Part shown: piece after piece, positions 1 to 64,000 of the stretch
Numbering within the stretch: position 1 is the first letter of the stretch
Layout: each line of letters begins with the position of its first letter
Assembly (NCBI RefSeq): GCF_024714495.1
Contig: NZ_JAMZMJ010000014.1
Span: forward strand, 1-64,000
Length of the DNA stretch: 64,000 nt
Source: Marinoscillum pacificum
GTDB taxonomy: Bacteria > Bacteroidota > Bacteroidia > Cytophagales > Cyclobacteriaceae
Reading direction: 5' to 3'
Notes under the pieces: generated by a model
What the model was told of the DNA's origin: nothing
Databases searched by the model: none
What the model saw: the letters and a program-made list of their open reading frames with translations, nothing else
Translations under genes and position numbers: made by a program

Positions 1-93
1 TTCAATCAGGATTAAAGTAATCTCTGTAAAGTGCAAATAGGACTTTGTAGTATCATTGTAAACTACATCTAGTATTAAGTAATAATCTGTCAA
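1..93 (-). other. open frame at the left edge, possible 5' end of the next operon gene
   Basis: After the TolC-like gene the minus strand has an open frame of 31 codons that starts at a TTG (position 93) just after an in-frame stop and runs out of the window. The peptide looks protein-like (beta-rich, LHFTEITLILIE near the edge) but is too short to place in a family. The position, 50 bp downstream of the TolC-like gene and on the same strand, would fit a fourth gene of the operon. There is no ATG start, so this may be non-coding. Confidence 0.2.
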
Positions 94-143
94 CTTATTT
101 TAGGATGGGTCCAACTTCTAATATTCTATTGAATAATCTGGGT

Positions 144-1400
144 TTAATGTATCGAATTGAGGTTTGGGGAAAGGTAATTCAGGTTTTTATTGGAAGCTAG
201 CAGGCCACTAAGGTCTAAATACTCAATATAGGCTATCAACAGATCCTGATAGACATTGTTTCTTTGGTTTTTGAGCTCTACTCTGTATTGTTCTAGCTTA
301 ATCACAGCACCGGGAGTAGGGTTTTGCTCAACTCTTTCTGATAGAATTACACTTCTAGACAATTTATCATCTATAAGCTTTATTAGCTGATAAAGTGAAC
401 TGACCTTTTTTGTTATCGATGTGAGTTCGAAATCGACTTCTTCATAAGTTTGATCTACATTGTTTTGACTTTCTATTAGGTCAAATCGATCTCTGGCCAG
501 GTCAGCTTTCTTTTTATTGACTATTGGTATAGATATCCCAATTTGAAAACCCAGGTGATCATTGAAATCCGAACCTTGATCCAGGTCCATATTGGCTTGC
601 ATAAAGCCGATGTTTCCGAAAGATTCAGATTTGTTGACCTGATACATTCGCTTTTTTAGATCAAATTTTGAATCGGCTAGTGTTTTATGAATGTTCTGTA
701 ATTGGGATGTGTCATATGCATAAACTAATTCTAAAATTTTTGCTGGTTTTATCATCTTCCAGTCTTTCCATGTTACCTCACTTTGTGATTCATTTTGAAT
801 GGGAATGATTGCATCTAGATGATCTAGTTCAAGTGTCGTTCTTTTAATTTCTAATTCTGAAATTCTCGATTCGATCTCTATTAAGTCAACCGGATCTAGG
901 TTTTTACCGGTAGAAATGTCAGTATCGACCGTTAATTTTTTGACTTGTAGTTCTTCGTCGATCAGCTGAAGTTTTTGATACTGATAGTAGCTAGTAATCA
1001 ATATGAGATAGCGCTTTTTTAATTCTTTGCTGATGGCGAGGGAATAATTAATTTCAGAAACTTCCTTCAATTGACTCTGATAGGATTTGTTGGCTTTTAT
1101 CTCCCACGGATTGGTAGGGGAAACCCGAAATCGATAATCATCAATGGTCTCGTTGTAATGTTTGGCCTTTGCTCTGATTTCAACTTCTCGAATCCATGAA
1201 GATTTGATTGGATCATCATCCAAAAAAGTCAATTCCTGCTCATAGAGCTTTACTTTCAGCGCTTCGTAAGACCCATTTAAAAAATCATCAACAAAAGTGC
1301 CTTGTTGAGCAAATGCTTGATTCATTAATGAAGAGCATGTGATCACAAGACTCAGACAAATGCTGTTAATAGTCCAATATGACAAATACTTTCTCTCCAT
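144..1400 (-). CDS. TolC-like outer-membrane efflux protein
   Basis: A 418-residue protein with an N-terminal signal peptide (hydrophobic stretch about 9-29, cleavage near AFA-QQ at 31) followed by long, mostly alpha-helical segments with heptad-like spacing. This is the pattern of outer-membrane factors that form the TolC channel-tunnel. Similarity is at the level of fold and context rather than strong motifs, and it is a little shorter than typical TolC members (430-480). Its start overlaps the end of the HlyD-like adaptor gene by 35 bp, so the two are co-translated. Adaptor plus outer-membrane factor normally serve an inner-membrane pump; here the only inner-membrane gene seen is the DUF4956 protein upstream. 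Expected role: the outer-membrane exit of an export system of unknown substrate. Confidence 0.72.
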   Translation of the reverse strand: MERKYLSYWTINSICLSLVITCSSLMNQAFAQQGTFVDDFLNGSYEALKVKLYEQELTFLDDDPIKSSWIREVEIRAKAKHYNETIDDYRFRVSPTNPWEIKANKSYQSQLKEVSEINYSLAISKELKKRYLILITSYYQYQKLQLIDEELQVKKLTVDTDISTGKNLDPVDLIEIESRISELEIKRTTLELDHLDAIIPIQNESQSEVTWKDWKMIKPAKILELVYAYDTSQLQNIHKTLADSKFDLKKRMYQVNKSESFGNIGFMQANMDLDQGSDFNDHLGFQIGISIPIVNKKKADLARDRFDLIESQNNVDQTYEEVDFELTSITKKVSSLYQLIKLIDDKLSRSVILSERVEQNPTPGAVIKLEQYRVELKNQRNNVYQDLLIAYIEYLDLSGLLASNKNLNYLSPNLNSIH

Positions 1401-2358
1401 TTAAAAATTTGCTTTCTTCTGGTATTTTGATAAATATTTCTCTTCCCCAGGAAGGGAGCTGATCAAAGGTTCTCAATCGCTCTGGGTATTCGATAATTCT
1501 GCTGCCTACTTCCACGATTGTTCCTTGAATTCTGTATTGACGATTGGTTGATTCTACCAATACTTCACTTCCACTGGTTAAATCTGTGTTGTTGTGTTCA
1601 TTGGTGAAGGCTCTGATGATGGTCGGATTGTTTTCATAGACAGAAAGCATATTGGTATAGGAAGGAACTAGTTGATCAATTTCGATATTGATGCTGCCGA
1701 TGGCCCCATCTACTCGAGCATACTGAATAAGCTCAAACTCTTCTTCATTGAGGAGGTTAATCTGTTTTTTTAAAAGGGTGATCTCGGCAAGGGTATTCGT
1801 TTGTTCCAATTCAAAAACTGAGTTGATTTCACTCAATTTTAGTCCATGCTCACGATCAAGCAATGCTAACTCCTCACCCAACAGTGTGAGTTTGTTTTGA
1901 AGTATAGAATCGGGTGCAGACCTATATTCAAAATTTAAACGTTTCAAATCGCCAAGGACTTTGCTTCTTTGGTCAAGTGTGAGGTTGATTTCTTCTATTT
2001 CAGCATTTAACTGTTTCTTTTTGAGGTCATATTCCAGGTCGTTGAGGTATTGTTTGTTTCTTTTCTGCAGCTCTTTCTTGTTCTGATTACTCTGTAGTAG
2101 GGCGATTTTGTTTTCGATGTTTTCTTTTTCAAGCAAAAGGTCCGGACGTTCCACTTTTAGTAAACGATCACCCGATTTTACTTGCTGACCAGGAACTACG
2201 TAAATTTCTTTTACACGGACTGTCTTTTGGAAACTGATCGTATAACTATTTGGCTCTACTTCTGCCAGAATAGCCGCTGAGTCTTCGGAATTGAATGCTA
2301 TAAAGGCTAAAACAACCGCCAAACAGATCCAAAAGATGAATAATAGATAGTTTTTCAT
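1366..2358 (-). CDS. HlyD-like periplasmic adaptor (membrane fusion protein)
   Basis: A 330-residue protein. One N-terminal membrane anchor spans about residues 4-23. A lipoyl-like half-motif follows (VVPGQQVKSGDRLLKVE, about 53-69), then a long helical hairpin rich in K, E, L and N (about 75-210), the second lipoyl half (VDGAIGSINIEIDQLV) and a C-terminal beta-barrel. That order is diagnostic for adaptor proteins linking an inner-membrane transporter to TolC. It lies 3 bp after the DUF4956 gene and overlaps the TolC-like gene by 35 bp, so the three form one transcription unit. No ABC, RND or MFS pump is encoded beside it, which is unusual for this family. Confidence 0.8.
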   Translation of the reverse strand: MKNYLLFIFWICLAVVLAFIAFNSEDSAAILAEVEPNSYTISFQKTVRVKEIYVVPGQQVKSGDRLLKVERPDLLLEKENIENKIALLQSNQNKKELQKRNKQYLNDLEYDLKKKQLNAEIEEINLTLDQRSKVLGDLKRLNFEYRSAPDSILQNKLTLLGEELALLDREHGLKLSEINSVFELEQTNTLAEITLLKKQINLLNEEEFELIQYARVDGAIGSINIEIDQLVPSYTNMLSVYENNPTIIRAFTNEHNNTDLTSGSEVLVESTNRQYRIQGTIVEVGSRIIEYPERLRTFDQLPSWGREIFIKIPEESKFLNGEKVFVILDY

Positions 2359-2361
2359 GTT

Positions 2362-3039
2362 TTAGATTTTGTCAAGGTTGTCATCTCGCTCTATTTTGAT
2401 ATTGGATATTCCTTCCTCATCATTGAGAGTTGCAAACAATTGATCTCTATCTGTCTCCTTTTTGAGAATGAGAAAATATCCTAGTCTCTTGCCTAATTTG
2501 GTGCTGCTTAAGTTTGTGAGTCGGATGTATTCACAATATTCGTCCAGAATTGCTGGTATATTTCGATCATCATATTCATTGCTCACGATGAGTTGAAGAG
2601 AGCATTCTTTCGCAATGGTAACACCTCCGAATTTGGAAAAATGAAGGAGCATGGCTATAAAGCAGAATACAACAGTTCCGGCTAATGCTATGGAATATCC
2701 ATATACACCAGAAGCTACTCCAACAGAGAGTGTAGAGAATATGAAGATAATGTTACGTGGATTCTGAACAGTTACCCGAAATCGTATAATTGCAATAGCT
2801 CCGATGATTCCGAAACCTGCAGCTACATTGTTGCCAACAGCCATAATCACCATACAGCTAACTACTGCACTCAGTATCATCGCCTGTAAGAAATTCCTTG
2901 AAAAGGCCATTTCCTTATTCGTGAGATAATAAGTGAAAGCAATTATCGAACTTAAAACGAACGATAAGAGGATTGAAAATAAGGCAACTTTGAATGAAGG
3001 ATATTCATACAAAGTTTCTTTAGTTAGAGATTCTAGCAT
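2362..3039 (-). CDS. DUF4956 family membrane protein
   Basis: A 225-residue integral membrane protein. Hydrophobic segments lie at about 17-39, 48-68, 72-87 and 97-134, followed by a soluble C-terminal domain (137-225) that is probably cytoplasmic. The segment GAIAIIRFR followed by QNPRNI is the hallmark of DUF4956. In other bacteria these proteins are often encoded next to VTC-type polyphosphate polymerases and CotH-like kinases; their function is not established. Here it is the first visible gene of an operon with an adaptor and an outer-membrane factor. Placing it as the inner-membrane partner of that pair is an inference from gene order only. Confidence 0.85.
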   Translation of the reverse strand: MLESLTKETLYEYPSFKVALFSILLSFVLSSIIAFTYYLTNKEMAFSRNFLQAMILSAVVSCMVIMAVGNNVAAGFGIIGAIAIIRFRVTVQNPRNIIFIFSTLSVGVASGVYGYSIALAGTVVFCFIAMLLHFSKFGGVTIAKECSLQLIVSNEYDDRNIPAILDEYCEYIRLTNLSSTKLGKRLGYFLILKKETDRDQLFATLNDEEGISNIKIERDDNLDKI

Positions 3040-3222
3040 CAGTATTACTTAACATTCCCTTAACAATATAAAGAGTTCTGTTTGTATAACGATACCAGCT
3101 TTATTGAATTATTTAAACCATTTTCTCAATCTATACTTCAGATGGACAGTTGTTCGATGGATTGATTTTTTGTTGATTGAATAACAATATTCTTTTGTTG
3201 ATGAAATTGGTTAGCTCATAGA

Positions 3223-4071
3223 TCAAAGCGATTGAAGGCACTTTTTCAAGCTAGTCCTCCAGTGAGGAATATTTTTTTCAAATATTTTTTCAAATTTTGA
3301 TTTATCCATCACGCTGTAGTGTGGACGAGCTGCTGGTGTAGGGTATTTCTCAGTAGGAATCGGTTGAACCTTGGTGTCGATTGACTTGTATTCGAAGATC
3401 GCACAGGTGAAATCATACCATGAAGCGACCCCTTGATTGCTGTAGTGATACAACCCGTAATTCGTACTTCCAGAACTGATAATATCCAGAATTGATTGTG
3501 CTAAATCACGCGCATAAGTAGGGGAGCCAATTTGATCAGCTATGATGTTCAATTCATCACGATTTTCGGAGAGCTTGATCATGGTTTTGACAAAGTTGTT
3601 TCCAAAAGTGGAATACAACCAGGATGTTCTAAAAATGAAATATTTATCCAGTGACTTTGCTACTTCCAGTTCTCCATTCAGCTTTGATACACCATAGTAG
3701 TTAACAGGAGAAGTCGCTTGATCTTCTTTCAAAGGTTTAGATGAAGTGCCATCAAAGACAAAGTCTGTAGAAATATGAAAAAGCGTGACATCATATTCCT
3801 TGCATAGCTCAGCGAGATTCTTACTTCCTAAAACATTGATATTGTCACAGGCGGTACGGTCATCTTCAGCTTTATCTACAGCCGTATATGCTGCGCAATT
3901 GATGCAAAAATCAAAGTTGCCCTGCTCGAATGCAGTCTTTAGTCCATCTTTATTGGTAATATCCATCTCCGGATAGTCCGAAAAAGTAAACTCGAAGGTC
4001 GAATACTGATCTTTTAAGAATTGTAATTCAGAACCTAACTGCCCTCCACTACCTGTGACTAATATTTTCAT
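3223..4071 (-). CDS. rfbD: dTDP-4-dehydrorhamnose reductase
   Basis: A 282-residue extended short-chain dehydrogenase, a normal length for RmlD. It would reduce dTDP-4-keto-L-rhamnose to dTDP-L-rhamnose with NAD(P)H, the last step of dTDP-rhamnose supply for surface polysaccharides. Visible features are the nucleotide-binding loop GSGGQLG (7-13), the catalytic Y126-G-V-S-K130, the conserved HISTDFVFDG block (99-108) and the C-terminal ARPHYSVMDKSKF segment typical of RmlD. The other rml genes are not in the window. It is followed upstream on the same strand, 46 bp away, by the saccharopine-dehydrogenase-like gene. In-frame ATG start, no competing start. Confidence 0.92.
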   Translation of the reverse strand: MKILVTGSGGQLGSELQFLKDQYSTFEFTFSDYPEMDITNKDGLKTAFEQGNFDFCINCAAYTAVDKAEDDRTACDNINVLGSKNLAELCKEYDVTLFHISTDFVFDGTSSKPLKEDQATSPVNYYGVSKLNGELEVAKSLDKYFIFRTSWLYSTFGNNFVKTMIKLSENRDELNIIADQIGSPTYARDLAQSILDIISSGSTNYGLYHYSNQGVASWYDFTCAIFEYKSIDTKVQPIPTEKYPTPAARPHYSVMDKSKFEKIFEKNIPHWRTSLKKCLQSL

Positions 4072-4117
4072 CTCTATAAGTTAATTAATCTTTGTTGACT
4101 GTCTACTTCGTGTAAAT

Positions 4118-5338
4118 TTAAGATTCCTTGCCTTCGGCGTAATCTCTAAGATATTCGTAACGATCTGTTAAATCTCCACCTTCAGTAATGGTCGCACGTT
4201 TGATTACTTCTTTGCTGTCATCACCTAGCAATTCAGGCAGAACATTATTCAATAGCTCATTACCAAAACTTTCTGAAGCATCTCGTGGTAATTCGCACGG
4301 AAGATTATCTACAGCCATTACAGTGATGTTGCCTTCATCAGTAAATGCGGCTTCTACCTGATCATCACTTGGGTTATAATCATAAACAGGATCTTCGATA
4401 GTACTTGGTTGTTTGGTACTAGGAATGGATCCTTCTATGTCACATGTGATATCTGCAATTACGTTGATTTTGAAATCACTTTTTACAATGTCTTCACGCT
4501 TGAACAGTACGGGAGAATGTGGATCCCAGTAAGCAGCAGCGATTAGTAGATCAGTTGTATGAGCAAATTTCAGGAAATCTGAATCATAGTTTTCAGGAGT
4601 TTTATAGAACTCATGACGGCTAAACTCACCACCTTCTTTTCTTACATGATAATCTCGAGTATTCAATTGTGTGAATACAGGGTAGTCAAACTCTTTAGTC
4701 AGATATTCGGCCGGGGAAACTTTTCGGATGCTCATACCATGCATTACCTCTATAGATCCTTTGGCTACTCGACCACCACCGGTTATAGCAATCTTGATCG
4801 CAGGAAGTTTTACTTTGCTATATTCTGTCTTGAGGTCTTCAAGGTCAAAACACTCATGTGCAGGTCGAAGATGGAATAAGTTGTATCGGTTTCCGTAAGT
4901 CAATACACCATTGTAAGCTCCTACAATACCTGCCCATCTACCAAAGGCAATAATTCTTTTGCCAGATTGGTCTGTGAGGGTTTCATAATCAACCATTCGT
5001 ATTTTCTTATCCAAGAGCTCACGCATTAGCTTTTGGTTGTATGGTTGTTTTTTGATGGTATGTGAAAAGAAGAAATAAGTCTTTCCCTCTAGCAAAGATG
5101 GAATTGGAACTTCTTTCACACCAAGTAGAATGTCACAGTCATCGACATTGTCAACAATCTGAATATCCTCATTTTGATAGTCTTCATCTGTGAAACAGCG
5201 TATGTCAGAAGATTGTACAACCAATTCAATGTCTTTGAATCGTTCTTTTACTTGTCTCGCTTGAAATGGAGTAAGTGGTACACGTCTGTCAATAGGTACT
5301 TTTCCTTCCTTAATTATTCCAATCTTAACTGCTGCCAT
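4118..5338 (-). CDS. saccharopine dehydrogenase (lysine-forming)-like, AlaDH/PNT fold
   Basis: A 406-residue NAD(P)-dependent oxidoreductase with the two-domain AlaDH/PNT-N and NAD-binding architecture. The N-terminal KEGKVPIDRRVPLTP block, the LLGVKEVP segment, the FSHTIKKQPYN active-site region and ITGGGRVAKGS (Rossmann loop) match the layout of fungal Lys1-type saccharopine dehydrogenases. The late NLPCELPRDAS motif matches their NLPSLLPREAS-type block. Lys1 interconverts saccharopine with lysine and 2-oxoglutarate. Whether this organism makes or degrades lysine through saccharopine cannot be told from the window, because no partner gene (Lys9 type) is next to it. It is divergent from the methyltransferase gene on the plus strand. 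Confidence 0.72.
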   Translation of the reverse strand: MAAVKIGIIKEGKVPIDRRVPLTPFQARQVKERFKDIELVVQSSDIRCFTDEDYQNEDIQIVDNVDDCDILLGVKEVPIPSLLEGKTYFFFSHTIKKQPYNQKLMRELLDKKIRMVDYETLTDQSGKRIIAFGRWAGIVGAYNGVLTYGNRYNLFHLRPAHECFDLEDLKTEYSKVKLPAIKIAITGGGRVAKGSIEVMHGMSIRKVSPAEYLTKEFDYPVFTQLNTRDYHVRKEGGEFSRHEFYKTPENYDSDFLKFAHTTDLLIAAAYWDPHSPVLFKREDIVKSDFKINVIADITCDIEGSIPSTKQPSTIEDPVYDYNPSDDQVEAAFTDEGNITVMAVDNLPCELPRDASESFGNELLNNVLPELLGDDSKEVIKRATITEGGDLTDRYEYLRDYAEGKES

Positions 5339-5383
5339 AGTGTTGTTTATGTTATCTTGATGGGCGCAAATCTAAACATTTTG

Positions 5384-5968
5384 ATGAGCTGGAATACATA
5401 TCTTCTTATTGTAGTACTCTGGTCAGGCTATTTGTTACTTCATAGCTTGCTGGCATCACAAACCGCAAAAGATTGGGCATATAAAAACTTAAGAGTAAGG
5501 GTTCAGTTTTATAGATTGCTTTACTCTTTGATCAGTACGGTTGGGATTTTTTACATATTCTATCAAATGCTCATTATCCCAAGTCATGAATTGTTTTTGC
5601 CAACAGGTTGGTTGAAATATGTGTCCATGATTATAGCTTCATGGGGAGTTATCATATTGGTAGTTTCATTTCGCTATATGTCTGGTCCTGCTTTTCTTGG
5701 CCTCAAGAAAGAAGTGTATTCTGGGTTGATCACTGATGGATTGCATGGATACATAAGACATCCGATTTACACAGGTACCATCTTGGTTTTGGTTGGACTA
5801 TTGATGTATCATCCCACAGATATTATTCTGATCACTGATTTAGTGATTTTCGCCTATTTACCTTTAGGAATCAAGTGGGAAGAACAGAAGTTAATAGATC
5901 AGTTCGGTGAAGCCTATTTGAAATATAAAAAGGAGGTTTCGGCTTTGGTTCCTCGTTTGAGAAGGTAA
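5384..5968 (+). CDS. isoprenylcysteine carboxyl methyltransferase (ICMT)-like membrane protein
   Basis: A 194-residue membrane protein with about five hydrophobic segments. The end carries the ICMT/PEMT methyltransferase signature: GLYGYIRHPIYTG-like (here DGLHGYIRHPIYTG), then a hydrophobic hairpin, then an E-E pair (KWEEQKLIDQFGEAYLKYKK). In this superfamily that region binds S-adenosylmethionine; substrates vary (prenylcysteine, phospholipids, others) and cannot be named here. I take the ATG at 5384 (MSWNTYLL), which begins directly at the first membrane helix; an ATG at 5360 is possible. Longer upstream frames would run through the divergent neighbour and are rejected. A second, different ICMT-like protein is encoded at 18001-18723. 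Confidence 0.78.
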   Translation: MSWNTYLLIVVLWSGYLLLHSLLASQTAKDWAYKNLRVRVQFYRLLYSLISTVGIFYIFYQMLIIPSHELFLPTGWLKYVSMIIASWGVIILVVSFRYMSGPAFLGLKKEVYSGLITDGLHGYIRHPIYTGTILVLVGLLMYHPTDIILITDLVIFAYLPLGIKWEEQKLIDQFGEAYLKYKKEVSALVPRLRR

Positions 5969-6056
5969 TTGAAGTTAGATTGGCAAGAATTTGCATGTTT
6001 TTGGCGAGATCTTAATTGAGAAGATCGATACATTTGAACTCTAAATCGACGCCCTT

Positions 6057-6215
6057 ATGTTTACTAGACCTACCAATATACATCCGCTTGTTGCCTACAT
6101 CAGAAACTGGCAGGCATTCAATTCCATTGACAGAAAGCAATTTCGTTATTCCATGCTGAAAATATTGATTGGGTGTATTTCAGTGATGATGTTGCTTTCA
6201 TACATCACACAATAA
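6057..6215 (+). CDS. small membrane protein, first of a tandem pair
   Basis: A 52-codon frame that starts with ATG. It has a hydrophilic N-terminus with HPLVAYIRNWQAFN (residues 9-22), a basic stretch (DRKQFRYS) and one C-terminal membrane helix (about 33-50). The gene 125 bp downstream encodes a protein of the same size with HPLVAYIENWEQFN at nearly the same position, a short polar stretch and a terminal helix. Independent conservation of HPLVAYI-NW--FN in two neighbouring frames is good evidence that both are real genes that arose by duplication. Predicted topology is cytoplasmic N-terminus with a single C-terminal anchor. I recognise no family and propose no function. Confidence 0.7.
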   Translation: MFTRPTNIHPLVAYIRNWQAFNSIDRKQFRYSMLKILIGCISVMMLLSYITQ

Positions 6216-6339
6216 AGCAGAACTAGTTGATATACCTAATTGCATAGGCTTATCCCGTATTTTAAGTAAATCATGAATCTGTTTGATTTTGCATATCCGT
6301 AAGTCAGTAAAATAATAAAGACACTAATCGATATTGATC

Positions 6340-6492
6340 ATGGAAAATAATAGCAAACACCCACTTGTAGCTTACATCGAAAATTGGGAACAGTTCAATC
6401 AAGTTATTGACAAGCAGATCAATAATACTTTGGTCAAACTTCTAGTAGTTACATTGCTTACAGGAGGACTGTTTACTTTAGTTTTTGCATAA
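6340..6492 (+). CDS. small membrane protein, second of a tandem pair
   Basis: A 50-residue protein with ATG start. Residues 7-20 read HPLVAYIENWEQFN, matching the upstream neighbour at 10 of 14 positions or better, followed by DKQ and one hydrophobic C-terminal helix (about 31-50, LVKLLVVTLL onward). The stop codon is followed within a few bases by a strong hairpin shared with the convergent YtxH gene. Together with the first copy it forms a tandem pair of tail-anchored-like small proteins. The function is unknown; proximity to YtxH, often a stress- or envelope-associated protein, is the only context. Confidence 0.72.
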   Translation: MENNSKHPLVAYIENWEQFNQVIDKQINNTLVKLLVVTLLTGGLFTLVFA

Positions 6493-6495
6493 AAA

Positions 6496-6521
6496 AAGCA
6501 TCAACCGGTCGATTGATGCTT
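6496..6521. terminator. bidirectional hairpin terminator
   Basis: Nine-base arms AAGCATCAA and TTGATGCTT enclose an 8-base loop. Seven A residues on the plus strand precede it, so in the minus direction the stem is followed by a run of T: a standard intrinsic terminator for the YtxH gene. In the plus direction it lies 4 bp after the stop of the second small gene. Confidence 0.85.
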
Positions 6522-6543
6522 CAATATTTGACAATATTAAATC

Positions 6544-6813
6544 TTACGCTTTTGCCTTGGCTTTAGCATTGTCCACGATTCCTTTAGCTTCATCAATTAA
6601 GGCCTTTGACTTAGAAGCATATTTGTCTACCACTTCGTTGTATGTGCCTTTGTATGAATCTAGTTTTTTATCAAGATTCTTTCTTGTTTTCTTGATGTCT
6701 TTCTCAATTTTTTTGAGCTTTTGCTTGCTACCTTTTGGATCAGCATAATATGCAATTGCAAGACCTGAAGCGATACCTGCTACTAGAGTTAAAAGTGTTT
6801 TACCTGCGCTCAT
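6544..6813 (-). CDS. YtxH domain protein
   Basis: An 89-residue protein beginning with a short membrane-spanning segment containing GIASGLAIAYYADPKGSK (about 13-30), the YtxH hallmark (glycine-rich helix followed by a P-x-G basic turn). A highly charged K/D/E-rich helix follows to the end (about 31-89), likely a coiled coil. YtxH proteins are small membrane-anchored proteins seen in general-stress regulons of several bacteria; the molecular role is not settled. It converges on the tandem small membrane proteins and shares their terminator. Confidence 0.85.
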   Translation of the reverse strand: MSAGKTLLTLVAGIASGLAIAYYADPKGSKQKLKKIEKDIKKTRKNLDKKLDSYKGTYNEVVDKYASKSKALIDEAKGIVDNAKAKAKA

Positions 6814-6905
6814 ATCTAAAAATATTTAAATTCAATTATTGAAATGTTCTACTATATGAACGTTATAAACTACCTATTGTTTAAAAGAAGCTGAAGATTT
6901 CTATC

Positions 6906-7882
6906 TTAAGCGGATTTCAAAATACTTTTTCGGGGGTGTTTTTTGTACTTAAACCCAGAAAGCAATAATGATAAATCATTGATGACAGCTGATCCTGTAG
7001 GTAGACTTCCTGCTCCCTTTCCTATGAATGTTTGTTTGCCAGAATAGCTCGCGTCAATTACTATAGCATTGTTTTCATATTCTATTTCAAACAGGTCATC
7101 ATTGGAGTTTATTAGCTCTGGCTGTACTTTGATGCTTGTTTTACCGTTTTTTCGAGTAGCAGTTGCAATAGACTTAATTTTCAATCCCTGACTTTTCGCC
7201 ATTTCATAAAAATGATCCTCCATATTGGTGATTGCTTCCAGTCTTACTTGTTGTAGATCTGTAATGATATCTCCAAAGGCATGATAAGTCAATATGATCA
7301 ATTTGTACAAAGCATCCTTGCCAGAAATGTCCAAGGTTGGATCGCTTTCAGCAAAACCCTTGTCTTGAGCCAATTGCAACGCATCCTCAAATGACAAACC
7401 TTCTTCTCTCATTTTGGAAAGAATGTAGTTGGTTGACCCATTGAGAATTGCTCTGATAGAGGAGATTTCTTGTTGCTTGAAGAACTGCTCCAGATTGTGC
7501 AAAATCGGAATGGATCCTGCCACAGCGGCTTCATATAAGAAAGGAGCTTCAAATTGCTCATGCCATGTGGCTACTTCATCTATGTGTTCAGCAATCATCT
7601 TTTTGTTGGCAGAGATTACCCCTTTTCCAGCTGTCAGAGCAGTTTTGACGATCTCATAGCTTGCTTCAGCATCGTCAGTTAGTTCTACTATGATGTCAAT
7701 CTCTGGATCATTTAACAATTCACTCGCTTCCGTAGTGAAAACGGCTGGATCCAGATCCCGGAGTTTCTCACGGTTTTTAATGCATACTGATTTGATGCGT
7801 ACGTCTAGATGAGAATTCGTTTGCAGGGTTTGATAAAAACCTCTGGCTACTTCTCCAAAACCAAACAATCCAAGGACCTTCG

Positions 7883-7886
<4 letters not shown>
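6906..7886 (-). CDS. hom: homoserine dehydrogenase
   Basis: A 326-residue NAD(P)-dependent homoserine dehydrogenase, which reduces aspartate semialdehyde to homoserine. Seen are a Rossmann start (LGLFGFGEVARGF), the SANKKM segment, the AAVAGSIPIL block and LNGSTNYILSKM with the following EGLSFEDAL-QAQDKGFAESDPT-like region that forms the catalytic domain, including GKDALYKL. It lacks a C-terminal ACT domain and an aspartokinase domain, so this copy probably escapes simple threonine feedback. Its start overlaps the end of metX by 4 bp, making it the third gene of a metY-metX-hom operon that channels homoserine into methionine. Confidence 0.93.
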
Positions 7887-10277
<2,391 letters not shown>

Positions 10278-10291
10278 TCAAACTTGCGGGA

Positions 10292-10411
10292 TTAGCTCAT
10301 ACAACACATACAGCAAGCATTGCTGATGTAATCAGAAACAATAGAGTGATTGGTTTCACTGCCTTGCAATGAAACGTTTGCTTTCGCGAACGAGATTTTG
10401 TTGAATTTCAT
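10292..10411 (-). CDS. putative leader peptide of the met operon, ending CCMCCMS
   Basis: A 39-codon ATG frame in the metY leader. Its last codons are Asn-Ala-Cys-Cys-Met-Cys-Cys-Met-Ser then TAA, so four Cys and two Met codons crowd just before the stop. The first part is unremarkable and polar. The start codon lies only 8 bases after the 3' strand of the riboswitch P1 helix. The stop is followed by an imperfect 9-bp hairpin (TTGATTCAAG/CTTGATCAA) and later by competing GTCA/TGAC pairings before metY. This resembles a translational attenuator sensing charged Cys- or Met-tRNA. The frame and codons are seen; the regulatory role is inferred. Confidence 0.6.
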   Translation of the reverse strand: MKFNKISFAKANVSLQGSETNHSIVSDYISNACCMCCMS

Positions 10412-10419
10412 AACTATCA

Positions 10420-10508
10420 ATTTATCGTTCAGGAATTAGCACCTTCCCGTTTAGGGTGGGGGTTGCTAGCGCTTCTCAGAGCCTGTCTCTCAGCGCTTCT
10501 TTATAAAT
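10420..10508 (-). ncRNA. SAM-I type riboswitch upstream of metY
   Basis: Read on the minus strand, the segment opens with ATTTAT and closes with ATAAAT (P1 pairing). It contains the conserved GCGCTGAGAGAC...GAGAAGCGC arm followed by AGCAACC, then CCC...GGGAAGGTGCTAATTCC. These blocks (GCAACC and GGTGCTAATTCC) are the invariant core of the S-box/SAM-I aptamer. It sits about 20 nt after the predicted transcription start and about 240 nt before metY. No terminator with a T-run directly follows the aptamer; the leader-peptide start codon does, so control may act on translation or through the leader peptide. Confidence 0.93.
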
Positions 10509-10532
10509 CGATCTAGTACCGATTTGAGATGG

Positions 10533-10563
10533 CAAACGTAATACGGAAATTTTAGTTTGCAAA
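10533..10563 (-). promoter_or_regulatory. Bacteroidota-type promoter of the met operon
   Basis: On the minus strand TTTG (10563-10560) is followed after exactly 19 bases by TACGTTTG (10540-10533), a full match to the Bacteroidota primary-sigma consensus TTTG-N19-TAnnTTTG. The expected start of transcription is near 10526, about 18 nt before the riboswitch. Confidence 0.85.
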
Positions 10564-10573
10564 AAATCTCAAA

Positions 10574-11965
10574 CTATTCTTGAAGAATTTGATTTTCTTC
10601 CAACAAGAATTTACCCGTCCATGGCTTTTTATCCAATGAAGAATAAACCTGTCTAATAGGCTCTGCTTGAGGGAAATCAACACGTGCAGGAAGAATTCCT
10701 ATTGCCGCTAAGGCACTTCCGAAAAGAGGTTCGTTAACATCTCCTAATGGCCTTAATACCAGGAAGTTGTCTTCAATGACAAGGTCTGGGTAATGGCCAT
10801 TTGGATAATCCTCTCCATCATTATTTACCAGTTTCACAACGATTGGTTGAATCGCCCAATCATTGGCGTCATTTTCGTCATCATTGATGGTGATGGACCC
10901 AACATCTTTTCCTACTGTGGTGTCACCTACCACATATACATCCATGAATGGTTTTAGTGAATTAATCGTTACTTCTGAGGCAGATGCACTTCGGTTGGAA
11001 GTCAAAACGTATACAGTTCCTGAGGTTAATTGTGATCCAATGTTTTCTGATTTATCCAAAAAATGAACATTCAGGAAGTCTTCTCCAAGATCTGGATCGT
11101 CAAGAATGACTTCTTCCACCTGTGGATTGTACGTTTTCTTAAATACTAAGTCAGCAGAAGAAGCATTTTTGACCATCAAACTAGTCAGGTTTCTTACAGA
11201 GGTTTCACTTCCACCAGAGTTAAATCTTAGGTCAAGTATAAAGTCTTGTATTCCTGCAGCTTTAAAGTTGCTGAAAATGGCGTCCATCTGATCATCATAA
11301 GCTCCTCCAGATCCTGGAGAGTAGAAATTGTAGACCAGGTATCCTACTTTTTTACCATCAAAATCATACACTGAATCTAATAAAAAAGGGTTTTCAGAAT
11401 AAACGATAGGGGTCAACGAAACGGACCCTTGATCATCAAACTCTTCAGTCTCAAAATTGAATCTTCTATAAGTTAGCTCATATTCAGAATTAAGACTTGA
11501 AAGTAGGTTTTGGTAATTGGAAGTTGTTAACTGTGTGCCATTGATTTCATAAACAATATCACCTCTTTTGAGATTAAGATCAGAAGCCGGTGAGTTTGCT
11601 TTGATGTAAGATAATTGCATGATTACATTGGAACTGCCTGATTCTTCCAGATAAAGTTTGAACTCAAATCCAGACTCCAATGATACGCCATTCAATAAAT
11701 TGACGAGTTCCTCGTAGTTGTCGTAAATAAATGAGAAACGGTCTTTATTGGATAAGAGACTCTCAAAGAAATTTGCAGGATCAACGTTGGTTTCCGGTTT
11801 TGATGGTATTTCATCTGTCCAGAAATAATAGAAGTCCATGTTGGCATATATCCAGTTATTTATCTGATCCAATTCAGTTCCTGGATCTTCATCTTTTCCA
11901 CAAGAGAAAAGAAAAATCAATGAACCAAGGGAAAGAAGAAAAGTAGACTTCAAAATATTTTTCAT
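10574..11965 (-). CDS. S41 family peptidase, lipoprotein
   Basis: A 463-residue lipoprotein: signal peptide with lipobox LFSC (Cys22), then an acidic linker. An N-terminal helical region (about 35-90) is followed by a PDZ-like domain (about 110-165, with GDIVYEINGT) and the S41 C-terminal-processing peptidase core. The core shows VYNFYSPG, DLRFNSGGS and NRSASASEVTINS (nucleophile Ser in the SASASE block), and TTVGKDVGS with the catalytic Lys. It would cleave proteins at their C-terminal regions in the periplasm or at the outer membrane. It lies upstream of the metY promoter on the same strand but has its own unit. ATG start fits the signal peptide. Confidence 0.88.
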   Translation of the reverse strand: MKNILKSTFLLSLGSLIFLFSCGKDEDPGTELDQINNWIYANMDFYYFWTDEIPSKPETNVDPANFFESLLSNKDRFSFIYDNYEELVNLLNGVSLESGFEFKLYLEESGSSNVIMQLSYIKANSPASDLNLKRGDIVYEINGTQLTTSNYQNLLSSLNSEYELTYRRFNFETEEFDDQGSVSLTPIVYSENPFLLDSVYDFDGKKVGYLVYNFYSPGSGGAYDDQMDAIFSNFKAAGIQDFILDLRFNSGGSETSVRNLTSLMVKNASSADLVFKKTYNPQVEEVILDDPDLGEDFLNVHFLDKSENIGSQLTSGTVYVLTSNRSASASEVTINSLKPFMDVYVVGDTTVGKDVGSITINDDENDANDWAIQPIVVKLVNNDGEDYPNGHYPDLVIEDNFLVLRPLGDVNEPLFGSALAAIGILPARVDFPQAEPIRQVYSSLDKKPWTGKFLLEENQILQE

Positions 11966-12015
11966 AACTGGATTTTTAGAACATCTAATTTATGCTAAGC
12001 ATTTAAAACAAAAAA

Positions 12016-12038
12016 ACCGGCCAAAAAATTTAGCCGGT
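12016..12038 (-). terminator. intrinsic terminator after sucD
   Basis: ACCGGC/GCCGGT arms with an 11-base A/T loop. In the minus direction the stem is followed by TTTTTT, as expected for a factor-independent terminator 28 bp after the sucD stop. Confidence 0.88.
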
Positions 12039-12065
12039 CTTCAATAAAATATCTAGGAATTAAAA

Positions 12066-12938
12066 TTATGCTAAAACCTTTTTGATGGTCTCTCCAATAT
12101 CTGCAGGTGAGCTTACCACGTGCACACCATTCTCAGCCATAATTTTCATTTTGGCTTCAGCTGTGTCATCTGCACCGCCAATGATTGCACCTGCGTGACC
12201 CATTCTTCTACCTGGAGGCGCTGTTTGTCCAGCGATAAATCCTACAACAGGTTTTTTGTTTCCATTTTCTTTGATCCAACGAGCTGCTTCTGCTTCGTAG
12301 TTACCTCCGATTTCACCAATCATTACGATTGCTTCAGTTTCAGGGTCATCCATTAGCAATTGAACGGCTTCTTTAGTAGATGTACCAATGATTGGGTCTC
12401 CACCAATACCAATAGCAGTAGTGATACCATATCCAGCTTTTACTACCTGATCAGCAGCTTCGTAAGTTAATGTACCTGATTTAGATACAATACCTACGTT
12501 TCCTTTTTTGAATATGAAACCTGGCATGATACCAACTTTAGCACCTTCTGGAGTAATTACTCCAGGGCAGTTAGGACCTACCAAAGTAGCGCCTCTCTTC
12601 TTAGCGTATGGTTTCGCAAGCATCATGTCTTTCACAGGAATACCTTCCGTGATGGTTACAATTACCTTGATACCTGCATCAGCAGCCTCCATAATGGCGT
12701 CTGCAGCAAATGCTGGTGGCACGAAGATGATAGTTACATCTGCTCCAGTAGCATCAACAGCTTCTTTCACTGTGTTGAATACTGGTTTGTCAAGGTGAGT
12801 CTGTCCTCCTTTACCTGGAGTTACTCCACCTACAACATTGCTACCATATTCGATCATCTGTGATGCATGGAACGTACCTTCTGAACCAGTGAATCCCTGA
12901 ACGATGATCTTAGAATCTTTATTGACTAGAACACTCAT
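12066..12938 (-). CDS. sucD: succinyl-CoA synthetase alpha subunit
   Basis: A 290-residue CoA-binding and phosphorylatable subunit of succinyl-CoA ligase, which couples succinyl-CoA to succinate with substrate-level formation of ATP or GTP in the TCA cycle. Visible are the CoA-binding start ([12 protein letters not shown]), the [10 protein letters not shown] block, the ligase segment [11 protein letters not shown] and IGIGGDP, and the phospho-histidine loop [13 protein letters not shown] (His at about 246). Length is normal. The beta subunit sucC is not in the window. It has its own consensus promoter and its own terminator, so it is monocistronic. Confidence 0.96.
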
Positions 12939-12963
12939 TTTGGATTGTTTTCTATTTGAGTTG

Positions 12964-12994
12964 CAAAAATATTTGAAATGGTAACATTGACAAA
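12964..12994 (-). promoter_or_regulatory. Bacteroidota-type promoter of sucD
   Basis: On the minus strand TTTG (12994-12991), a 19-base spacer, then TATTTTTG (12971-12964): an exact match to TTTG-N19-TAnnTTTG. Transcription should start near 12957, about 19 nt before the sucD ATG, leaving a short leader with no Shine-Dalgarno sequence. Confidence 0.85.
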
Positions 12995-13098
12995 TGGATT
13001 GCCATATTTAACCCATATTTAAAGTATATATATACATTTGTGGACGCCAGTTGTTTATTACCGCAGCGTTTTCTACCGATCTGTACCAAATTGTAAGA

Positions 13099-13968
13099 AT
13101 GGCTCAAGCTGAAGCTTTTGAGATCACTACTGGTGATCAGACAAATATAAGTGCTACTCTCTATACTGGAGATACTAAAAGCAATCATTTAATTATTGTT
13201 TGCCCTGCAACCGGGGCTCCGCAAGGTTATTATCGTGGTTTTGCGGAATATGCGGCTGATTATAAAGATTTTGATGTAGTCACTTTTGACTACAGGGGCA
13301 TTGGTAAATCACTGGATGGATCGGTGATAGACTGCAAAGCAAAAATGAGCGATTGGGGTATTTATGACCTGGAGTCTCTGATCAAATGGGGTGAGAAAAA
13401 ATACGATAAACTTTTTCTGATCGGGCATAGTGTGGCTGGCCAGATTTTCCCGAAAGCTAGCAGTCATTCGAAAATTACTGCAGCTTACTTTGTTGGATCT
13501 CAATCTGCTTACTTCGGATGTTGGAAAGGGCTTTGGTTACTTTATGTGCTCTTTTTCTGGTATTTCCTGATCCCGGTTACAACGTTCATTTTTGATTATT
13601 TGCCTGGTTGGGCAATGGGAGGTAACATTCCTATTCCGAAAAACGCAGCATTAGAATGGCGAAAATGGGGAACCCATAAAGGGGGTGTCCTTCAAGGTAA
13701 TCGAACAATCATTGAGCGATTTGAGTCCGTTCGGATACCAATTCATTTTGTAAATATTGAAGATGATAAGCTGCTAGGACCATCCAAGGCTACTCAGCGT
13801 CTGATGAGTCAGTATAAAAATGCGGTAACTACTTTCCAGTTTATTTCTCCAAAGAACTTGAAGCTAAAGCACATTGGCCATTTTGGATTCTTCAAAAAGA
13901 AATTCAAAAAACCTTTATGGCCAATGCCGATGTTTTTCTTTACCCAGCACATCAAGAAGCTAGACTGA
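13099..13968 (+). CDS. alpha/beta hydrolase (serine aminopeptidase-like)
   Basis: A 289-residue alpha/beta hydrolase. The oxyanion region FDYRGIGKS, the nucleophile elbow GHSVAG (Ser), the late acidic residue in NIEDDKLLG and the final HIGHFGFF (His) give a complete triad. A hydrophobic loop of about 25 residues (WLLYVLFFWYFLIP) after the nucleophile may be a lid or membrane contact. No specific substrate can be named. I use the ATG at 13099 instead of the TTG at 13051, because a -7-like TACATTTG lies at 13033-13040 and would start transcription near 13047, too close to a start at 13051. It converges on kdsC with a 9-bp overlap. Confidence 0.8.
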   Translation: MAQAEAFEITTGDQTNISATLYTGDTKSNHLIIVCPATGAPQGYYRGFAEYAADYKDFDVVTFDYRGIGKSLDGSVIDCKAKMSDWGIYDLESLIKWGEKKYDKLFLIGHSVAGQIFPKASSHSKITAAYFVGSQSAYFGCWKGLWLLYVLFFWYFLIPVTTFIFDYLPGWAMGGNIPIPKNAALEWRKWGTHKGGVLQGNRTIIERFESVRIPIHFVNIEDDKLLGPSKATQRLMSQYKNAVTTFQFISPKNLKLKHIGHFGFFKKKFKKPLWPMPMFFFTQHIKKLD

Positions 13969-14445
13969 TAGTATAAATCGATCAATAAACTCTCTGACAG
14001 CTGCATCTCCACCTTTTCGTTCTAAAACGATATCGGAGATTGCTTTGATTTGATCTACTGCATCAGCAGGACAAACAGCTAGTCCTACCGTTTCCATGAT
14101 TTCCTGATCATTGACGTCATCACCCATAAACGCAATCTGATCAAATTCCAGATGGAGTCCATCCATCCATTCTTTGAGTACTTCTAGTTTTGGCCTTTGA
14201 CCAACGTAGAAATATTTCATGTTTAGCGAATTGGCTCTAGAGCTCACCATTTCTGCCACTAAACTATGACTAATGATTCCTACCTCTACTCCAGCTTTCA
14301 TCGCCAGGCGAATGCCCATTCCATCTTTCGCATGAAATTTTTTAAACTGTTTGCCGTCTTCCATTACATAGATACCACCATCAGTCATGGTGCCATCTAC
14401 GTCCAGGATGAGCATTTTAATGTTTTTAACTTTATCTATTGACAT
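13960..14445 (-). CDS. kdsC: KdsC-like HAD phosphatase (Kdo-8-phosphate phosphatase)
   Basis: A 161-residue compact HAD phosphatase of the C0, tetrameric type. Motif I is DVDGTMTDGG (15-24), motif II is SHS (in GIISHSLVAE), and motif IV is MGDDVNDQEIM. The size and the lack of a cap domain match KdsC, which removes phosphate from 3-deoxy-D-manno-octulosonate 8-phosphate during Kdo synthesis for lipopolysaccharide. The family also contains relatives acting on other sugar acids, so the assignment is likely but not certain. It overlaps aroF by 1 bp (ATGA-type junction) and is probably co-translated with it. Confidence 0.85.
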   Translation of the reverse strand: MSIDKVKNIKMLILDVDGTMTDGGIYVMEDGKQFKKFHAKDGMGIRLAMKAGVEVGIISHSLVAEMVSSRANSLNMKYFYVGQRPKLEVLKEWMDGLHLEFDQIAFMGDDVNDQEIMETVGLAVCPADAVDQIKAISDIVLERKGGDAAVREFIDRFILSV

Positions 14446-15437
14446 TAAATTATGGTTCTGCCTACCGCTTGTGCTACAGGTTGCAGGCTATGATACATCT
14501 GTTCAAATTCATCAAAGTTCAATTGCTGGGAAGCATCTGATAAAGCTTTTTCTGGGGTGGGGTGAGTTTCAATGAGTAATCCGTCTATTCCCATGGCAAC
14601 AGCTGCTCGGGTCAAATCAGGCACACCATAGCGGTAACCCATCGCATGGCTTGGATCTACAAAGATTGGTAAATTGATGTGGTGCTTGATATATGCAACA
14701 CCCGTTAAATCAAGAGTGAATCGAGTTTTGGATTCAAATGTTCGAATGCCTCGTTCGCACAGAATGACGTTAGGATTGCCCTGTGATAAAATAAATTCTG
14801 CGGCCTGAACGAATTCCTGCAAGGTAGAACCGAACCCTCGTTTTAGTAAGATAGGCTTGTTTGATTGACCACATCTACGCAAAATAGAAGTGTCATACAT
14901 GGCTTTCGTTCCAATCTGAACTATGTCTGTATGTTCAATAACCAAGTCAATGTGGCTACTATCTTTTACCTCGGTTATGATGTTGAGCCCATGCTTTTCC
15001 CTTGCTTTAGCAAGTAATTCAAGTCCTTCTTCACCAAGACCTTGAAAAGTATACGGACTGGTTCTCGGCTTGAAACAGCCAGCTCTTAAGGTTTTGATGC
15101 CTAAATTTTTCAAGAAAGAAGCTGTTTGATCTATTTGCTCCCAGGATTCTACACTGCATGGTCCTCCAATCAAATGGGTGTTCATTCCATTTCCAATAAC
15201 AAGATCATCCAATTGGATTTCACGATGTTTGATATAGGATTTATCAGCCAACTGTATGTCTGAGGTCATGACATATTCGCTGCTGACGATTGACTGAAAT
15301 TGTTGTGGAACTTGCTTCAGGCTAGAAGGAGAAACCAAAATAGACTCATTGTCTTGCTGAAAGATGATTCCTTGTATCTCGCTTCTCAGTTCTTCAATTT
15401 GAGTACTCGTCGTGTCTTTTTTGAAATGAATAATCAT
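14445..15437 (-). CDS. aroF: 3-deoxy-7-phosphoheptulonate (DAHP) synthase
   Basis: A 330-residue class I-beta DAHP synthase, which condenses phosphoenolpyruvate and erythrose 4-phosphate at the entry to aromatic amino-acid synthesis. A ferredoxin-like N-terminal regulatory domain (1-65) precedes the TIM barrel, as in the Thermotoga enzyme. Barrel motifs are GGPCSVES (91-98), FKPRTSPYTFQG, IGTKAMYD, LLKRGFGST, LCERGIRTFE and DPSHAMGYR. KdsA (Kdo-8-P synthase) is related but lacks the N-terminal domain and the RTSPY signature. It overlaps kdsC by 1 bp. A -7-like TATCTTTG (15465-15458) lies just upstream, without a clear -33 element. Confidence 0.9.
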   Translation of the reverse strand: MIIHFKKDTTSTQIEELRSEIQGIIFQQDNESILVSPSSLKQVPQQFQSIVSSEYVMTSDIQLADKSYIKHREIQLDDLVIGNGMNTHLIGGPCSVESWEQIDQTASFLKNLGIKTLRAGCFKPRTSPYTFQGLGEEGLELLAKAREKHGLNIITEVKDSSHIDLVIEHTDIVQIGTKAMYDTSILRRCGQSNKPILLKRGFGSTLQEFVQAAEFILSQGNPNVILCERGIRTFESKTRFTLDLTGVAYIKHHINLPIFVDPSHAMGYRYGVPDLTRAAVAMGIDGLLIETHPTPEKALSDASQQLNFDEFEQMYHSLQPVAQAVGRTII

Positions 15438-15555
15438 GGTTGCAATTCGGGTTGAGCCAAAGATAATTTGATTACTCTTTGTAACCTCTCATTGTTTGGT
15501 AAGTATCCTAATTGACTAATAATCAAAAACACAAAATAAGTGTCTTAATGTGCTG

Positions 15556-15686
15556 GAGGCTGTTTCAAAAGATGTCATTTCGACTTTGGAGAAATCATAC
15601 TCTAATTTTAAATGATTGTTATTTGGGAGCGTGAAACTTCTCGTTTCTTAGAAATGACAATTAGGAGTGACTTTTGAAACGGCCTC
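15556..15686. repeat. 131-bp imperfect palindromic intergenic repeat (MITE-like)
   Basis: Terminal arms of 16 bases, GAGGCTGTTTCAAAAG at 15556-15571 and CTTTTGAAACGGCCTC at 15671-15686, are inverted repeats with a single mismatch. Inside them a second pair, TGTCATTTC and GAAATGACA, continues the symmetry. The TGTCATTTCGAC...GAGAAATC wording is of a kind I associate with dispersed intergenic repeats of marine Bacteroidota. No transposase or target-site duplication is evident. It lies between the divergent aroF and threonine aldolase genes. No second copy was seen in this window. Confidence 0.7.
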
Positions 15687-15719
15687 TTTTTTATGTCTAT
15701 TATTGGATATTTTAGCCTG

Positions 15720-16733
15720 ATGATAGACTTGAGAAGCGATACCGTTACCAAACCAACCCCAGCGATGCTGGAAGCGATGATGTCAGCAGAGGTTGGAGAT
15801 GATGTGTTTGGAGCTGATCCAACTGTTAACCATCTACAACAGCGATTGGCAGAAATGTTTGGTATGGAGGATGCGCTGTATTGTCCTTCTGGAACCATGA
15901 CTAATCAAATTGCGCTTCGGATAGCTTCTCGTCCGCAAGATGAAGTGATCTGCGATAAGCGTTCTCATATCTATCTCTACGAAGGTGGAGGGATGGCCTA
16001 CAATTCTATGCTATCTCCAAAACTTTTGGATGGCGATCGAGGAAGGATAACTGCTGAAATGGTAGCTGCTAATATTAATCCTCCGGATGACATCCATTTG
16101 CCAAGAACGTCAATCGTTGGATTGGAGAACACAATGAACAAAGGTGGTGGATGTATTTATGACATCAACGAAATCAAAGCGATCAGAAAAGTATGTGATG
16201 AAAATGGTTTACACCTGCATTTGGATGGTGCTAGGTTGTTCAATGCATTGGTGGAAACAGGTGAGTCTCCTTCAGAATATGGTGAGCTTTTTGATACCAT
16301 TTCTATCTGTTTTTCAAAAGGGCTGGGTGCACCCGTGGGTTCAGTATTACTGGGAACTGCAGATCATATAAGAGAGGCCAAGCGAGTAAGAAAGGTTCTT
16401 GGAGGAGGAATGAGACAAGTTGGGTATCTAGCGGCTGCTTGTAATTATGCGCTTGATCATCATATAGATCGATTGAAGGAAGATCATGCAAGGGCAAGAA
16501 TCCTTGGAGAGGAAATGGCCAAGAAGGATTTTGTTGAGCAAGTTTTGCCGGTAGAAACCAACATAGTGATCTCTGAACTGGTTAATTTTACTCCAAAGCA
16601 GTTGCTAGCCAAATTTGAACAATTAGGGCTTTATGCTGTTGCTTTTGGACCACAAGCTGTTCGTTTTGTAACACATCTGGATTTTGATGATAAGCAATTG
16701 GAGCAAGCGGTGGACTTAATCAGACGTCTATGA
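15720..16733 (+). CDS. ltaE: low-specificity L-threonine aldolase
   Basis: A 337-residue fold-type I PLP enzyme that cleaves threonine or allo-threonine to glycine and acetaldehyde. The protein begins IDLRSDTVTKPTPAM, as nearly all family members do, which selects the ATG at 15720 over the one at 15693. Other marks are GDDVFGADPTVN, the substrate region ENTMNKGGG, HLDGARLFNA (Asp for the pyridine nitrogen) and SICFSKGLGAPVGS with the PLP-binding Lys. The palindromic repeat ends 33 bp upstream. The following lipoprotein gene starts inside its stop codon. Confidence 0.93.
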   Translation: MIDLRSDTVTKPTPAMLEAMMSAEVGDDVFGADPTVNHLQQRLAEMFGMEDALYCPSGTMTNQIALRIASRPQDEVICDKRSHIYLYEGGGMAYNSMLSPKLLDGDRGRITAEMVAANINPPDDIHLPRTSIVGLENTMNKGGGCIYDINEIKAIRKVCDENGLHLHLDGARLFNALVETGESPSEYGELFDTISICFSKGLGAPVGSVLLGTADHIREAKRVRKVLGGGMRQVGYLAAACNYALDHHIDRLKEDHARARILGEEMAKKDFVEQVLPVETNIVISELVNFTPKQLLAKFEQLGLYAVAFGPQAVRFVTHLDFDDKQLEQAVDLIRRL

Positions 16734-17122
16734 AAAAACTCGCTATATGTGCTCTGGCGGTCATGTTGTTGGCTAGCTGTAGCAAAAAGGTCGCTATCTC
16801 TAAGGTGGATGAACCATTTGATTCCTTTTATGACCAATTTCATAAGGATCTTGATTTTCAATTAACCAGAGTTCAGTTTCCCTTAGAGGGGGAGTTGGTT
16901 AGTCTCGATGGCGGTGAACCCTGGACTAAAGAGGATTGGGAGCCACACGTGCAAAAAGTAACAGATATCTCCGATCCTGATTATGATACTGAAATTATTA
17001 AAACCGACACGTTAGTTACTGATAAAGTATGGCTGGCTGATTCAGGTTTTTCAGTGGAACGTCGATTCAAAAAAGTAAATGGAAGATGGTATTTGGTGTA
17101 TTATCAGACTGTCAACCTTTAA
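16730..17122 (+). CDS. small lipoprotein, DUF4348-like
   Basis: A 130-residue lipoprotein with signal peptide and lipobox LLASC (Cys17). The mature part contains FDSFYDQFHKDLDFQLTRV followed by FPL, and ends with VERRFKKVNGRWYLVYY, a pattern I associate with DUF4348 proteins of Bacteroidota. These are uncharacterised; the C-terminal end resembles NTF2/DUF4440-like small folds. The ATG overlaps the threonine aldolase stop by 4 bp, so the pair is translationally coupled, although no functional link is obvious. It converges on the EamA transporter with an 11-bp overlap. Confidence 0.7.
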   Translation: MKKLAICALAVMLLASCSKKVAISKVDEPFDSFYDQFHKDLDFQLTRVQFPLEGELVSLDGGEPWTKEDWEPHVQKVTDISDPDYDTEIIKTDTLVTDKVWLADSGFSVERRFKKVNGRWYLVYYQTVNL

Positions 17123-17996
17123 ATGGTCTGGTAATTAAGCCTACCCCAATAAAGACTAAAACGGCCGCTACCAGGTGAATTAAAGTTAGTGATTCTCCAT
17201 AGAATAGACTCGCAATCAACACAGCGAATACTGGTTGAACATAAATATATGCTCCTACCGTAGATGGATTTACTTTTTTCATTGCCCAGATATTGAGTAG
17301 GTAGACCATGAATGTCACACCAATAATAACAAAAGCAATGGCCCAATAGGTTTGAGTAGTGAAGTTGTGCCATTCGGTAGTACTAAATTCATTCCAACCT
17401 ACAGGGAGTACTAAGAAACAACCAATCAAGAATATCCACTTAGATAAAGTAATTGGATCGTATTTGCTCAGCAGTGGTTTCACTAAAACTAGATAAGTGC
17501 CATAACTAGTTGCGTTGAGAATAACTAAAAGATCACCGCGCCAATCTCCCTGGCTGACAGCAGATTTACCCATATAAATAATGATCAATGCTCCAACGAA
17601 TCCGATAAGTAAGCCTATGATCTTCTGACCAGTAACTCGTTCTTTTAATATCAATGCCGAAGTAATAAATACCATAGCTGGAGTTAATGTCATGATGATA
17701 GAGCCATTGATGGCAGAAGTCAAGCTAACTCCTTTGAAAAATGCTAGCATGTTGATGCCTACACCAAACAGGGCACACAGAAACACTCTGCCGCCATCCT
17801 TTTTCCAATCAATTTTTGTCTTGATACCTATGCTGATTAACCAAAACAGGGCTGTAGCCACTACCACACGAATGACAATAAATCCAAAAGGTTGGATGAA
17901 ATCAGGAGTTACTGTTTTGACTACACTGTAGTTTGCACCATATAAAATGCCTACAAAAAGTAAGGCAAGATGCCTTTTGATTTCTGAGAAACTCAA
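17112..17996 (-). CDS. EamA family (DMT) transporter
   Basis: A 294-residue membrane protein with ten hydrophobic segments arranged as two EamA repeats of five helices. The first repeat starts with LLFVGILYGANYSVVK and the second with RGDLLVILNATSYGTYLVLVK; each ends in an LxExxTxxQxxGxxxIFxGV-like helix (LKERVTGQKIIGLLIGFVGA; ESLTLIHLVAAVLVFIGV). Members export amino acids, metabolites or act on unknown substrates; none can be named here. The only in-frame start is TTG at 17996, 4 bp after the stop of the upstream methyltransferase gene, so it depends on that gene for transcription. Confidence 0.88.
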   Translation of the reverse strand: MSFSEIKRHLALLFVGILYGANYSVVKTVTPDFIQPFGFIVIRVVVATALFWLISIGIKTKIDWKKDGGRVFLCALFGVGINMLAFFKGVSLTSAINGSIIMTLTPAMVFITSALILKERVTGQKIIGLLIGFVGALIIIYMGKSAVSQGDWRGDLLVILNATSYGTYLVLVKPLLSKYDPITLSKWIFLIGCFLVLPVGWNEFSTTEWHNFTTQTYWAIAFVIIGVTFMVYLLNIWAMKKVNPSTVGAYIYVQPVFAVLIASLFYGESLTLIHLVAAVLVFIGVGLITRPFKG

Positions 17997-18000
17997 GCGA

Positions 18001-18723
18001 CTAGGATTTGGAAATAAACACTTTCATTACGAAGTAGTAGGATACGGATGCTATCATCATAATAATCCAGAAAGCATTCTCTGATAGAAAAATAATGACA
18101 CTTTGATGGGAGCCTAAGGCATGTGCCACCTGAAAGAAAAAGTAAGTCACAAAAATCGCAGCAATGCCGTTTTTCTCTTTTCTCAGGACTTTTTTCCAAT
18201 TAAACGCCATGTAGGACTTATCATATTGATGGAAGTTTGGGAAAAAGGCAGGTGTTTGATGTTTCCACTCCAGGTACATGAACCCAAATTTCTTCTCTAA
18301 GTATTCCTCTTCTACTTGTATGATTTTCACATAAAACCAGATAAAAAAGATCAAGAAGGCAAGACAAAATAATGTGCTATAACTCAACATGGCAATAGGG
18401 AGCCAAATAATGAAATTGGCTAGATACAGCGGGTGTCTTACAACGGAATAAAGGCCAGTCATATTCAAATTAGTGGCAAGCTGTCTGCCTGTATTTCGGC
18501 CAGATGTTCCTTTTGGTGAGTATCCTACCGCATGTACTCGCATTGCAAGACCTAACAGTGAAACGAAAAGACAAGCGTAATCATAGTAGCTGTCATATTG
18601 ATTTCCTGCCAGGTAATGATTGTAACGAACATACAATCCGATGATCAAGAAAAGGACAGGGATCTCACCTCGATAGCGGAATAGAAAATTTCCAATTTTT
18701 TCGTCATTTTGTTTCAACATCAT
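18001..18723 (-). CDS. ICMT/PEMT-like membrane methyltransferase
   Basis: A 240-residue membrane protein with about six hydrophobic segments. The methyltransferase signature is in the middle: NMTGLYSVVRHPLYLANF, then a hydrophobic hairpin, then QVEEEYLEKKFGFMYLEWK. It binds S-adenosylmethionine by family analogy; the acceptor is not known. A segment GYSPKGTSGRNTGRQLATNLN before the signature also occurs in lipid-modifying members, but I cannot say more. An extra C-terminal pair of helices (about 165-230) follows. It is upstream of and close to the EamA transporter gene, probably in one operon. Confidence 0.75.
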   Translation of the reverse strand: MMLKQNDEKIGNFLFRYRGEIPVLFLIIGLYVRYNHYLAGNQYDSYYDYACLFVSLLGLAMRVHAVGYSPKGTSGRNTGRQLATNLNMTGLYSVVRHPLYLANFIIWLPIAMLSYSTLFCLAFLIFFIWFYVKIIQVEEEYLEKKFGFMYLEWKHQTPAFFPNFHQYDKSYMAFNWKKVLRKEKNGIAAIFVTYFFFQVAHALGSHQSVIIFLSENAFWIIMMIASVSYYFVMKVFISKS

Positions 18724-18806
18724 CAGTGCTCGTTAAGAGTTATTCGAAATTAGATAAGTAATCGAATAACCCTTTAAAGTGTTAAAATTTTTATTCAAAA
18801 AAACTT

Positions 18807-18835
18807 TTTGCAAACGTTTGCAATGATTAATATTG
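18807..18835 (+). promoter_or_regulatory. promoter with a LacI-type palindromic operator in the spacer
   Basis: TTTG (18807-18810), 17-base spacer, TAATATTG (18828-18835, one mismatch to TAnnTTTG). The spacer is mostly filled by the perfect 14-base palindrome TGCAAACGTTTGCA (18809-18822), whose core GCAAACGTTTGC has the central CG typical of LacI/PurR-family operators. A bound repressor would sit between the two promoter elements. Palindrome is seen; promoter and regulator are inferred. Confidence 0.65.
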
Positions 18836-18864
18836 CAGTGTTACAATCATCTAAACTCGTTGGT

Positions 18865-19185
18865 ATGATTTTTACAGAGATAGACCGAAAAACCATGCAG
18901 TCTTTGTGTACACTGGCCAAGTTAGTTAGTGATCCAGAGGCAAAGAGAGAGGAAATTGTAGTTGTCGGTCAACACCTGGGCGTGCCTAAAGAAGACACGC
19001 TTGAAGTGTTGGAAGAATGGGACGAAACTGATACACTTGAACTTCATGATGAAGAGGACAAAAGAGGTTTTGTGAATTTTTGTTTTTCCTATCTGACAAC
19101 AAATTATAACCCCAAATCGTCTGAGTTGGAGCTTTACGGTGAGGTCGTAAGCACTCTGGGACTGAAGACCAGATCAGATAATTAA
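18865..19185 (+). CDS. small acidic protein, possibly TerB-like
   Basis: A 106-residue soluble protein if started at the ATG at 18865 (IFTEIDRKTM onward). It contains the pattern LCTLAKLVSDPEAKREEIVVVGQHLGV, then a helix and an acidic stretch, reminiscent of the helical TerB/DjlA-N fold where acidic residues bind metal. The match is weak and I do not claim it. An ATG at 18823 is also in frame but lies next to the operator palindrome and near or before the expected transcription start (about 18842), so the later start is preferred. It ends before a strong bidirectional terminator. Confidence 0.6.
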   Translation: MIFTEIDRKTMQSLCTLAKLVSDPEAKREEIVVVGQHLGVPKEDTLEVLEEWDETDTLELHDEEDKRGFVNFCFSYLTTNYNPKSSELELYGEVVSTLGLKTRSDN

Positions 19186-19214
19186 CAATGTTACCCTAAA
19201 CAACATCTAAACTA

Positions 19215-19246
19215 AATAACCCTGGCATACGTCAGGGTTATTTTTT
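19215..19246. terminator. strong bidirectional terminator
   Basis: Perfect 10-base arms AATAACCCTG and CAGGGTTATT around an 8-base loop, followed by T residues on the plus strand. The T-run overlaps the stop codon of the convergent gene at 19245, so both neighbours may use it. Confidence 0.9.
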
Positions 19247-20141
19247 AGTCATCACTTAGGGAGCTGTCAGCTGTCCAATCTCGTATGAGAAGGGTGTTTT
19301 TCCCTTCACTGGTCCACAAAAATTCATTCCAACTAATAAACTGAATGCTGACTGTTCCATTGGAAAATGTTAAATCACTGTCGTTTGTCAATTGCAGTGT
19401 TTGATAACTTGAAGATTCGGCCGTTATAGAATTGAGTTGTATGGAGTCACCGATGGTTAAAAAATAGAGTCCTGTCAGTGTTTCATTATTTGAAGATCGT
19501 ATTTCGTAGGTGTTTTCAAATACCTTTTGAATGCTCCATTTGGCACCAGACTCATCTGTGAACTGACCAAAAAGCATTTCCTTTAAAACTTTGTTGTTTT
19601 CAGGGGTTCCCTTATTATAGATTTTAGTAGATAGTTTGATGGCATCTTCTAGTTTCAATGCGATATTCTGACTGTAATTCTCCAGACTGTCTTCTAAAAA
19701 TGCGGGGATCGAGATGTAAATAAATGATTGATTGGTTGACAATCTTCCATTTTTAACACGCTTGATCGATTTGTCGTACGCACCTACTCGAATGACTTTT
19801 CCTTTGACTAATCTGCCTGCATTGGAGTTGTTTTTCTGAATTTGAATGGTGAATGGGTTCAATTCTTCCAGTCGAAAATTGAGTTGTAGATAGGTCTTGT
19901 CTGAAACAGATTCCAGGTGTGGGGAAGCAATGTTTTTGATGGTAATGGTTTCTGACTCATCATTAAATGTGAATCGATTGATCCACCATTCATCATCGCT
20001 CTCATTGTAATAATTGTAGGTGAGCCTGTCTTCCAACCACTGAATGGTAGATTCCAGTTTCGTGCTGTCTTCGTATGTAGATTGGGCATGAATTGCCGAA
20101 CCAAGGCAAAAACATACCAGTAAGGTTATTAGGTTTTTCAT
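19245..20141 (-). CDS. secreted protein of unknown function
   Basis: A 298-residue protein. The ATG at 20141 (MKNLITLLVCFC...) gives a clean signal peptide ending in HAQ at about 20, so it is preferred over the ATG 27 bp upstream. The mature protein is beta-rich, with two segments of similar wording: LEDRLTYNYYNESDDEWWINRF early, and a late part on state comparisons (GAKWSIQKVFENTYEIRSSNNETLTGLYFLTIGDSIQL). No family is recognised. It is probably periplasmic or surface-associated. The gene is divergent from rarA, with 43 bp between the start codons. Confidence 0.7.
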   Translation of the reverse strand: MKNLITLLVCFCLGSAIHAQSTYEDSTKLESTIQWLEDRLTYNYYNESDDEWWINRFTFNDESETITIKNIASPHLESVSDKTYLQLNFRLEELNPFTIQIQKNNSNAGRLVKGKVIRVGAYDKSIKRVKNGRLSTNQSFIYISIPAFLEDSLENYSQNIALKLEDAIKLSTKIYNKGTPENNKVLKEMLFGQFTDESGAKWSIQKVFENTYEIRSSNNETLTGLYFLTIGDSIQLNSITAESSSYQTLQLTNDSDLTFSNGTVSIQFISWNEFLWTSEGKNTLLIRDWTADSSLSDD

Positions 20142-20184
20142 AGCTGTGGGTTCCTTAAAATTAACCAATATCTTTGACCCAATA

Positions 20185-21456
20185 ATGTTTCAGGATAATT
20201 CACCATTAGCAGAGCGTATGCGACCTTCGTCTCTTGATCATCTAATTGGTCAGGAGCATTTGGTAGGTCCGAAAGGTATTTTGAGAAGATCTATTGAGGC
20301 AGGAAGAGTGCCTTCTATGATTTTATGGGGACCTCCGGGTACTGGTAAAACCACCCTGGCCAATATCATTGCCAACCAGGTGAAGTTGCCTTTTCATACA
20401 TTAAGTGCAATCAGTGCAGGTGTTAAGGATGTGCGTGAGGTAATTGGAAACATTCGACCTGGAAGTAAAGCCATATTGTTCATTGATGAGATTCATCGAT
20501 TTAATAAAAGTCAGCAGGATGCTTTGCTAGGTGCCGTAGAGAAAGGAACCATTACTTTAATTGGTGCCACCACCGAAAATCCAAGCTTTGAAGTTAATGC
20601 CGCTCTCATATCCAGGTGTCAGGTGTATACGCTCAACCATTTGACGAAAGAACAGCTTCGATCAATAATTGATCAGGCTGTGGCAGAAGATGCTGAAATG
20701 AAAAAGGTGGACATTGATATTCAGGAAACTGAGGCACTCTTCAATTTGTCTGGTGGTGATGCTAGAAAGCTGCTGAACCTTTTTGAGTTGGTCATTAAGA
20801 GTTTTGAAAAAGATGGCAAATCTTCTTTAACGGATGAGCGAGTTATAGAAGTCGCTCAGCGCAAGACTGTTCTTTACGATAAGAAGGGGGAAATGCATTA
20901 TGACATCATTTCGGCATTTATCAAATCCATACGAGGGAGTGATCCTAATGCAGCAGTTTACTATCTCGCAAGAATGATAGAGGGCGGTGAAGACGTAAAG
21001 TTTATTGCTCGTCGATTGCTCATTCTAGCTTCAGAAGATATTGGGAATGCTAATCCAACAGCGTTGGTAATTGCTAATTCTACGTTTCAGGCAGTGAACG
21101 TTATTGGATATCCTGAATCTCGGATTCTATTGTCTCAGTGTGTGACATACTTGGCTTGTTCACCAAAAAGTAACGCTAGTTATATGGCGATTAATAAGGC
21201 CCAGCAGGAAGTAACTCGTTCTGGAGATCTTCAAGTGCCAATGGCCATTCGCAATGCTCCAACGAAATTGATGAAAGATCAAGGGTATGGTAAGGGTTAT
21301 AAATATGCCCATGACTACCCAGGAAGCTTTGCGGAGATGGAGTTTTTGCCAGATTCATTGCAAAACACAACTTTCTACGAGCCTGGTAAAAACGCTCGTG
21401 AGGAGGAAATGCGCAAGTTTTTAAAAAATCGCTGGAAAGATAAATACGGCTACTAA
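20185..21456 (+). CDS. rarA: replication-associated recombination protein A (AAA+ ATPase)
   Basis: A 423-residue AAA+ ATPase of the RarA/MgsA/WRNIP1 family, which acts at stalled replication forks and interacts with SSB. The N-terminus PLAERMRPSSLDHLIGQEHL is the family opening; Walker A is GPPGTGKT (49-56) and Walker B is LFIDEIH (to 104). GATTENPSFE (sensor 1) and the C-terminal tetramerisation region (AVYYLARMIEGGED, LIRASEDIGNA-like, YMAINKA, NAPTKLMK) follow. I use the ATG at 20185 rather than an upstream GTG. A -7-like TATCTTTG at 20169-20176 implies a very short leader. It converges on the phosphatase gene with a 4-bp overlap. Confidence 0.94.
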   Translation: MFQDNSPLAERMRPSSLDHLIGQEHLVGPKGILRRSIEAGRVPSMILWGPPGTGKTTLANIIANQVKLPFHTLSAISAGVKDVREVIGNIRPGSKAILFIDEIHRFNKSQQDALLGAVEKGTITLIGATTENPSFEVNAALISRCQVYTLNHLTKEQLRSIIDQAVAEDAEMKKVDIDIQETEALFNLSGGDARKLLNLFELVIKSFEKDGKSSLTDERVIEVAQRKTVLYDKKGEMHYDIISAFIKSIRGSDPNAAVYYLARMIEGGEDVKFIARRLLILASEDIGNANPTALVIANSTFQAVNVIGYPESRILLSQCVTYLACSPKSNASYMAINKAQQEVTRSGDLQVPMAIRNAPTKLMKDQGYGKGYKYAHDYPGSFAEMEFLPDSLQNTTFYEPGKNAREEEMRKFLKNRWKDKYGY

Positions 21457-22502
21457 ACAGTCAAGATTAACATTGTTTGATCGTCAAGACCTTCCGTACT
21501 TCCACTGAAATACCTGAATTTTTCATTAAAGTCTCTTATCGAGGCTCTAGCAGGCAAGTCATTGATCATTTTCATCAATCCTTTAGTGCCTAATTTTCTT
21601 TCGTTGGCATTGTCAAACTGATCTGTAATGCCATCACTGTAGATAAATATTTGATCTCCTTTTTGGGAAGGAATGTTGTGTAATTGAACCTGGTCTTTGA
21701 TAAGCAATCTTTTACTTGTTCTGTAATTGGTACAAGTTCCGTCTGTACTCTTGTGAATCATATTGATTCCTGATCCAGAGTAAGTCAGTTCGTTGTTTCT
21801 TTTGTCGAGGTAAACAAAACCCAATTCAGCATCAAACACACTCAATTCTTCGTGTTCCATCAACTCATGCATCTGCTTATGAAATTCCTTTAAAGCATCT
21901 GCAAGATTGGTAGGGGGTAATTTGAAGTAGTGCTTCAATAATGTCATTACGGACATTCCAATCAATGCGCCTTGCATTCCGTGACCTGTACAGTCTCCAA
22001 CTACTGCAAGATTTTTGTACTGATAATCTCTTGTCCAATAAAAGTCACCACCTGGTGCTTCAAAAGGTTTGAAATAGATCTCAGCATTGTCATAGGCGAT
22101 CTTAAACTGAGAAATGGGTTGGCCCAATGAATCGTGGATTCTTGTGCTGTCATCCATTTCAAGATAAGACTCATCTATCTCTACAGGGGGTGCGACAGTT
22201 TTTTCAATAACTTCTTCTGTAGTGACATATTCTCCATCCAACCCAGATTTAACTTTGTTGACAAGTTTTGCATAATCTCTTACCTGTCCTTCTATAAATC
22301 GGATTTTTCCGTTTTCCTCACTTAAATAAATGAAAGATTCATCGTCAAATTCGATAGTCATCGAACTCATATTTTCGGCTTTCATTTTTTGACAGTACTT
22401 GAGCATCAATGGATCACTGGCTCTGCAGGATTTATTGACCTCTAAGTGAACTTCATTTTTTTCAAGTTCATAATGTCCGAGTAAACTTACGGATGCTTGC
22501 AT
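21453..22502 (-). CDS. SpoIIE-type PP2C protein phosphatase with N-terminal sensor-like domain
   Basis: A 349-residue protein. The C-terminal half (about 140-349) is a PPM/SpoIIE phosphatase: PFEAPGGDFYW, VVGDCTGHGMQGALIGMS (metal-binding Asp), YSGSGIN, and FIYSDGITDQFD with later GLDDQTMLIL. The N-terminal 100 residues (LMLKYCQKMKAENMSSMTIEFDDES) look like an SiaC/DUF1987-type or anti-sigma-antagonist-like substrate-binding region, with low certainty, and a linker of charged residues joins the parts. It is the last gene of a three-gene minus-strand unit with two roadblock-like proteins. The phosphatase would act on a phosphoserine or phosphothreonine partner, by family analogy. Confidence 0.85.
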   Translation of the reverse strand: MQASVSLLGHYELEKNEVHLEVNKSCRASDPLMLKYCQKMKAENMSSMTIEFDDESFIYLSEENGKIRFIEGQVRDYAKLVNKVKSGLDGEYVTTEEVIEKTVAPPVEIDESYLEMDDSTRIHDSLGQPISQFKIAYDNAEIYFKPFEAPGGDFYWTRDYQYKNLAVVGDCTGHGMQGALIGMSVMTLLKHYFKLPPTNLADALKEFHKQMHELMEHEELSVFDAELGFVYLDKRNNELTYSGSGINMIHKSTDGTCTNYRTSKRLLIKDQVQLHNIPSQKGDQIFIYSDGITDQFDNANERKLGTKGLMKMINDLPARASIRDFNEKFRYFSGSTEGLDDQTMLILTV

Positions 22503-22517
22503 GCGAGTAGCTTTTTT

Positions 22518-22829
22518 TTAGTTGGTGGAAGTAATGGCGTTTGATCTAATTGATTGTGAAATTTTTCCAGCTACGCTTTTAAGTATTCCAACATTATAAC
22601 TGTTCTCATTGGCGGTGATCCTCAAGATCAAATGAGGGGTTATTTTCTTGTAAATGTAAAGCGTGGGGTTCTTCTGGATATAAATGGCCGTAGAACCGTC
22701 AATAAGTGGTAAATCTGCTAGCAGGTTATCCTCTTGGATATCATCACCTTCCAGTAGATCAATATGTCCATCAGGGACATACTGATTCTGGAAGTTATTC
22801 AACTGTTCTGCAAATCGTTCCTTAAGCAT
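22518..22829 (-). CDS. small roadblock-like protein, paralogue of its neighbour
   Basis: A 103-residue soluble protein. Its last third (ITANENSYNVGILKSVAGKISQSI) aligns with the end of the upstream neighbour (MAADKSSNVGMVRKVMKSISGEVQ), so the two are probably diverged paralogues of the roadblock/LC7 superfamily. The first half is variable and acidic. These folds form dimers that bind small GTPases such as MglA or act as scaffolds, but nothing in this window encodes such a GTPase. It lies 6 bp after the neighbour and 15 bp before the phosphatase gene. Confidence 0.62.
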   Translation of the reverse strand: MLKERFAEQLNNFQNQYVPDGHIDLLEGDDIQEDNLLADLPLIDGSTAIYIQKNPTLYIYKKITPHLILRITANENSYNVGILKSVAGKISQSIRSNAITSTN

Positions 22830-22835
22830 ATGTTA

Positions 22836-23213
22836 TTAGGTCAATGCTGATTGTACCTCTCCACTGATGGACTTCATCACTTTACGTACCATTCCAACAT
22901 TGGATGATTTGTCTGCAGCCATATAGATGATGTATTTTTCATCATCAGTTGGTTGTATTAAGTGGATTTGAGATGTTAACTCGATAATCATCAAGTCAAT
23001 TTTCTCTTTCTGCATGCCCATAGCATTCTTAGCCTTGATTTTGGCCTTGATTACTTCTGCGTTGTAAGCACTGGCAGCATCTAGATCGAATTTTTCGTCT
23101 ACGATGAGTGAGCCATGTGATAATCCGGATTCAACTTCTACTGCTGAGATTGCCTTAAGTCCGGTAATTTCTTTTTTGGCTACCTCAAAAGCTTTTTCAA
23201 CTTTGCCTGACAT
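22836..23213 (-). CDS. roadblock/LC7-like protein
   Basis: A 125-residue soluble protein with alternating helices and strands: EVAKKEITGLKAISAVEVESGLSHGSLIVDE, then a helical segment (AEVIKAKIKAKNAMGM), then DLMIIELTSQIHLIQPTDDEKYIIYMAADKSSNVGMVRKVMKSI. The order (helix, beta-beta turn with a conserved glycine, long helix, two strands, C-terminal helix) is typical of roadblock/LC7 domains, including MglB. It is the first gene of the three-gene unit. No GTPase partner is seen nearby. Confidence 0.68.
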   Translation of the reverse strand: MSGKVEKAFEVAKKEITGLKAISAVEVESGLSHGSLIVDEKFDLDAASAYNAEVIKAKIKAKNAMGMQKEKIDLMIIELTSQIHLIQPTDDEKYIIYMAADKSSNVGMVRKVMKSISGEVQSALT

Positions 23214-23449
23214 AATGATATTTGTTAGTAGTGATTAATAAAATAATTTCAATCGGAGCTTCCAACTGAATGCTCATTCGTCAAACTGTCTAAGTCAATG
23301 GTGTTATGAAAGTACGTTAAATATTAGAAAAAGTATAGGTCTGTTTCGATGAAAAATCCTTTTTTACTGCCGAAAAAACGACATTTACCTAACTTGCCTA
23401 CAGGTTTAAAATTAATGCCTAGGTATATTACTTAAGCTAATCGAGCAAA

Positions 23450-24670
23450 ATGAACAACATTCAAATAATTGGTCCTTTTCGTCAAATTATCACCCTGGAA
23501 GGACTACCCATGAAAGGCGTGATCAACGATGAAGAAATTCTGATCAAAGAAAATTCTTATGTAGTGATTGAAGGTGATCAGATTACAGATGTGCTATCAT
23601 CGTTACCTAAAAATACGAATGAATTCACATTTCATGAAATTTCTGGAGACCATATTTTGATCCCTGGATTGATTGATTGCCACACACATATGGTATGGGG
23701 TGGAAATCGAGCAAAAGATTACTCCATGCGTATGGCAGGTAAAACTTACCAGGAAATACTTGCCACAGGAGGAGGAATATTTGATTCTGTCAATAAAACT
23801 CAAAAAGCGAATAAATCTGATCTCAAAGAGAGCTTAACTGCAAGGGTTAAGTGTCAGCTAAAAGATGGTATCACCACTATGGAAGTAAAGTCGGGTTATG
23901 GGCTGGAGCCTAACCATGAGGTGAAGCTGTTAGAAGTTGTCAAAGAGGTGTCCAATGAAATGACGGTTGATCTGGTGCCTACATGCCTGGCAACGCATGT
24001 TTCTCCAAAGGGATGGGACAAGAAGGAGTTTGTGGAAACGGTGTTAAAGGAGCTTCTTCCTCAACTCAAAGAAAATGGCTTAAGTAATAGAGTAGACATT
24101 TTTGTAGAGGACAATGCTTTTCCGATTGATTTAGCTGATTACTATTTAGGTAAGGCCAAAGAACTTGGTTTTGATATCACTGTTCATGCAGATCAGTTTA
24201 CCACTGGAGGAAGTGAGTTGGCTGTAAAGCATGGAGCCTTAAGTGCTGATCACTTAGAGGCTTCTACCGATAAGGAAATAGAAATGCTTGCAGCATCAGA
24301 TGTGGTTGCTGTTGCTCTTCCTGGAGCTTCTATAGGGTTGGGAATGCATTTTACTCCTGCACGCAAATTGCTAGATGCTGGTGCAAGTGTAGCCATCTCT
24401 ACTGATTGGAATCCGGGATCTGCTCCAATGGGGGATCTTTTAGTGCAAGCTTCCATATTAGGTATCTATGAAAAACTGTCAAGTGCCGAGCTATTGGCAG
24501 GGATGACCTTCCGAGCAGCGAAAGCACTGGGGCTGTCTGATAGAGGACGATTAAGTGCTGGTTATCTTGCCGATATGATTGCTTTTCCTGTGGCTGACTA
24601 CCGAGAAATCTTTTATAATCAAGGGAGAATCAAGCCTAATATGGTCTGGAAGAAGGGAGCTTTACTATGA
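23450..24670 (+). CDS. hutI: imidazolonepropionase
   Basis: A 406-residue metal-dependent amidohydrolase of histidine degradation. It opens the imidazolone ring of 4-imidazolone-5-propionate to give N-formimino-L-glutamate. Motifs: IPGLIDCHTHMVWGGNR (metal His-x-His), YGLEPNHEVKLL, TVHADQFTTGG (metal His), SADHLEAS and STDWNPGSAPMGDL (metal Asp). Length is typical (400-415). It is followed by hutG with a 4-bp overlap, so the pair forms the end of the hut pathway. hutH and hutU are not in the window. The 236-bp region upstream (23214-23449) is divergent from the roadblock operon and shows no convincing promoter to my eye. Confidence 0.95.
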   Translation: MNNIQIIGPFRQIITLEGLPMKGVINDEEILIKENSYVVIEGDQITDVLSSLPKNTNEFTFHEISGDHILIPGLIDCHTHMVWGGNRAKDYSMRMAGKTYQEILATGGGIFDSVNKTQKANKSDLKESLTARVKCQLKDGITTMEVKSGYGLEPNHEVKLLEVVKEVSNEMTVDLVPTCLATHVSPKGWDKKEFVETVLKELLPQLKENGLSNRVDIFVEDNAFPIDLADYYLGKAKELGFDITVHADQFTTGGSELAVKHGALSADHLEASTDKEIEMLAASDVVAVALPGASIGLGMHFTPARKLLDAGASVAISTDWNPGSAPMGDLLVQASILGIYEKLSSAELLAGMTFRAAKALGLSDRGRLSAGYLADMIAFPVADYREIFYNQGRIKPNMVWKKGALL

Positions 24671-25638
24671 GTTATCAAAAAGGAAGTAAGAAAGCCTGGG
24701 CAGGTCGAATTGACCCGTTAGGTACCCCCGATACTTTTTATTGGCATCAAGTAATTGAGCTAGGAGATATTGATACAATTCCTGCTTCTACTATATCAAA
24801 GCAAATAGTCTTATTGGGTTATGAGTCAGATGAAGGGGTAAAACGGAACCTTGGAAGAGTAGGTGCTGTAGAAGGCCCTAGTGCAATGAGGGCAGCATTA
24901 AGCAAGTTTGCATTGCACCATGATCATCTGGCATATCCAATCCATGATGTTGGTAATGTGATAACGGACCAGGATCATTTGGAGTCATCTCAATTGCAAC
25001 TCGCAAATTCCATTGCCAGGTTGATTGGCAAAGGGTATCATCCTGTAGTGATGGGCGGAGGACATGAGATTTCCTATGGACATTTTACGGGAATTCGTCA
25101 GGCGTTTGGTTCAGAGGCTAAAATTGGTATTGTCAACTTTGATGCTCATTTTGATCTGAGAGCTTATCCTAATGGTCCGCATTCAGGATCTCCATTTAGG
25201 CAGATATTAGATGAGTCTAAAGGTCAAGGGTGTTCGTTTCATTATCTGCCAGTTGGGATTAATCCTGCCGGTAATCAAAAGGCTTTATTTGATGTGCATC
25301 GCCAAGCAGGGCAGAATTATATCCTACAGTCAGAACTTGTTGGAGATTTAACTACTCAAAAAGAGCTAATCGATACTTTCACTTCGGAAGTTGACCATGT
25401 CTACATTACGCTTGATCTGGATGTAATGCCTGCTTCGGCTGCTCCTGGTGTTAGTGCTCCAGCGGCTTTCGGAGTTACTCCAGAGGTAATCAGAGAGTTG
25501 TTTTTACATGTTTTAGATTCTGAAAAAGTAGTCAGCTTCGACATAGCGGAGTTGTCACCAAAGTATGATGATGGACGTACCTCAAAACTGGCCGCTTCGT
25601 TCATTTATGAATTAGTGATGAAATACACTGCTTCATAG
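24667..25638 (+). CDS. hutG: formimidoylglutamase
   Basis: A 323-residue ureohydrolase of the arginase fold, which hydrolyses N-formimino-L-glutamate to formamide and glutamate. The binuclear manganese ligands are in GGGHEISYGH, NFDAHFDLR and LDLDVMPASAAPGV. The N-terminal LGYESDEGVKRNLGR-GAVEGP-like stretch is also typical. The ATG lies inside the hutI stop codon, so translation is coupled. It ends 6 bp into the convergent DUF4230 gene. The assignment over agmatinase or arginase rests mainly on the hutI neighbour. Confidence 0.93.
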   Translation: MSYQKGSKKAWAGRIDPLGTPDTFYWHQVIELGDIDTIPASTISKQIVLLGYESDEGVKRNLGRVGAVEGPSAMRAALSKFALHHDHLAYPIHDVGNVITDQDHLESSQLQLANSIARLIGKGYHPVVMGGGHEISYGHFTGIRQAFGSEAKIGIVNFDAHFDLRAYPNGPHSGSPFRQILDESKGQGCSFHYLPVGINPAGNQKALFDVHRQAGQNYILQSELVGDLTTQKELIDTFTSEVDHVYITLDLDVMPASAAPGVSAPAAFGVTPEVIRELFLHVLDSEKVVSFDIAELSPKYDDGRTSKLAASFIYELVMKYTAS

Positions 25639-26286
25639 GTTTTCCGGAGGTAGTTTTTCATTCATTTTGAACTTCAAGATCACTGGCTTGCTGGCAATCT
25701 TTTCCAGCATTGGCTTTAGAATGAGTTGCGCATTTTCCCTGGTCTGGTTCAAAATACCTAGCTGAAGTGCTGATTGTTTGATCTGGGCTTCAGCTAATCG
25801 GTAAATTTCATCCATGAACTCCTGACGCTTCTTTTTGTCAAGGCTTGTTACCTCAAGATCATAAAATCTTGAATTGGCAAGGTCCATTTTGTAATAGCAC
25901 AGTTCTGGCTGCGGGACAGTCACATGCAGTGTGTCGTTGATTAGCTTGATGTCTGAGTTTTGTATGAGGGTCAGGTCGATACATCCTGCTGCGCTTCCTT
26001 GAGAAATCAACAATGCTCGTGCGTCGGGAGCAAGTTTGAACTTTCTACTAAAGAGCTCTACGTAATCAGCATTTTTGTTCAATTCCGTTACTTCTTGAAA
26101 ATGGTATTCCGCTAATTCTAGCTTACCGATTGCTTCTACTTGTGTAAGGATGCTGTTCTGATAGACTTCTTTTGATCCTTCTTTGATCCCGAAATCAATT
26201 TTTTCTTCAATCAGCATCCATGATAGCAATGCTACTACGATGAGCCAAGGGAGCGTTTTTAAGAGAATTTTCAGGAGTCCAATCAT
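25633..26286 (-). CDS. DUF4230 domain protein
   Basis: A 217-residue protein with one N-terminal membrane anchor (about 8-26) and an extracytoplasmic domain. The pattern VEAIGKLELAEYHFQEVTEL, followed by a beta segment with GCIDLTLI and VTVPQPEL, then a helical end (RLAEAQIKQSALQLGILNQTRENAQLILKPML), matches DUF4230 proteins. Their role is not known, although they are widespread in Bacteroidota and Firmicutes. It converges on hutG and is divergent from the AGCS transporter. Confidence 0.85.
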   Translation of the reverse strand: MIGLLKILLKTLPWLIVVALLSWMLIEEKIDFGIKEGSKEVYQNSILTQVEAIGKLELAEYHFQEVTELNKNADYVELFSRKFKLAPDARALLISQGSAAGCIDLTLIQNSDIKLINDTLHVTVPQPELCYYKMDLANSRFYDLEVTSLDKKKRQEFMDEIYRLAEAQIKQSALQLGILNQTRENAQLILKPMLEKIASKPVILKFKMNEKLPPENL

Positions 26287-26389
26287 GCATTTAAGTTACA
26301 GAGATTAAAGACGAAATCCATAAGGGTAATACTTTGTTCAGAATCATTACTTTTGTCGGATTGATAATACCCCACTTGAAATATAATTT

Positions 26390-28114
26390 ATGCTAGAAGT
26401 AAACGAATTTCTTAAATTAATTGACAGCTTTATAGGGAGTGCCTGGTGGTTTCCATATGCGCTTTTAGGTACAGGCTTGTTCTTTACCTTTTATTTGAAG
26501 TTTCCTCAGATTAGATTTTTCAAGCATGCGATAAGAATCGTGTCTGGAAAATATGACAAATCTGATTTACCTGGAGACACTTCACACTTTCAGGCTCTTG
26601 CCACTGCACTTTCAGGTACAGTTGGTACTGGTAACATTGCTGGGGTAGCATTTGCAGTTCACCTTGGAGGACCAGCGGCATTGTTTTGGATGCTGGTAAC
26701 GGCTGCAGTTGGTATGTGTACCAAGTTTGTAGAGGTATCCCTTTCTCACAAATACAGAACGAAATTGGATGATGGTACCATGGCTGGAGGGCCAATGTAC
26801 TACATGAAGAATGCTGAGTTTAAGCTTGGAGGCAAAAAAGTTAACCTTAAGTGGTTAGCAGCAATTTTCGCATTTGCTACTGTTCTTTCATCTTTTGGAA
26901 CCGGAAGCTTACCACAAATCAACAGTATCTCTAGTACGCTTCTTGCCACTTTTGGTATTGATCAAATCGTAACAGGAGCTGTTTTAGCTGTATTGTTAGG
27001 ATTGGTAATTATTGGTGGAATTCAACGTATTGCAGCTGTAACATCAAAGTTGGTTCCTGGTATGGCGATCATTTACTTCATCGGAGCCTTTGCGGTAATC
27101 CTTGCTAACATTGGCAATATCGTACCATCTTTCATGGCTATTTTCGGTGATATTTTCACTGGTTCTGCAGCTACAGGAGGTTTCATCGGTGCGAATCTTG
27201 CATTTGCATTCAATAAAGGGGTTGGACGTGGATTGTTCTCTAACGAAGCGGGCCAGGGATCTGCGCCAATTGCTCACGCATCTGCCAAAGCTAATGAGCC
27301 ATTATCTGAAGGTATGGTGGCTATTCTTGAGCCATTCATTGATACAATCATTATTTGTACAGTAACAGGATTGGTATTGCTTTCTTCTGGAGCATGGTCA
27401 GAAAAACACATGAACCAATTTGACTACACTGAAATCGAAATCTTGAGCCAAAGCTTAAAGGAGTCAAATCCAGATAATGCAGAGTCCATCTACAATCATC
27501 TCAATGACGTAGAAAAACTGCCAGTATTTTCTGGAAATCTGAATGTAGTCAATGGTCAAATCCAGAATAGTGACATCACTTTCTTGCACTCAAGAAGTTT
27601 TGCTGATAATATTTTGGTCTATAAAAATGACGGATTGCTTGATGAAGCATTGTTTAGCGGAACTGTCGCTATTGAAAACGGATCCATCATCGATGATAAA
27701 CCATTAAAGTTTATTGGTGAGTCATTAGTTCATAGTGCTCCTCTGACGGCAATAGCTTTCAATAGAGGTTTCTTTGGTGATTATGGACAATACATCGTTT
27801 CAATTGGATTGTTGTTATTTGCCTTCAGTACTGCGATTAGTTGGTCATATTATGGAGACAGAGCAATGACCTTCTTGTTCGGAACTAAGTCCGTGATTTA
27901 TTACAGAATCGTTTATGTGATCGCATTCTTCTTTGCGTCATTCCAGGATACTACTATTATCTGGACATTGTCAGGAATTACTATTGCTTTGATGACTTTG
28001 CCTAACCTTGTTGGTATTATTTGGCTAAGAAAAGATATGAAGCAAACGATCAGCGATTATGGGGATTTCTTTGAGGAGAACTTCCCAGGAATGAAGCATC
28101 CTAAATTCAAATAA
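26390..28114 (+). CDS. AGCS family Na+:amino-acid symporter with an insertion
   Basis: A 574-residue membrane transporter of the alanine or glycine:cation symporter (AGCS) family. Family marks: [15 protein letters not shown] near the N-terminus, the [21 protein letters not shown] block, [29 protein letters not shown] and [14 protein letters not shown]. It probably takes up alanine or glycine with Na+. Between the helix ending in LLSSGAWS and the helix with APLTAIAF there is an insert of roughly 95-105 residues (about 340-445), largely polar and beta-like, absent from usual members (450-490 residues). A -7-like TACTTTTG lies at 26348-26355. Confidence 0.9.
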
Positions 28115-28135
28115 TATTCATTATACAAAATATGG

Positions 28136-28164
28136 AAAGCCCAGGCTCCTGAGTCTGGGCTTTT
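28136..28164. terminator. bidirectional terminator
   Basis: AAAGCCCAG and CTGGGCTTT arms (28136-28144 and 28155-28163) with a 10-base loop, then TTCTGTTT on the plus strand. It lies between convergent genes, 22 bp after the AGCS stop. Confidence 0.85.
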
Positions 28165-28168
28165 CTGT

Positions 28169-29182
28169 TTATAAGAAATTGTTATAAAAATCTTCTACTG
28201 TTTTGTTCCAGTTTTCCAATCCCTGGGTTCTGAATTTGCTTAAGTAATTTGACGTCTCATTAAATTTTTTAACTGCTTCATTATATTCATTGATAGCCAG
28301 GTTGTATTCATCAATTTCTTGTTGCGTTAATTTATTCTTAGGTTTCGATTCTATTTTACCCTTCAAATCAGTCATATCCTTTTGTTTTATAAGGAAATCA
28401 ACCTGATCAGGGCTATACCTAACTGCTTCGCCATGGTAGAAATAAAGGAGTTGGTGGCAAGCTTCTTTAAGTGATTTATCACTGTAAAATGAATTGAGGT
28501 TATTTAGAGAATCCATGTCTGATTTGGAAATGCTGGCGAGAGTTTGTCTGAATTGCTCCATGTCACCAACATTGTTTTCTTCGAGTGCTGTGAGCATTTT
28601 TGTTTCATACCAATATGATTTATAAAAGAGTAAATAGACTTTATTGTAATAGTTAATTACCTCTCCTGCATTAGCTAGTTTCTTGGATAGCCTACTGTCG
28701 TTTTCAATAAGTTTGATATTGTGCACTTGCGCGAATTGAGATTGTCTGGCTCTAAGGCTGTTGAATGCTGCTTCTGTCTTTATATTTACTCGTTCTTTGG
28801 TTAGAATGTATGCTTCCATTGCATCATAGGATTCCTCGGCTACCTGTTCTAGGTCTATTATTTTTTCATAGTCACTTTTTAGTGTGAGTAATAATATATT
28901 TAGATAATCTCGAGTTTCATTTCTAAGAGCAGTTTCACCCTCAAAGGCACCTATCTGGGAGACTTCATACTTTGCTTTGTTAAGCGTGTTGATCAATTCA
29001 ATCCTTTTTTTATCAATTCTTCGAGCATTATTACCTCTAGAGACTTGTTTGATGTAGTTCCAGGTGTCTTTATTGATTGGTTCAAAAGGTTCATTGATTG
29101 ATGAAAAATATTCATATGCACTTTGCGAGTACCCATGCAATACAATTATTGAAAGTAGAACTGTCGATATAGTTTTGAGCAT
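28169..29182 (-). CDS. secreted helical protein linked to an S41 peptidase
   Basis: A 337-residue protein with a short signal peptide (hydrophobic 5-18, cleavage near GYSQ). The mature protein is predicted to be almost all helix, with several long stretches rich in L, E, K, Y and N (for example LEQVAEESYDAMEAYI; EYNEAVKKFNETSNYL), so coiled coils are likely. No catalytic motif is visible. The gene starts 2 bp after the stop of the large S41 peptidase, so the two are one operon. A partner or adaptor of the peptidase is a reasonable guess, based on order alone. It ends near the shared terminator. Confidence 0.68.
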   Translation of the reverse strand: MLKTISTVLLSIIVLHGYSQSAYEYFSSINEPFEPINKDTWNYIKQVSRGNNARRIDKKRIELINTLNKAKYEVSQIGAFEGETALRNETRDYLNILLLTLKSDYEKIIDLEQVAEESYDAMEAYILTKERVNIKTEAAFNSLRARQSQFAQVHNIKLIENDSRLSKKLANAGEVINYYNKVYLLFYKSYWYETKMLTALEENNVGDMEQFRQTLASISKSDMDSLNNLNSFYSDKSLKEACHQLLYFYHGEAVRYSPDQVDFLIKQKDMTDLKGKIESKPKNKLTQQEIDEYNLAINEYNEAVKKFNETSNYLSKFRTQGLENWNKTVEDFYNNFL

Positions 29183-29184
29183 AA

Positions 29185-31194
29185 TTAATCATTAGTTGTA
29201 GTTAAAATCCAGTCGTTAATAATGTGCATAGTTTCATTAAGAACAGGGTCTTCTTTGATAAGTAAGTTGTTGTAAACATTGGATGCACTGTCCAGCAAGA
29301 CCTCCGAATTGATAGCTTCTACAGAATACATTGCACTCGTATCGCTAACATCTTTTATGTTTTCTAATGGCCATTTGAACTCGTTATATTGAAGTTTTAG
29401 TACCATTTCGGAAGAAAATAGCTTATTCATCGTCTCTTGTAACTGTTTCATGTAATTCAATGCATGATTGGAAACAATTCGTTTTTCTGATTCCCTTTTT
29501 AAAAATTCAATTGGTTCATTTCTTATTAGGATTGGGTTGATTTTTTTGGAGGATTTGGGAAATGAAAGTGAGTAATTGCTATGCGCTTCATTTAGAAATA
29601 CGGAAGGTAAGCCGGATGGAATGTAAATGTCAGGCGAGACTCCTTTTTGCTGCAATGTTTCTCCATCAAATCGAAAAATTTCCAGCGAAGTGATTTTTGC
29701 ATAGCCAAACAATTCATAATTGTCATAAAGCGGGACCATGTCCTGACCCGAGGATTTTCCATAGGTTGTAGTCCCAACAATTAGTGTGTTGGGATAAGTT
29801 TGCAAAGTATTGGCAATAAGTTCAGAGGCTGAAGCCGAATATTCATTGACCATAATGACCAACTTTCCATCATATAAACGGCCTTTTTTGGTGTCTTTGA
29901 TTAATGTTGGTATTTCTGAGAGATTGCTTCTAGTTAAAAAAAGAGGGCCATAATCTATGAAAAGGCCAGCAAGGTTAATTGCTTCTTGAATGGATCCCCC
30001 TCCGTTACCCCTTAGATCAAGTATGATCGCGTCGGAGTTTGAAGCTTTCATTTGCATGATAAGTGTGGCAAGATCGTTCCCAGCAGATGTTCCTGCTCCA
30101 TCTTGAATAGCGTAAAAGCTAGGCAAGGCCAGGTATCCAACCTTCACCTTACTGGACGTTAAATAGTATCCAAGGCTGGTATTGAATGCATTCTCTGTGA
30201 CAGATTTTGTGAATTTATAGGCTCTTGTGATATGGTCTTTTGGACACTTTATTTTGACAGAGATTATTGAGTCAGCATGTCCATAAAAGTAATTGTACAT
30301 ATCTCCTTCTGAAAGGCAAGCAGGGTTTATAGAGGTTTGATTTTTCTCAATTCCGACAATTTCATCTCCTACATGTAACTCAGAGAAGGATACGGAAATT
30401 TTTGGACTCAATTCTGAAATGTAGTAGCCTGATCCACTAGGCTGTATGAAAAAACCAGGTGTGAATATTTGTGAGCTGAGGCTTGAATTAAAGATTTCAT
30501 TTTCTTCAAGAGAAAAATACTCCGTATGTGGATCAAAGGCTTGAGCATAAGTATTTAGGAAAGCATTGAAAACCATTTCTTTCAGTTTCCCATTTTCCAT
30601 AATTATGGTTTTAAGTTCACAAGTGGAGTTGTCAACTTCCTGTTTCCACTTTTCCATTAAAATAGCTTCTGGAGTAAGGCTGTCACCAAGAGTGGATAAA
30701 AGTGTGTTATACTTTATGTTTCTTTTCCATCGAGATTCAAATTCTGCCTCATCTTGAGCGTAAATAAGTGAATGACTATTGGGGACAAGAATAATTGAAT
30801 CATTTTCAGTGAAATTGCAAGTTTCTAGTGCTTCTAAAAATCGAATGGTTGTAAATATTCGGTCACGTAAATGGACATAACAACTGTCCATTATCATAGC
30901 GGACTCTTCCCAGTTTTGAGAAGTAAATGTTGTTAGTAATTCATTGATCTGAGATTCATCAGAGCGTAAGAAAAATCTACCTGTGGGGTCAATTCTGTTC
31001 ACCAGGGTCTTGCGGAAACGTTCATCAATTGAATCAGCTAGAGCCGCATATTGTACATGGTTTAATTCAATGTTTTCAATTAATACACTGAACCTATTCT
31101 GATCGGCTAGTCCGAAATGCTGTGAATTGGCAATATTGGTAATACTCAGGCCTATCAGGCAGAGTAGGAAAGTGATATTTCGATGCTTAATCAT
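29185..31194 (-). CDS. Tsp-like S41 C-terminal processing peptidase
   Basis: A 669-residue secreted peptidase with a signal peptide (cleaved near ANSQ). The N-terminal helical region (about 25-225, including LADSIDERFRKTLVNRIDPTGRFFL) resembles that of Tsp/Prc. A PDZ-like domain (about 245-325) and the S41 core follow: VGYLALPSFY, DLRGNGGGSIQEAIN, EYSASASELIAN (nucleophile Ser in SASASE) and GTTTYGKSSGQ (general-base Lys). The C-terminal 150 residues, with HALNYMKQL, are Tsp-like. It probably works in the periplasm on misassembled or tagged proteins. It is the first gene of a pair with the coiled-coil protein downstream. Confidence 0.85.
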   Translation of the reverse strand: MIKHRNITFLLCLIGLSITNIANSQHFGLADQNRFSVLIENIELNHVQYAALADSIDERFRKTLVNRIDPTGRFFLRSDESQINELLTTFTSQNWEESAMIMDSCYVHLRDRIFTTIRFLEALETCNFTENDSIILVPNSHSLIYAQDEAEFESRWKRNIKYNTLLSTLGDSLTPEAILMEKWKQEVDNSTCELKTIIMENGKLKEMVFNAFLNTYAQAFDPHTEYFSLEENEIFNSSLSSQIFTPGFFIQPSGSGYYISELSPKISVSFSELHVGDEIVGIEKNQTSINPACLSEGDMYNYFYGHADSIISVKIKCPKDHITRAYKFTKSVTENAFNTSLGYYLTSSKVKVGYLALPSFYAIQDGAGTSAGNDLATLIMQMKASNSDAIILDLRGNGGGSIQEAINLAGLFIDYGPLFLTRSNLSEIPTLIKDTKKGRLYDGKLVIMVNEYSASASELIANTLQTYPNTLIVGTTTYGKSSGQDMVPLYDNYELFGYAKITSLEIFRFDGETLQQKGVSPDIYIPSGLPSVFLNEAHSNYSLSFPKSSKKINPILIRNEPIEFLKRESEKRIVSNHALNYMKQLQETMNKLFSSEMVLKLQYNEFKWPLENIKDVSDTSAMYSVEAINSEVLLDSASNVYNNLLIKEDPVLNETMHIINDWILTTTND

Positions 31195-31369
31195 TAATGG
31201 TTACTAATAAACGGCTATTTTATGTTCAATTCTCTTAAATGCAAAGAAAACTATCGCTATTAAGTGAGTTTTATGCCATTCAACTTGATAACCAGCCGAT
31301 TGCAAAAGGGTAGTTCCAAAATTTACAATCCTTTTATATTTTCACGGTCGCTTAAACCAGACAACACAA

Positions 31370-32854
31370 ATGAAAACAACTATTTTATTCATTCTTATGG
31401 TGTCCACTATACTATCTGTGAATGCACAGAAGTTAGTCAAAACCATAAATGCCCAGGTAGATAAGGAAGAGCTAAGAAGTCATTTGTATTTTATTGCTTC
31501 TGATGCCATGAGGGGTAGAAATACAGGGACTGTAGAGAATGAAATTGCCGCTCAATACATTGCTTCTCGATTCGAGTCTTACGGTGTGAAACCAGCACCA
31601 GGCGCGGAATCCTATTTTCAGCAAGTGTCATTAATGAAATCCGTAAGCCCAAGAAAGGCAAGTCTTTCGGTCGGTGATAAATCATTTGAGCTGGAAACAG
31701 ACATGGTTTTCTACACAGCAAAGAATGGATCATTTGAAGGAGAAGTTATTTATGTAGGGTATGGACTGGAAGATGATTTGAAAGGTCTTGACTTAAAAGG
31801 TAAAGTTGTAGTTGCTAAAACAGGAAATGGTAATCCTAATGAGCGCTTGACTCCTTATACCATTCAAAAGCAGAAGGCTGTGAAAGAAGCTGGAGCGGTG
31901 GCTTTGATTGAGTTATTCAAGCCTGGTAGATATCCATGGAAGCTGATTCAATATTATTTCTCTGGTGAGAAATACAGTTTGTATGATGGGGAAGAAGGGC
32001 AGGAGAAGGAGGCAGGTTTCCCATCTGCGTGGTTACTTGATCAGGAAGGCGATCTGCTGTCCTATATTGAAGGGCTAGCTGCTGGAACAACTGCATCTCT
32101 GGAAGTTGGTGGACAGGGTAACCATGTGATTAAAGTTCCTAATGTGGTTGGTTACATCGAAGGAAGTGATCCAAAGTTGAAAGAAGAGGTTATTATGATT
32201 ACAGCACACTTTGATCATGTAGGTGTGAGTAAAGTAGATGGTGATTCTATCTGGAACGGAGCAAGAGATAATGGTATTGGTGTGGCTAATATGCTTACGG
32301 CAGCAGAATTTCTAGCTAAAAATCCTCCCAAAAGATCCATTGCTTTCCTTGCTTGTAATGCCGAAGAAAAAGGCTTACTTGGAAGTCGATGGTATGCAGA
32401 ACATCCAGTGATTCCTTTGGAAAAAACGGTATATGATTTAAATACTGATACTGGTGGTTACAATGACGTTACCAAGGTAACAGTAGTTGGATTTGAGCGT
32501 ACTTCGGTGACCAACTTATTTTCTACAGCGGCGTCAGCATTTGGGTTGGAAGCAATAGATGATCCTCTACCAGAAGAAAATTACTACGATCGTTCCGACA
32601 ATGTGAGTTTTGCAGCTAAAGGGGTGCCTGCAGTATCTTTTGATCCAGGATATACCGAAATGAACGAAGAGATTACTAAATATTATCATCAGCCCGCTGA
32701 TGAGCCGCAGACGTTGGATTATGACTACTTAACCAAGTACTCTAAGGCATACATCTATGCTGTTTCCTTAATTGGAAATTATAGTGGTGATTTATTCTGG
32801 ACTGCCGGAGACAAATATGAAGAAGCTGGCAAAGAGCTTTACGGTAGAGATTGA
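31370..32854 (+). CDS. secreted M28 family zinc peptidase
   Basis: A 494-residue aminopeptidase-like protein with signal peptide (cleaved near NAQ at 20). A PA (protease-associated) insert lies at about 120-230, where YVGYGLEDDLKGLDLKGKVVV is seen. The M28 zinc-binding sites are TAHFDHVG, ARDNGIGVAN (bridging Asp), CNAEEKGLLGS (Glu base and metal Glu), LNTDTGGY and YYDRSDNVSF; a C-terminal His-containing YYHQPADEP completes the site. It would release N-terminal amino acids or dipeptides from extracellular peptides. The gene is divergent from the S41 operon with 175 bp between start codons. A -7-like TATATTTT lies at about 31334-31341. Confidence 0.9.
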   Translation: MKTTILFILMVSTILSVNAQKLVKTINAQVDKEELRSHLYFIASDAMRGRNTGTVENEIAAQYIASRFESYGVKPAPGAESYFQQVSLMKSVSPRKASLSVGDKSFELETDMVFYTAKNGSFEGEVIYVGYGLEDDLKGLDLKGKVVVAKTGNGNPNERLTPYTIQKQKAVKEAGAVALIELFKPGRYPWKLIQYYFSGEKYSLYDGEEGQEKEAGFPSAWLLDQEGDLLSYIEGLAAGTTASLEVGGQGNHVIKVPNVVGYIEGSDPKLKEEVIMITAHFDHVGVSKVDGDSIWNGARDNGIGVANMLTAAEFLAKNPPKRSIAFLACNAEEKGLLGSRWYAEHPVIPLEKTVYDLNTDTGGYNDVTKVTVVGFERTSVTNLFSTAASAFGLEAIDDPLPEENYYDRSDNVSFAAKGVPAVSFDPGYTEMNEEITKYYHQPADEPQTLDYDYLTKYSKAYIYAVSLIGNYSGDLFWTAGDKYEEAGKELYGRD

Positions 32855-32864
32855 TAATACTGGG

Positions 32865-32906
32865 TTTTGGGTTCTAGGTATATTTTGATGATTCTAGAAC
32901 CTAAAA
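32865..32906. terminator. inverted repeat between convergent genes, likely terminator
   Basis: Arms TTTTGGGTTCTAG (32865-32877) and CTAGAACCTAAAA (32894-32906) form a 13-base inverted repeat with one mismatch around a 16-base loop. It lies between the stops of convergent genes. The T-rich edges fit a bidirectional terminator, though no long T-run follows. Confidence 0.65.
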
Positions 32907-32909
32907 CTT

Positions 32910-33512
32910 CTATATCTCAAAGTGTTTACGCACCACACCTTTCCAGATTTTATATCCCTTAGCGTTCATATGCAATTCATCTTCCAGGTAAAGTTCTGGC
33001 CTTGCTACCCCGTTTTCACTTAGCATAGAGTCAAAGATGTTGATCAATGAAGCTTTCTCCACATTCATCAATTCTTTTCGAATTAAGCTGTTAGTTAACT
33101 TGATCTCTGGCAAAAGGTAAGTTCTACTTGGACTGGGTTTTATGGTGATAAAATCCATCGGTGTATGTGGAAATGAAGTCCGAATAAGGCTTGCCAGCGT
33201 TCTGAATTTTTTAACCACTTTTTCTGGTGGGATTCCATTAGCCAGGTCATTATCACCTACATAGATAACAATGTGTTTAGGTTTGATTTTGGTGAAAAGA
33301 CGATCAAAGTAATAGATGCACCAAGAAAATGAAGAGCCTCCAAACCCGAGGTTCAGTACATTCAGTGGTGCCATATCTTCTTCTAATGATTCCCACAGTC
33401 GGATGGAAGAACTTCCATAAAAGACTGTGAGGTCTTCTTTGTTGGGAAAGTCTATGATCTTTTTTTCCAGATCCTCTATCTCGCTCTCAAACTCCATGTT
33501 AATGACTTCCAT
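32910..33512 (-). CDS. SGNH/GDSL-type hydrolase
   Basis: A 200-residue single-domain hydrolase. Block I is YGSSSIRLW (Ser nucleophile), block II has NLGFGGSSF (Gly), block III is YVGDNDLANG (Asn in GxND) and block V is DELHMNAKGY (Asp-x-x-His). This set defines SGNH hydrolases, which hydrolyse esters, lipids or acyl groups on sugars; the substrate is unknown. There is no signal peptide. The start at 33512 overlaps the upstream gene by 14 bp; the ATG at 33497 is equally good. The tight link with the acyltransferase fusion suggests a joint role in lipid or acyl-group metabolism. Confidence 0.85.
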   Translation of the reverse strand: MEVINMEFESEIEDLEKKIIDFPNKEDLTVFYGSSSIRLWESLEEDMAPLNVLNLGFGGSSFSWCIYYFDRLFTKIKPKHIVIYVGDNDLANGIPPEKVVKKFRTLASLIRTSFPHTPMDFITIKPSPSRTYLLPEIKLTNSLIRKELMNVEKASLINIFDSMLSENGVARPELYLEDELHMNAKGYKIWKGVVRKHFEI

Positions 33513-35445
33513 TGGTTGAAGGTTTTTTACTTTCTGAGATTGCTTTGGCTACATAATCCTTGAATTTGGATTGATAATCTGCCAAAAATGTTCTCATTTC
33601 AGTTTTGTCTTCCTGGTTGCGAATATAGTCAGATGCCTTAAAAGGAGGCAAAATCACACAGGCAAACCGATTGTTTCTCACGCGTTTATCAAAATTCGCA
33701 ACAGCAATTGGGACAATCCATGGCTCTTTCTTCATGGATAACGCTAATTTGAAGGCTCCAGGTTTGAAAGGACCTGGCGTTTCTTCTGTGGAATAGGAGT
33801 TGCCTTCTGGGCTAATGATCAGGTTTCCTCCTTTGCTCAAGTGAGCTCCAGCTTCGTTAAAAAACATTTGTCTGACCTGACGTTTTACTTTCTTGGTATT
33901 TTTTTCAGATTCTTCTGTGAAAACGTCAATGTGTCCAAGTCGCTGATAATATTCTTGATGAGCATATTCCTTGCTCATACCAATTCTAACTATCCTTAAC
34001 CCTGGATCATTGTATTTCTTCATCAAAATCATTGCGCTGATGAAGTGCGAGTCCAGCGTTATTTGAAATTGATTCGGCAGCGTGTTATAAGGATGATTTC
34101 TGAGATGGTTGTAAATAAAAATATTGCCAGACTCATCTGGAAGGTTTTCCATCCCTTTGATGAAATAGTTCTGATCATCGAATACCTTTTGATATTCACT
34201 TGCATTGATCTTTCTGATCTCATCGGGTTCCAGGTCTTTTGGAGCTTGCACTACGCTGTTATAGACATTCACAAGTCCGTTATAAAACTTGTGTTCTTTT
34301 CTGATTTCCTCTAGAAGTTCCCACGATGTATTGGCTATGTTCTTTTCCAGGGGAGTGCCTTGAATTTTCATTTTGTCAAGGGTGCTTAGCGCGTCGCCTA
34401 CTGTTATTTTATCCTCTAACAGGTGCGGAATTTTGTGTATCGGTGACCATAGGTCAAGACGGGCGCTGTTTTGATCTATGAGATTACTAATGGCAGTGAT
34501 CTCATGATTGAATCTTGAAGCTATGATTCGGGCCCGGATTGCCTGGAGCTGATGACTGATAAGCCAAAGTAGTCTTCTATGAAATGCCGGAGCAAATACC
34601 GGATTTAACTTCAAGATCCTCCCAAGTGTCTCTTTGGGGATGTAGTAAACCATCGTTTCCTGCACCGCATGAGCGTTGATCATATTGGGAAGGTCAATTA
34701 CTCCTCCCCAGCCAAGCACATATCCTGGTGTATTGATTTGTCGGAAACTGATGCTTTCTTCGTTGTGGTCAAAATGGCTGAAGCGAACTTTGCCAACTCC
34801 CAACACATAGAGTCCTTCTGGAGCGCCTCCTTGCTCATAGATGGTGTCATTGGCGCGATAGATTCTGCGTTCAAGTCCCTGAGCAATAAATTCCAGTGGC
34901 CCTTCTTCAAATATTTCAAAGAAGGAAGACTTTCGTAAGAATTTTACAAGGTCTTCATCTGGAGAATGTTGAGTGACGGTAAATTCCTCAGGTTTTAGTG
35001 ATTCCGTTATTGGAAGGGAAGGACCAACATCACTTAGTTTGGCTATCGCTCCTTTAATCAGATCTCGTGCATTTGCACATACTTCTCGTAAAAATATCGT
35101 GCCTGCTTCTGGATCAGATCGGAAGATGTCTTGCAGGGTATCGTGGCTCCATTGGATGAAAGTCGCTGACTTGCTGGCTACTTTTACGGTGGTAGCATAT
35201 CGCCCAGGAGGATTAAATCCACTCCATCCTATAGGAGCGAGCTTTTCACTCGATTGACCTACTTCTATTTCCCCCTTCGAATCATCAATTGACAATGAAA
35301 ATGTCACTGACCCTGTTTTCAACAGATAGAAGTTATTTGCCTTTGCAAACTGCTGAGTGAGAATCTGATCCTTTTTTAAACGAATCTCTGATCCTTGTGC
35401 CAGAATTTCACGGCTAATTGATGAATTGACATTAAAAGTCTTCAA
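33499..35445 (-). CDS. fusion of two cyclic-nucleotide-binding domains and a PlsC-like acyltransferase
   Basis: A 648-residue soluble protein. An N-terminal CNB domain (about 15-115), a second CNB domain (about 170-290, with FFEIFEEGPLEFIAQG and YEQGGAPEGLYVLGVGKVRF) and a linker lead to a C-terminal acyltransferase domain (about 415-620). The acyltransferase shows GNIFIYNHLRNHP in place of the usual NHxxxxD block, and ISPEGNSYS where PEGTR is usual; FKPGAFKLAL fits motif IV. The usual aspartate of the catalytic HX4D pair is not visible, so activity is uncertain. Start codon is TTG at 35445 (an in-frame TAA lies two codons upstream and there is no ATG nearby). It overlaps the SGNH hydrolase gene. 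Confidence 0.83.
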   Translation of the reverse strand: MKTFNVNSSISREILAQGSEIRLKKDQILTQQFAKANNFYLLKTGSVTFSLSIDDSKGEIEVGQSSEKLAPIGWSGFNPPGRYATTVKVASKSATFIQWSHDTLQDIFRSDPEAGTIFLREVCANARDLIKGAIAKLSDVGPSLPITESLKPEEFTVTQHSPDEDLVKFLRKSSFFEIFEEGPLEFIAQGLERRIYRANDTIYEQGGAPEGLYVLGVGKVRFSHFDHNEESISFRQINTPGYVLGWGGVIDLPNMINAHAVQETMVYYIPKETLGRILKLNPVFAPAFHRRLLWLISHQLQAIRARIIASRFNHEITAISNLIDQNSARLDLWSPIHKIPHLLEDKITVGDALSTLDKMKIQGTPLEKNIANTSWELLEEIRKEHKFYNGLVNVYNSVVQAPKDLEPDEIRKINASEYQKVFDDQNYFIKGMENLPDESGNIFIYNHLRNHPYNTLPNQFQITLDSHFISAMILMKKYNDPGLRIVRIGMSKEYAHQEYYQRLGHIDVFTEESEKNTKKVKRQVRQMFFNEAGAHLSKGGNLIISPEGNSYSTEETPGPFKPGAFKLALSMKKEPWIVPIAVANFDKRVRNNRFACVILPPFKASDYIRNQEDKTEMRTFLADYQSKFKDYVAKAISESKKPSTNGSH

Positions 35446-35598
35446 TAATTAGGATATTTATAATTAATTGAACTTTTATTAAAATTATGATCAAGAAAAT
35501 TATAAATATGTTGCGATAAATAAAATTATATTCATCACTAATTACGAAACTGCCAAAGAATATTATGGGTTGTTAGGAGAATTAAAAGGAGTAATTGA

Positions 35599-36069
35599 TC
35601 AAATAGGATCACGGTAGTTAACCGGGCTACATTGTGCAAACTTGACGTCTTTTGTCAATCCGAATCGATAGTTCTGGGCGAACTTATTTAGTAAATCTGC
35701 AAATTGGGTTGCTTGCTCTGCAGTGATTTCTCCTTCTTTGAAAGAATATAAGAAATAGTCTATTGATCCATCAGCAGCAAAATAGATACGATTAAAGCAT
35801 CTGATCTGACCACCCCATTTGAAGTCATTTTGGCTTAGGTAAGCACTCAATTCGTGCAACATGGAGTAATAAGCTGTAATGTAGTCTTCTTGTTGATCGG
35901 CAAATACAGCTTTGGATGCATCTGAGTGAATTCCACTTTGATACAAACTATCTAACAACTTAATATCCACTCCCAATGAATCCGCATGAGCAATTGGCAT
36001 AACCTGTTGCGCATTTGCAACATATCCGATGAACAGAATCGCGATGAAAGTGAGTAGTTGTTTTGTCAT
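35599..36069 (-). CDS. secreted protein of unknown function
   Basis: A 156-residue protein. The ATG at 36069 (MTKQLLTFIAILF) gives a signal peptide ending in NAQQ at about 20-22; the longer frame to 36114 adds a hydrophilic leader that would mask it. The mature part contains LHELSAYLSQNDFKWGGQIRCFNRIYFAADGSIDYFLYSF and a C-terminal segment with NYRFGLTKDVKFAQCSPVNYRDP. It has two cysteines that could form a disulfide. I see no family hallmark. It stands alone, between the TTG-started fusion gene and the CHAT gene. Confidence 0.68.
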   Translation of the reverse strand: MTKQLLTFIAILFIGYVANAQQVMPIAHADSLGVDIKLLDSLYQSGIHSDASKAVFADQQEDYITAYYSMLHELSAYLSQNDFKWGGQIRCFNRIYFAADGSIDYFLYSFKEGEITAEQATQFADLLNKFAQNYRFGLTKDVKFAQCSPVNYRDPI

Positions 36070-36236
36070 TCTATAGCTGTTGTTTATCAAAATTGGATGG
36101 CGAAAATACGTCATATACGGAGTAACAAAAAGTTGATGCTCGCTTAATTAGAACGAAACATGATGAGTGGGTATTTTCTGTAGATGAGCGAAATAGTTTA
36201 ATCCATTTCCTAAATTTGGATACAAACAACGCCACT

Positions 36237-39041
36237 ATGTTCTACAGAACTTTACTCACTTTGTCATTCATTGCTTGTTTCATTCATTTTTCGGCTGCTC
36301 AATTTGGAGACTTGAGAAAGAAGCTTCAGGAAAAAGCCGCTGAAGTAGTCAAGGAAAAAGTCATTGAGAAAACAGATGAAAAGCAGAATGAATTTGATAC
36401 TACTTCTTTAAACTATGCGATTGCTTTTCTCGATAAAACGGAATCATTCCAAAATAGACAAGACGGAGAGCGCTTGGTAACAGCTACCAGGTTTGCATTA
36501 CGCAACGATATAGAGAAAACGGATCGAGAAGAAGCTCGTGATTTATATGAACTTGGCCGGTTGAGTTATGGCAAAAGGGCCTATTATATTGCTGAATTAA
36601 ATCTTCTTGGTGCCAAACTGGCTTTTGAGTCACTGGGAGAAACTACCGACCCCGTATACCATAAAACGCTTGGGACGCTAGGCTTGTTGTACAGTGATAT
36701 GGGGCGATTTGATAGAGCTGAAGAATTGACCAAAGAAGCTTTGGAGGGTTGGGAATCCAGCAACGGCAGCAGTAGTGCTGGATATGCTGCAGAATTCAAT
36801 AATATGGCAGTGCTTAGTTTTAGTCAAGGAAATCTAAAGCAGGCAGAACGGGACCTGACCACTTCTTTAGGTCAAATCAAACGTGTAGAAGGAGAGAATT
36901 CAGTTCCCTATGCGATTGCATTAAACAATCTTGGAATTCTATATCAATACATGGGCCGCTTTGAGGAGGCACTAGATTACCTGGAGCAGTGTATTGAGTT
37001 GGCTGATAAAGAACTTCGAGAAAAGTCAAGCACTTATGTTCAGTTTCTGACAAATAAAGCCCTGATTTTGCAGGAGATTGGTGATTACAGTAGTGCTGAG
37101 TCTACGTATAAACAGGCGATGGATATTCAGACAAGTAGAATGAAGCTCAACAAAACTTCGGATCCAGATTATGCTCATATGCTCAACAATTTGGCATCAT
37201 TATATATGGTTTCAGGTCGTGAAGAAGAAGCCAAAAAGCTGCTGGAAGAAAGTCTGAAGATATATGAAACCAAGTTTGGTGATAACCATTTACTAACTGC
37301 AGGAGCAAAATCTGATTTGGGTAGAGTTAATTTATATCAGGGTGATTACGCTAAAGCAAGTAGTTTGTTAGTGTCAAGTTATTCTGTATTCGATCGACTC
37401 TTAGGCTCTGATCATGCTAAAACAATTTCAGCTAAGGAGGACCTTGCCACGCTTGCATGGAAACAAAATGATATTGAAAAAGCAAATACCTACTATACGG
37501 AAGTTTTAGATGCCAGTTTAAACTTTATCAATGAGTTCTTTCCTTCTCTTAGTGAAGTGGAGAAGACCAAATATTGGCAGCAGTTCAAGCCACGTTTCCA
37601 GAATTACTATCGATTCGTAGCTGATCAGGCAACCAATAAAGCTGAATTGGTAGGAAGTATGATGAACTACAGAATTAAGACCAAAGGGCTTTTACTGAAT
37701 GCTAGTACGAAGATTAGAAACACCATTTTGTCTAGTGGTGATGATAAGTTGATCTCATTGTATGAGCAATGGCAAGATCAAAAGCGCATGCTTTCTACCT
37801 ATTATAGTTTTTCTAAGGAAGATCTACAGGAGCAAAAAGTAAATCTGGATTCTTTGGAAGATGCAGCTAACCTGTCAGAACGTAAGTTGAGTGAAATGTC
37901 CACGGACTTTTCAGGGGACTTTATAGATGAGTCCGTCGATTATAAAAAAGTAGCTTCGGGCTTGAGTTCATCAGAAGCGATTGTGGAGATCGTGCAGATT
38001 CCAGCAGGAGCTCTTTCTGAAACTTCCGCTTACGTAGCTATCTATCTGGATCAATCGACCATAGAACTAGTGAAATTCGATAAAGGAACAGAGTTTGATT
38101 CCAAGTACTACAAGTTGTATAGCAATCTTGTAAAGCAGAAACTGGATGATGCGTATTCTTATGACATCTTTTGGTCTGCTTTAGCACCTAAGGTTTCTGG
38201 TAAGTCGGTGGTGTACCTATCGCCAGATGGTGTTTTCAATCAAATAAATGTCAATACACTCAAAAGCACTGCTGGAAAGTTTGTGATTCAAGACTATCAG
38301 GTGGCTTATGTGGGTAATCCCAATGATGTATTAACCAAGAAGAAGGCTAAAATCGGCAATCAAGCTTTCTTAATGGGCTTCCCAACCTACGGGTCATCAG
38401 AAATTGTTCCATTGCCCGGTACTAAAAAGGAAGTAGATATGATCAATTCTACTTTGAAGCCGGGTGGAGTAATTACGTCCTTGTATACTCAGAAAGAAGC
38501 TTCAGAAAAGGTAGTGAAGTCGGTTAATAGTCCATCAGTAGTTCATATAGCTACTCATGGCTTTTTCCTGGAAGACAAATCCACGGCCGGAAAGGTTTTT
38601 GGTGTTCAGGTGGATTATGCAAATGACAATCCATTACTTCGATCGGGTTTATTGTTAGCGGGCTCTGGAGATGAAGCTGAGAACCAATCTTTTGATGGAA
38701 GTGACAATGGAGTACTCACTGCCTATGAAGCAATCAATCTACCACTCACTAAAACCGACTTGGTGGTACTATCAGCTTGTGAAACAGGAAAAGGTGAAGT
38801 GAAATCTGGAGAAGGTGTATATGGATTGCAGCGTGCCTTTATGATTGCTGGAGCCAATTCGTTGATCATGAGTTTGTGGAAAGTAGATGATGAAGCTACT
38901 CAACGATTGATGAGTACTTTCTATGCCAACATGATCCAAAAGAAGCAGGATCTGGACGTTGCTTTTAGAAATGCACAGCTAGAGATAATGAAATCCTATG
39001 CGCACCCAAACTACTGGGGAGCTTTCGTTCTCCTTAGGTAA
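36237..39041 (+). CDS. secreted TPR-CHAT protein
   Basis: A 934-residue protein with signal peptide (hydrophobic 4-20, cleavage near SAAQ). A long region of TPR repeats follows (about 80-400; consensus pieces such as GLLYSDMGRFDRAEELTKEAL, GILYQYMGRFEEALDYLEQC and ASLYMVSGREEEAKKLLEESL recur). A helical middle part (420-560) leads to a CHAT domain. Its catalytic pair is His in VHIATHGFF (about 774) and Cys in LSACETGKGE (about 848). CHAT domains are caspase-like peptidases. I use the ATG at 36237, not the TTG 21 bp upstream, because it starts right at the signal peptide and a TAAATTTG -7 element lies at 36211-36218. Confidence 0.88.
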   Translation: MFYRTLLTLSFIACFIHFSAAQFGDLRKKLQEKAAEVVKEKVIEKTDEKQNEFDTTSLNYAIAFLDKTESFQNRQDGERLVTATRFALRNDIEKTDREEARDLYELGRLSYGKRAYYIAELNLLGAKLAFESLGETTDPVYHKTLGTLGLLYSDMGRFDRAEELTKEALEGWESSNGSSSAGYAAEFNNMAVLSFSQGNLKQAERDLTTSLGQIKRVEGENSVPYAIALNNLGILYQYMGRFEEALDYLEQCIELADKELREKSSTYVQFLTNKALILQEIGDYSSAESTYKQAMDIQTSRMKLNKTSDPDYAHMLNNLASLYMVSGREEEAKKLLEESLKIYETKFGDNHLLTAGAKSDLGRVNLYQGDYAKASSLLVSSYSVFDRLLGSDHAKTISAKEDLATLAWKQNDIEKANTYYTEVLDASLNFINEFFPSLSEVEKTKYWQQFKPRFQNYYRFVADQATNKAELVGSMMNYRIKTKGLLLNASTKIRNTILSSGDDKLISLYEQWQDQKRMLSTYYSFSKEDLQEQKVNLDSLEDAANLSERKLSEMSTDFSGDFIDESVDYKKVASGLSSSEAIVEIVQIPAGALSETSAYVAIYLDQSTIELVKFDKGTEFDSKYYKLYSNLVKQKLDDAYSYDIFWSALAPKVSGKSVVYLSPDGVFNQINVNTLKSTAGKFVIQDYQVAYVGNPNDVLTKKKAKIGNQAFLMGFPTYGSSEIVPLPGTKKEVDMINSTLKPGGVITSLYTQKEASEKVVKSVNSPSVVHIATHGFFLEDKSTAGKVFGVQVDYANDNPLLRSGLLLAGSGDEAENQSFDGSDNGVLTAYEAINLPLTKTDLVVLSACETGKGEVKSGEGVYGLQRAFMIAGANSLIMSLWKVDDEATQRLMSTFYANMIQKKQDLDVAFRNAQLEIMKSYAHPNYWGAFVLLR

Positions 39042-39048
39042 TGTTTGC

Positions 39049-39834
39049 TTAGTGAATGAAGGAGTAATGAAGCTTTTCGAGTAAATGACTACTGGATACT
39101 GACTTGTAGGGTTGAGGTTCTACTCCGAATGATGGAGCCTCTAATCCTAACTCTTGTGCAGCATTCACATAAAATTCTTTTCGGGTTAGTTTAGAAGGAG
39201 CTACCGCATTAAACGTTTCATTCCAAAGTTTGCTTTTAATGACTAGCTCAATGATGGCCAGGCAGTCTTCTCTATGAATCATATTGATGGGATTTTCGGC
39301 TCCTTTCAAGCCTGCTTTACCAGCTAAAAACCGCCCAGGATGTCGGTCTGGCCCGTATAATCCGCCGAAACGAATCACAGTAGTATCAAATGAATCTTCA
39401 CCTGTAAATAATTTCTCCATTTTGAGAAGAGAAACTCCGCCACGGTTTAAGTTACTTTCATCAGCATCGGATTCGCTTACTATTCCATTGGTATTGGGAT
39501 AAACAGCAGTGGAGCTAATGAATAATACCTTGCTCACTTTTTTAGAAATCACCTGATTCCGAATGGATACAAGTTGTTTCTCGTGATACTGATCGTCCGC
39601 TTCACTATTTCGTGGCGGAATGTTTATGATCAATATATCACAATTGAAAAATGAGATGTCTCCCTTGAATTCTGGAGACAAATCAATAAAGTAGGGTTTG
39701 ATACCCGTACGTTCAATTATTTTCAGCTTGTTGCTAGTCGTAGTACTCCCATTGACATGGTAACCATGTGATATTAGTTGTTCACCGAGCGGAAGTCCTA
39801 ACCACCCACAACCAAGTATGGATATTCGGGACAT
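39049..39834 (-). CDS. NAD-dependent epimerase/SDR family protein
   Basis: A 261-residue extended SDR with a shortened layout. The nucleotide loop GCGWLGLPLG (8-17) and the Ser-containing VLFISSTAVYPNTNG segment are seen, but the catalytic YxxxK is not obvious (LLKMEKLF follows the RGGVSLL stretch). It resembles YeeZ-like proteins, annotated as NAD(P)-binding but of unknown substrate. The loss of the catalytic Tyr may be real, in which case the protein could bind NAD(P) without acting as a dehydrogenase. It converges on the CHAT gene with a 7-bp gap. Confidence 0.8.
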   Translation of the reverse strand: MSRISILGCGWLGLPLGEQLISHGYHVNGSTTTSNKLKIIERTGIKPYFIDLSPEFKGDISFFNCDILIINIPPRNSEADDQYHEKQLVSIRNQVISKKVSKVLFISSTAVYPNTNGIVSESDADESNLNRGGVSLLKMEKLFTGEDSFDTTVIRFGGLYGPDRHPGRFLAGKAGLKGAENPINMIHREDCLAIIELVIKSKLWNETFNAVAPSKLTRKEFYVNAAQELGLEAPSFGVEPQPYKSVSSSHLLEKLHYSFIH

Positions 39835-39938
39835 ATCCCAAAGTTATCAATTGATTTTGATTATTAAATCACTTTTAAAAATAACTGTAATTCATTGGTA
39901 CTGACTATCTTTAGATTCTGACCTTACCAAAAACTAAA

Positions 39939-40448
39939 ATGAAAATCAAAATCTTGCTTTTATTGTCATTGACAACTGTTTCTTATGTGATTTCGGCACA
40001 AGATGCGGACATTGTGAAAATTATTGATGACCTCACCATAGAATGGGATGAAGAAGCCAAAGATCTGGAAACTTACGAAGGGTTAACCAGATATTGTCGT
40101 GATAAAGCTTACAGAGACAACACCATAGAGTTATTGAATCAGATTCATCACTATGATAGTGCTCTTTTCAAAATTGTAACAGATAAATATGCTCATAACA
40201 AAGACCCTGAGGCTAAAGCAACTTTAGCAGATATTGAAACCCTTGAGCTTGATTATGCCACTAGAAGATTTTTAAATTTCCTGAGAAAGGAATGCATGTC
40301 TCTAAACGACAATGAGAACAATAAAAATATGGAGGGTTATGAAGATATCGTTAAAGATATTGAAGATGAAATGATTCAGTATGTAGAGGATATTACAAAG
40401 CAGATAGATTTAATTGATGAGCATATTCATCATCTCAAAGACCTCTGA
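39939..40448 (+). CDS. secreted acidic helical protein of unknown function
   Basis: A 169-residue protein with a signal peptide (cleaved near ISAQ, about 21) and a strongly acidic, helical mature region (D, E and K rich; LKDL end). The piece DLTIEWDEEAKDLETYEGLTRYCRDKAYRDNTIELLNQIHHYDSALF suggests helical hairpins. No family is recognised. It ends directly before the convergent cysteine-cluster gene without a visible terminator. The ATG at 39939 agrees with the signal peptide. Confidence 0.7.
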   Translation: MKIKILLLLSLTTVSYVISAQDADIVKIIDDLTIEWDEEAKDLETYEGLTRYCRDKAYRDNTIELLNQIHHYDSALFKIVTDKYAHNKDPEAKATLADIETLELDYATRRFLNFLRKECMSLNDNENNKNMEGYEDIVKDIEDEMIQYVEDITKQIDLIDEHIHHLKDL

Positions 40449-40934
40449 TCAGTCATAGACTATTTTCAGCTGTTCGACAATTCTCGATACAGCAGGGCAG
40501 ACCATAGTGTTCTTATGAGTAAGTGATGTGATTTGATACATGCGCTTACGATCCGTATGAGGGTACTCCCTACACGCTTTGGGTCTGCTTTCGTATACGA
40601 TACATTTATTGTCAGCACCAAGAAATGGACAGGGTGAAGAAGTTAGTACATAATCTTCATCCTCGTCTACTTTTAGGTATTCCTCTATAAATGCGGGCAC
40701 TTTCATTCGAAGTGTTTTGGCTAGTCGCTCAATGTCGCTAATCTGAAAAATTGGTGATGTGGTCTTGCAGCAGTTGGCACATTCCAAACAATCAATCTCC
40801 TGAAAAGTAGAATTATGAAGCTCGTGAAACTGATTATCCAGGTCTTTGGGCTTTTTTTTCTTCAGTTTTTGAAGAAAGGATTTTGTCGATTTTGACTGGT
40901 CCTGAGCCTTTTTTAAATCTTCCTGGTAAATCAT
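40449..40934 (-). CDS. YkgJ-type cysteine-cluster protein
   Basis: A 161-residue protein. The cysteine arrangement DCLECANCC-(about 30)-CPFLGADNKCIVYESRPKACREYPH matches the YkgJ/zinc- or iron-chelating CxxxxxxxCC family, which is uncharacterised but suspected to bind a metal cluster. The ATG at 40934 (MIYQEDLKK) is chosen; the frame extends upstream to a TTG with an added cysteine-rich leader that overlaps the inverted repeat at the padR promoter and is unlikely. It is divergent from padR, 89 bp away, and the inverted repeat in between could control both. Confidence 0.78.
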   Translation of the reverse strand: MIYQEDLKKAQDQSKSTKSFLQKLKKKKPKDLDNQFHELHNSTFQEIDCLECANCCKTTSPIFQISDIERLAKTLRMKVPAFIEEYLKVDEDEDYVLTSSPCPFLGADNKCIVYESRPKACREYPHTDRKRMYQITSLTHKNTMVCPAVSRIVEQLKIVYD

Positions 40935-40968
40935 TGGGCAAAAGTAGCGACATCCTGTGAAACCTTTT

Positions 40969-41010
40969 TTCGACAATTACGAAATATATATTAAATTCGT
41001 CTTTGTCGAA
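40969..41010. promoter_or_regulatory. long inverted repeat upstream of padR, likely PadR operator
   Basis: TTCGACAA-TT-ACGAA (40969-40983) and TTCGT-CT-TTGTCGAA (40996-41010) are inverted repeats; 13 of 15 positions agree, with a 12-base A/T centre. It ends 13 bp before the padR ATG and lies 34 bp from the divergent ykgJ-like ATG. PadR regulators commonly repress their own promoter through palindromes, so autoregulation is likely. Confidence 0.65.
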
Positions 41011-41023
41011 TAAATAAAATCTA

Positions 41024-41356
41024 ATGAAAGGGACTAACATAGGAGAGCTGGAAGAATTGGTGTTATTGGTGGTGGCCAACCTTTTTGATAATGCTTATGG
41101 TATCGCCGTGAAGCAGGAAATTGAAGATAAATGCAATCGCTCTATCACTATCAGTACCGTTCACAACGTCTTGCAGCGACTTCAGGAAAAGGACTACCTG
41201 GAGTCGAGATACAGTGATCCAACTCCGGAGCGTGGAGGTAAGCGAAAGTTGTTGTTTCGTGTCACTCCTTCGGGACAAAATGCACTGGAAGTTTCTCGAT
41301 CTATGCGCGAATCCCTTTGGCAAACTATCCCTAAAGTAGCTTTCGAAAAAGAATGA
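41024..41356 (+). CDS. PadR family transcriptional regulator
   Basis: A 110-residue winged-helix regulator of the short PadR type. The N-terminal segment ELEELVLLVVANLFDNAYGIAVKQEI, the recognition region SITISTVHNVLQRLQEKDYLESR and the wing TPERGGKRKLLFRVTPSGQNAL are characteristic. A long C-terminal dimerisation helix is partly missing, consistent with the short subfamily. The gene overlaps the following permease by 4 bp, so the regulator and the permease share a transcript, an arrangement frequent in Cytophagales. It may sense a compound handled by the permease. Confidence 0.92.
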   Translation: MKGTNIGELEELVLLVVANLFDNAYGIAVKQEIEDKCNRSITISTVHNVLQRLQEKDYLESRYSDPTPERGGKRKLLFRVTPSGQNALEVSRSMRESLWQTIPKVAFEKE

Positions 41357-44028
41357 GCCATTTTCCACCAAATTGGATCACTAGAATCCTGCGGTTTTTC
41401 TTTAAGCCGGAGTTATGGGAGTCTATTGAGGGAGATCTCGAAGAACTCTATTGTTATGAGCTTGAGCGAATGAGTTCGAGTCGTGCCAGATGGAGGTACT
41501 TTGTCAATGCGGTTGCTTTTTTTAGATACCATCGATTAAGACAATACTCAAAAACTCACAATCAAATGGACTTATTAAAGAATTACCTGAAAGTCTCCAT
41601 TCGAGACATCAGAAGGCATCGCTTGTTTTCGTCAATCAATTTGCTAGGCTTAGTCACTGGTTTTACAGTGATGCTGCTAGTGTTGCAGTATGCGCTTTTT
41701 CAGTTTGGCTTTGATCAATTCAATGAAAAGTTTGATCGAACCTACAGAATTGTAAATGACCGCTATCAGAATGGAGAACGTGTACAACGTGGGGCCATTA
41801 CATACCCAACCATTGGGCCTACACTGAAAAAAGATTATCCGGAAGTTGTGGCTTACACAAGGCTCACAGTAGGCAGCCGTAATTATTTGCATTTCGATCA
41901 CCGGCAATTTTTGATGGAAAACTTCATGTGGGCTGATGAGCACTTTTTTGAGGTCTTTGATTACCCAATTTTAGAAGGTGATCCAATTACTGCACTTAAG
42001 GAATCGGCGCAAGTAGTCATTTCAGAAAGTTACGCCCAGCGATTGCTGAATGAAGGTCAAACACTCAATGACTTGATTGGGCAAGAAGTACTAATCAATG
42101 ATTGGGATTTCCATTGCCAGATTAAGGCTGTTATGAAGGATATGCCTGTTCAATCTCATTTGCATAGCGACGTGCTGATCTCTTACAATACCTTCATTCG
42201 ATTAGCTGGCGAAGGTGCTGACAACAGTTGGATGTGGTCCGATTTTTATCACTACATCGTACTGGAAGAGGGAACTGATCCAGCAGCATTTGATGCAAAA
42301 CTTCAGGAGTTTGGAAATACCTATTTTAAAAATGGTGAAATATCTGGGGCGGAGGAGAAGTTCGAGTTGCAACCTCTTTCAAAACTTCATTTTGATGATT
42401 CCCTGGAGTATGAATATGCTGATGTTATGGACGGTCAGTTTGTTTGGATGATTTTGGCAATTGCATTAATCATCATGTTCATTGCCTGGATTAATTACAT
42501 CAATCTTACTACGAGTAGAGCTCTTGAGCGAGCAAAGGAAGTTGGTGTGCGTAAGGCAATGGGTGCTTTCAGTCAGCAGGTATTTGGGCAGTTCTTAACT
42601 GAGTCATTCTTATTAAATACGCTTGCTTTGATACTAGCGCTGTTAATCGTAGTAGTGGTGCAGCCAATTATGATCGAGATAGTAGACTTGCCTTTAGATC
42701 TTTCCGTTTTTGTAAGATCCACGATCTATGAAATGCCATTCATTCCGCTGTTCCTGGGTGTTTTCTTAGTAGTTGTGTGCGTGATTGGTATTTATCCAGC
42801 ACGATTGATTTCAAGGTTTAGACCAGAAGAGGTCATTAAAGGGAAGTATTCGCTTGTAGGTGATATGGTGAATATGAGAAGGTTTCTTGTGGTTACCCAA
42901 TTTGCTACTGCGCTTATTTTGGTATCAGCTTCTATATCTGTTTATCGTCAGATTGATTTTATGCGTTCCCAGGATTTAGGGATGGAGTTGAAAAATAATC
43001 TAGTGCTATATGGCCCAGACTTAACAGATTTTGATAGTGTGTATATTGCCAAGTTTGAAAGTTTTAAAAATGAACTGGTAAGTCATCCTCAGGTTCTTTC
43101 AGTTAGTTCAACAGGGCGATTATTTGGAGATAAAATGTCACGTGGGTTTACCTTCCAATCTTCTGCGGATCCTGATAAGAATACTTTTGGGAGTAATTGG
43201 ATGCCGATGGATCATCAATTTGTGGAGCAGTTTGGTATTGATGTTCTTTCTGGTAGGTCTTTTGATCGGTCAGATTATCATACCGATGGTGGACAGGTTA
43301 ATACCGCCATGCTGAACCAGTCGGCACTTAAGTTATTCAAATTTGACACTCCAGAAGATGCTATTGGTGGACAGGTTATAGTGAAAAACTCAGGAAAAGA
43401 ATACCGCATTGTTGGCGTGGTGAGTGACTTTCATCAGCGAACATTAAAAGAGACCATTGAACCGATCATATTTTTCCCATTTCACGACAACAGCCATTTC
43501 ATTACGGTAAAATATGTGGAAGGAAAAGAAAAAGAAGCGATAGCCTTGGCACAGGATGAATTCATGAAGTTTTATCCGGGTAATTATTTTGACTACTTAT
43601 TTCTTGAAGAACATTTCGATGCGAACTATCAATCGGATCAAACCATAGGGGTGATGTCTGCAGTTTTGACGGTCATTGCCATCATATTGGCTGTTTTGGG
43701 ACTCTATGGATTGGTATTGGTGACGTTGCAAAAGGGAACTAAGGAAATCGGAATCAGAAAGGTTTTAGGAGCGAATGTAGGACAGTTGCTATCCAGGTTT
43801 GGTGGGCAATTTGTTGTACTCATTGTGGTTGCTTCAATCATAGGGATTCCTGCAAGTTCTATTGTTATTCAAGGATTCCTTCAGGATTACTCTTATAGTA
43901 TCGGGTTAGAATGGTGGGTGATAGTGGTGTCTGCTTTGCTCATGCTAGGGTTGTGTGTGGTGACCGTATTACTTCAAACGAATAGAATTGCTAAAAACAA
44001 TCCGATTGAGTCATTACGATACGAGTAG
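41353..44028 (+). CDS. FtsX-like ABC transporter permease with permease-prefix domain
   Basis: An 891-residue membrane protein. An N-terminal permease-prefix domain of about 75 residues (PPNWITRILRFFFKPELWESIEGDLEELY) precedes the first helix (about 95-117), then a MacB-type periplasmic domain (about 120-360), three helices with the FtsX signature (SRALERAKEVGVRKAMGAF, about 395), a second periplasmic domain and a C-terminal FtsX part (KGTKEIGIRKVLGANVGQLL, about 795). It is a full-length double permease of the MacB_PCD-FtsX type. No ATPase is encoded next to it, so the energy-supplying partner must be elsewhere. Co-transcribed with padR. Confidence 0.9.
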   Translation: MSHFPPNWITRILRFFFKPELWESIEGDLEELYCYELERMSSSRARWRYFVNAVAFFRYHRLRQYSKTHNQMDLLKNYLKVSIRDIRRHRLFSSINLLGLVTGFTVMLLVLQYALFQFGFDQFNEKFDRTYRIVNDRYQNGERVQRGAITYPTIGPTLKKDYPEVVAYTRLTVGSRNYLHFDHRQFLMENFMWADEHFFEVFDYPILEGDPITALKESAQVVISESYAQRLLNEGQTLNDLIGQEVLINDWDFHCQIKAVMKDMPVQSHLHSDVLISYNTFIRLAGEGADNSWMWSDFYHYIVLEEGTDPAAFDAKLQEFGNTYFKNGEISGAEEKFELQPLSKLHFDDSLEYEYADVMDGQFVWMILAIALIIMFIAWINYINLTTSRALERAKEVGVRKAMGAFSQQVFGQFLTESFLLNTLALILALLIVVVVQPIMIEIVDLPLDLSVFVRSTIYEMPFIPLFLGVFLVVVCVIGIYPARLISRFRPEEVIKGKYSLVGDMVNMRRFLVVTQFATALILVSASISVYRQIDFMRSQDLGMELKNNLVLYGPDLTDFDSVYIAKFESFKNELVSHPQVLSVSSTGRLFGDKMSRGFTFQSSADPDKNTFGSNWMPMDHQFVEQFGIDVLSGRSFDRSDYHTDGGQVNTAMLNQSALKLFKFDTPEDAIGGQVIVKNSGKEYRIVGVVSDFHQRTLKETIEPIIFFPFHDNSHFITVKYVEGKEKEAIALAQDEFMKFYPGNYFDYLFLEEHFDANYQSDQTIGVMSAVLTVIAIILAVLGLYGLVLVTLQKGTKEIGIRKVLGANVGQLLSRFGGQFVVLIVVASIIGIPASSIVIQGFLQDYSYSIGLEWWVIVVSALLMLGLCVVTVLLQTNRIAKNNPIESLRYE

Positions 44029-44030
44029 CG

Positions 44031-44540
44031 TTACCACTTAACCATTGGGAAAGGCTTTAATGGATGCCTGCAAGCATGTTTTAAAGCCTTTTTTAATATT
44101 ATTTTGGTAAAATCATGCCTTGGATATTGAGATTCTATTGATTGAACCAGGCTCATTGGAATATTGAAGTGGATTTTACCTGCGGATAGATCGATCAAAT
44201 CAGCCTTACGAAATGCCTCAGCTTCAATATTTCCCTTGATTTTAGTGAGTTTGTGGTGTTGCTTGATGATGAACGATACTTCCTCAGGAAGCAGTTCAAA
44301 ATCGCTTGCAGATATATATTTCCTGGCCAATTCTGCTGAATGATTCAGGTAATCCATATGGTTGTTTACCCATATGTCTAAATCATGAAAAGCAGCACAG
44401 ATGGCTAGTTTTCTATTTTCACGCATGAGCAGTAGTGTTACTGCATAGTGATAAACTCGCTGTGCATGATTGTGATAGGCATTGAATTCTTCGCCAAGAT
44501 CAGCATTGAACTTATGAAGTATCTGGGTTATTAATTTCAA
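44031..44540 (-). CDS. HD domain protein
   Basis: A 169-residue single HD-domain protein: YHNHAQRVYHYAVTLL (first His), AAFHDLDIW (His-Asp pair), HMDYLNHSAE and KQHHKLT (later His), with KADLIDLS (last Asp). These are the HD phosphohydrolase metal ligands. Substrate is unknown; nucleotides and phosphates are typical for the superfamily. The start is TTG at 44540; no in-frame ATG exists upstream up to the stop. It converges on the permease with a 2-bp gap and shows no terminator between them. Confidence 0.78.
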   Translation of the reverse strand: MKLITQILHKFNADLGEEFNAYHNHAQRVYHYAVTLLLMRENRKLAICAAFHDLDIWVNNHMDYLNHSAELARKYISASDFELLPEEVSFIIKQHHKLTKIKGNIEAEAFRKADLIDLSAGKIHFNIPMSLVQSIESQYPRHDFTKIILKKALKHACRHPLKPFPMVKW

Positions 44541-44854
44541 TGTTGTAATGTTAAAACCTTGTTCGTCCTTCTCAAGTTACAAATTAGCGCGTTGTAATGA
44601 TATACTTTCATTGATGGGGTGAGAAGCAGCTAAGAGAATCACTTTTCACTTGTTTGAGTCAGAGTTAGAGCCATTCATTGCTTTGTAAGCCAATATTTAT
44701 TTGAGGATCATTTGGAGTTGTGTTATATGATTATGAGTTGATCAATCGATTGTGTATTCAGTAAAAAGTGCTAATTTGTTCTCGATTTGACGCAGTTGCA
44801 GGGTTTATGTTTCTTTGCCCGATTTTTTGAATCTTTATGAGGATTCCTTGACAA
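44541..44854. other. 314-bp intergenic region before the lacI-family gene
   Basis: Divergent control region between the HD-domain gene and the LacI-family regulator. A weak promoter for the regulator may be TTTG (44786-44789), 16-base spacer, TATGTTTC (44806-44813, one mismatch); it would start transcription near 44820. No palindrome of the GCAAACGTTTGC type was found here, so autoregulation is not supported. Otherwise nothing recognised. Confidence 0.4.
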
Positions 44855-45889
44855 ATGAACAAGAAAAGAGAAGTCACCATTTATGATATTGCCAGGGAAC
44901 TCAATGTTTCCCCATCTACGGTATCTCGGGCTTTGAAGGACCATCATAGTATTGGTAAGAAAACGAAAAAAGCCGTTCTTAAATTGGCTGAAGAAAGAGG
45001 GTATCAGCCGAACATCATCGCTTCAAGTTTAAGGAGTAACAAAACCAACACGATTGGTATTATTACTTCATGGATCAATAGGCCATTCATCTCCTCATTA
45101 ATAAGTGGAGTGGAGATGGCAGCAAATAAGTCAGGGTTTAATGTAATTATTTCACAATCACATGACAGCTATGAAAATGAAGTTGCTAATGCAAAAACAC
45201 TTTATGGAAGTAGGATAGAAGGGTTGGTGGTTTCTTTGGCAATGGAAACTACAAATTACGACCACTTTCAAAAATTTCTAAAGAAGAATATCCCTGTAGT
45301 ATTTGTAGATAGAGTGCCAGATGATTTGAATACCACCAAAGTGGTGATTAATAATTACGAATCAGGGTTTAAGGCAACAGAACATCTTATCGAGCAAGGT
45401 TGTAAGCGAATTGCTCACATTGGAGGTGTGCGTCATCGAAATGTGTACAGCGAACGAATGAACGGATATGTGGCGGCACTGAAGAAGCATGGTTTAGAGG
45501 TAGATTCCAATCTCATCGTTGAGAGTGATCGACTGAGCTCAGAAGAAGGGTATCGAATTGCTGAATATTTGATCAATTTGGATGCTAGGCCTGATGGGGT
45601 CTTTTCAGCCAATGATACAGCTGCGGTGAGTTTTATTAAGTATGCCAAATCAGTTGGTGTGAATGTGCCTGAAGATATTGCCGTGATTGGTTTTAATAAC
45701 GATCCCATTTCTACTATCATTGACCCAGCACTTTCTACTGTCAGCCATCCCGCATTTGAAATGGGAAAACTTGTAGCTGCTCAGGTATTAAATCAAGGGC
45801 GCTTGCCGTCCGAACTAATACAGGCTCAAACGATCATGTTGGAAACAGAGCTGATCATTCGTGAGTCCACTTTGCGGGAAAAACATTAA
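44855..45889 (+). CDS. LacI family transcriptional regulator
   Basis: A 344-residue repressor. The N-terminal HTH reads VTIYDIARELNVSPSTVSRALKD, followed by the hinge helix NIIASSLRSNKTNTIGII, and a periplasmic-binding-protein-like effector domain with the end block PSELIQAQTIMLETELIIRES. The substrate is unknown; LacI regulators usually sense sugars or nucleotides. The gene stands alone. The two operator-like sites in the window (18809-18822 and 57963-57974) carry the central-CG motif such proteins bind, and could belong to this or another LacI protein. A terminator follows at 45914. Confidence 0.93.
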   Translation: MNKKREVTIYDIARELNVSPSTVSRALKDHHSIGKKTKKAVLKLAEERGYQPNIIASSLRSNKTNTIGIITSWINRPFISSLISGVEMAANKSGFNVIISQSHDSYENEVANAKTLYGSRIEGLVVSLAMETTNYDHFQKFLKKNIPVVFVDRVPDDLNTTKVVINNYESGFKATEHLIEQGCKRIAHIGGVRHRNVYSERMNGYVAALKKHGLEVDSNLIVESDRLSSEEGYRIAEYLINLDARPDGVFSANDTAAVSFIKYAKSVGVNVPEDIAVIGFNNDPISTIIDPALSTVSHPAFEMGKLVAAQVLNQGRLPSELIQAQTIMLETELIIRESTLREKH

Positions 45890-45913
45890 ACTTTACAGTA
45901 GTGCAATAAAAAA

Positions 45914-45936
45914 GCCATTACCGAGTAGATAATGGC
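45914..45936. terminator. bidirectional terminator
   Basis: GCCATTA/TAATGGC arms with a 9-base loop; A residues before and CTTTT after. It serves both the LacI gene (plus) and the superoxide dismutase gene (minus), where the T-run is longer. Confidence 0.82.
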
Positions 45937-45963
45937 CTTTTAGTGTTTTGATATTCTTAAAGC

Positions 45964-46569
45964 TTATTTAGCCTCTTCGTATCTTCTATTTACTTCAGTC
46001 CAGTTGATTACACCGAAGAATGCGTTGATATAATCAGGGCGCTTGTTTTGATATTTCAAGTAGTAAGCATGCTCCCACACGTCAAGTCCAAGGATAGGAG
46101 TACCTCCACATCCTACACCTGGCATCAATGGGTTATCCTGATTAGCGCTAGAGCAAACCTCTAGTTTTCCTCCAGGATGTACGCAAAGCCAAGCCCAGCC
46201 AGAACCAAATCTAGTCGCAGCAGCGTTGCTGAATTCATCTTTAAATTTTTCGAAATCACCGAAAGACTCAGTGATTGCATCCATGATCGCTCCTGAAGGG
46301 TTTCCTCCTCCGTCAGGACCAAGGATAGTCCAGAAAAGTGAGTGGTTCCAGTGTCCACCTCCGTTATTTCTTACTGCACCATTATCACTGTGGCTTTTCA
46401 AAAGTTCTTCTAGAGACTTTCCTTCCATCTCAGTGCCTTCTACTGCAGCGTTAAGTTTAGCTACATATCCAGCGTGGTGCTTGCCATGGTGGATTTCCAT
46501 GGTTTGAGTATCGATATGTGGCTCAAGTGAATCATGAGCATATGGTAAATCTGGTAATTCAAATGCCAT
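45964..46569 (-). CDS. sodB: Fe/Mn superoxide dismutase
   Basis: A 201-residue Fe/Mn superoxide dismutase. The N-terminal block [13 protein letters not shown] includes the first metal His, GHWNHSLFW the second, and [12 protein letters not shown] the Asp and last His; this is the complete set. Metal choice (Fe or Mn) cannot be read with confidence; the gene symbol is therefore provisional (sodA is possible). I use the ATG at 46569, which gives the usual N-terminus ([10 protein letters not shown]). The frame extends upstream from a TTG. A TATATTTG -7 element lies at 46619-46612 on the minus strand, without a clear -33. It is downstream of tadA. Confidence 0.94.
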
Positions 46570-46631
46570 TTTTTGCTTTCTATTTAGGTTTAAAAAATTC
46601 GTTTCTTCTTTCAAATATAAAACACTCGTGA

Positions 46632-47093
46632 CTAGGAATTGTTTCTTCGCATCCGACTAAAAAAAGATTTTAACATCATCGTCGATTCTTCTGCGAGTAA
46701 ACCTCCTGAAATCTCTGTCTGAGGATGTATGATTTCAGGGTTGGATTGTCGGTATCCACGTTTTTCATCCTGTGCTCCGTAAACTACGCGAGCAATCTGG
46801 GACCAATACAAAGCTCCTCCACACATGGTGCACGGTTCTAAAGTCACATAAAGCGTACATTGATCCAGGTAGCGTGATCCTAGATAATTTTGTGCTGCTG
46901 TAATGGCTAGCATTTCTGCGTGAGCAGTGACATCATTTAGTCGCTCTACTTGATTGTAGGCTCTGGCAATAATTCTATTCTGACAAACTACAACAGCTCC
47001 AACAGGAACTTCTCCATCTTCAAAGGCCTTTTGCGCTTCTTTCAAAGCCTGGTTCATGTAATGATCGTCGCTATGGATGCTTAAGTCGCTCAT
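46632..47093 (-). CDS. tadA: tRNA-specific adenosine deaminase
   Basis: A 153-residue cytidine/deoxycytidylate deaminase-fold enzyme, which converts adenosine-34 of tRNA-Arg to inosine. Zinc and catalytic residues are in HAEMLAI (His, Glu) and [11 protein letters not shown] (two Cys). The [14 protein letters not shown] and N-terminal [18 protein letters not shown] blocks are typical of TadA. Length is normal. Its start overlaps the end of the next upstream gene by 4 bp (47090-47093), forming an operon with the secreted protein. The sod gene lies downstream with 62 bp between. Confidence 0.93.
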
Positions 47094-47647
47094 TTTACTC
47101 TCACACTGTTCATGATCTCATGCGCCGAATCCTGCCATTGGTTCTGCTGCTTCGCAGGGCATGTAAAATTAAAGAGCAAAATCTTATCTTGATAGAGCGT
47201 GTATTGAATATAAGTGTATTTAGCAATCGCAACACCATTTCCAAAGGTTGCATCCTCATCAGTTACTCTGGAAATGAATTCGAAAACGATGAATTTGCGA
47301 CCAGCTTTTTCCACTATTCCTTCTTGTATGAACTCAATTTCTGTAAAGAGATTGGCTATTGTGGATTTATAGAGACTTTTAATCACTTCATAATTGCCAC
47401 CTTGCCAGGTATTACTAGTTTCATTCACTACCACATCGATCTGCTGATTGTAATCAGTGTACATCGCAATTGGTGGTCTTGAGGAAATGTTTTTCTGAAT
47501 GATTTCCCCTTGCTCCAAGGCTCTGAAATCTTCAGGAATATCCATGGAGATATGGTCATTAACCTTAGTTCTTTTGAGTTGGTATTGTGAGCTGGCCTGA
47601 AAACCAATAACCAAACTTATGACCGCTAGAATGTATTTGATATTCAT
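47090..47647 (-). CDS. secreted protein of unknown function
   Basis: A 185-residue protein with a signal peptide when started at the ATG at 47647 (MNIKYILAVISLVIG, cleavage near ASSQ); a TTG start 24 bp upstream would add a polar leader and is rejected. The mature part has VNDHISMDIPEDFRALEQGEI, then an ANLFTEIEFIQEGIVEKAGRKFIVFEFIS segment and ends in NQWQDSAHEIMNSVRV. The layout resembles PsbP/Mog1-like proteins with a DUF1795-type fold, but this is only an impression. It is the first gene of an operon with tadA. Confidence 0.68.
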   Translation of the reverse strand: MNIKYILAVISLVIGFQASSQYQLKRTKVNDHISMDIPEDFRALEQGEIIQKNISSRPPIAMYTDYNQQIDVVVNETSNTWQGGNYEVIKSLYKSTIANLFTEIEFIQEGIVEKAGRKFIVFEFISRVTDEDATFGNGVAIAKYTYIQYTLYQDKILLFNFTCPAKQQNQWQDSAHEIMNSVRVK

Positions 47648-47785
47648 TAAACTGGGTTGTTTTTGAGTCAAAGCTAAAACTTATGTGGTTGTAACAGTGA
47701 AAGAGTGCCAAAAAAAGGTGCAACATATGCTTTAGCATGCTAATTTCGTACGAGATAAGTGTCGGCTTAAAATCAGGTTGGTCAA

Positions 47786-47815
47786 TTTGCCGATTGGCTA
47801 AACCGTATAAATTTG
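47786..47815 (+). promoter_or_regulatory. Bacteroidota-type promoter of aspS
   Basis: TTTG (47786-47789), 18-base spacer, TAAATTTG (47808-47815): a full match of both elements. Expected transcription start is near 47822, about 32 nt before the aspS ATG. Confidence 0.82.
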
Positions 47816-47853
47816 CCGCTGTTTAAAACTGAAAGAAGTAAAGCATATATAAA

Positions 47854-49617
47854 ATGTTAAGAACACACACGTGCGGAGAGCTTAGAAGTGAGCATATTGG
47901 TCAGGAAGTAACTTTGTCTGGTTGGGTACAGAAGGTACGAGACAAAGGTGGAATGATATGGATTGATATCAGGGATCGATATGGTATTACACAGCTAATT
48001 TTTGAAGAAGGTGTGACGAGTAAAGAGGCTATCGAAACGGCAAGAGAAGTTGGTCGTGAGTTCGTAATCTCGGCCACTGGTCAGGTGGTAGAGCGTGTGG
48101 CTAAAAATGATAAAATTCCTACAGGAGATATCGAAATCAAAGTAGGTGAATTGAAAATATTCAATAAGTCAAAAACTCCTCCATTCATTATAGACAATGA
48201 TACAGATGGTGGTGAGGACCTAAGAGCAAAATACAGATATCTTGACCTAAGAAGAGAGGTTGTTAGAAAGAATTTGGTAATGAGACATGAGTTGTTGCAA
48301 AAGACTCGTGCATACCTTTCCAACAACCTTTTCATGGAAGTAGAGACTCCTTATTTGATCAAGAGTACTCCAGAAGGCGCTCGTGACTTTGTGGTTCCAT
48401 CTAGAATGAACCCAAATCAGTTCTATGCCCTTCCTCAGTCTCCTCAAACCTTCAAGCAATTGTTGATGGTTTCGGGGTTTGATAGATATTTCCAGATTGT
48501 AAAATGTTTTCGTGACGAAGATTTAAGAGCAGACAGACAGCCTGAGTTTACTCAGATAGACTGTGAAATGAGCTTTGTAACTCGTGAAGATATTTTGAAC
48601 ACTTTCGAAGGCTTAATCAAATACTTGTTCAAAGAAGTGAAAGGTGTAGAACTTGGTGAGTTGCCACACATTCCTTACAGCGAAGCAATGTCTAAATACG
48701 GTTCAGATAAGCCGGACTTGCGTTTTGGAATGGAGTTCGTAGAATTGAACGACCTGGCTCAAGGCAAAGGCTTTGTGGTGTTTGATAGCGTAGAGTTAGT
48801 TGTGGGGATCAATGCAGAAGGATGTGCTGACTACACACGTAAGCAGATTGACGAATTGACCGAGTTTGTGAAAAAACCACAGATTGGTGCAAAAGGTCTT
48901 GTGTATGTGAAATACAACGAAGACGGTACATTAAAGAGCTCAGTCGATAAATTCTATGACGAAGCAGCGTTGAAAACATGGGCTGAGAAGTTTGGTGCTA
49001 AGCCAGGTGACTTGATGTTGATTCTTGCTGGAGATACTAACAAAGTAAGAAAGCAATTGAATGAGCTAAGACTTGAGATGGGAACAAGATTGGGTCTTAG
49101 AGATAAAAATACATTTGCAGCGGCATGGGTTGTTGACTTCCCATTATTGGAGTGGGATGAAGAAACAGAAAGATTCCATGCAATGCACCACCCATTCACA
49201 TCACCAAACCCTGAGGATTTGGACAAACTAGCAACTGATCCTGGTGAGGTAAGAGCCAATGCTTATGACATGGTGGTGAATGGTGTAGAGTTAGGTGGTG
49301 GTTCTATCAGAATTCATGATCGAGACATTCAGTCGTCCATGTTTGATGCATTAGGGTTCACTAAAGAAGAGGCTCAAGAGCAGTTCGGTTTCTTGATGAA
49401 TGCTTTCGAATACGGAGCTCCTCCACATGGCGGTATTGCATTCGGGTTTGATAGATTGTGTGCTTTGTTTGGTGGTCAGGATAGTATCAGAGACTTCATC
49501 GCCTTCCCGAAAAACACTTCAGGAAGGGATGTAATGATCGATTCGCCATCATTAATTGACGGTGCGCAGTTGGAAGAGCTTCACTTGAAGTTAACTCCTG
49601 TATCTAAAAGTGAATAA
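47854..49617 (+). CDS. aspS: aspartyl-tRNA synthetase
   Basis: A 587-residue class IIb synthetase of bacterial type. An OB-fold anticodon-binding domain at the N-terminus ([26 protein letters not shown]) is followed by motif 1 ([20 protein letters not shown]), motif 2 ([23 protein letters not shown]), a GAD insertion (about 290-420) and motif 3 (GIAFGFDRL). It loads tRNA-Asp. The presence of the GAD insertion and the 580-590 length mark it as the bacterial form. Whether it is discriminating or also charges tRNA-Asn is not readable by eye. It has its own consensus promoter. Confidence 0.97.
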
Positions 49618-49650
49618 TTTGCTAAATTGAGTAACTCATAGCACTAGAAT

Positions 49651-50556
49651 ATGACCAAGAAATTTCTCCTTTATTCGTCTCCAATTGTCATTTTGTTTAT
49701 GACAATTTCATTGTTCGAGCCATGGATATACAGAAACTTCATCACGAGTGGAGTAGTTGATACCCGGCTAAAAGGAGAACATTTTGATATTATTGCGCAC
49801 AAAGGGGCGTCGGGAGTCGCCCCTGAAAACACCCTGGCTGCTGTACAGTTGGCACTGGATATGGGTGTAGACATGATCGAAATCGATGTGCGAAATACTC
49901 ATGACGAAGAGATTGTGGTGATACATGACGCTACGTTGGATCGCACTACTGACGGTACTGGTCTCGTTCATGATTACACATTAGAGGAAATCAAGCAACT
50001 GGATGCTGGCTCCTGGTTTGGTGACGCCAAATATGTTGGTGAAAAAGTTCCTACCTTAAAAGAAGTGTTGGATTTAGTTAATGGTCAATGTCAGGTGTTG
50101 ATTGAAATCAAACACATGGATCACCCACATTATCATGACTTTGCTGAGAAGTTGATTGATGTTATCAAGGAGGAGAAAAATGGTTATGAATGGATCATTC
50201 TTCAATCAGAAGAAGTAGAATATTTAGAAGCTGCCCATGAATATGATGATCATGTGCAGACTAAGAAGCTCATGATAGGTGAAGATTCAACGCCATTGCT
50301 GGCCTTCTATATCGAAACCAAAATGCACCTTGGAAGAGCGAAAGAAGATGATCGCATGAAAGCTTTGAATCCTGAGTTTCATACGTTGAGTACTCGCCGT
50401 GTATTCCGAATGCATGCCAGAGGGTTTCAGGTTTACACCTATTCACCAAACACAGAGGAGGACATGATCAAGATGCTACACATGGGTGTAGATGGTATTA
50501 TCACTGACTTTCCTGATAAACTGGTGAAAATTAGAAAGGATATAGAAAATCTTTAA
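49651..50556 (+). CDS. glycerophosphodiester phosphodiesterase family protein
   Basis: A 301-residue GDPD-family TIM-barrel phosphodiesterase. A hydrophobic N-terminal segment (about 5-25) suggests a membrane anchor or uncleaved signal. The catalytic signature is AHKGASGVAPENTLAA, with EIDVRNTHDEEIVVIHDATLDRTTDGTG carrying the metal Glu-x-Asp and the second His. GDPD enzymes split glycerophosphodiesters into glycerol 3-phosphate and an alcohol. The ending VYTYSPNTEEDMIKMLHMGVDGIITDFPD is the typical late block. It starts 33 bp after aspS, so it may be co-transcribed. It converges on the TPR lipoprotein with a 4-bp overlap. Confidence 0.9.
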   Translation: MTKKFLLYSSPIVILFMTISLFEPWIYRNFITSGVVDTRLKGEHFDIIAHKGASGVAPENTLAAVQLALDMGVDMIEIDVRNTHDEEIVVIHDATLDRTTDGTGLVHDYTLEEIKQLDAGSWFGDAKYVGEKVPTLKEVLDLVNGQCQVLIEIKHMDHPHYHDFAEKLIDVIKEEKNGYEWIILQSEEVEYLEAAHEYDDHVQTKKLMIGEDSTPLLAFYIETKMHLGRAKEDDRMKALNPEFHTLSTRRVFRMHARGFQVYTYSPNTEEDMIKMLHMGVDGIITDFPDKLVKIRKDIENL

Positions 50557-51542
50557 AGTCCTTGCAGGGATAGGTTATCAACTTCTGCAGCTATATACCC
50601 AAATGAATCCCAGGCGGGATTTTTCAAGATTCGATCAAATAAATCACGAGCTAAATCAACCTGCCCGCTGTAAGAGTAGTAGTTAGCTACTCCATAACCG
50701 AGCGTCGGATCTATAGAGCTATTGTCTGCTCGGTAAGCATAATCCAAAATGGTCGCCACATTATACACTCCTTTATGCATCAATAACTGCTGATGATAGG
50801 ACGTGTATTCAATGATATCCATTCGTTTATTAATCGGCTTCAATAGATCAGCTGCAGCAGCTTCATTTCCACTTTTCTTGTAGGTCATATAGAACCAGTT
50901 CGTTGTGGCTACTTTCAGATCGTCGTTATCAGCATAAGCCATGCACTGTTTGAATGAGGAAATAGCTTTGTCATAGTTTCCTTTTAAGTAGTAGGCTATT
51001 CCGAGGTGATACCAAATATTCCACTTGTTGTTTGTCAGCGGTTTGTTTAAGCGGTTTGGAAGGCCGTCAAGCTCTAAAGCGTTTTTTACTGGTCTCACAT
51101 AAAATGCTGCTTTTTGCAAGTCTTCGATAGCTCTGTCGAAATCTCGGGTAGTGATAAATCGATGACCTCTGTGTCGAAGAAGTTTATATGAATTAGGAAA
51201 AAGATCAAGACCCACCGAATAAATACGTATAGCGTCTTTATATCTCCCTAAATAGCCCAAGCGTCTGCCGTACCAGATGATGTTATCAAGACTGTCAGGT
51301 TGTGATTCGTAGTTTTTTCGAGCTTCTTCCATTTGCTCTTCACGCTGCTCACGAGTTCGTTCAGACATGGATTTAGCAGGCAAGATCATTCCGGATAAAG
51401 AAATGACCTGATTAGGATCAGATGCAGGAGCATCAAAATCCTGTAAGGACTCTTCCGCTTGTTGTCCTTGACTGCTTTGAGTTTCCAGACAACCTGTAGC
51501 AGAGACCAGTATCAGTAAACCTATGGCGAATGGTTTTTTCAT
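50553..51542 (-). CDS. TPR lipoprotein
   Basis: A 329-residue lipoprotein: signal peptide and lipobox SATGC (Cys18). The mature protein contains several TPR-like helix pairs (for example GRRLGYLGRYKDAIRIYSVGLDLFPN, IAYYLKGNYDKAISSFKQCMAY and YYSYSGQVDLARDLFDRILKN), so it is likely a scaffold at the outer membrane facing the periplasm. It starts 40 bp after the stop of the upstream amidohydrolase gene, suggesting an operon. No further functional clue is seen. Confidence 0.82.
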   Translation of the reverse strand: MKKPFAIGLLILVSATGCLETQSSQGQQAEESLQDFDAPASDPNQVISLSGMILPAKSMSERTREQREEQMEEARKNYESQPDSLDNIIWYGRRLGYLGRYKDAIRIYSVGLDLFPNSYKLLRHRGHRFITTRDFDRAIEDLQKAAFYVRPVKNALELDGLPNRLNKPLTNNKWNIWYHLGIAYYLKGNYDKAISSFKQCMAYADNDDLKVATTNWFYMTYKKSGNEAAAADLLKPINKRMDIIEYTSYHQQLLMHKGVYNVATILDYAYRADNSSIDPTLGYGVANYYSYSGQVDLARDLFDRILKNPAWDSFGYIAAEVDNLSLQGL

Positions 51543-51582
51543 GAGCGTGCTGGGTTCTGCCCCAATTTATCCAAAAAGGCCA

Positions 51583-53160
51583 TCAATCCCAATTTGGATA
51601 GCCTGGTTGTACAATTTCACCTTCTTCCTCTTTTGCCTTTTTTACCATTTCTCTCACGTCTTTCAGCAATTCTTTGGCGTCAAAAACGATTCCATCTTTG
51701 ATGGTATATTTCACTCCACCAGCTCTGATTATCTCATTGTCTTCAGTTAAGCGAATAGCTCCAGTACCATAAAGCACTTTTAAATCTGCTAATGGGTTCT
51801 CTTCTACAATGACCAGATCCGCCATTTTTCCAACTTCGATGGTTCCGATTTTGTCCTCCATTCCCAGGGCTTCTGCTCCCATAAGGGTTGCAGATCGGAT
51901 TACTTCCAGTGGATGAAAGCCTGCTTCTCTCAGCAATTCCAATTCTCGGATGTAAGCAAAGCCATACAATTGGTAGATGTAGCCACTATCCGATCCGGTG
52001 GTCACACGTCCACCTCTATTTTTGTATTCATTCACAAACTGCATCCAGATCTTGTAATTGTTCTTCCAGGTTACTTCTTGCTCGGTTCCCCAGGAGTGCC
52101 AGTAAGAACCATGTGAAACCTTACTGGGCGCATAAAACTCCCACTGTACTGGAAGAGTAAAGTCTTCATGCCATTCGGCTCTTCGGGCACGCATTAAGTC
52201 CCTGTTTGCTTCGTAAATATTGAAAGTAGGATCGAGTGTGAAATCTCTGGAAAGTAGTGTCTCCATGACTTCATTCCATTTGTCAGATCCAGGTTCAGCG
52301 GCTTGCTCCCATAGTTTTCCAGCTTCTTCAAAACGGTGTTGTTCATTTTGGTAGTTGTAGTCTACAGGGTAGTGCTGCACAATTCTGTCAGCAAACATCG
52401 CTTCCGGAAGTCCATACCAATGCTCCATGCTGGTCAAGCCCCATTCAGAAGAGTTCAATACGTTCAACCAGGCTACGTTAGTTTGTGCGTGATGACATGC
52501 TGATCCTAATCCTAATCGTTTATTTTCTTCGAGAGCGGCTTTCATGATGTCAGGACGTGCACCAAAGAATTTGATTCCGTCAGAACCTGCTTCAGCATTA
52601 TCTTTAACCCATTTTACGGCCTCTTCCGGAGTGTCAATACCATCGGTTCCCATTCCAAACCCTGTATATGAGACGATTCTAGGAGCAGTGATTTCATTCT
52701 TTCCAGATCGCTTCTTGTGTTCCAATGTCCACTCCCTGCCTCGAAAGCTTCCAGGTTCACGAATGGTGGTGATTCCATGTCCCATCCATAATTTAAATAC
52801 ATATTCTGCCGGTATTTCACGAATAGACCCAATGTGACCATGCATGTCTATGAAGCCAGGCAACACATACATACCTGAAGCATCAATTTCTTTAGCGCCA
52901 GCATTAGCTTTAGGTCTTCTGCTTTCAGAAATGTCTACTCCTGGAGATCCTACTACTTGCACTTTAGTAATTTTATTGTCCTCTACGACTATGTCCACCG
53001 GCCCCATTGGAGGTGCGCCGTTTCCATTGATGAGTGTTGCACCTCTGATGATCAGTTGAGTGTAGGGCCCTTCACCATCTGTTCTGTCAGGGGCAGGAGT
53101 CTGAGCCATGACACTTAGTGATAAAAAACAAACAATTAGTAGTGTGTAGAAGTACCTCAT
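51583..53160 (-). CDS. secreted amidohydrolase family protein
   Basis: A 525-residue protein with signal peptide from the ATG at 53160 (MRYFYTLLIVCFL, cleavage near MAQT). The longer frame, from a TTG, would overlap the divergent gene and is rejected. Metal ligands of the amidohydrolase superfamily can be seen: GFIDMHGHIGS (His-x-His), ACHHAQTN (His) and TTGSDSGYIYQL (Asp), plus the final GTIEVGKMADLVIVEENPLADL, which is typical. Subtype (imidazolonepropionase-like, prolidase or other) is not readable. It is followed by the TPR lipoprotein gene. Confidence 0.88.
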   Translation of the reverse strand: MRYFYTLLIVCFLSLSVMAQTPAPDRTDGEGPYTQLIIRGATLINGNGAPPMGPVDIVVEDNKITKVQVVGSPGVDISESRRPKANAGAKEIDASGMYVLPGFIDMHGHIGSIREIPAEYVFKLWMGHGITTIREPGSFRGREWTLEHKKRSGKNEITAPRIVSYTGFGMGTDGIDTPEEAVKWVKDNAEAGSDGIKFFGARPDIMKAALEENKRLGLGSACHHAQTNVAWLNVLNSSEWGLTSMEHWYGLPEAMFADRIVQHYPVDYNYQNEQHRFEEAGKLWEQAAEPGSDKWNEVMETLLSRDFTLDPTFNIYEANRDLMRARRAEWHEDFTLPVQWEFYAPSKVSHGSYWHSWGTEQEVTWKNNYKIWMQFVNEYKNRGGRVTTGSDSGYIYQLYGFAYIRELELLREAGFHPLEVIRSATLMGAEALGMEDKIGTIEVGKMADLVIVEENPLADLKVLYGTGAIRLTEDNEIIRAGGVKYTIKDGIVFDAKELLKDVREMVKKAKEEEGEIVQPGYPNWD

Positions 53161-53227
53161 AGTGAATTGTCTAATTTTGCAGTTCAATATAAAAGATTTT
53201 TCAGGATCAAAAACGATATTTCCAGAT

Positions 53228-53782
53228 ATGGCGAAGACACTATCAAGCATGCTTGATTTAGGCACTGAGGCTCCGGATTTTGAATTGAAGGATGTGGTAA
53301 CCGGCAAATCAATCTCCTTTGCAAATGCAAGAGGAGCAAAAGGAACGTTGGTTATGTTTATCTGTGCTCACTGTCCTTATGTAATCCATGTACAAGATGA
53401 AATAGTGAAAATAGTTGCAGAATACAGAGACCTTGGGGTGGATTTTATCGCCATTTCTAGCAATGATGCAGAGAATTACCCTGGTGATAGTCCGGAGAAA
53501 CTGAAAGAGCAAGCTGAGACAGTAGGGTTCTCATTCCCTTATTTATACGATGAGGGTCAATCGGTTGCTAAAGCCTATCAAGCAGAATGTACACCGGACT
53601 TTTTCTTATTTGATGAAAACAATCAATTGGTGTATAGAGGGCGGATGGATGAGTCTACTCCAGGAAATGATAAGCCAAATGATGGTAAGGATTTACACGC
53701 GGCACTTGACGCTTTGATCAAAGGAACTGCTATTTCTGAGGATCAATATCCAAGTATGGGCTGCAATATCAAATGGAAGTAG
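53228..53782 (+). CDS. thioredoxin-fold AhpC/TSA-like protein
   Basis: A 184-residue thioredoxin-like protein starting at the ATG at 53228 (MAKTLSSMLDLG); the longer frame begins with GTG and adds a non-conserved leader. The opening LGTEAPDFELKDVVTGK and the motif FICAHCPYVIHVQDE (CxxC) match the thioredoxin-family redoxins common in Bacteroidota. Further on, ISSNDAENYPGDSPEKLKEQA and TPDFFLFDENNQLVYRGRMD also fit. It lacks a signal peptide, so it probably works in the cytoplasm. It is divergent from the amidohydrolase. Confidence 0.88.
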   Translation: MAKTLSSMLDLGTEAPDFELKDVVTGKSISFANARGAKGTLVMFICAHCPYVIHVQDEIVKIVAEYRDLGVDFIAISSNDAENYPGDSPEKLKEQAETVGFSFPYLYDEGQSVAKAYQAECTPDFFLFDENNQLVYRGRMDESTPGNDKPNDGKDLHAALDALIKGTAISEDQYPSMGCNIKWK

Positions 53783-53859
53783 CGCAATCGTTTTACTTGA
53801 GGTAGCTTTTTATTAATTTGCGCGTCCCAAACAATATATCCCAATCATAATTACAGCAG

Positions 53860-54678
53860 ATGAGCAAGGCACAAGGAAGTTTTGACAAATTAACGACTCA
53901 CCGATTGCGTGAGATGAAAGCTAGTGGTGAGAAAATCGCTATGCTCACAGCTTATGATTACTCAATGGCCAGAATTCTTGACGATGCTGGTATCGATGTA
54001 ATATTGGTTGGGGACTCAGCGTCAAATGTGATGGCAGGTAATGAAACCACCGTGCCGATCACCTTGGATCACATGATTTGGCATGCTACTTCGGTTGTAA
54101 AGGCAGTTAATAGAGCTCTTGTTGTAGTAGATGTTCCTTTTGGTAGTTACCAGGGAAATAGTAGCGAGGCACTTCGCTCTTGTATCCGAATCATGAAAGA
54201 GTCCGGTGGACATGCTGTGAAGATGGAAGGTGGGTTGGAAATCAAAGAAAGTATTTCCAGAGTGTTGTCCGCAGGTATACCAGTAATGGGGCATTTAGGA
54301 TTGACACCTCAGTCTATTTATAAGTTTGGAACATATACTGTAAGGGCAAAAGAGGAAGAGGAGGCAGAGAAATTAAAGTCGGATGCTAAACTTCTGGAGG
54401 AGCTTGGCTGTTTTGGGATTGTGTTGGAGAAAATCCCTGCGCAATTGGCAAAGGAAGTTGCTGAATCAGTATCCATTCCAGTTATCGGAATAGGAGCCGG
54501 ACCACATGTGGACGGTCAGGTTTTGGTCGTTCATGACATGTTGGGAATCACGCAGGATTTCAAACCTAGATTTTTGCGACAATATGCGGACCTCAATACG
54601 GTAATGCGTGATGCAACCACTAATTTTATCAAGGATATCCGCTCAGGCGATTTCCCGAACGAGAAAGAAAGTTATTAA
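53860..54678 (+). CDS. panB: 3-methyl-2-oxobutanoate hydroxymethyltransferase
   Basis: A 272-residue TIM-barrel enzyme of pantothenate synthesis. It adds a hydroxymethyl group from 5,10-methylene-tetrahydrofolate to 2-oxoisovalerate to form ketopantoate. Motifs: [27 protein letters not shown] (metal), [35 protein letters not shown] and [15 protein letters not shown]. Length is standard. The other pan genes are not in the window. The next gene on the same strand, isocitrate dehydrogenase, begins 54 bp downstream without an obvious terminator. Confidence 0.96.
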
Positions 54679-54726
54679 TCGATATAGAAACACACATAAT
54701 GACATACGGTCATTAAACACTTTTAA

Positions 54727-56964
<2,238 letters not shown>

Positions 56965-56986
56965 TTCCTAAGAAATAGATAAAAGT

Positions 56987-57021
56987 AAAAAGCTGATTTG
57001 CAGTAAGCAGATCAGCTTTTT
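56987..57021. terminator. terminator after isocitrate dehydrogenase
   Basis: AAAAGCTGAT/ATCAGCTTTT arms with a 13-base loop, T-run on the plus strand and A-run on the other side, so it can end transcripts from both convergent genes. Confidence 0.88.
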
Positions 57022-57053
57022 TGTTTTCAAAGATTCTATTAACATCCAACATT

Positions 57054-57926
57054 TTAAATGTCACAAATCTGGATCGCTTCTTTCAGTGATGCGAATTGAT
57101 CTTCTCTTTTCGGTATAAACTCTTGTGCGACGAACCCAGTGAAGCCAGTATCATAAATAGCTTTCATGATCGCCGGATAGTAAAGTTCCTGATCAGTACT
57201 AATTTCATTTCTTCCAGGAACGCCTGCAGTATGATAATGCGCGATATACTGGTGATACTTTTGGATAGTAGCGATGATGTCTCCTTCCTGAACCTGCATG
57301 TGGTAGATGTCATAAAGGATTTTAAAGTTAGGACTACCTAGTTTTTCACATAGTCTTGCAGCCCACTCAGTGCTGTCGGCCATATAGTCTGGATGGTTCA
57401 CTTTGGAGTTGAAAATCTCAATACAGATAGTCAATCCACGCTGTTCAGCTTCCTTTACAATTGGTTCCAATCCCACAGCACAGTTCTCCAAACCTACTTC
57501 ATCATCCATGCCATGTCTGTTTCCAGAAAAACAGATGATATTCTGAAAACCCGCATCCTGAACTTTCGGCATTAAGTCAAAATACTCTTTTTTATGACCA
57601 GCATGATTTTTTGGATTGTTGAAACTATCTGTATGGTGCAATGGCACGCTGTTACACATCGCACAAGTAAGCCCATATTTGTTAATAGTGGCATAATCTT
57701 CCGGGTCTACTAACTCAACAGATTTGATTCCTAGTTCTACAGCCCACTCACACAGCTCCTCAACAGTCTTGCTTCCAAAAGGCCATCGAGTGACAGAGTG
57801 ATTGATTTTGCCATTTAGTTTAAATGGTTTTTTATCACTAGCCGAAGCTAAAGAAGGTAGTCCGGTTAGCGCCGCTGCTGAGATGCCCGCCATGTTTTTA
57901 AGAGCTGTTTTTCTGGTCATTTTCAT
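57054..57926 (-). CDS. exported TIM-barrel sugar phosphate isomerase/epimerase (hydroxypyruvate isomerase-like)
   Basis: A 290-residue AP-endonuclease-2-type TIM barrel with a signal-like N-terminus (TRKTALKNMAGISAAALTGLP, cleavage near ASA). The barrel has VTRWPFG, ELVDPEDYATINKYG, CMCNSVPLHHTDSF-like wording (here CAMCNSVPLHH), GLTICIEIFNSKVNHPDY (metal Glu), LYDIYHMQVQEGD (Asp and His) and GFVAQEFIPK (Glu). It looks like the hydroxypyruvate isomerase branch; the true substrate is unknown, and exported members often act on keto-sugars. It is divergent from the GMC oxidoreductase, and the LacI-type site lies between them. Confidence 0.82.
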   Translation of the reverse strand: MKMTRKTALKNMAGISAAALTGLPSLASASDKKPFKLNGKINHSVTRWPFGSKTVEELCEWAVELGIKSVELVDPEDYATINKYGLTCAMCNSVPLHHTDSFNNPKNHAGHKKEYFDLMPKVQDAGFQNIICFSGNRHGMDDEVGLENCAVGLEPIVKEAEQRGLTICIEIFNSKVNHPDYMADSTEWAARLCEKLGSPNFKILYDIYHMQVQEGDIIATIQKYHQYIAHYHTAGVPGRNEISTDQELYYPAIMKAIYDTGFTGFVAQEFIPKREDQFASLKEAIQICDI

Positions 57927-57962
57927 GAGACCAATATAGTTAGTTTTATTAAATCCGCTAAC

Positions 57963-58013
57963 GCAAACGTTTTCATTGAAATTCTTTCAAAAAAGGTGCG
58001 TCTATATGACGCA
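57963..58013. promoter_or_regulatory. LacI-type operator and second palindrome in a divergent promoter region
   Basis: GCAAACGTTTTC (57963-57974) matches the core GCAAACGTTTGC of LacI/PurR-family sites at all but one base. A second, different element, TGCGTC-TATAT-GACGCA (57997-58013), is a perfect 6-base inverted repeat with a 5-base centre. Both lie in the 128-bp gap between the divergent isomerase and GMC genes, where joint control is expected. Confidence 0.62.
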
Positions 58014-58054
58014 TTATTGATTAGATTAGAAAACTCAAGAAACACAAAATCCAG

Positions 58055-59755
58055 ATGAACATAAACAATAAGGCTAAAGCTCAGAATACTTACGACGCGA
58101 TAGTGGTAGGTACGGGAATCAGTGGTGGCTGGGCTGCTAAGGAGTTGACCGAGAAAGGTCTCAAGACGCTCGTGCTCGACAGAGGTAGAAATGTGGAGCA
58201 TGTAAAGGATTATCCAACTATGAACTTGAATCCATGGGAACTTCCTCATGATGATCAGGTTCCTGCGGAAGAGCGCAAGGATTACGAAAAGCAACTCCGT
58301 ACTGGTTACACTATCAGAGAATCTACCAAGCACTGGTGGATCAAAGATTCAGAGCATCCTTATTCAGAAACCAAGCGATTTGACTGGATTCGTGGATACC
58401 ATGTGGGTGGCCGTTCCATCATGTGGGGTCGTCAGTCTTACAGATTGAGTGATTTGGATTTTGAAGCAAATGCCAAAGATGGGATTGCGGTAGATTGGCC
58501 TATCCGCTATAAGGATTTGGAGCCATGGTACGAATATGCTGAAAAGTGGATTGGTGTAAGCGGAAGAAAAGAAGGTCTTGCACATCTACCTGATGGCAGT
58601 TTCTTGCCTCCAATGGAATTGAATTGTTTGGAAGAACATGTTCGTGATTCCATTTCACAAAACTTTGAAGATCGATTGTTGACTATTGGTAGAACTGCCA
58701 ATATCACAGTAAATCATAATGGTCGTGCACACTGTCATTACAGAAACCTGTGTATGCGTGGATGTCCATTTGGAGGATACTTTAGTAGTCAGAGTAGTAC
58801 GTTGCCAGCAGCTATGGCAACTGGAAATATGACTCTGAGACCTCATTCCATAGTAACTGAGGTGATGTACGATCCGGAAACGAAAAAGGCTACCGGCGTA
58901 AGAGTTCAGGATGCTGAAACTGGTGAAGTGCAGGAGTTTTATTCGAAAATTGTGTTCTTGAATGCTTCGGCTATTGCATCTACCTACATTTTGTTGAATT
59001 CAAAAAGTGAGTACCATCCAAACGGAATGGGTAACCAATCTGGTGAACTTGGTAGAAACTTGATGGATCACCACTTCAAAGCGGGTGCTGAAGGGGATTA
59101 TGATGGGTTTGAAGACATGTATTACCATGGCAGACGTCCGAATGGAATTTATATCCCGAGATTTAGAAATATCAATGAAAAACATCCTGACTTTATTCGT
59201 GGATACGGATATCAGGGAGGAGCAAGCCGCCAGGAATGGAGATCTGCTATCGCTGAGTTGGGAATTGGAGAAGAACTGAAAGAAGATATCAAAACTCCAG
59301 GAAAATGGAGAATGGGCTTGATGGGCTTCGGAGAGATGCTTCCATATCATGAAAACAAGATGGAAATCAATCCTGATAAATTAGATAAACATGGATTGCC
59401 GACCATCACATTTGATTGTGAGTTTAAGGATAACGAGTTGGCGATGCGTAAAGACATGCAAGCTTCAGCTGCTGAGATGTTGGAAAAAGCTGGATTGAAA
59501 AACGTTCGTACCTATGACAACATCGGTGGGCCTGGTCTTGGTATTCATGAAATGGGTACAGCAAGAATGGGGCGTGATCCAAAATCGTCTGTATTGAACG
59601 GTAACAACCAGGTACACGAAGTACAAAACGTATTCGTAACCGATGGTGCGGCCATGACTTCATCTGCATGTCAAAATCCATCACTTACCTATATGGCTTT
59701 GACTGCTCGCGCGGCAGACTTTGCAGTAAATGAACTTAAAAAAGGAAATCTCTAA
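58055..59755 (+). CDS. GMC family oxidoreductase (FAD-dependent, glycoside/sugar dehydrogenase-like)
   Basis: A 566-residue flavoenzyme. The FAD loop is VGTGISGGWAAKELTEKG, followed by the LDRGRN segment; the C-terminal catalytic part has HEMGTARMG and SACQNPSLTYMAL. A cysteine group, CHYRNLCMRGCPFGG (about 227-241), is of the kind that may hold an Fe-S cluster in FAD-dependent glucose dehydrogenases. Together with the gluconate-2-dehydrogenase subunit 3-like protein, 2 bp downstream, it probably forms a periplasmic sugar or polyol dehydrogenase. Export may rely on the partner, since this protein has no clear signal peptide. Confidence 0.88.
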   Translation: MNINNKAKAQNTYDAIVVGTGISGGWAAKELTEKGLKTLVLDRGRNVEHVKDYPTMNLNPWELPHDDQVPAEERKDYEKQLRTGYTIRESTKHWWIKDSEHPYSETKRFDWIRGYHVGGRSIMWGRQSYRLSDLDFEANAKDGIAVDWPIRYKDLEPWYEYAEKWIGVSGRKEGLAHLPDGSFLPPMELNCLEEHVRDSISQNFEDRLLTIGRTANITVNHNGRAHCHYRNLCMRGCPFGGYFSSQSSTLPAAMATGNMTLRPHSIVTEVMYDPETKKATGVRVQDAETGEVQEFYSKIVFLNASAIASTYILLNSKSEYHPNGMGNQSGELGRNLMDHHFKAGAEGDYDGFEDMYYHGRRPNGIYIPRFRNINEKHPDFIRGYGYQGGASRQEWRSAIAELGIGEELKEDIKTPGKWRMGLMGFGEMLPYHENKMEINPDKLDKHGLPTITFDCEFKDNELAMRKDMQASAAEMLEKAGLKNVRTYDNIGGPGLGIHEMGTARMGRDPKSSVLNGNNQVHEVQNVFVTDGAAMTSSACQNPSLTYMALTARAADFAVNELKKGNL

Positions 59756-59757
59756 TC

Positions 59758-60339
59758 ATGGAAAATATCAAAAGAAGAGAAGCGATACGAAGAACTGCCT
59801 GGATCATGGGAGGTGTATTAAGTACACCAACAATTGCAGGTATTCTGAATGGATGTACTCCAAAGCCTGAGCTGACATGGACGCCAAGTTTCTTCACTGA
59901 AGATCAAGCCAGATTGGTGATGGAGATTTCTGAAACGATTATACCTAAAACAGATACTGCTGGAGCAAAGGAGATTGGCGTTCCTGGATTTATCGAAGAG
60001 ATGGTGAGTATCGTTTGGGATGAAGATAGACGCAAAGAGTTTACCGATGGCCTGATGAAGTTCAATGAAGAATGTAAGACAGAAACAGGAGATGACTTTG
60101 TAGCTTTGGATGCTATTAAAAAGAAGGAATTCTGTCAGAAGAAAGATGCGGAAGCAAAAGCTGCGCCTTGGGGTCAAAAACCAGTTTTTTGGTCTTTAAA
60201 AGAATTGACTATTGTAGGGTATTACACTTCTGAATATGGAGCTACTGAGGAGTTACAATACATAGCGATTCCTGTGGAACAACACGGTTGCCAGCCATTG
60301 TCTGAAACAGGTAATGGTAAAACCTGGGCAACTTCTTAA
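59758..60339 (+). CDS. gluconate 2-dehydrogenase subunit 3 family protein
   Basis: A 193-residue protein with an exported N-terminus: KRREAIRRTAWIMGGVLSTPTIAGILNGC is Tat-like (RRxA-I) with a possible lipobox Cys. The mature domain, with WTPSFFTEDQARLVMEISETIIPKTDTAGAKEIGVPGFIEEM and later VGYYTSEYGATEELQY, is the subunit-3 fold. In related enzymes this small subunit carries the large GMC subunit to the periplasm. It lies 2 bp after the GMC gene. A terminator follows at 60365. Confidence 0.9.
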   Translation: MENIKRREAIRRTAWIMGGVLSTPTIAGILNGCTPKPELTWTPSFFTEDQARLVMEISETIIPKTDTAGAKEIGVPGFIEEMVSIVWDEDRRKEFTDGLMKFNEECKTETGDDFVALDAIKKKEFCQKKDAEAKAAPWGQKPVFWSLKELTIVGYYTSEYGATEELQYIAIPVEQHGCQPLSETGNGKTWATS

Positions 60340-60364
60340 TTTAGAATTTTCGAGGATTGATTAT

Positions 60365-60398
60365 AAAGCCATTGTGACATTGCCGTCATGATGGCTTT
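60365..60398 (+). terminator. terminator after the oxidoreductase operon
   Basis: AAAGCCAT and ATGGCTTT arms with inner TGAC/GTCA pairing and two single-base bulges, followed by TTTTCTTTTTT on the plus strand. Confidence 0.82.
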
Positions 60399-60423
60399 TC
60401 TTTTTTGGATGGAATAGAAACGG

Positions 60424-60912
60424 CTAATAATTCTTCTCGATCTCCAATGCCAGTTTTTTAGCAATTGGCTTCAATCGCTTCATTAGATCTTCCTCTGATT
60501 TTGAAGAGATCAATTCAAACTTTTTGCCATCAGTGGTTTTTACATATGATTGAAATTCACGATTAGTGAATGTGCTGCTTTGACCACCTCGGCCATGCAT
60601 CGTTTGCGAAGAAAGGTTAGAGTTAATGAAGATTTTCTCCAGCGAAGTATATTTTTGCACCTCCATTTTTTTGAGTCCCAGAATCAAATACCCTTCCTTG
60701 ACAATTTTTTCTTCAGGGATGATCTGAAAAAGGTAAAAAGAGGACCAAACCAGTGGTATAAGAAAAGAAATCCCAATACAAACAGAAATTGCTGGTAGTA
60801 CACTGAGGTTTTGCATGGCCAGGGACATGCCTATAAAAACCAAAAAGGTAACAATAAATCTGAAATGGACGGGAACAACTCGCCCTTGATTGATGGTGAC
60901 TTTTCTAGACAT
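60424..60912 (-). CDS. membrane protein with PH-like domain
   Basis: A 162-residue protein with two membrane segments (about 16-34 and 40-66) and a soluble C-terminal part with FQIIPEEKIVKEGYLILGLKKMEVQKYTSLEKIFIN, reminiscent of bacterial PH (DUF304-like) domains. The end is basic and helical (LKPIAKKLALEI). It is not a recognised enzyme. The gene is divergent from the LON-N domain gene with 63 bp between the start codons and converges on the oxidoreductase operon. Confidence 0.7.
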   Translation of the reverse strand: MSRKVTINQGRVVPVHFRFIVTFLVFIGMSLAMQNLSVLPAISVCIGISFLIPLVWSSFYLFQIIPEEKIVKEGYLILGLKKMEVQKYTSLEKIFINSNLSSQTMHGRGGQSSTFTNREFQSYVKTTDGKKFELISSKSEEDLMKRLKPIAKKLALEIEKNY

Positions 60913-60975
60913 AATGATTCAAAAAAAATTAAGCAAAACCCAAAACTCTGTGATTACATCTCAGTTACAAATACT

Positions 60976-61605
60976 ATGATCAAAGAAATTCCTTTATTTC
61001 CATTGAATCTGGTTGTTTTTCCAGGAGAGGAACTTAATCTGCATATTTTCGAGCCACGATATAAGCAGTTGATCAATGATTGCTTGACTAACCAGTGTAC
61101 GTTTGGTATTCCGTCTTATGTGTTGACAAAGGTAGAGTATGGAACGGAAGTTAAAATAACAGAAGTCACAAAGACCTATGAAGACGGTCGCATGGATATC
61201 AAAACGGAGGGCTTGGGTGTGTTCAATGTGCAAAATTTCATCAACCCTTGGAAAGACAAAGAGTACGCAGGAGGACCAGTTGAATTTATTGACTTTGAAG
61301 ATGAGTTAGATCCTTCACTGCAATTAAAATTTATTGAGCTCTGCCAGGATCTTTTTGAGTGGCTTCACATGGAAGATGAATTACCAATCAGTGTAGAAAC
61401 CAGCATGTACTCTGTGATCCATAAACTTGGACTGAAACCCGAAGAGGAATACATTTTACTGAAAATGAAGTCACATAAAAAAAGACAATCATTCATCATA
61501 GAACACCTCGAACAATTGATTCCGGCATTGGAAAGAGCTGAGAATGCCAAAGAAAAAATCAGAATGAATGGACACTTCAAGCATTTTAACCCCTTAAAAT
61601 TCTGA
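60976..61605 (+). CDS. LON N-terminal (substrate-binding) domain protein
   Basis: A 209-residue stand-alone LON-N (PUA-like) protein with the opening IKEIPLFPLNLVVFPGEELNLHIFEPRYKQL, typical of the domain; no ATPase or peptidase part follows. Such proteins are found in many Bacteroidota, and their function is unknown. The ATG at 60976 is chosen; the frame is open upstream to a TTG, but that stretch lies antisense to the divergent membrane-protein gene and is non-conserved-looking. It ends 20 bp before nuoA and might share its transcript. Confidence 0.86.
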   Translation: MIKEIPLFPLNLVVFPGEELNLHIFEPRYKQLINDCLTNQCTFGIPSYVLTKVEYGTEVKITEVTKTYEDGRMDIKTEGLGVFNVQNFINPWKDKEYAGGPVEFIDFEDELDPSLQLKFIELCQDLFEWLHMEDELPISVETSMYSVIHKLGLKPEEEYILLKMKSHKKRQSFIIEHLEQLIPALERAENAKEKIRMNGHFKHFNPLKF

Positions 61606-61625
61606 TCATTGTGTAATTTTCCATC

Positions 61626-62108
61626 ATGATTGAAATCAGCGGTTTTGGCGTAGCACTATTATTTATACTTGGAGGAGTGGGATTTGTGATGATCACGCTG
61701 CTTGTTGGTAAAATTTTGAGACCTGTTCGGCCAAACGAGGAAAAGCAAACTACCTATGAATCTGGAGAGGATCCTGTCAAATCGGCATGGGGAGTTTTCA
61801 ATGTTCGATTTTATGTGGTTGCGTTGATTTTTTTACTTTTTGAAACGGAATTGGTGTTTCTATTTCCATGGGCAACCGTCTTTGCTGATAAAGAATTGAT
61901 GGCAGAAACAGACGGCTTGTGGGGAGTGTTTTCCCTAATCGAAACATTCATTTTTATTGGAATCCTTTTGATCGGGCTGATTTATGTGTGGGCCAATGGC
62001 ATGTTGGATTGGGCTAAGCCAAAACCAAATTCGGTTGACTTCAAGTCAAAAATTCCAGCTTCTGCTTACGATCATATCAATAAGACAAATTACCAGATAG
62101 AAAAATAA
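61626..62108 (+). CDS. nuoA: NADH-quinone oxidoreductase subunit A
   Basis: A 160-residue membrane subunit of respiratory complex I. It has three helices (about 7-29, 63-85 and 100-124), with [39 protein letters not shown] in the family loop region. The C-terminal tail of about 35 residues ([14 protein letters not shown]) is longer than in E. coli but common in Bacteroidota. It begins the nuoA-B-C-D run and leads into nuoB with a 1-bp gap. Confidence 0.94.
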
Positions 62109-62109
62109 T

Positions 62110-62637
62110 ATGGGTTTACTTGATCATCAATTTGGGCAAGGTGGCATTATTGTCACCAAGGCAGACGATCTTCTCAACTGGGCGAGACTTTCAAGTCTTT
62201 GGCCAATGGGTTTTGGTCTAGCCTGTTGTGCTATTGAGATGATGGGAGCCTATACTTCGGGATACGATATGGACCGCTTTGGTGTTTTGCCAAGAGCTTC
62301 ACCTAGGCAATCAGATGTGATGATTGTAGCTGGCACGGTGACTTTTAAAATGGCTGATCGAGTCAGAAGATTATACGAGCAAATGGCTGAGCCGCGCTAT
62401 GTTATTTCCATGGGTAGCTGCAGTAATTGTGGAGGGCCTTACTGGGAGCATGGCTATCATGTGGTGAAAGGAGTGGATAAGATCATTCCTGTAGATGTGT
62501 ATGTGCCTGGCTGCCCTCCAAGACCGGAAGCGTTGATTGGAGGTTTCATGAAGCTTCAAGAGAAAATCCGTGGTGAGTCTCTGATGAAACCTGAAGCTTT
62601 GAAAAAATTGATGGAGAAGAAAAAGCAGACTGCCTAA
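62110..62637 (+). CDS. nuoB: NADH-quinone oxidoreductase subunit B
   Basis: A 175-residue Fe-S subunit of complex I that carries cluster N2. The four Cys ligands are in [20 protein letters not shown] and [11 protein letters not shown]. Length is slightly short but complete. It lies between nuoA (1-bp gap) and nuoC (ATG overlapping the nuoB stop by 1 base). Confidence 0.97.
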
Positions 62638-63140
62638 TGGAGTTCAATGAAATAAAAGCTGCCATAGCATCACAGTTTCCTGAGGCTGTTCTCGGAGAAG
62701 ACTTAAACTCTACACCTAAGACTTTGATTTTGGAAAAGTCGGCACTAGTTAACGTTTGTGAATTTCTCCATGGAGAAGAAGGTTTGTATTTTGATTCACT
62801 TTCGTGTGTTACAGGTATCGATAATGGTCCTGATAAGAATACTATGGAAGTTGTTTATAATCTATACAGCATTCCATACAATCATCATCTGATGTTACGT
62901 GTTGAACTTGATCGAGAAAATCCAGGTGTCGAATCTTTATCATCCATTTGGAAAACGGCTGACTGGCATGAGCGAGAAACGTTCGATTTATTCGGAATTC
63001 ATTTTGCCAATCACCCAGACTTAAGAAGAATTTTATTGCCAAACGACTGGGAAGGATATCCACTGAGAAAGGATTATCAGGAACAAGAGAAGTATCACGG
63101 AATGACAGTGGTGTATGATCGCGACGAACCTGCCAGTTAA
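62637..63140 (+). CDS. nuoC: NADH-quinone oxidoreductase subunit C
   Basis: A 167-residue peripheral-arm subunit of complex I. The signature is ERETFDLFGIHFANHPDLRRILLPNDWEGYPLRKDY, complete and in the expected place. The N-terminal half is variable. It is separate from nuoD here, unlike the nuoCD fusion of E. coli. A 37-bp gap with a short direct repeat (AATTATCCATT twice) leads to nuoD. Confidence 0.95.
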   Translation: MEFNEIKAAIASQFPEAVLGEDLNSTPKTLILEKSALVNVCEFLHGEEGLYFDSLSCVTGIDNGPDKNTMEVVYNLYSIPYNHHLMLRVELDRENPGVESLSSIWKTADWHERETFDLFGIHFANHPDLRRILLPNDWEGYPLRKDYQEQEKYHGMTVVYDRDEPAS

Positions 63141-63177
63141 AGTTTGATTTTCAATTATCCATTAGCAATTATCCATT

Positions 63178-64000
63178 TTGAATATTCAATACATATACGA
63201 TAAAGATCACCTAAAGAACTCCGAACCAACGGTTAACAATGAAGCATCTATTAAGAAAGAAGAGATGCTAATTAACATTGGTCCGCAGCACCCATCAACT
63301 CATGGAGTGTTACGTTTGGAAGTGGTTACGGATGGTGAAATCGTAAAGGATGTTATTCCTCACATGGGATATTTGCATCGGTGCTTTGAAAAGCACGCTG
63401 AATCTGTTCCTTACAATCAGGTTTTGCCTTATGTTGATCGGTTAGATTATGTGGCGGCAATGAACTCCGAGCATGCCTATGCAATGGGTGTGGAGAAGAT
63501 GCTTGGTATTGCTGATAAAATTCCTAAGAGAGTAGAGTATATCCGTGTTCTGGTAGCAGAGTTAAATCGTCTGGCTTCTCACTTTGTAGCTATAGGTACT
63601 TATGGTTTGGATATCGGTGCTTTTACGCCATTCTTATGGATGATGCGTGATCGTGAGCATATTTTACGGTTGCTGGAATGGGCTTCTGGTGCTCGCATGC
63701 TTTACAATTATATCTGGATTGGTGGCTTATTCTATGATTTGCCAGTCGGTTTTGAGGAGCGATGTGTGAGCTTCTCTAAATACCTGAAGCCAAAATTAGA
63801 AGACCTTAAAAACCTTCTGATAAGCAATAAAATCTTTATTGAGCGTACAGCCAATGTAGGTGTGCTATCTCGTGATTTAGCGATTAATTATGGAGTAACT
63901 GGACCAATGCTTCGTGGCTCTGGATTAAAATATGACCTTCGTAGAGTAGATGGATATAGTGTATATCCGGAATTAGATTTTGAGATTCCGATCGGTGAAG
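63178..64000 (+). CDS. nuoD: NADH-quinone oxidoreductase subunit D (cut by the window end)
   Basis: The first 274 codons of the 49-kDa subunit of complex I, which helps form the quinone site. [16 protein letters not shown] is the family opening; [16 protein letters not shown] and [13 protein letters not shown] follow, with the end in a segment before the second conserved region ([11 protein letters not shown]). The frame starts at TTG 63178, after an in-frame TAG at 63163, and has about 29 codons before the first ATG (63265, MLINIGPQH). That ATG would trim the polar leader; most homologues have such a leader, so TTG is preferred. The rest of the gene lies beyond the window. Confidence 0.92.

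Follow-up and report, generated by a model that had tools for sequence, protein, structure and literature searches.

Introduction

Some riboswitches of the SAM-I (S-box) family (RF00162) have the ribosome-binding site in the 3' side of helix P1, according to the available excerpt of one study (PMC2258182). The metY locus of Marinoscillum pacificum described here is similar in that an aptamer of this family precedes a methionine gene, with P1 at a start site. It differs in that the start opposite P1 is that of a leader peptide rather than that of the enzyme gene, in that the competitor of P1 lies on its 5' side (a hairpin designated P0), in that a terminator is missing and in that the aptamer has no P4 in this genus. 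A second input linked to translation has been described for the SAM-I riboswitch SAM-I_Xcc of Xanthomonas campestris, which, in the portion of the report available, also senses uncharged initiator tRNA and works mainly at the level of translation (PMC7270179). The platform described in that portion binds the tRNA directly and frees the Shine–Dalgarno sequence of the met operon, whereas pausing of ribosomes on leader codons is proposed here.

In the TnaC–Rho system of the Escherichia coli tna operon, the free amino acid and the nascent peptide stall the ribosome at the end of the leader, thereby shielding the RNA from Rho. Before metY, a ribosome halted on the last leader codons would shield the RNA in the same way, but its stall would arise from codon starvation. 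In Actinobacteria, cys operons are preceded by short ORFs that have consecutive Cys codons close to the stop and lack a terminator, for which the authors suggest Rho-dependent termination as in tna (PMC1262725, excerpt). The metY leader shares the Cys run near the stop and the lack of a terminator, but belongs to another phylum, and the excerpt mentions no riboswitch before the actinobacterial leaders. Ribosome-mediated attenuation with tandem Cys codons is likewise described for uORFC-8-2 before cysS in Rhodobacterales; unlike the present leader it has an intrinsic terminator, and the accessible text mentions no SAM aptamer (PMC8632094).

Aptamer and Cys leader are each of a known kind. Their serial combination is real, conserved and unusual, with a proposed mechanism that we deduce from structure and codons. 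Searches of PMC gave no paper in which a Cys leader follows a SAM riboswitch, including in the available text of PMC7366714, PMC8079986, PMC8079631, PMC1273637 and PMC9971707; an earlier report in subscription papers or preprints is possible.

The metY locus

The stretch analysed, referred to as the window, comprises positions 1 to 64,000 of contig NZ_JAMZMJ010000014.1 (64,000 nt), and all features given below lie on its minus strand. The locus encodes metY (8853..10178), a member of the O-acetylhomoserine aminocarboxypropyltransferase/cysteine synthase family (TIGR01326, 677 bits, above cut-off; PF01053), followed by a metX-like homoserine O-acetyltransferase (7883..8860; TIGR01392, 302 bits, below the equivalog cut-off of 500) and, as the third gene, a homoserine dehydrogenase (6906..7886; NF004976, 302 bits, above cut-off; PF00742).

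The consensus promoter noticed in an earlier, sequence-only reading of this DNA is of the Bacteroidota type (10533..10566), with a −7 box TACGTTTG at 10540–10533 and, further up, a stretch at 10566–10554 containing TTTG, which we take to be the −33 element of this phylum. By eye, the promoter is seen in the genus too. The motif TAnnTTTG, given as the −7 form of the Bacteroidota promoter in the available part of PMC9723704, is present no more than 60 nt upstream at 34 of the 65 metY loci of leader type.

The SAM-I aptamer proposed in the same reading scores 73.2 bits against RF00162, compared with a gathering score of 44.4 (10405..10512; Rfam span 10509–10405). Its conserved P1 pairs 10512–10503 with 10425–10416, a register unlike that of the Rfam alignment of the window, in which the leader ATG falls within P1. 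With P1 so placed, the ATG at 10411 follows after 4 nt and not after the 8 originally counted. P1 comprises 9–10 bp and ends 4–5 nt before the ATG in 6/6 genus genomes (10 bp and 4 nt in the window). The layout of aptamer and leader stands as first read, but the device begins further upstream, at P0 (10505..10525), a hairpin formed by AAATCGGT and ATCGATTT and supported by covariation. It competes with P1, whose 5' strand serves as its 3' arm, and it has 7–8 bp in all six genomes.

Measured against the four helices of SAM-I, the genus aptamers contain P1–P3, while P4 is replaced by a 6-nt linker (6/6 genomes). In the window (10434–10416) and in L040, L041, L042, L044 and L047 this linker joins J3/4 to the 3' strand of P1. 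Since the score is far above threshold, we treat the P4-less aptamer as a putative variant member of SAM-I; the missing helix may lower its affinity for SAM.

The leader ORF (10292..10411), MKFNKISFAKANVSLQGSETNHSIVSDYISNACCMCCMS, has 39 codons from the ATG at 10411 to the end of the stop at 10292 and matches no NCBIfam family. Its Cys/Met-rich end had been picked out at the start: the peptide closes with ACCMCCMS, the Cys-Cys-Met-Cys-Cys-Met codons occupying 10298..10315. From the stop to the metY start at 10178 there are 113 nt, as first reported, and these contain a hairpin, CTGCCGGCC..GGTCAG (10223..10257), with no U run after it, identified in a consensus fold of five genus sequences (L040 was left out). 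The genome holds three SAM-I sites; those before metY and sulfite reductase have leaders and that before metH has none.

Recurrence of the leader and its Cys signature

Scanning with the metY protein yielded 80 named loci from Bacteroidota, 72 of which have a SAM-I aptamer by Rfam (20, 20, 16 and 16 in the four sets of 20); in five (L056, L057, L060, L085 and L125) it lies some 0.8–1.8 kb upstream of metY. In 65/72 there is a closed ATG ORF of 12–80 codons whose start lies between −8 and +21 nt relative to the end of the aptamer, against 17 in shuffles. At least three Cys in the last 12 codons were found behind 50 of the 72 aptamers (mean 0.2 and maximum 3 over 200 dinucleotide shuffles) and at least four behind 45 (shuffles 0.03), while the reverse complement of the same loci gave no Cys-tailed ORF (0/72). 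Named examples range over Cytophagales (Marinoscillum, Chryseosolibacter, Fulvivirga, Pontibacter, Hymenobacter), Mucilaginibacter and Pedobacter. An explanation of the leader as a chance open frame would fit the unconserved body of the peptide; it is contradicted by the shuffle and reverse-strand controls and by the frame, Cys cluster and stop kept in 6/6 genus genomes, and can be given almost no weight.

It had been stated beforehand that the idea of a leader peptide would be overturned if related leaders had lost the frame or the Cys/Met codons; both are conserved. The motif CCMC, the frame and the stop are kept in 6/6 genus genomes while the body diverges, with 15 nonsynonymous and 3 synonymous codon changes between the window and L047. 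From L041 the window differs by a single codon, a synonymous change of TGT to TGC (Cys). A drifting body with a kept tail is what codon-reading would predict, and not what a functional peptide would. The ORF has the properties of a leader-peptide attenuator in this respect: it is short, its run of pathway-amino-acid codons is kept and the rest drifts. In the 50 Cys leaders, the last four codons are each Cys in 72–76% of cases, a share that does not exceed 14% at positions past codon 9; the last ten codons hold 52% Cys and 9.8% Met, compared with 2.6% and 2.1% in the body.

This distribution bears on the reading in which SAM is the sole signal, the leader ORF merely marking translation (relief of polarity) and the Cys/Met run being incidental or serving to sense metals or thiols. 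Such a reading accords with the Algoriphagus- and Aquiflexum-type loci, which keep an ORF by P1 without a Cys run and are among the 22/72 metY aptamers with no Cys tail (a number that includes 7 without a leader), and with two Bacteroidales leaders, L113 and L125, whose tails are rich in Met and Arg instead of Cys. The roughly 20-fold enrichment of Cys in the last ten codons over the body, its fixed place at the stop and its occurrence before sulfur-assimilation genes but not before metH speak against it, and we regard it as improbable. Because the sulfur-amino-acid tail is conserved, we favour a second sensor, which would respond to tRNA charging.

Several variants were observed in passing. 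In L062, L064, L065, L073 and L126 (Algoriphagus, Aquiflexum and relatives), the ORF lacking the Cys run ends nearer to metY. The Spirosoma leaders L115, L116, L122 and L127 have just 13–17 codons (e.g. MLCIQRCMPCGAY), with P0 and P1 retained. The Met-run variant was considered as a Bacteroidales type on the strength of L113 and L125, but was absent from a later sample of the class, some genomes of which were already in the main set; 28 of its 30 loci were read, 18 had an aptamer core within 900 nt and 13 of these 18 have a Cys tail by eye.

Predicted exclusion of P1 by P0 at the leader start

P0 recurs upstream of leader-type aptamers, its 3' arm being supplied by the 5' strand of P1. The best-helix score over 65 leader-type sites is 15.35, against 12.38 for shuffles, with 19/65 loci only being significant singly (p ≤ 0.05). 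No excess was seen in 47 leaderless SAM sites (10.55, shuffles 10.90; 1/47 singly), a control drawn from 41 of a set of 60 loci (one of the 41 leader-type) and 7 metY loci, with L054 dropped for having too little upstream sequence. In 50 non-redundant leader loci the two arms of P0 covary (matched 14.74, mismatched 12.28; reached in 0/5000 permutations, with relatedness not corrected), as do those of P1 in the same test (14.54 and 12.33), while a control pairing gave 11.41 and 11.34 (2028/5000 permutations).

In modelled energies P0 is favoured: the median of G(P1) − G(P0) is +2.5 kcal/mol, with values from −3.8 to 13.5, and the ligand-free model makes P0 more probable than P1 in 49/64 loci. 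Judging from the range of affinities for SAM, its binding could overturn this lead of P0. The AUG region is unpaired with a probability of 0.60 when P0 forms and 0.33 when P1 forms, and is freer with P0 in 62/64 loci, a difference that is partly built in, as the forced P1 pairs lie there. By its structure the layout is one of start-site sequestration, with the 3' strand of P1 at the start of the first ORF and an exclusive alternative available. The median distance from the end of P1 to the leader AUG is 5 nt (10th–90th percentile 2–9; 64 loci). This tight spacing, together with the mutual exclusion of P0 and P1, leads us to propose that SAM controls initiation at the leader.

The two elements might instead be independent sensors, the aptamer acting on elongation or RNA stability and the Cys leader separately, with the closeness of P1 and AUG reflecting compactness. 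Consistent with this, a further Cys leader in sulfite reductase operons lies some 140 nt beyond the first, before a classic terminator, where it can act without touching P1, and in L204 a Cys-rich ORF lies 112 nt past a canonical SAM-I aptamer (GATAAGTC) before cysH. Independence would not account for the narrow spacing of P1 and AUG over 64 loci, for the association of P0 with leader-type sites and not with the 47 leaderless ones, or for the absence of any terminator that the aptamer could control in leader-type metY loci. We consider it unlikely, if the strongest of the alternatives.

Possible connections of the leader to metY

The early observation that no T-rich terminator follows was borne out. 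In the window, the interval from leader to metY has no U-tailed terminator; the only minus-strand match of the scan (10325–10311) is within the ORF and has a tail with no U run. A U-tailed hairpin in this interval was found in 0/61 leader-type metY loci; the scan took 61 of the 65, four being left out for a spacing above 320 nt. The terminator platform of SAM-I, a U-tailed terminator after the aptamer, is missing from the window and from these loci, and the terminator/antiterminator pair of leader attenuators is likewise not found before metY. Of the seven leaderless metY aptamers, six are followed by a strong terminator 35–50 nt past the aptamer. The leader stands in place of a terminator in metY loci. 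The idea that all leaderless sites use terminators was dropped after a stricter scan found them at 4/60 sites (leader-type and leaderless together); since terminators are so few, the metH sites probably work by other means.

The leader could also act by translational attenuation, in which a pause at the Cys codons would let the ribosome refold the RNA and open the metY start. In the window, placing a ribosome over the Cys run does raise the modelled probability that the metY start is unpaired (0.49 without it, 0.61 with it), and a post-leader hairpin is conserved in two groups, the genus and the Chryseolinea group, where one in a comparable position shows 5 pairs changed on both sides (8 loci; L053, L056, L057, L060 and L118 left out). 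Over 62 loci, however, a stalled ribosome makes no difference to how free the start is (0.634 with it, 0.638 without), and the start opens by more than 0.1 in 2, the window being one of them. A general coupling of the stalled ribosome to the metY start was rejected on these values, and translational attenuation appears an unlikely account, though a somewhat likelier one than SAM as sole signal.

Two further features were looked for. In the Chryseolinea group the Cys codons can be seen by eye to pair with RNA further downstream (CAGCAACA), but such pairing is not supported as a general switch (17.92 versus 17.52, 262/2000 permutations, 50 Cys leaders), and a C-rich, rut-like stretch is not apparent after the leader, the best excess of C over G being 10.1 compared with 11.5 in coding sequence. 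Rho is encoded in the genome. With no terminator, no general coupling to the start and no general pairing of the Cys codons, and given the likeness to the actinobacterial cys leaders, Rho is favoured; by this elimination we suggest with modest confidence that the leader acts on metY through Rho-dependent termination.

Proposed mechanism

The sequence-only reading had offered two possibilities: a SAM and a tRNA sensor arranged serially, or a peptide whose translation is controlled by SAM and then acts on metY. The evidence favours both together, as a SAM-gated leader-peptide attenuator in which two sensors in series would control metY, a reading to which we assign a probability of about 0.68 from sequence-based evidence. 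The transcript would start just upstream of P0, as the architecture suggests. When SAM is absent, P0 would form first and occupy the 5' strand of P1, so that ribosomes could reach the A/U-rich stretch ahead of the leader AUG; when SAM is present, aptamer P1 would form instead, pairing up to 4 nt before the AUG, and the leader would remain untranslated. A ribosome translating the leader would reach the terminal Cys (and Met) codons and, as their signature suggests, pause there if charged Cys-tRNA is scarce. Held at the end of the ORF, it would let transcription reach metY, most probably by keeping Rho off the RNA downstream, while lack of leader translation or rapid release would lead to termination. 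In such a scheme low SAM together with low cysteine would switch metY on, the sign of the response to cysteine being part of the proposal.

If correct, the riboswitch would control a sensor and not a gene, and the whole would be a natural RNA device with two inputs, widespread in occurrence, whose riboswitch gates a sensor based on the ribosome. It would also give a role to a short, unannotated ORF in many genomes. Bacteroidota make little use of Shine–Dalgarno sites, and a translational riboswitch platform of this kind would fit that habit. The logic by which SAM and cysteine are integrated is directly open to reporter assays.

Genes preceded by the leader

Among 134 SAM-I sites, collected by aptamer alone or by genome and with genes named by short motifs, a leader with at least three tail Cys directly follows the aptamer before metY (19/26), sulfite reductase (6/6), metZ-like genes (4/12) and unassigned genes (6/18, a class that includes the metY sites L047 and L161, missed by motif naming). 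No Cys leader follows the aptamer at metH (0/49), CGS/CGL (0/12), metX (0/5), hom (0/2), cysH (0/2), metE (0/1) or metF (0/1). We consider it probable, though held a little less firmly than the reading of the metY locus itself, that in several Bacteroidota orders SAM, via a 5' competitor hairpin, gates the entry of ribosomes to a leader that reads Cys and Met, providing layered control by SAM and then charged tRNA of sulfur-assimilation genes with no intrinsic terminator, while the methionine genes of these genomes keep SAM alone. The SAM regulon of Bacteroidota would then be split into sulfide-incorporating genes with a Cys sensor and methylating or recycling genes without one.

In the sulfite reductase operons of the genus (L002 1501–1940; also L034, L036, L038 and L046), a SAM-I aptamer with P0 is followed by two tandem Cys leaders and then a terminator before the gene, found by script in 4/5 and by eye in the fifth (L036). 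A few codons past the second Cys run of L002, L034 and L038, the motif TCCCGG or CCCGG can pair, by eye, with the 5' arm of the terminator, which is, to judge from these motifs, a classic attenuator layout. The same three loci have a long inverted repeat (of the GGTGT..ACACC type) across the promoter region, upstream of the aptamer.

SAM aptamers also precede proteins of 160–173 residues in L182 (1718–2200), L185 (1759–2250) and L166, which are candidate sulfur genes; the L182 protein matches no Pfam or NCBIfam family, and in L185 and L166 a Cys-tailed leader lies between aptamer and gene. A 311-residue protein without a Pfam family in L165 (1879–2814) and, judged by its sequence, a SusC-like receptor in L210 are both situated behind a SAM aptamer and Cys leader and are perhaps involved in the uptake of sulfur compounds.
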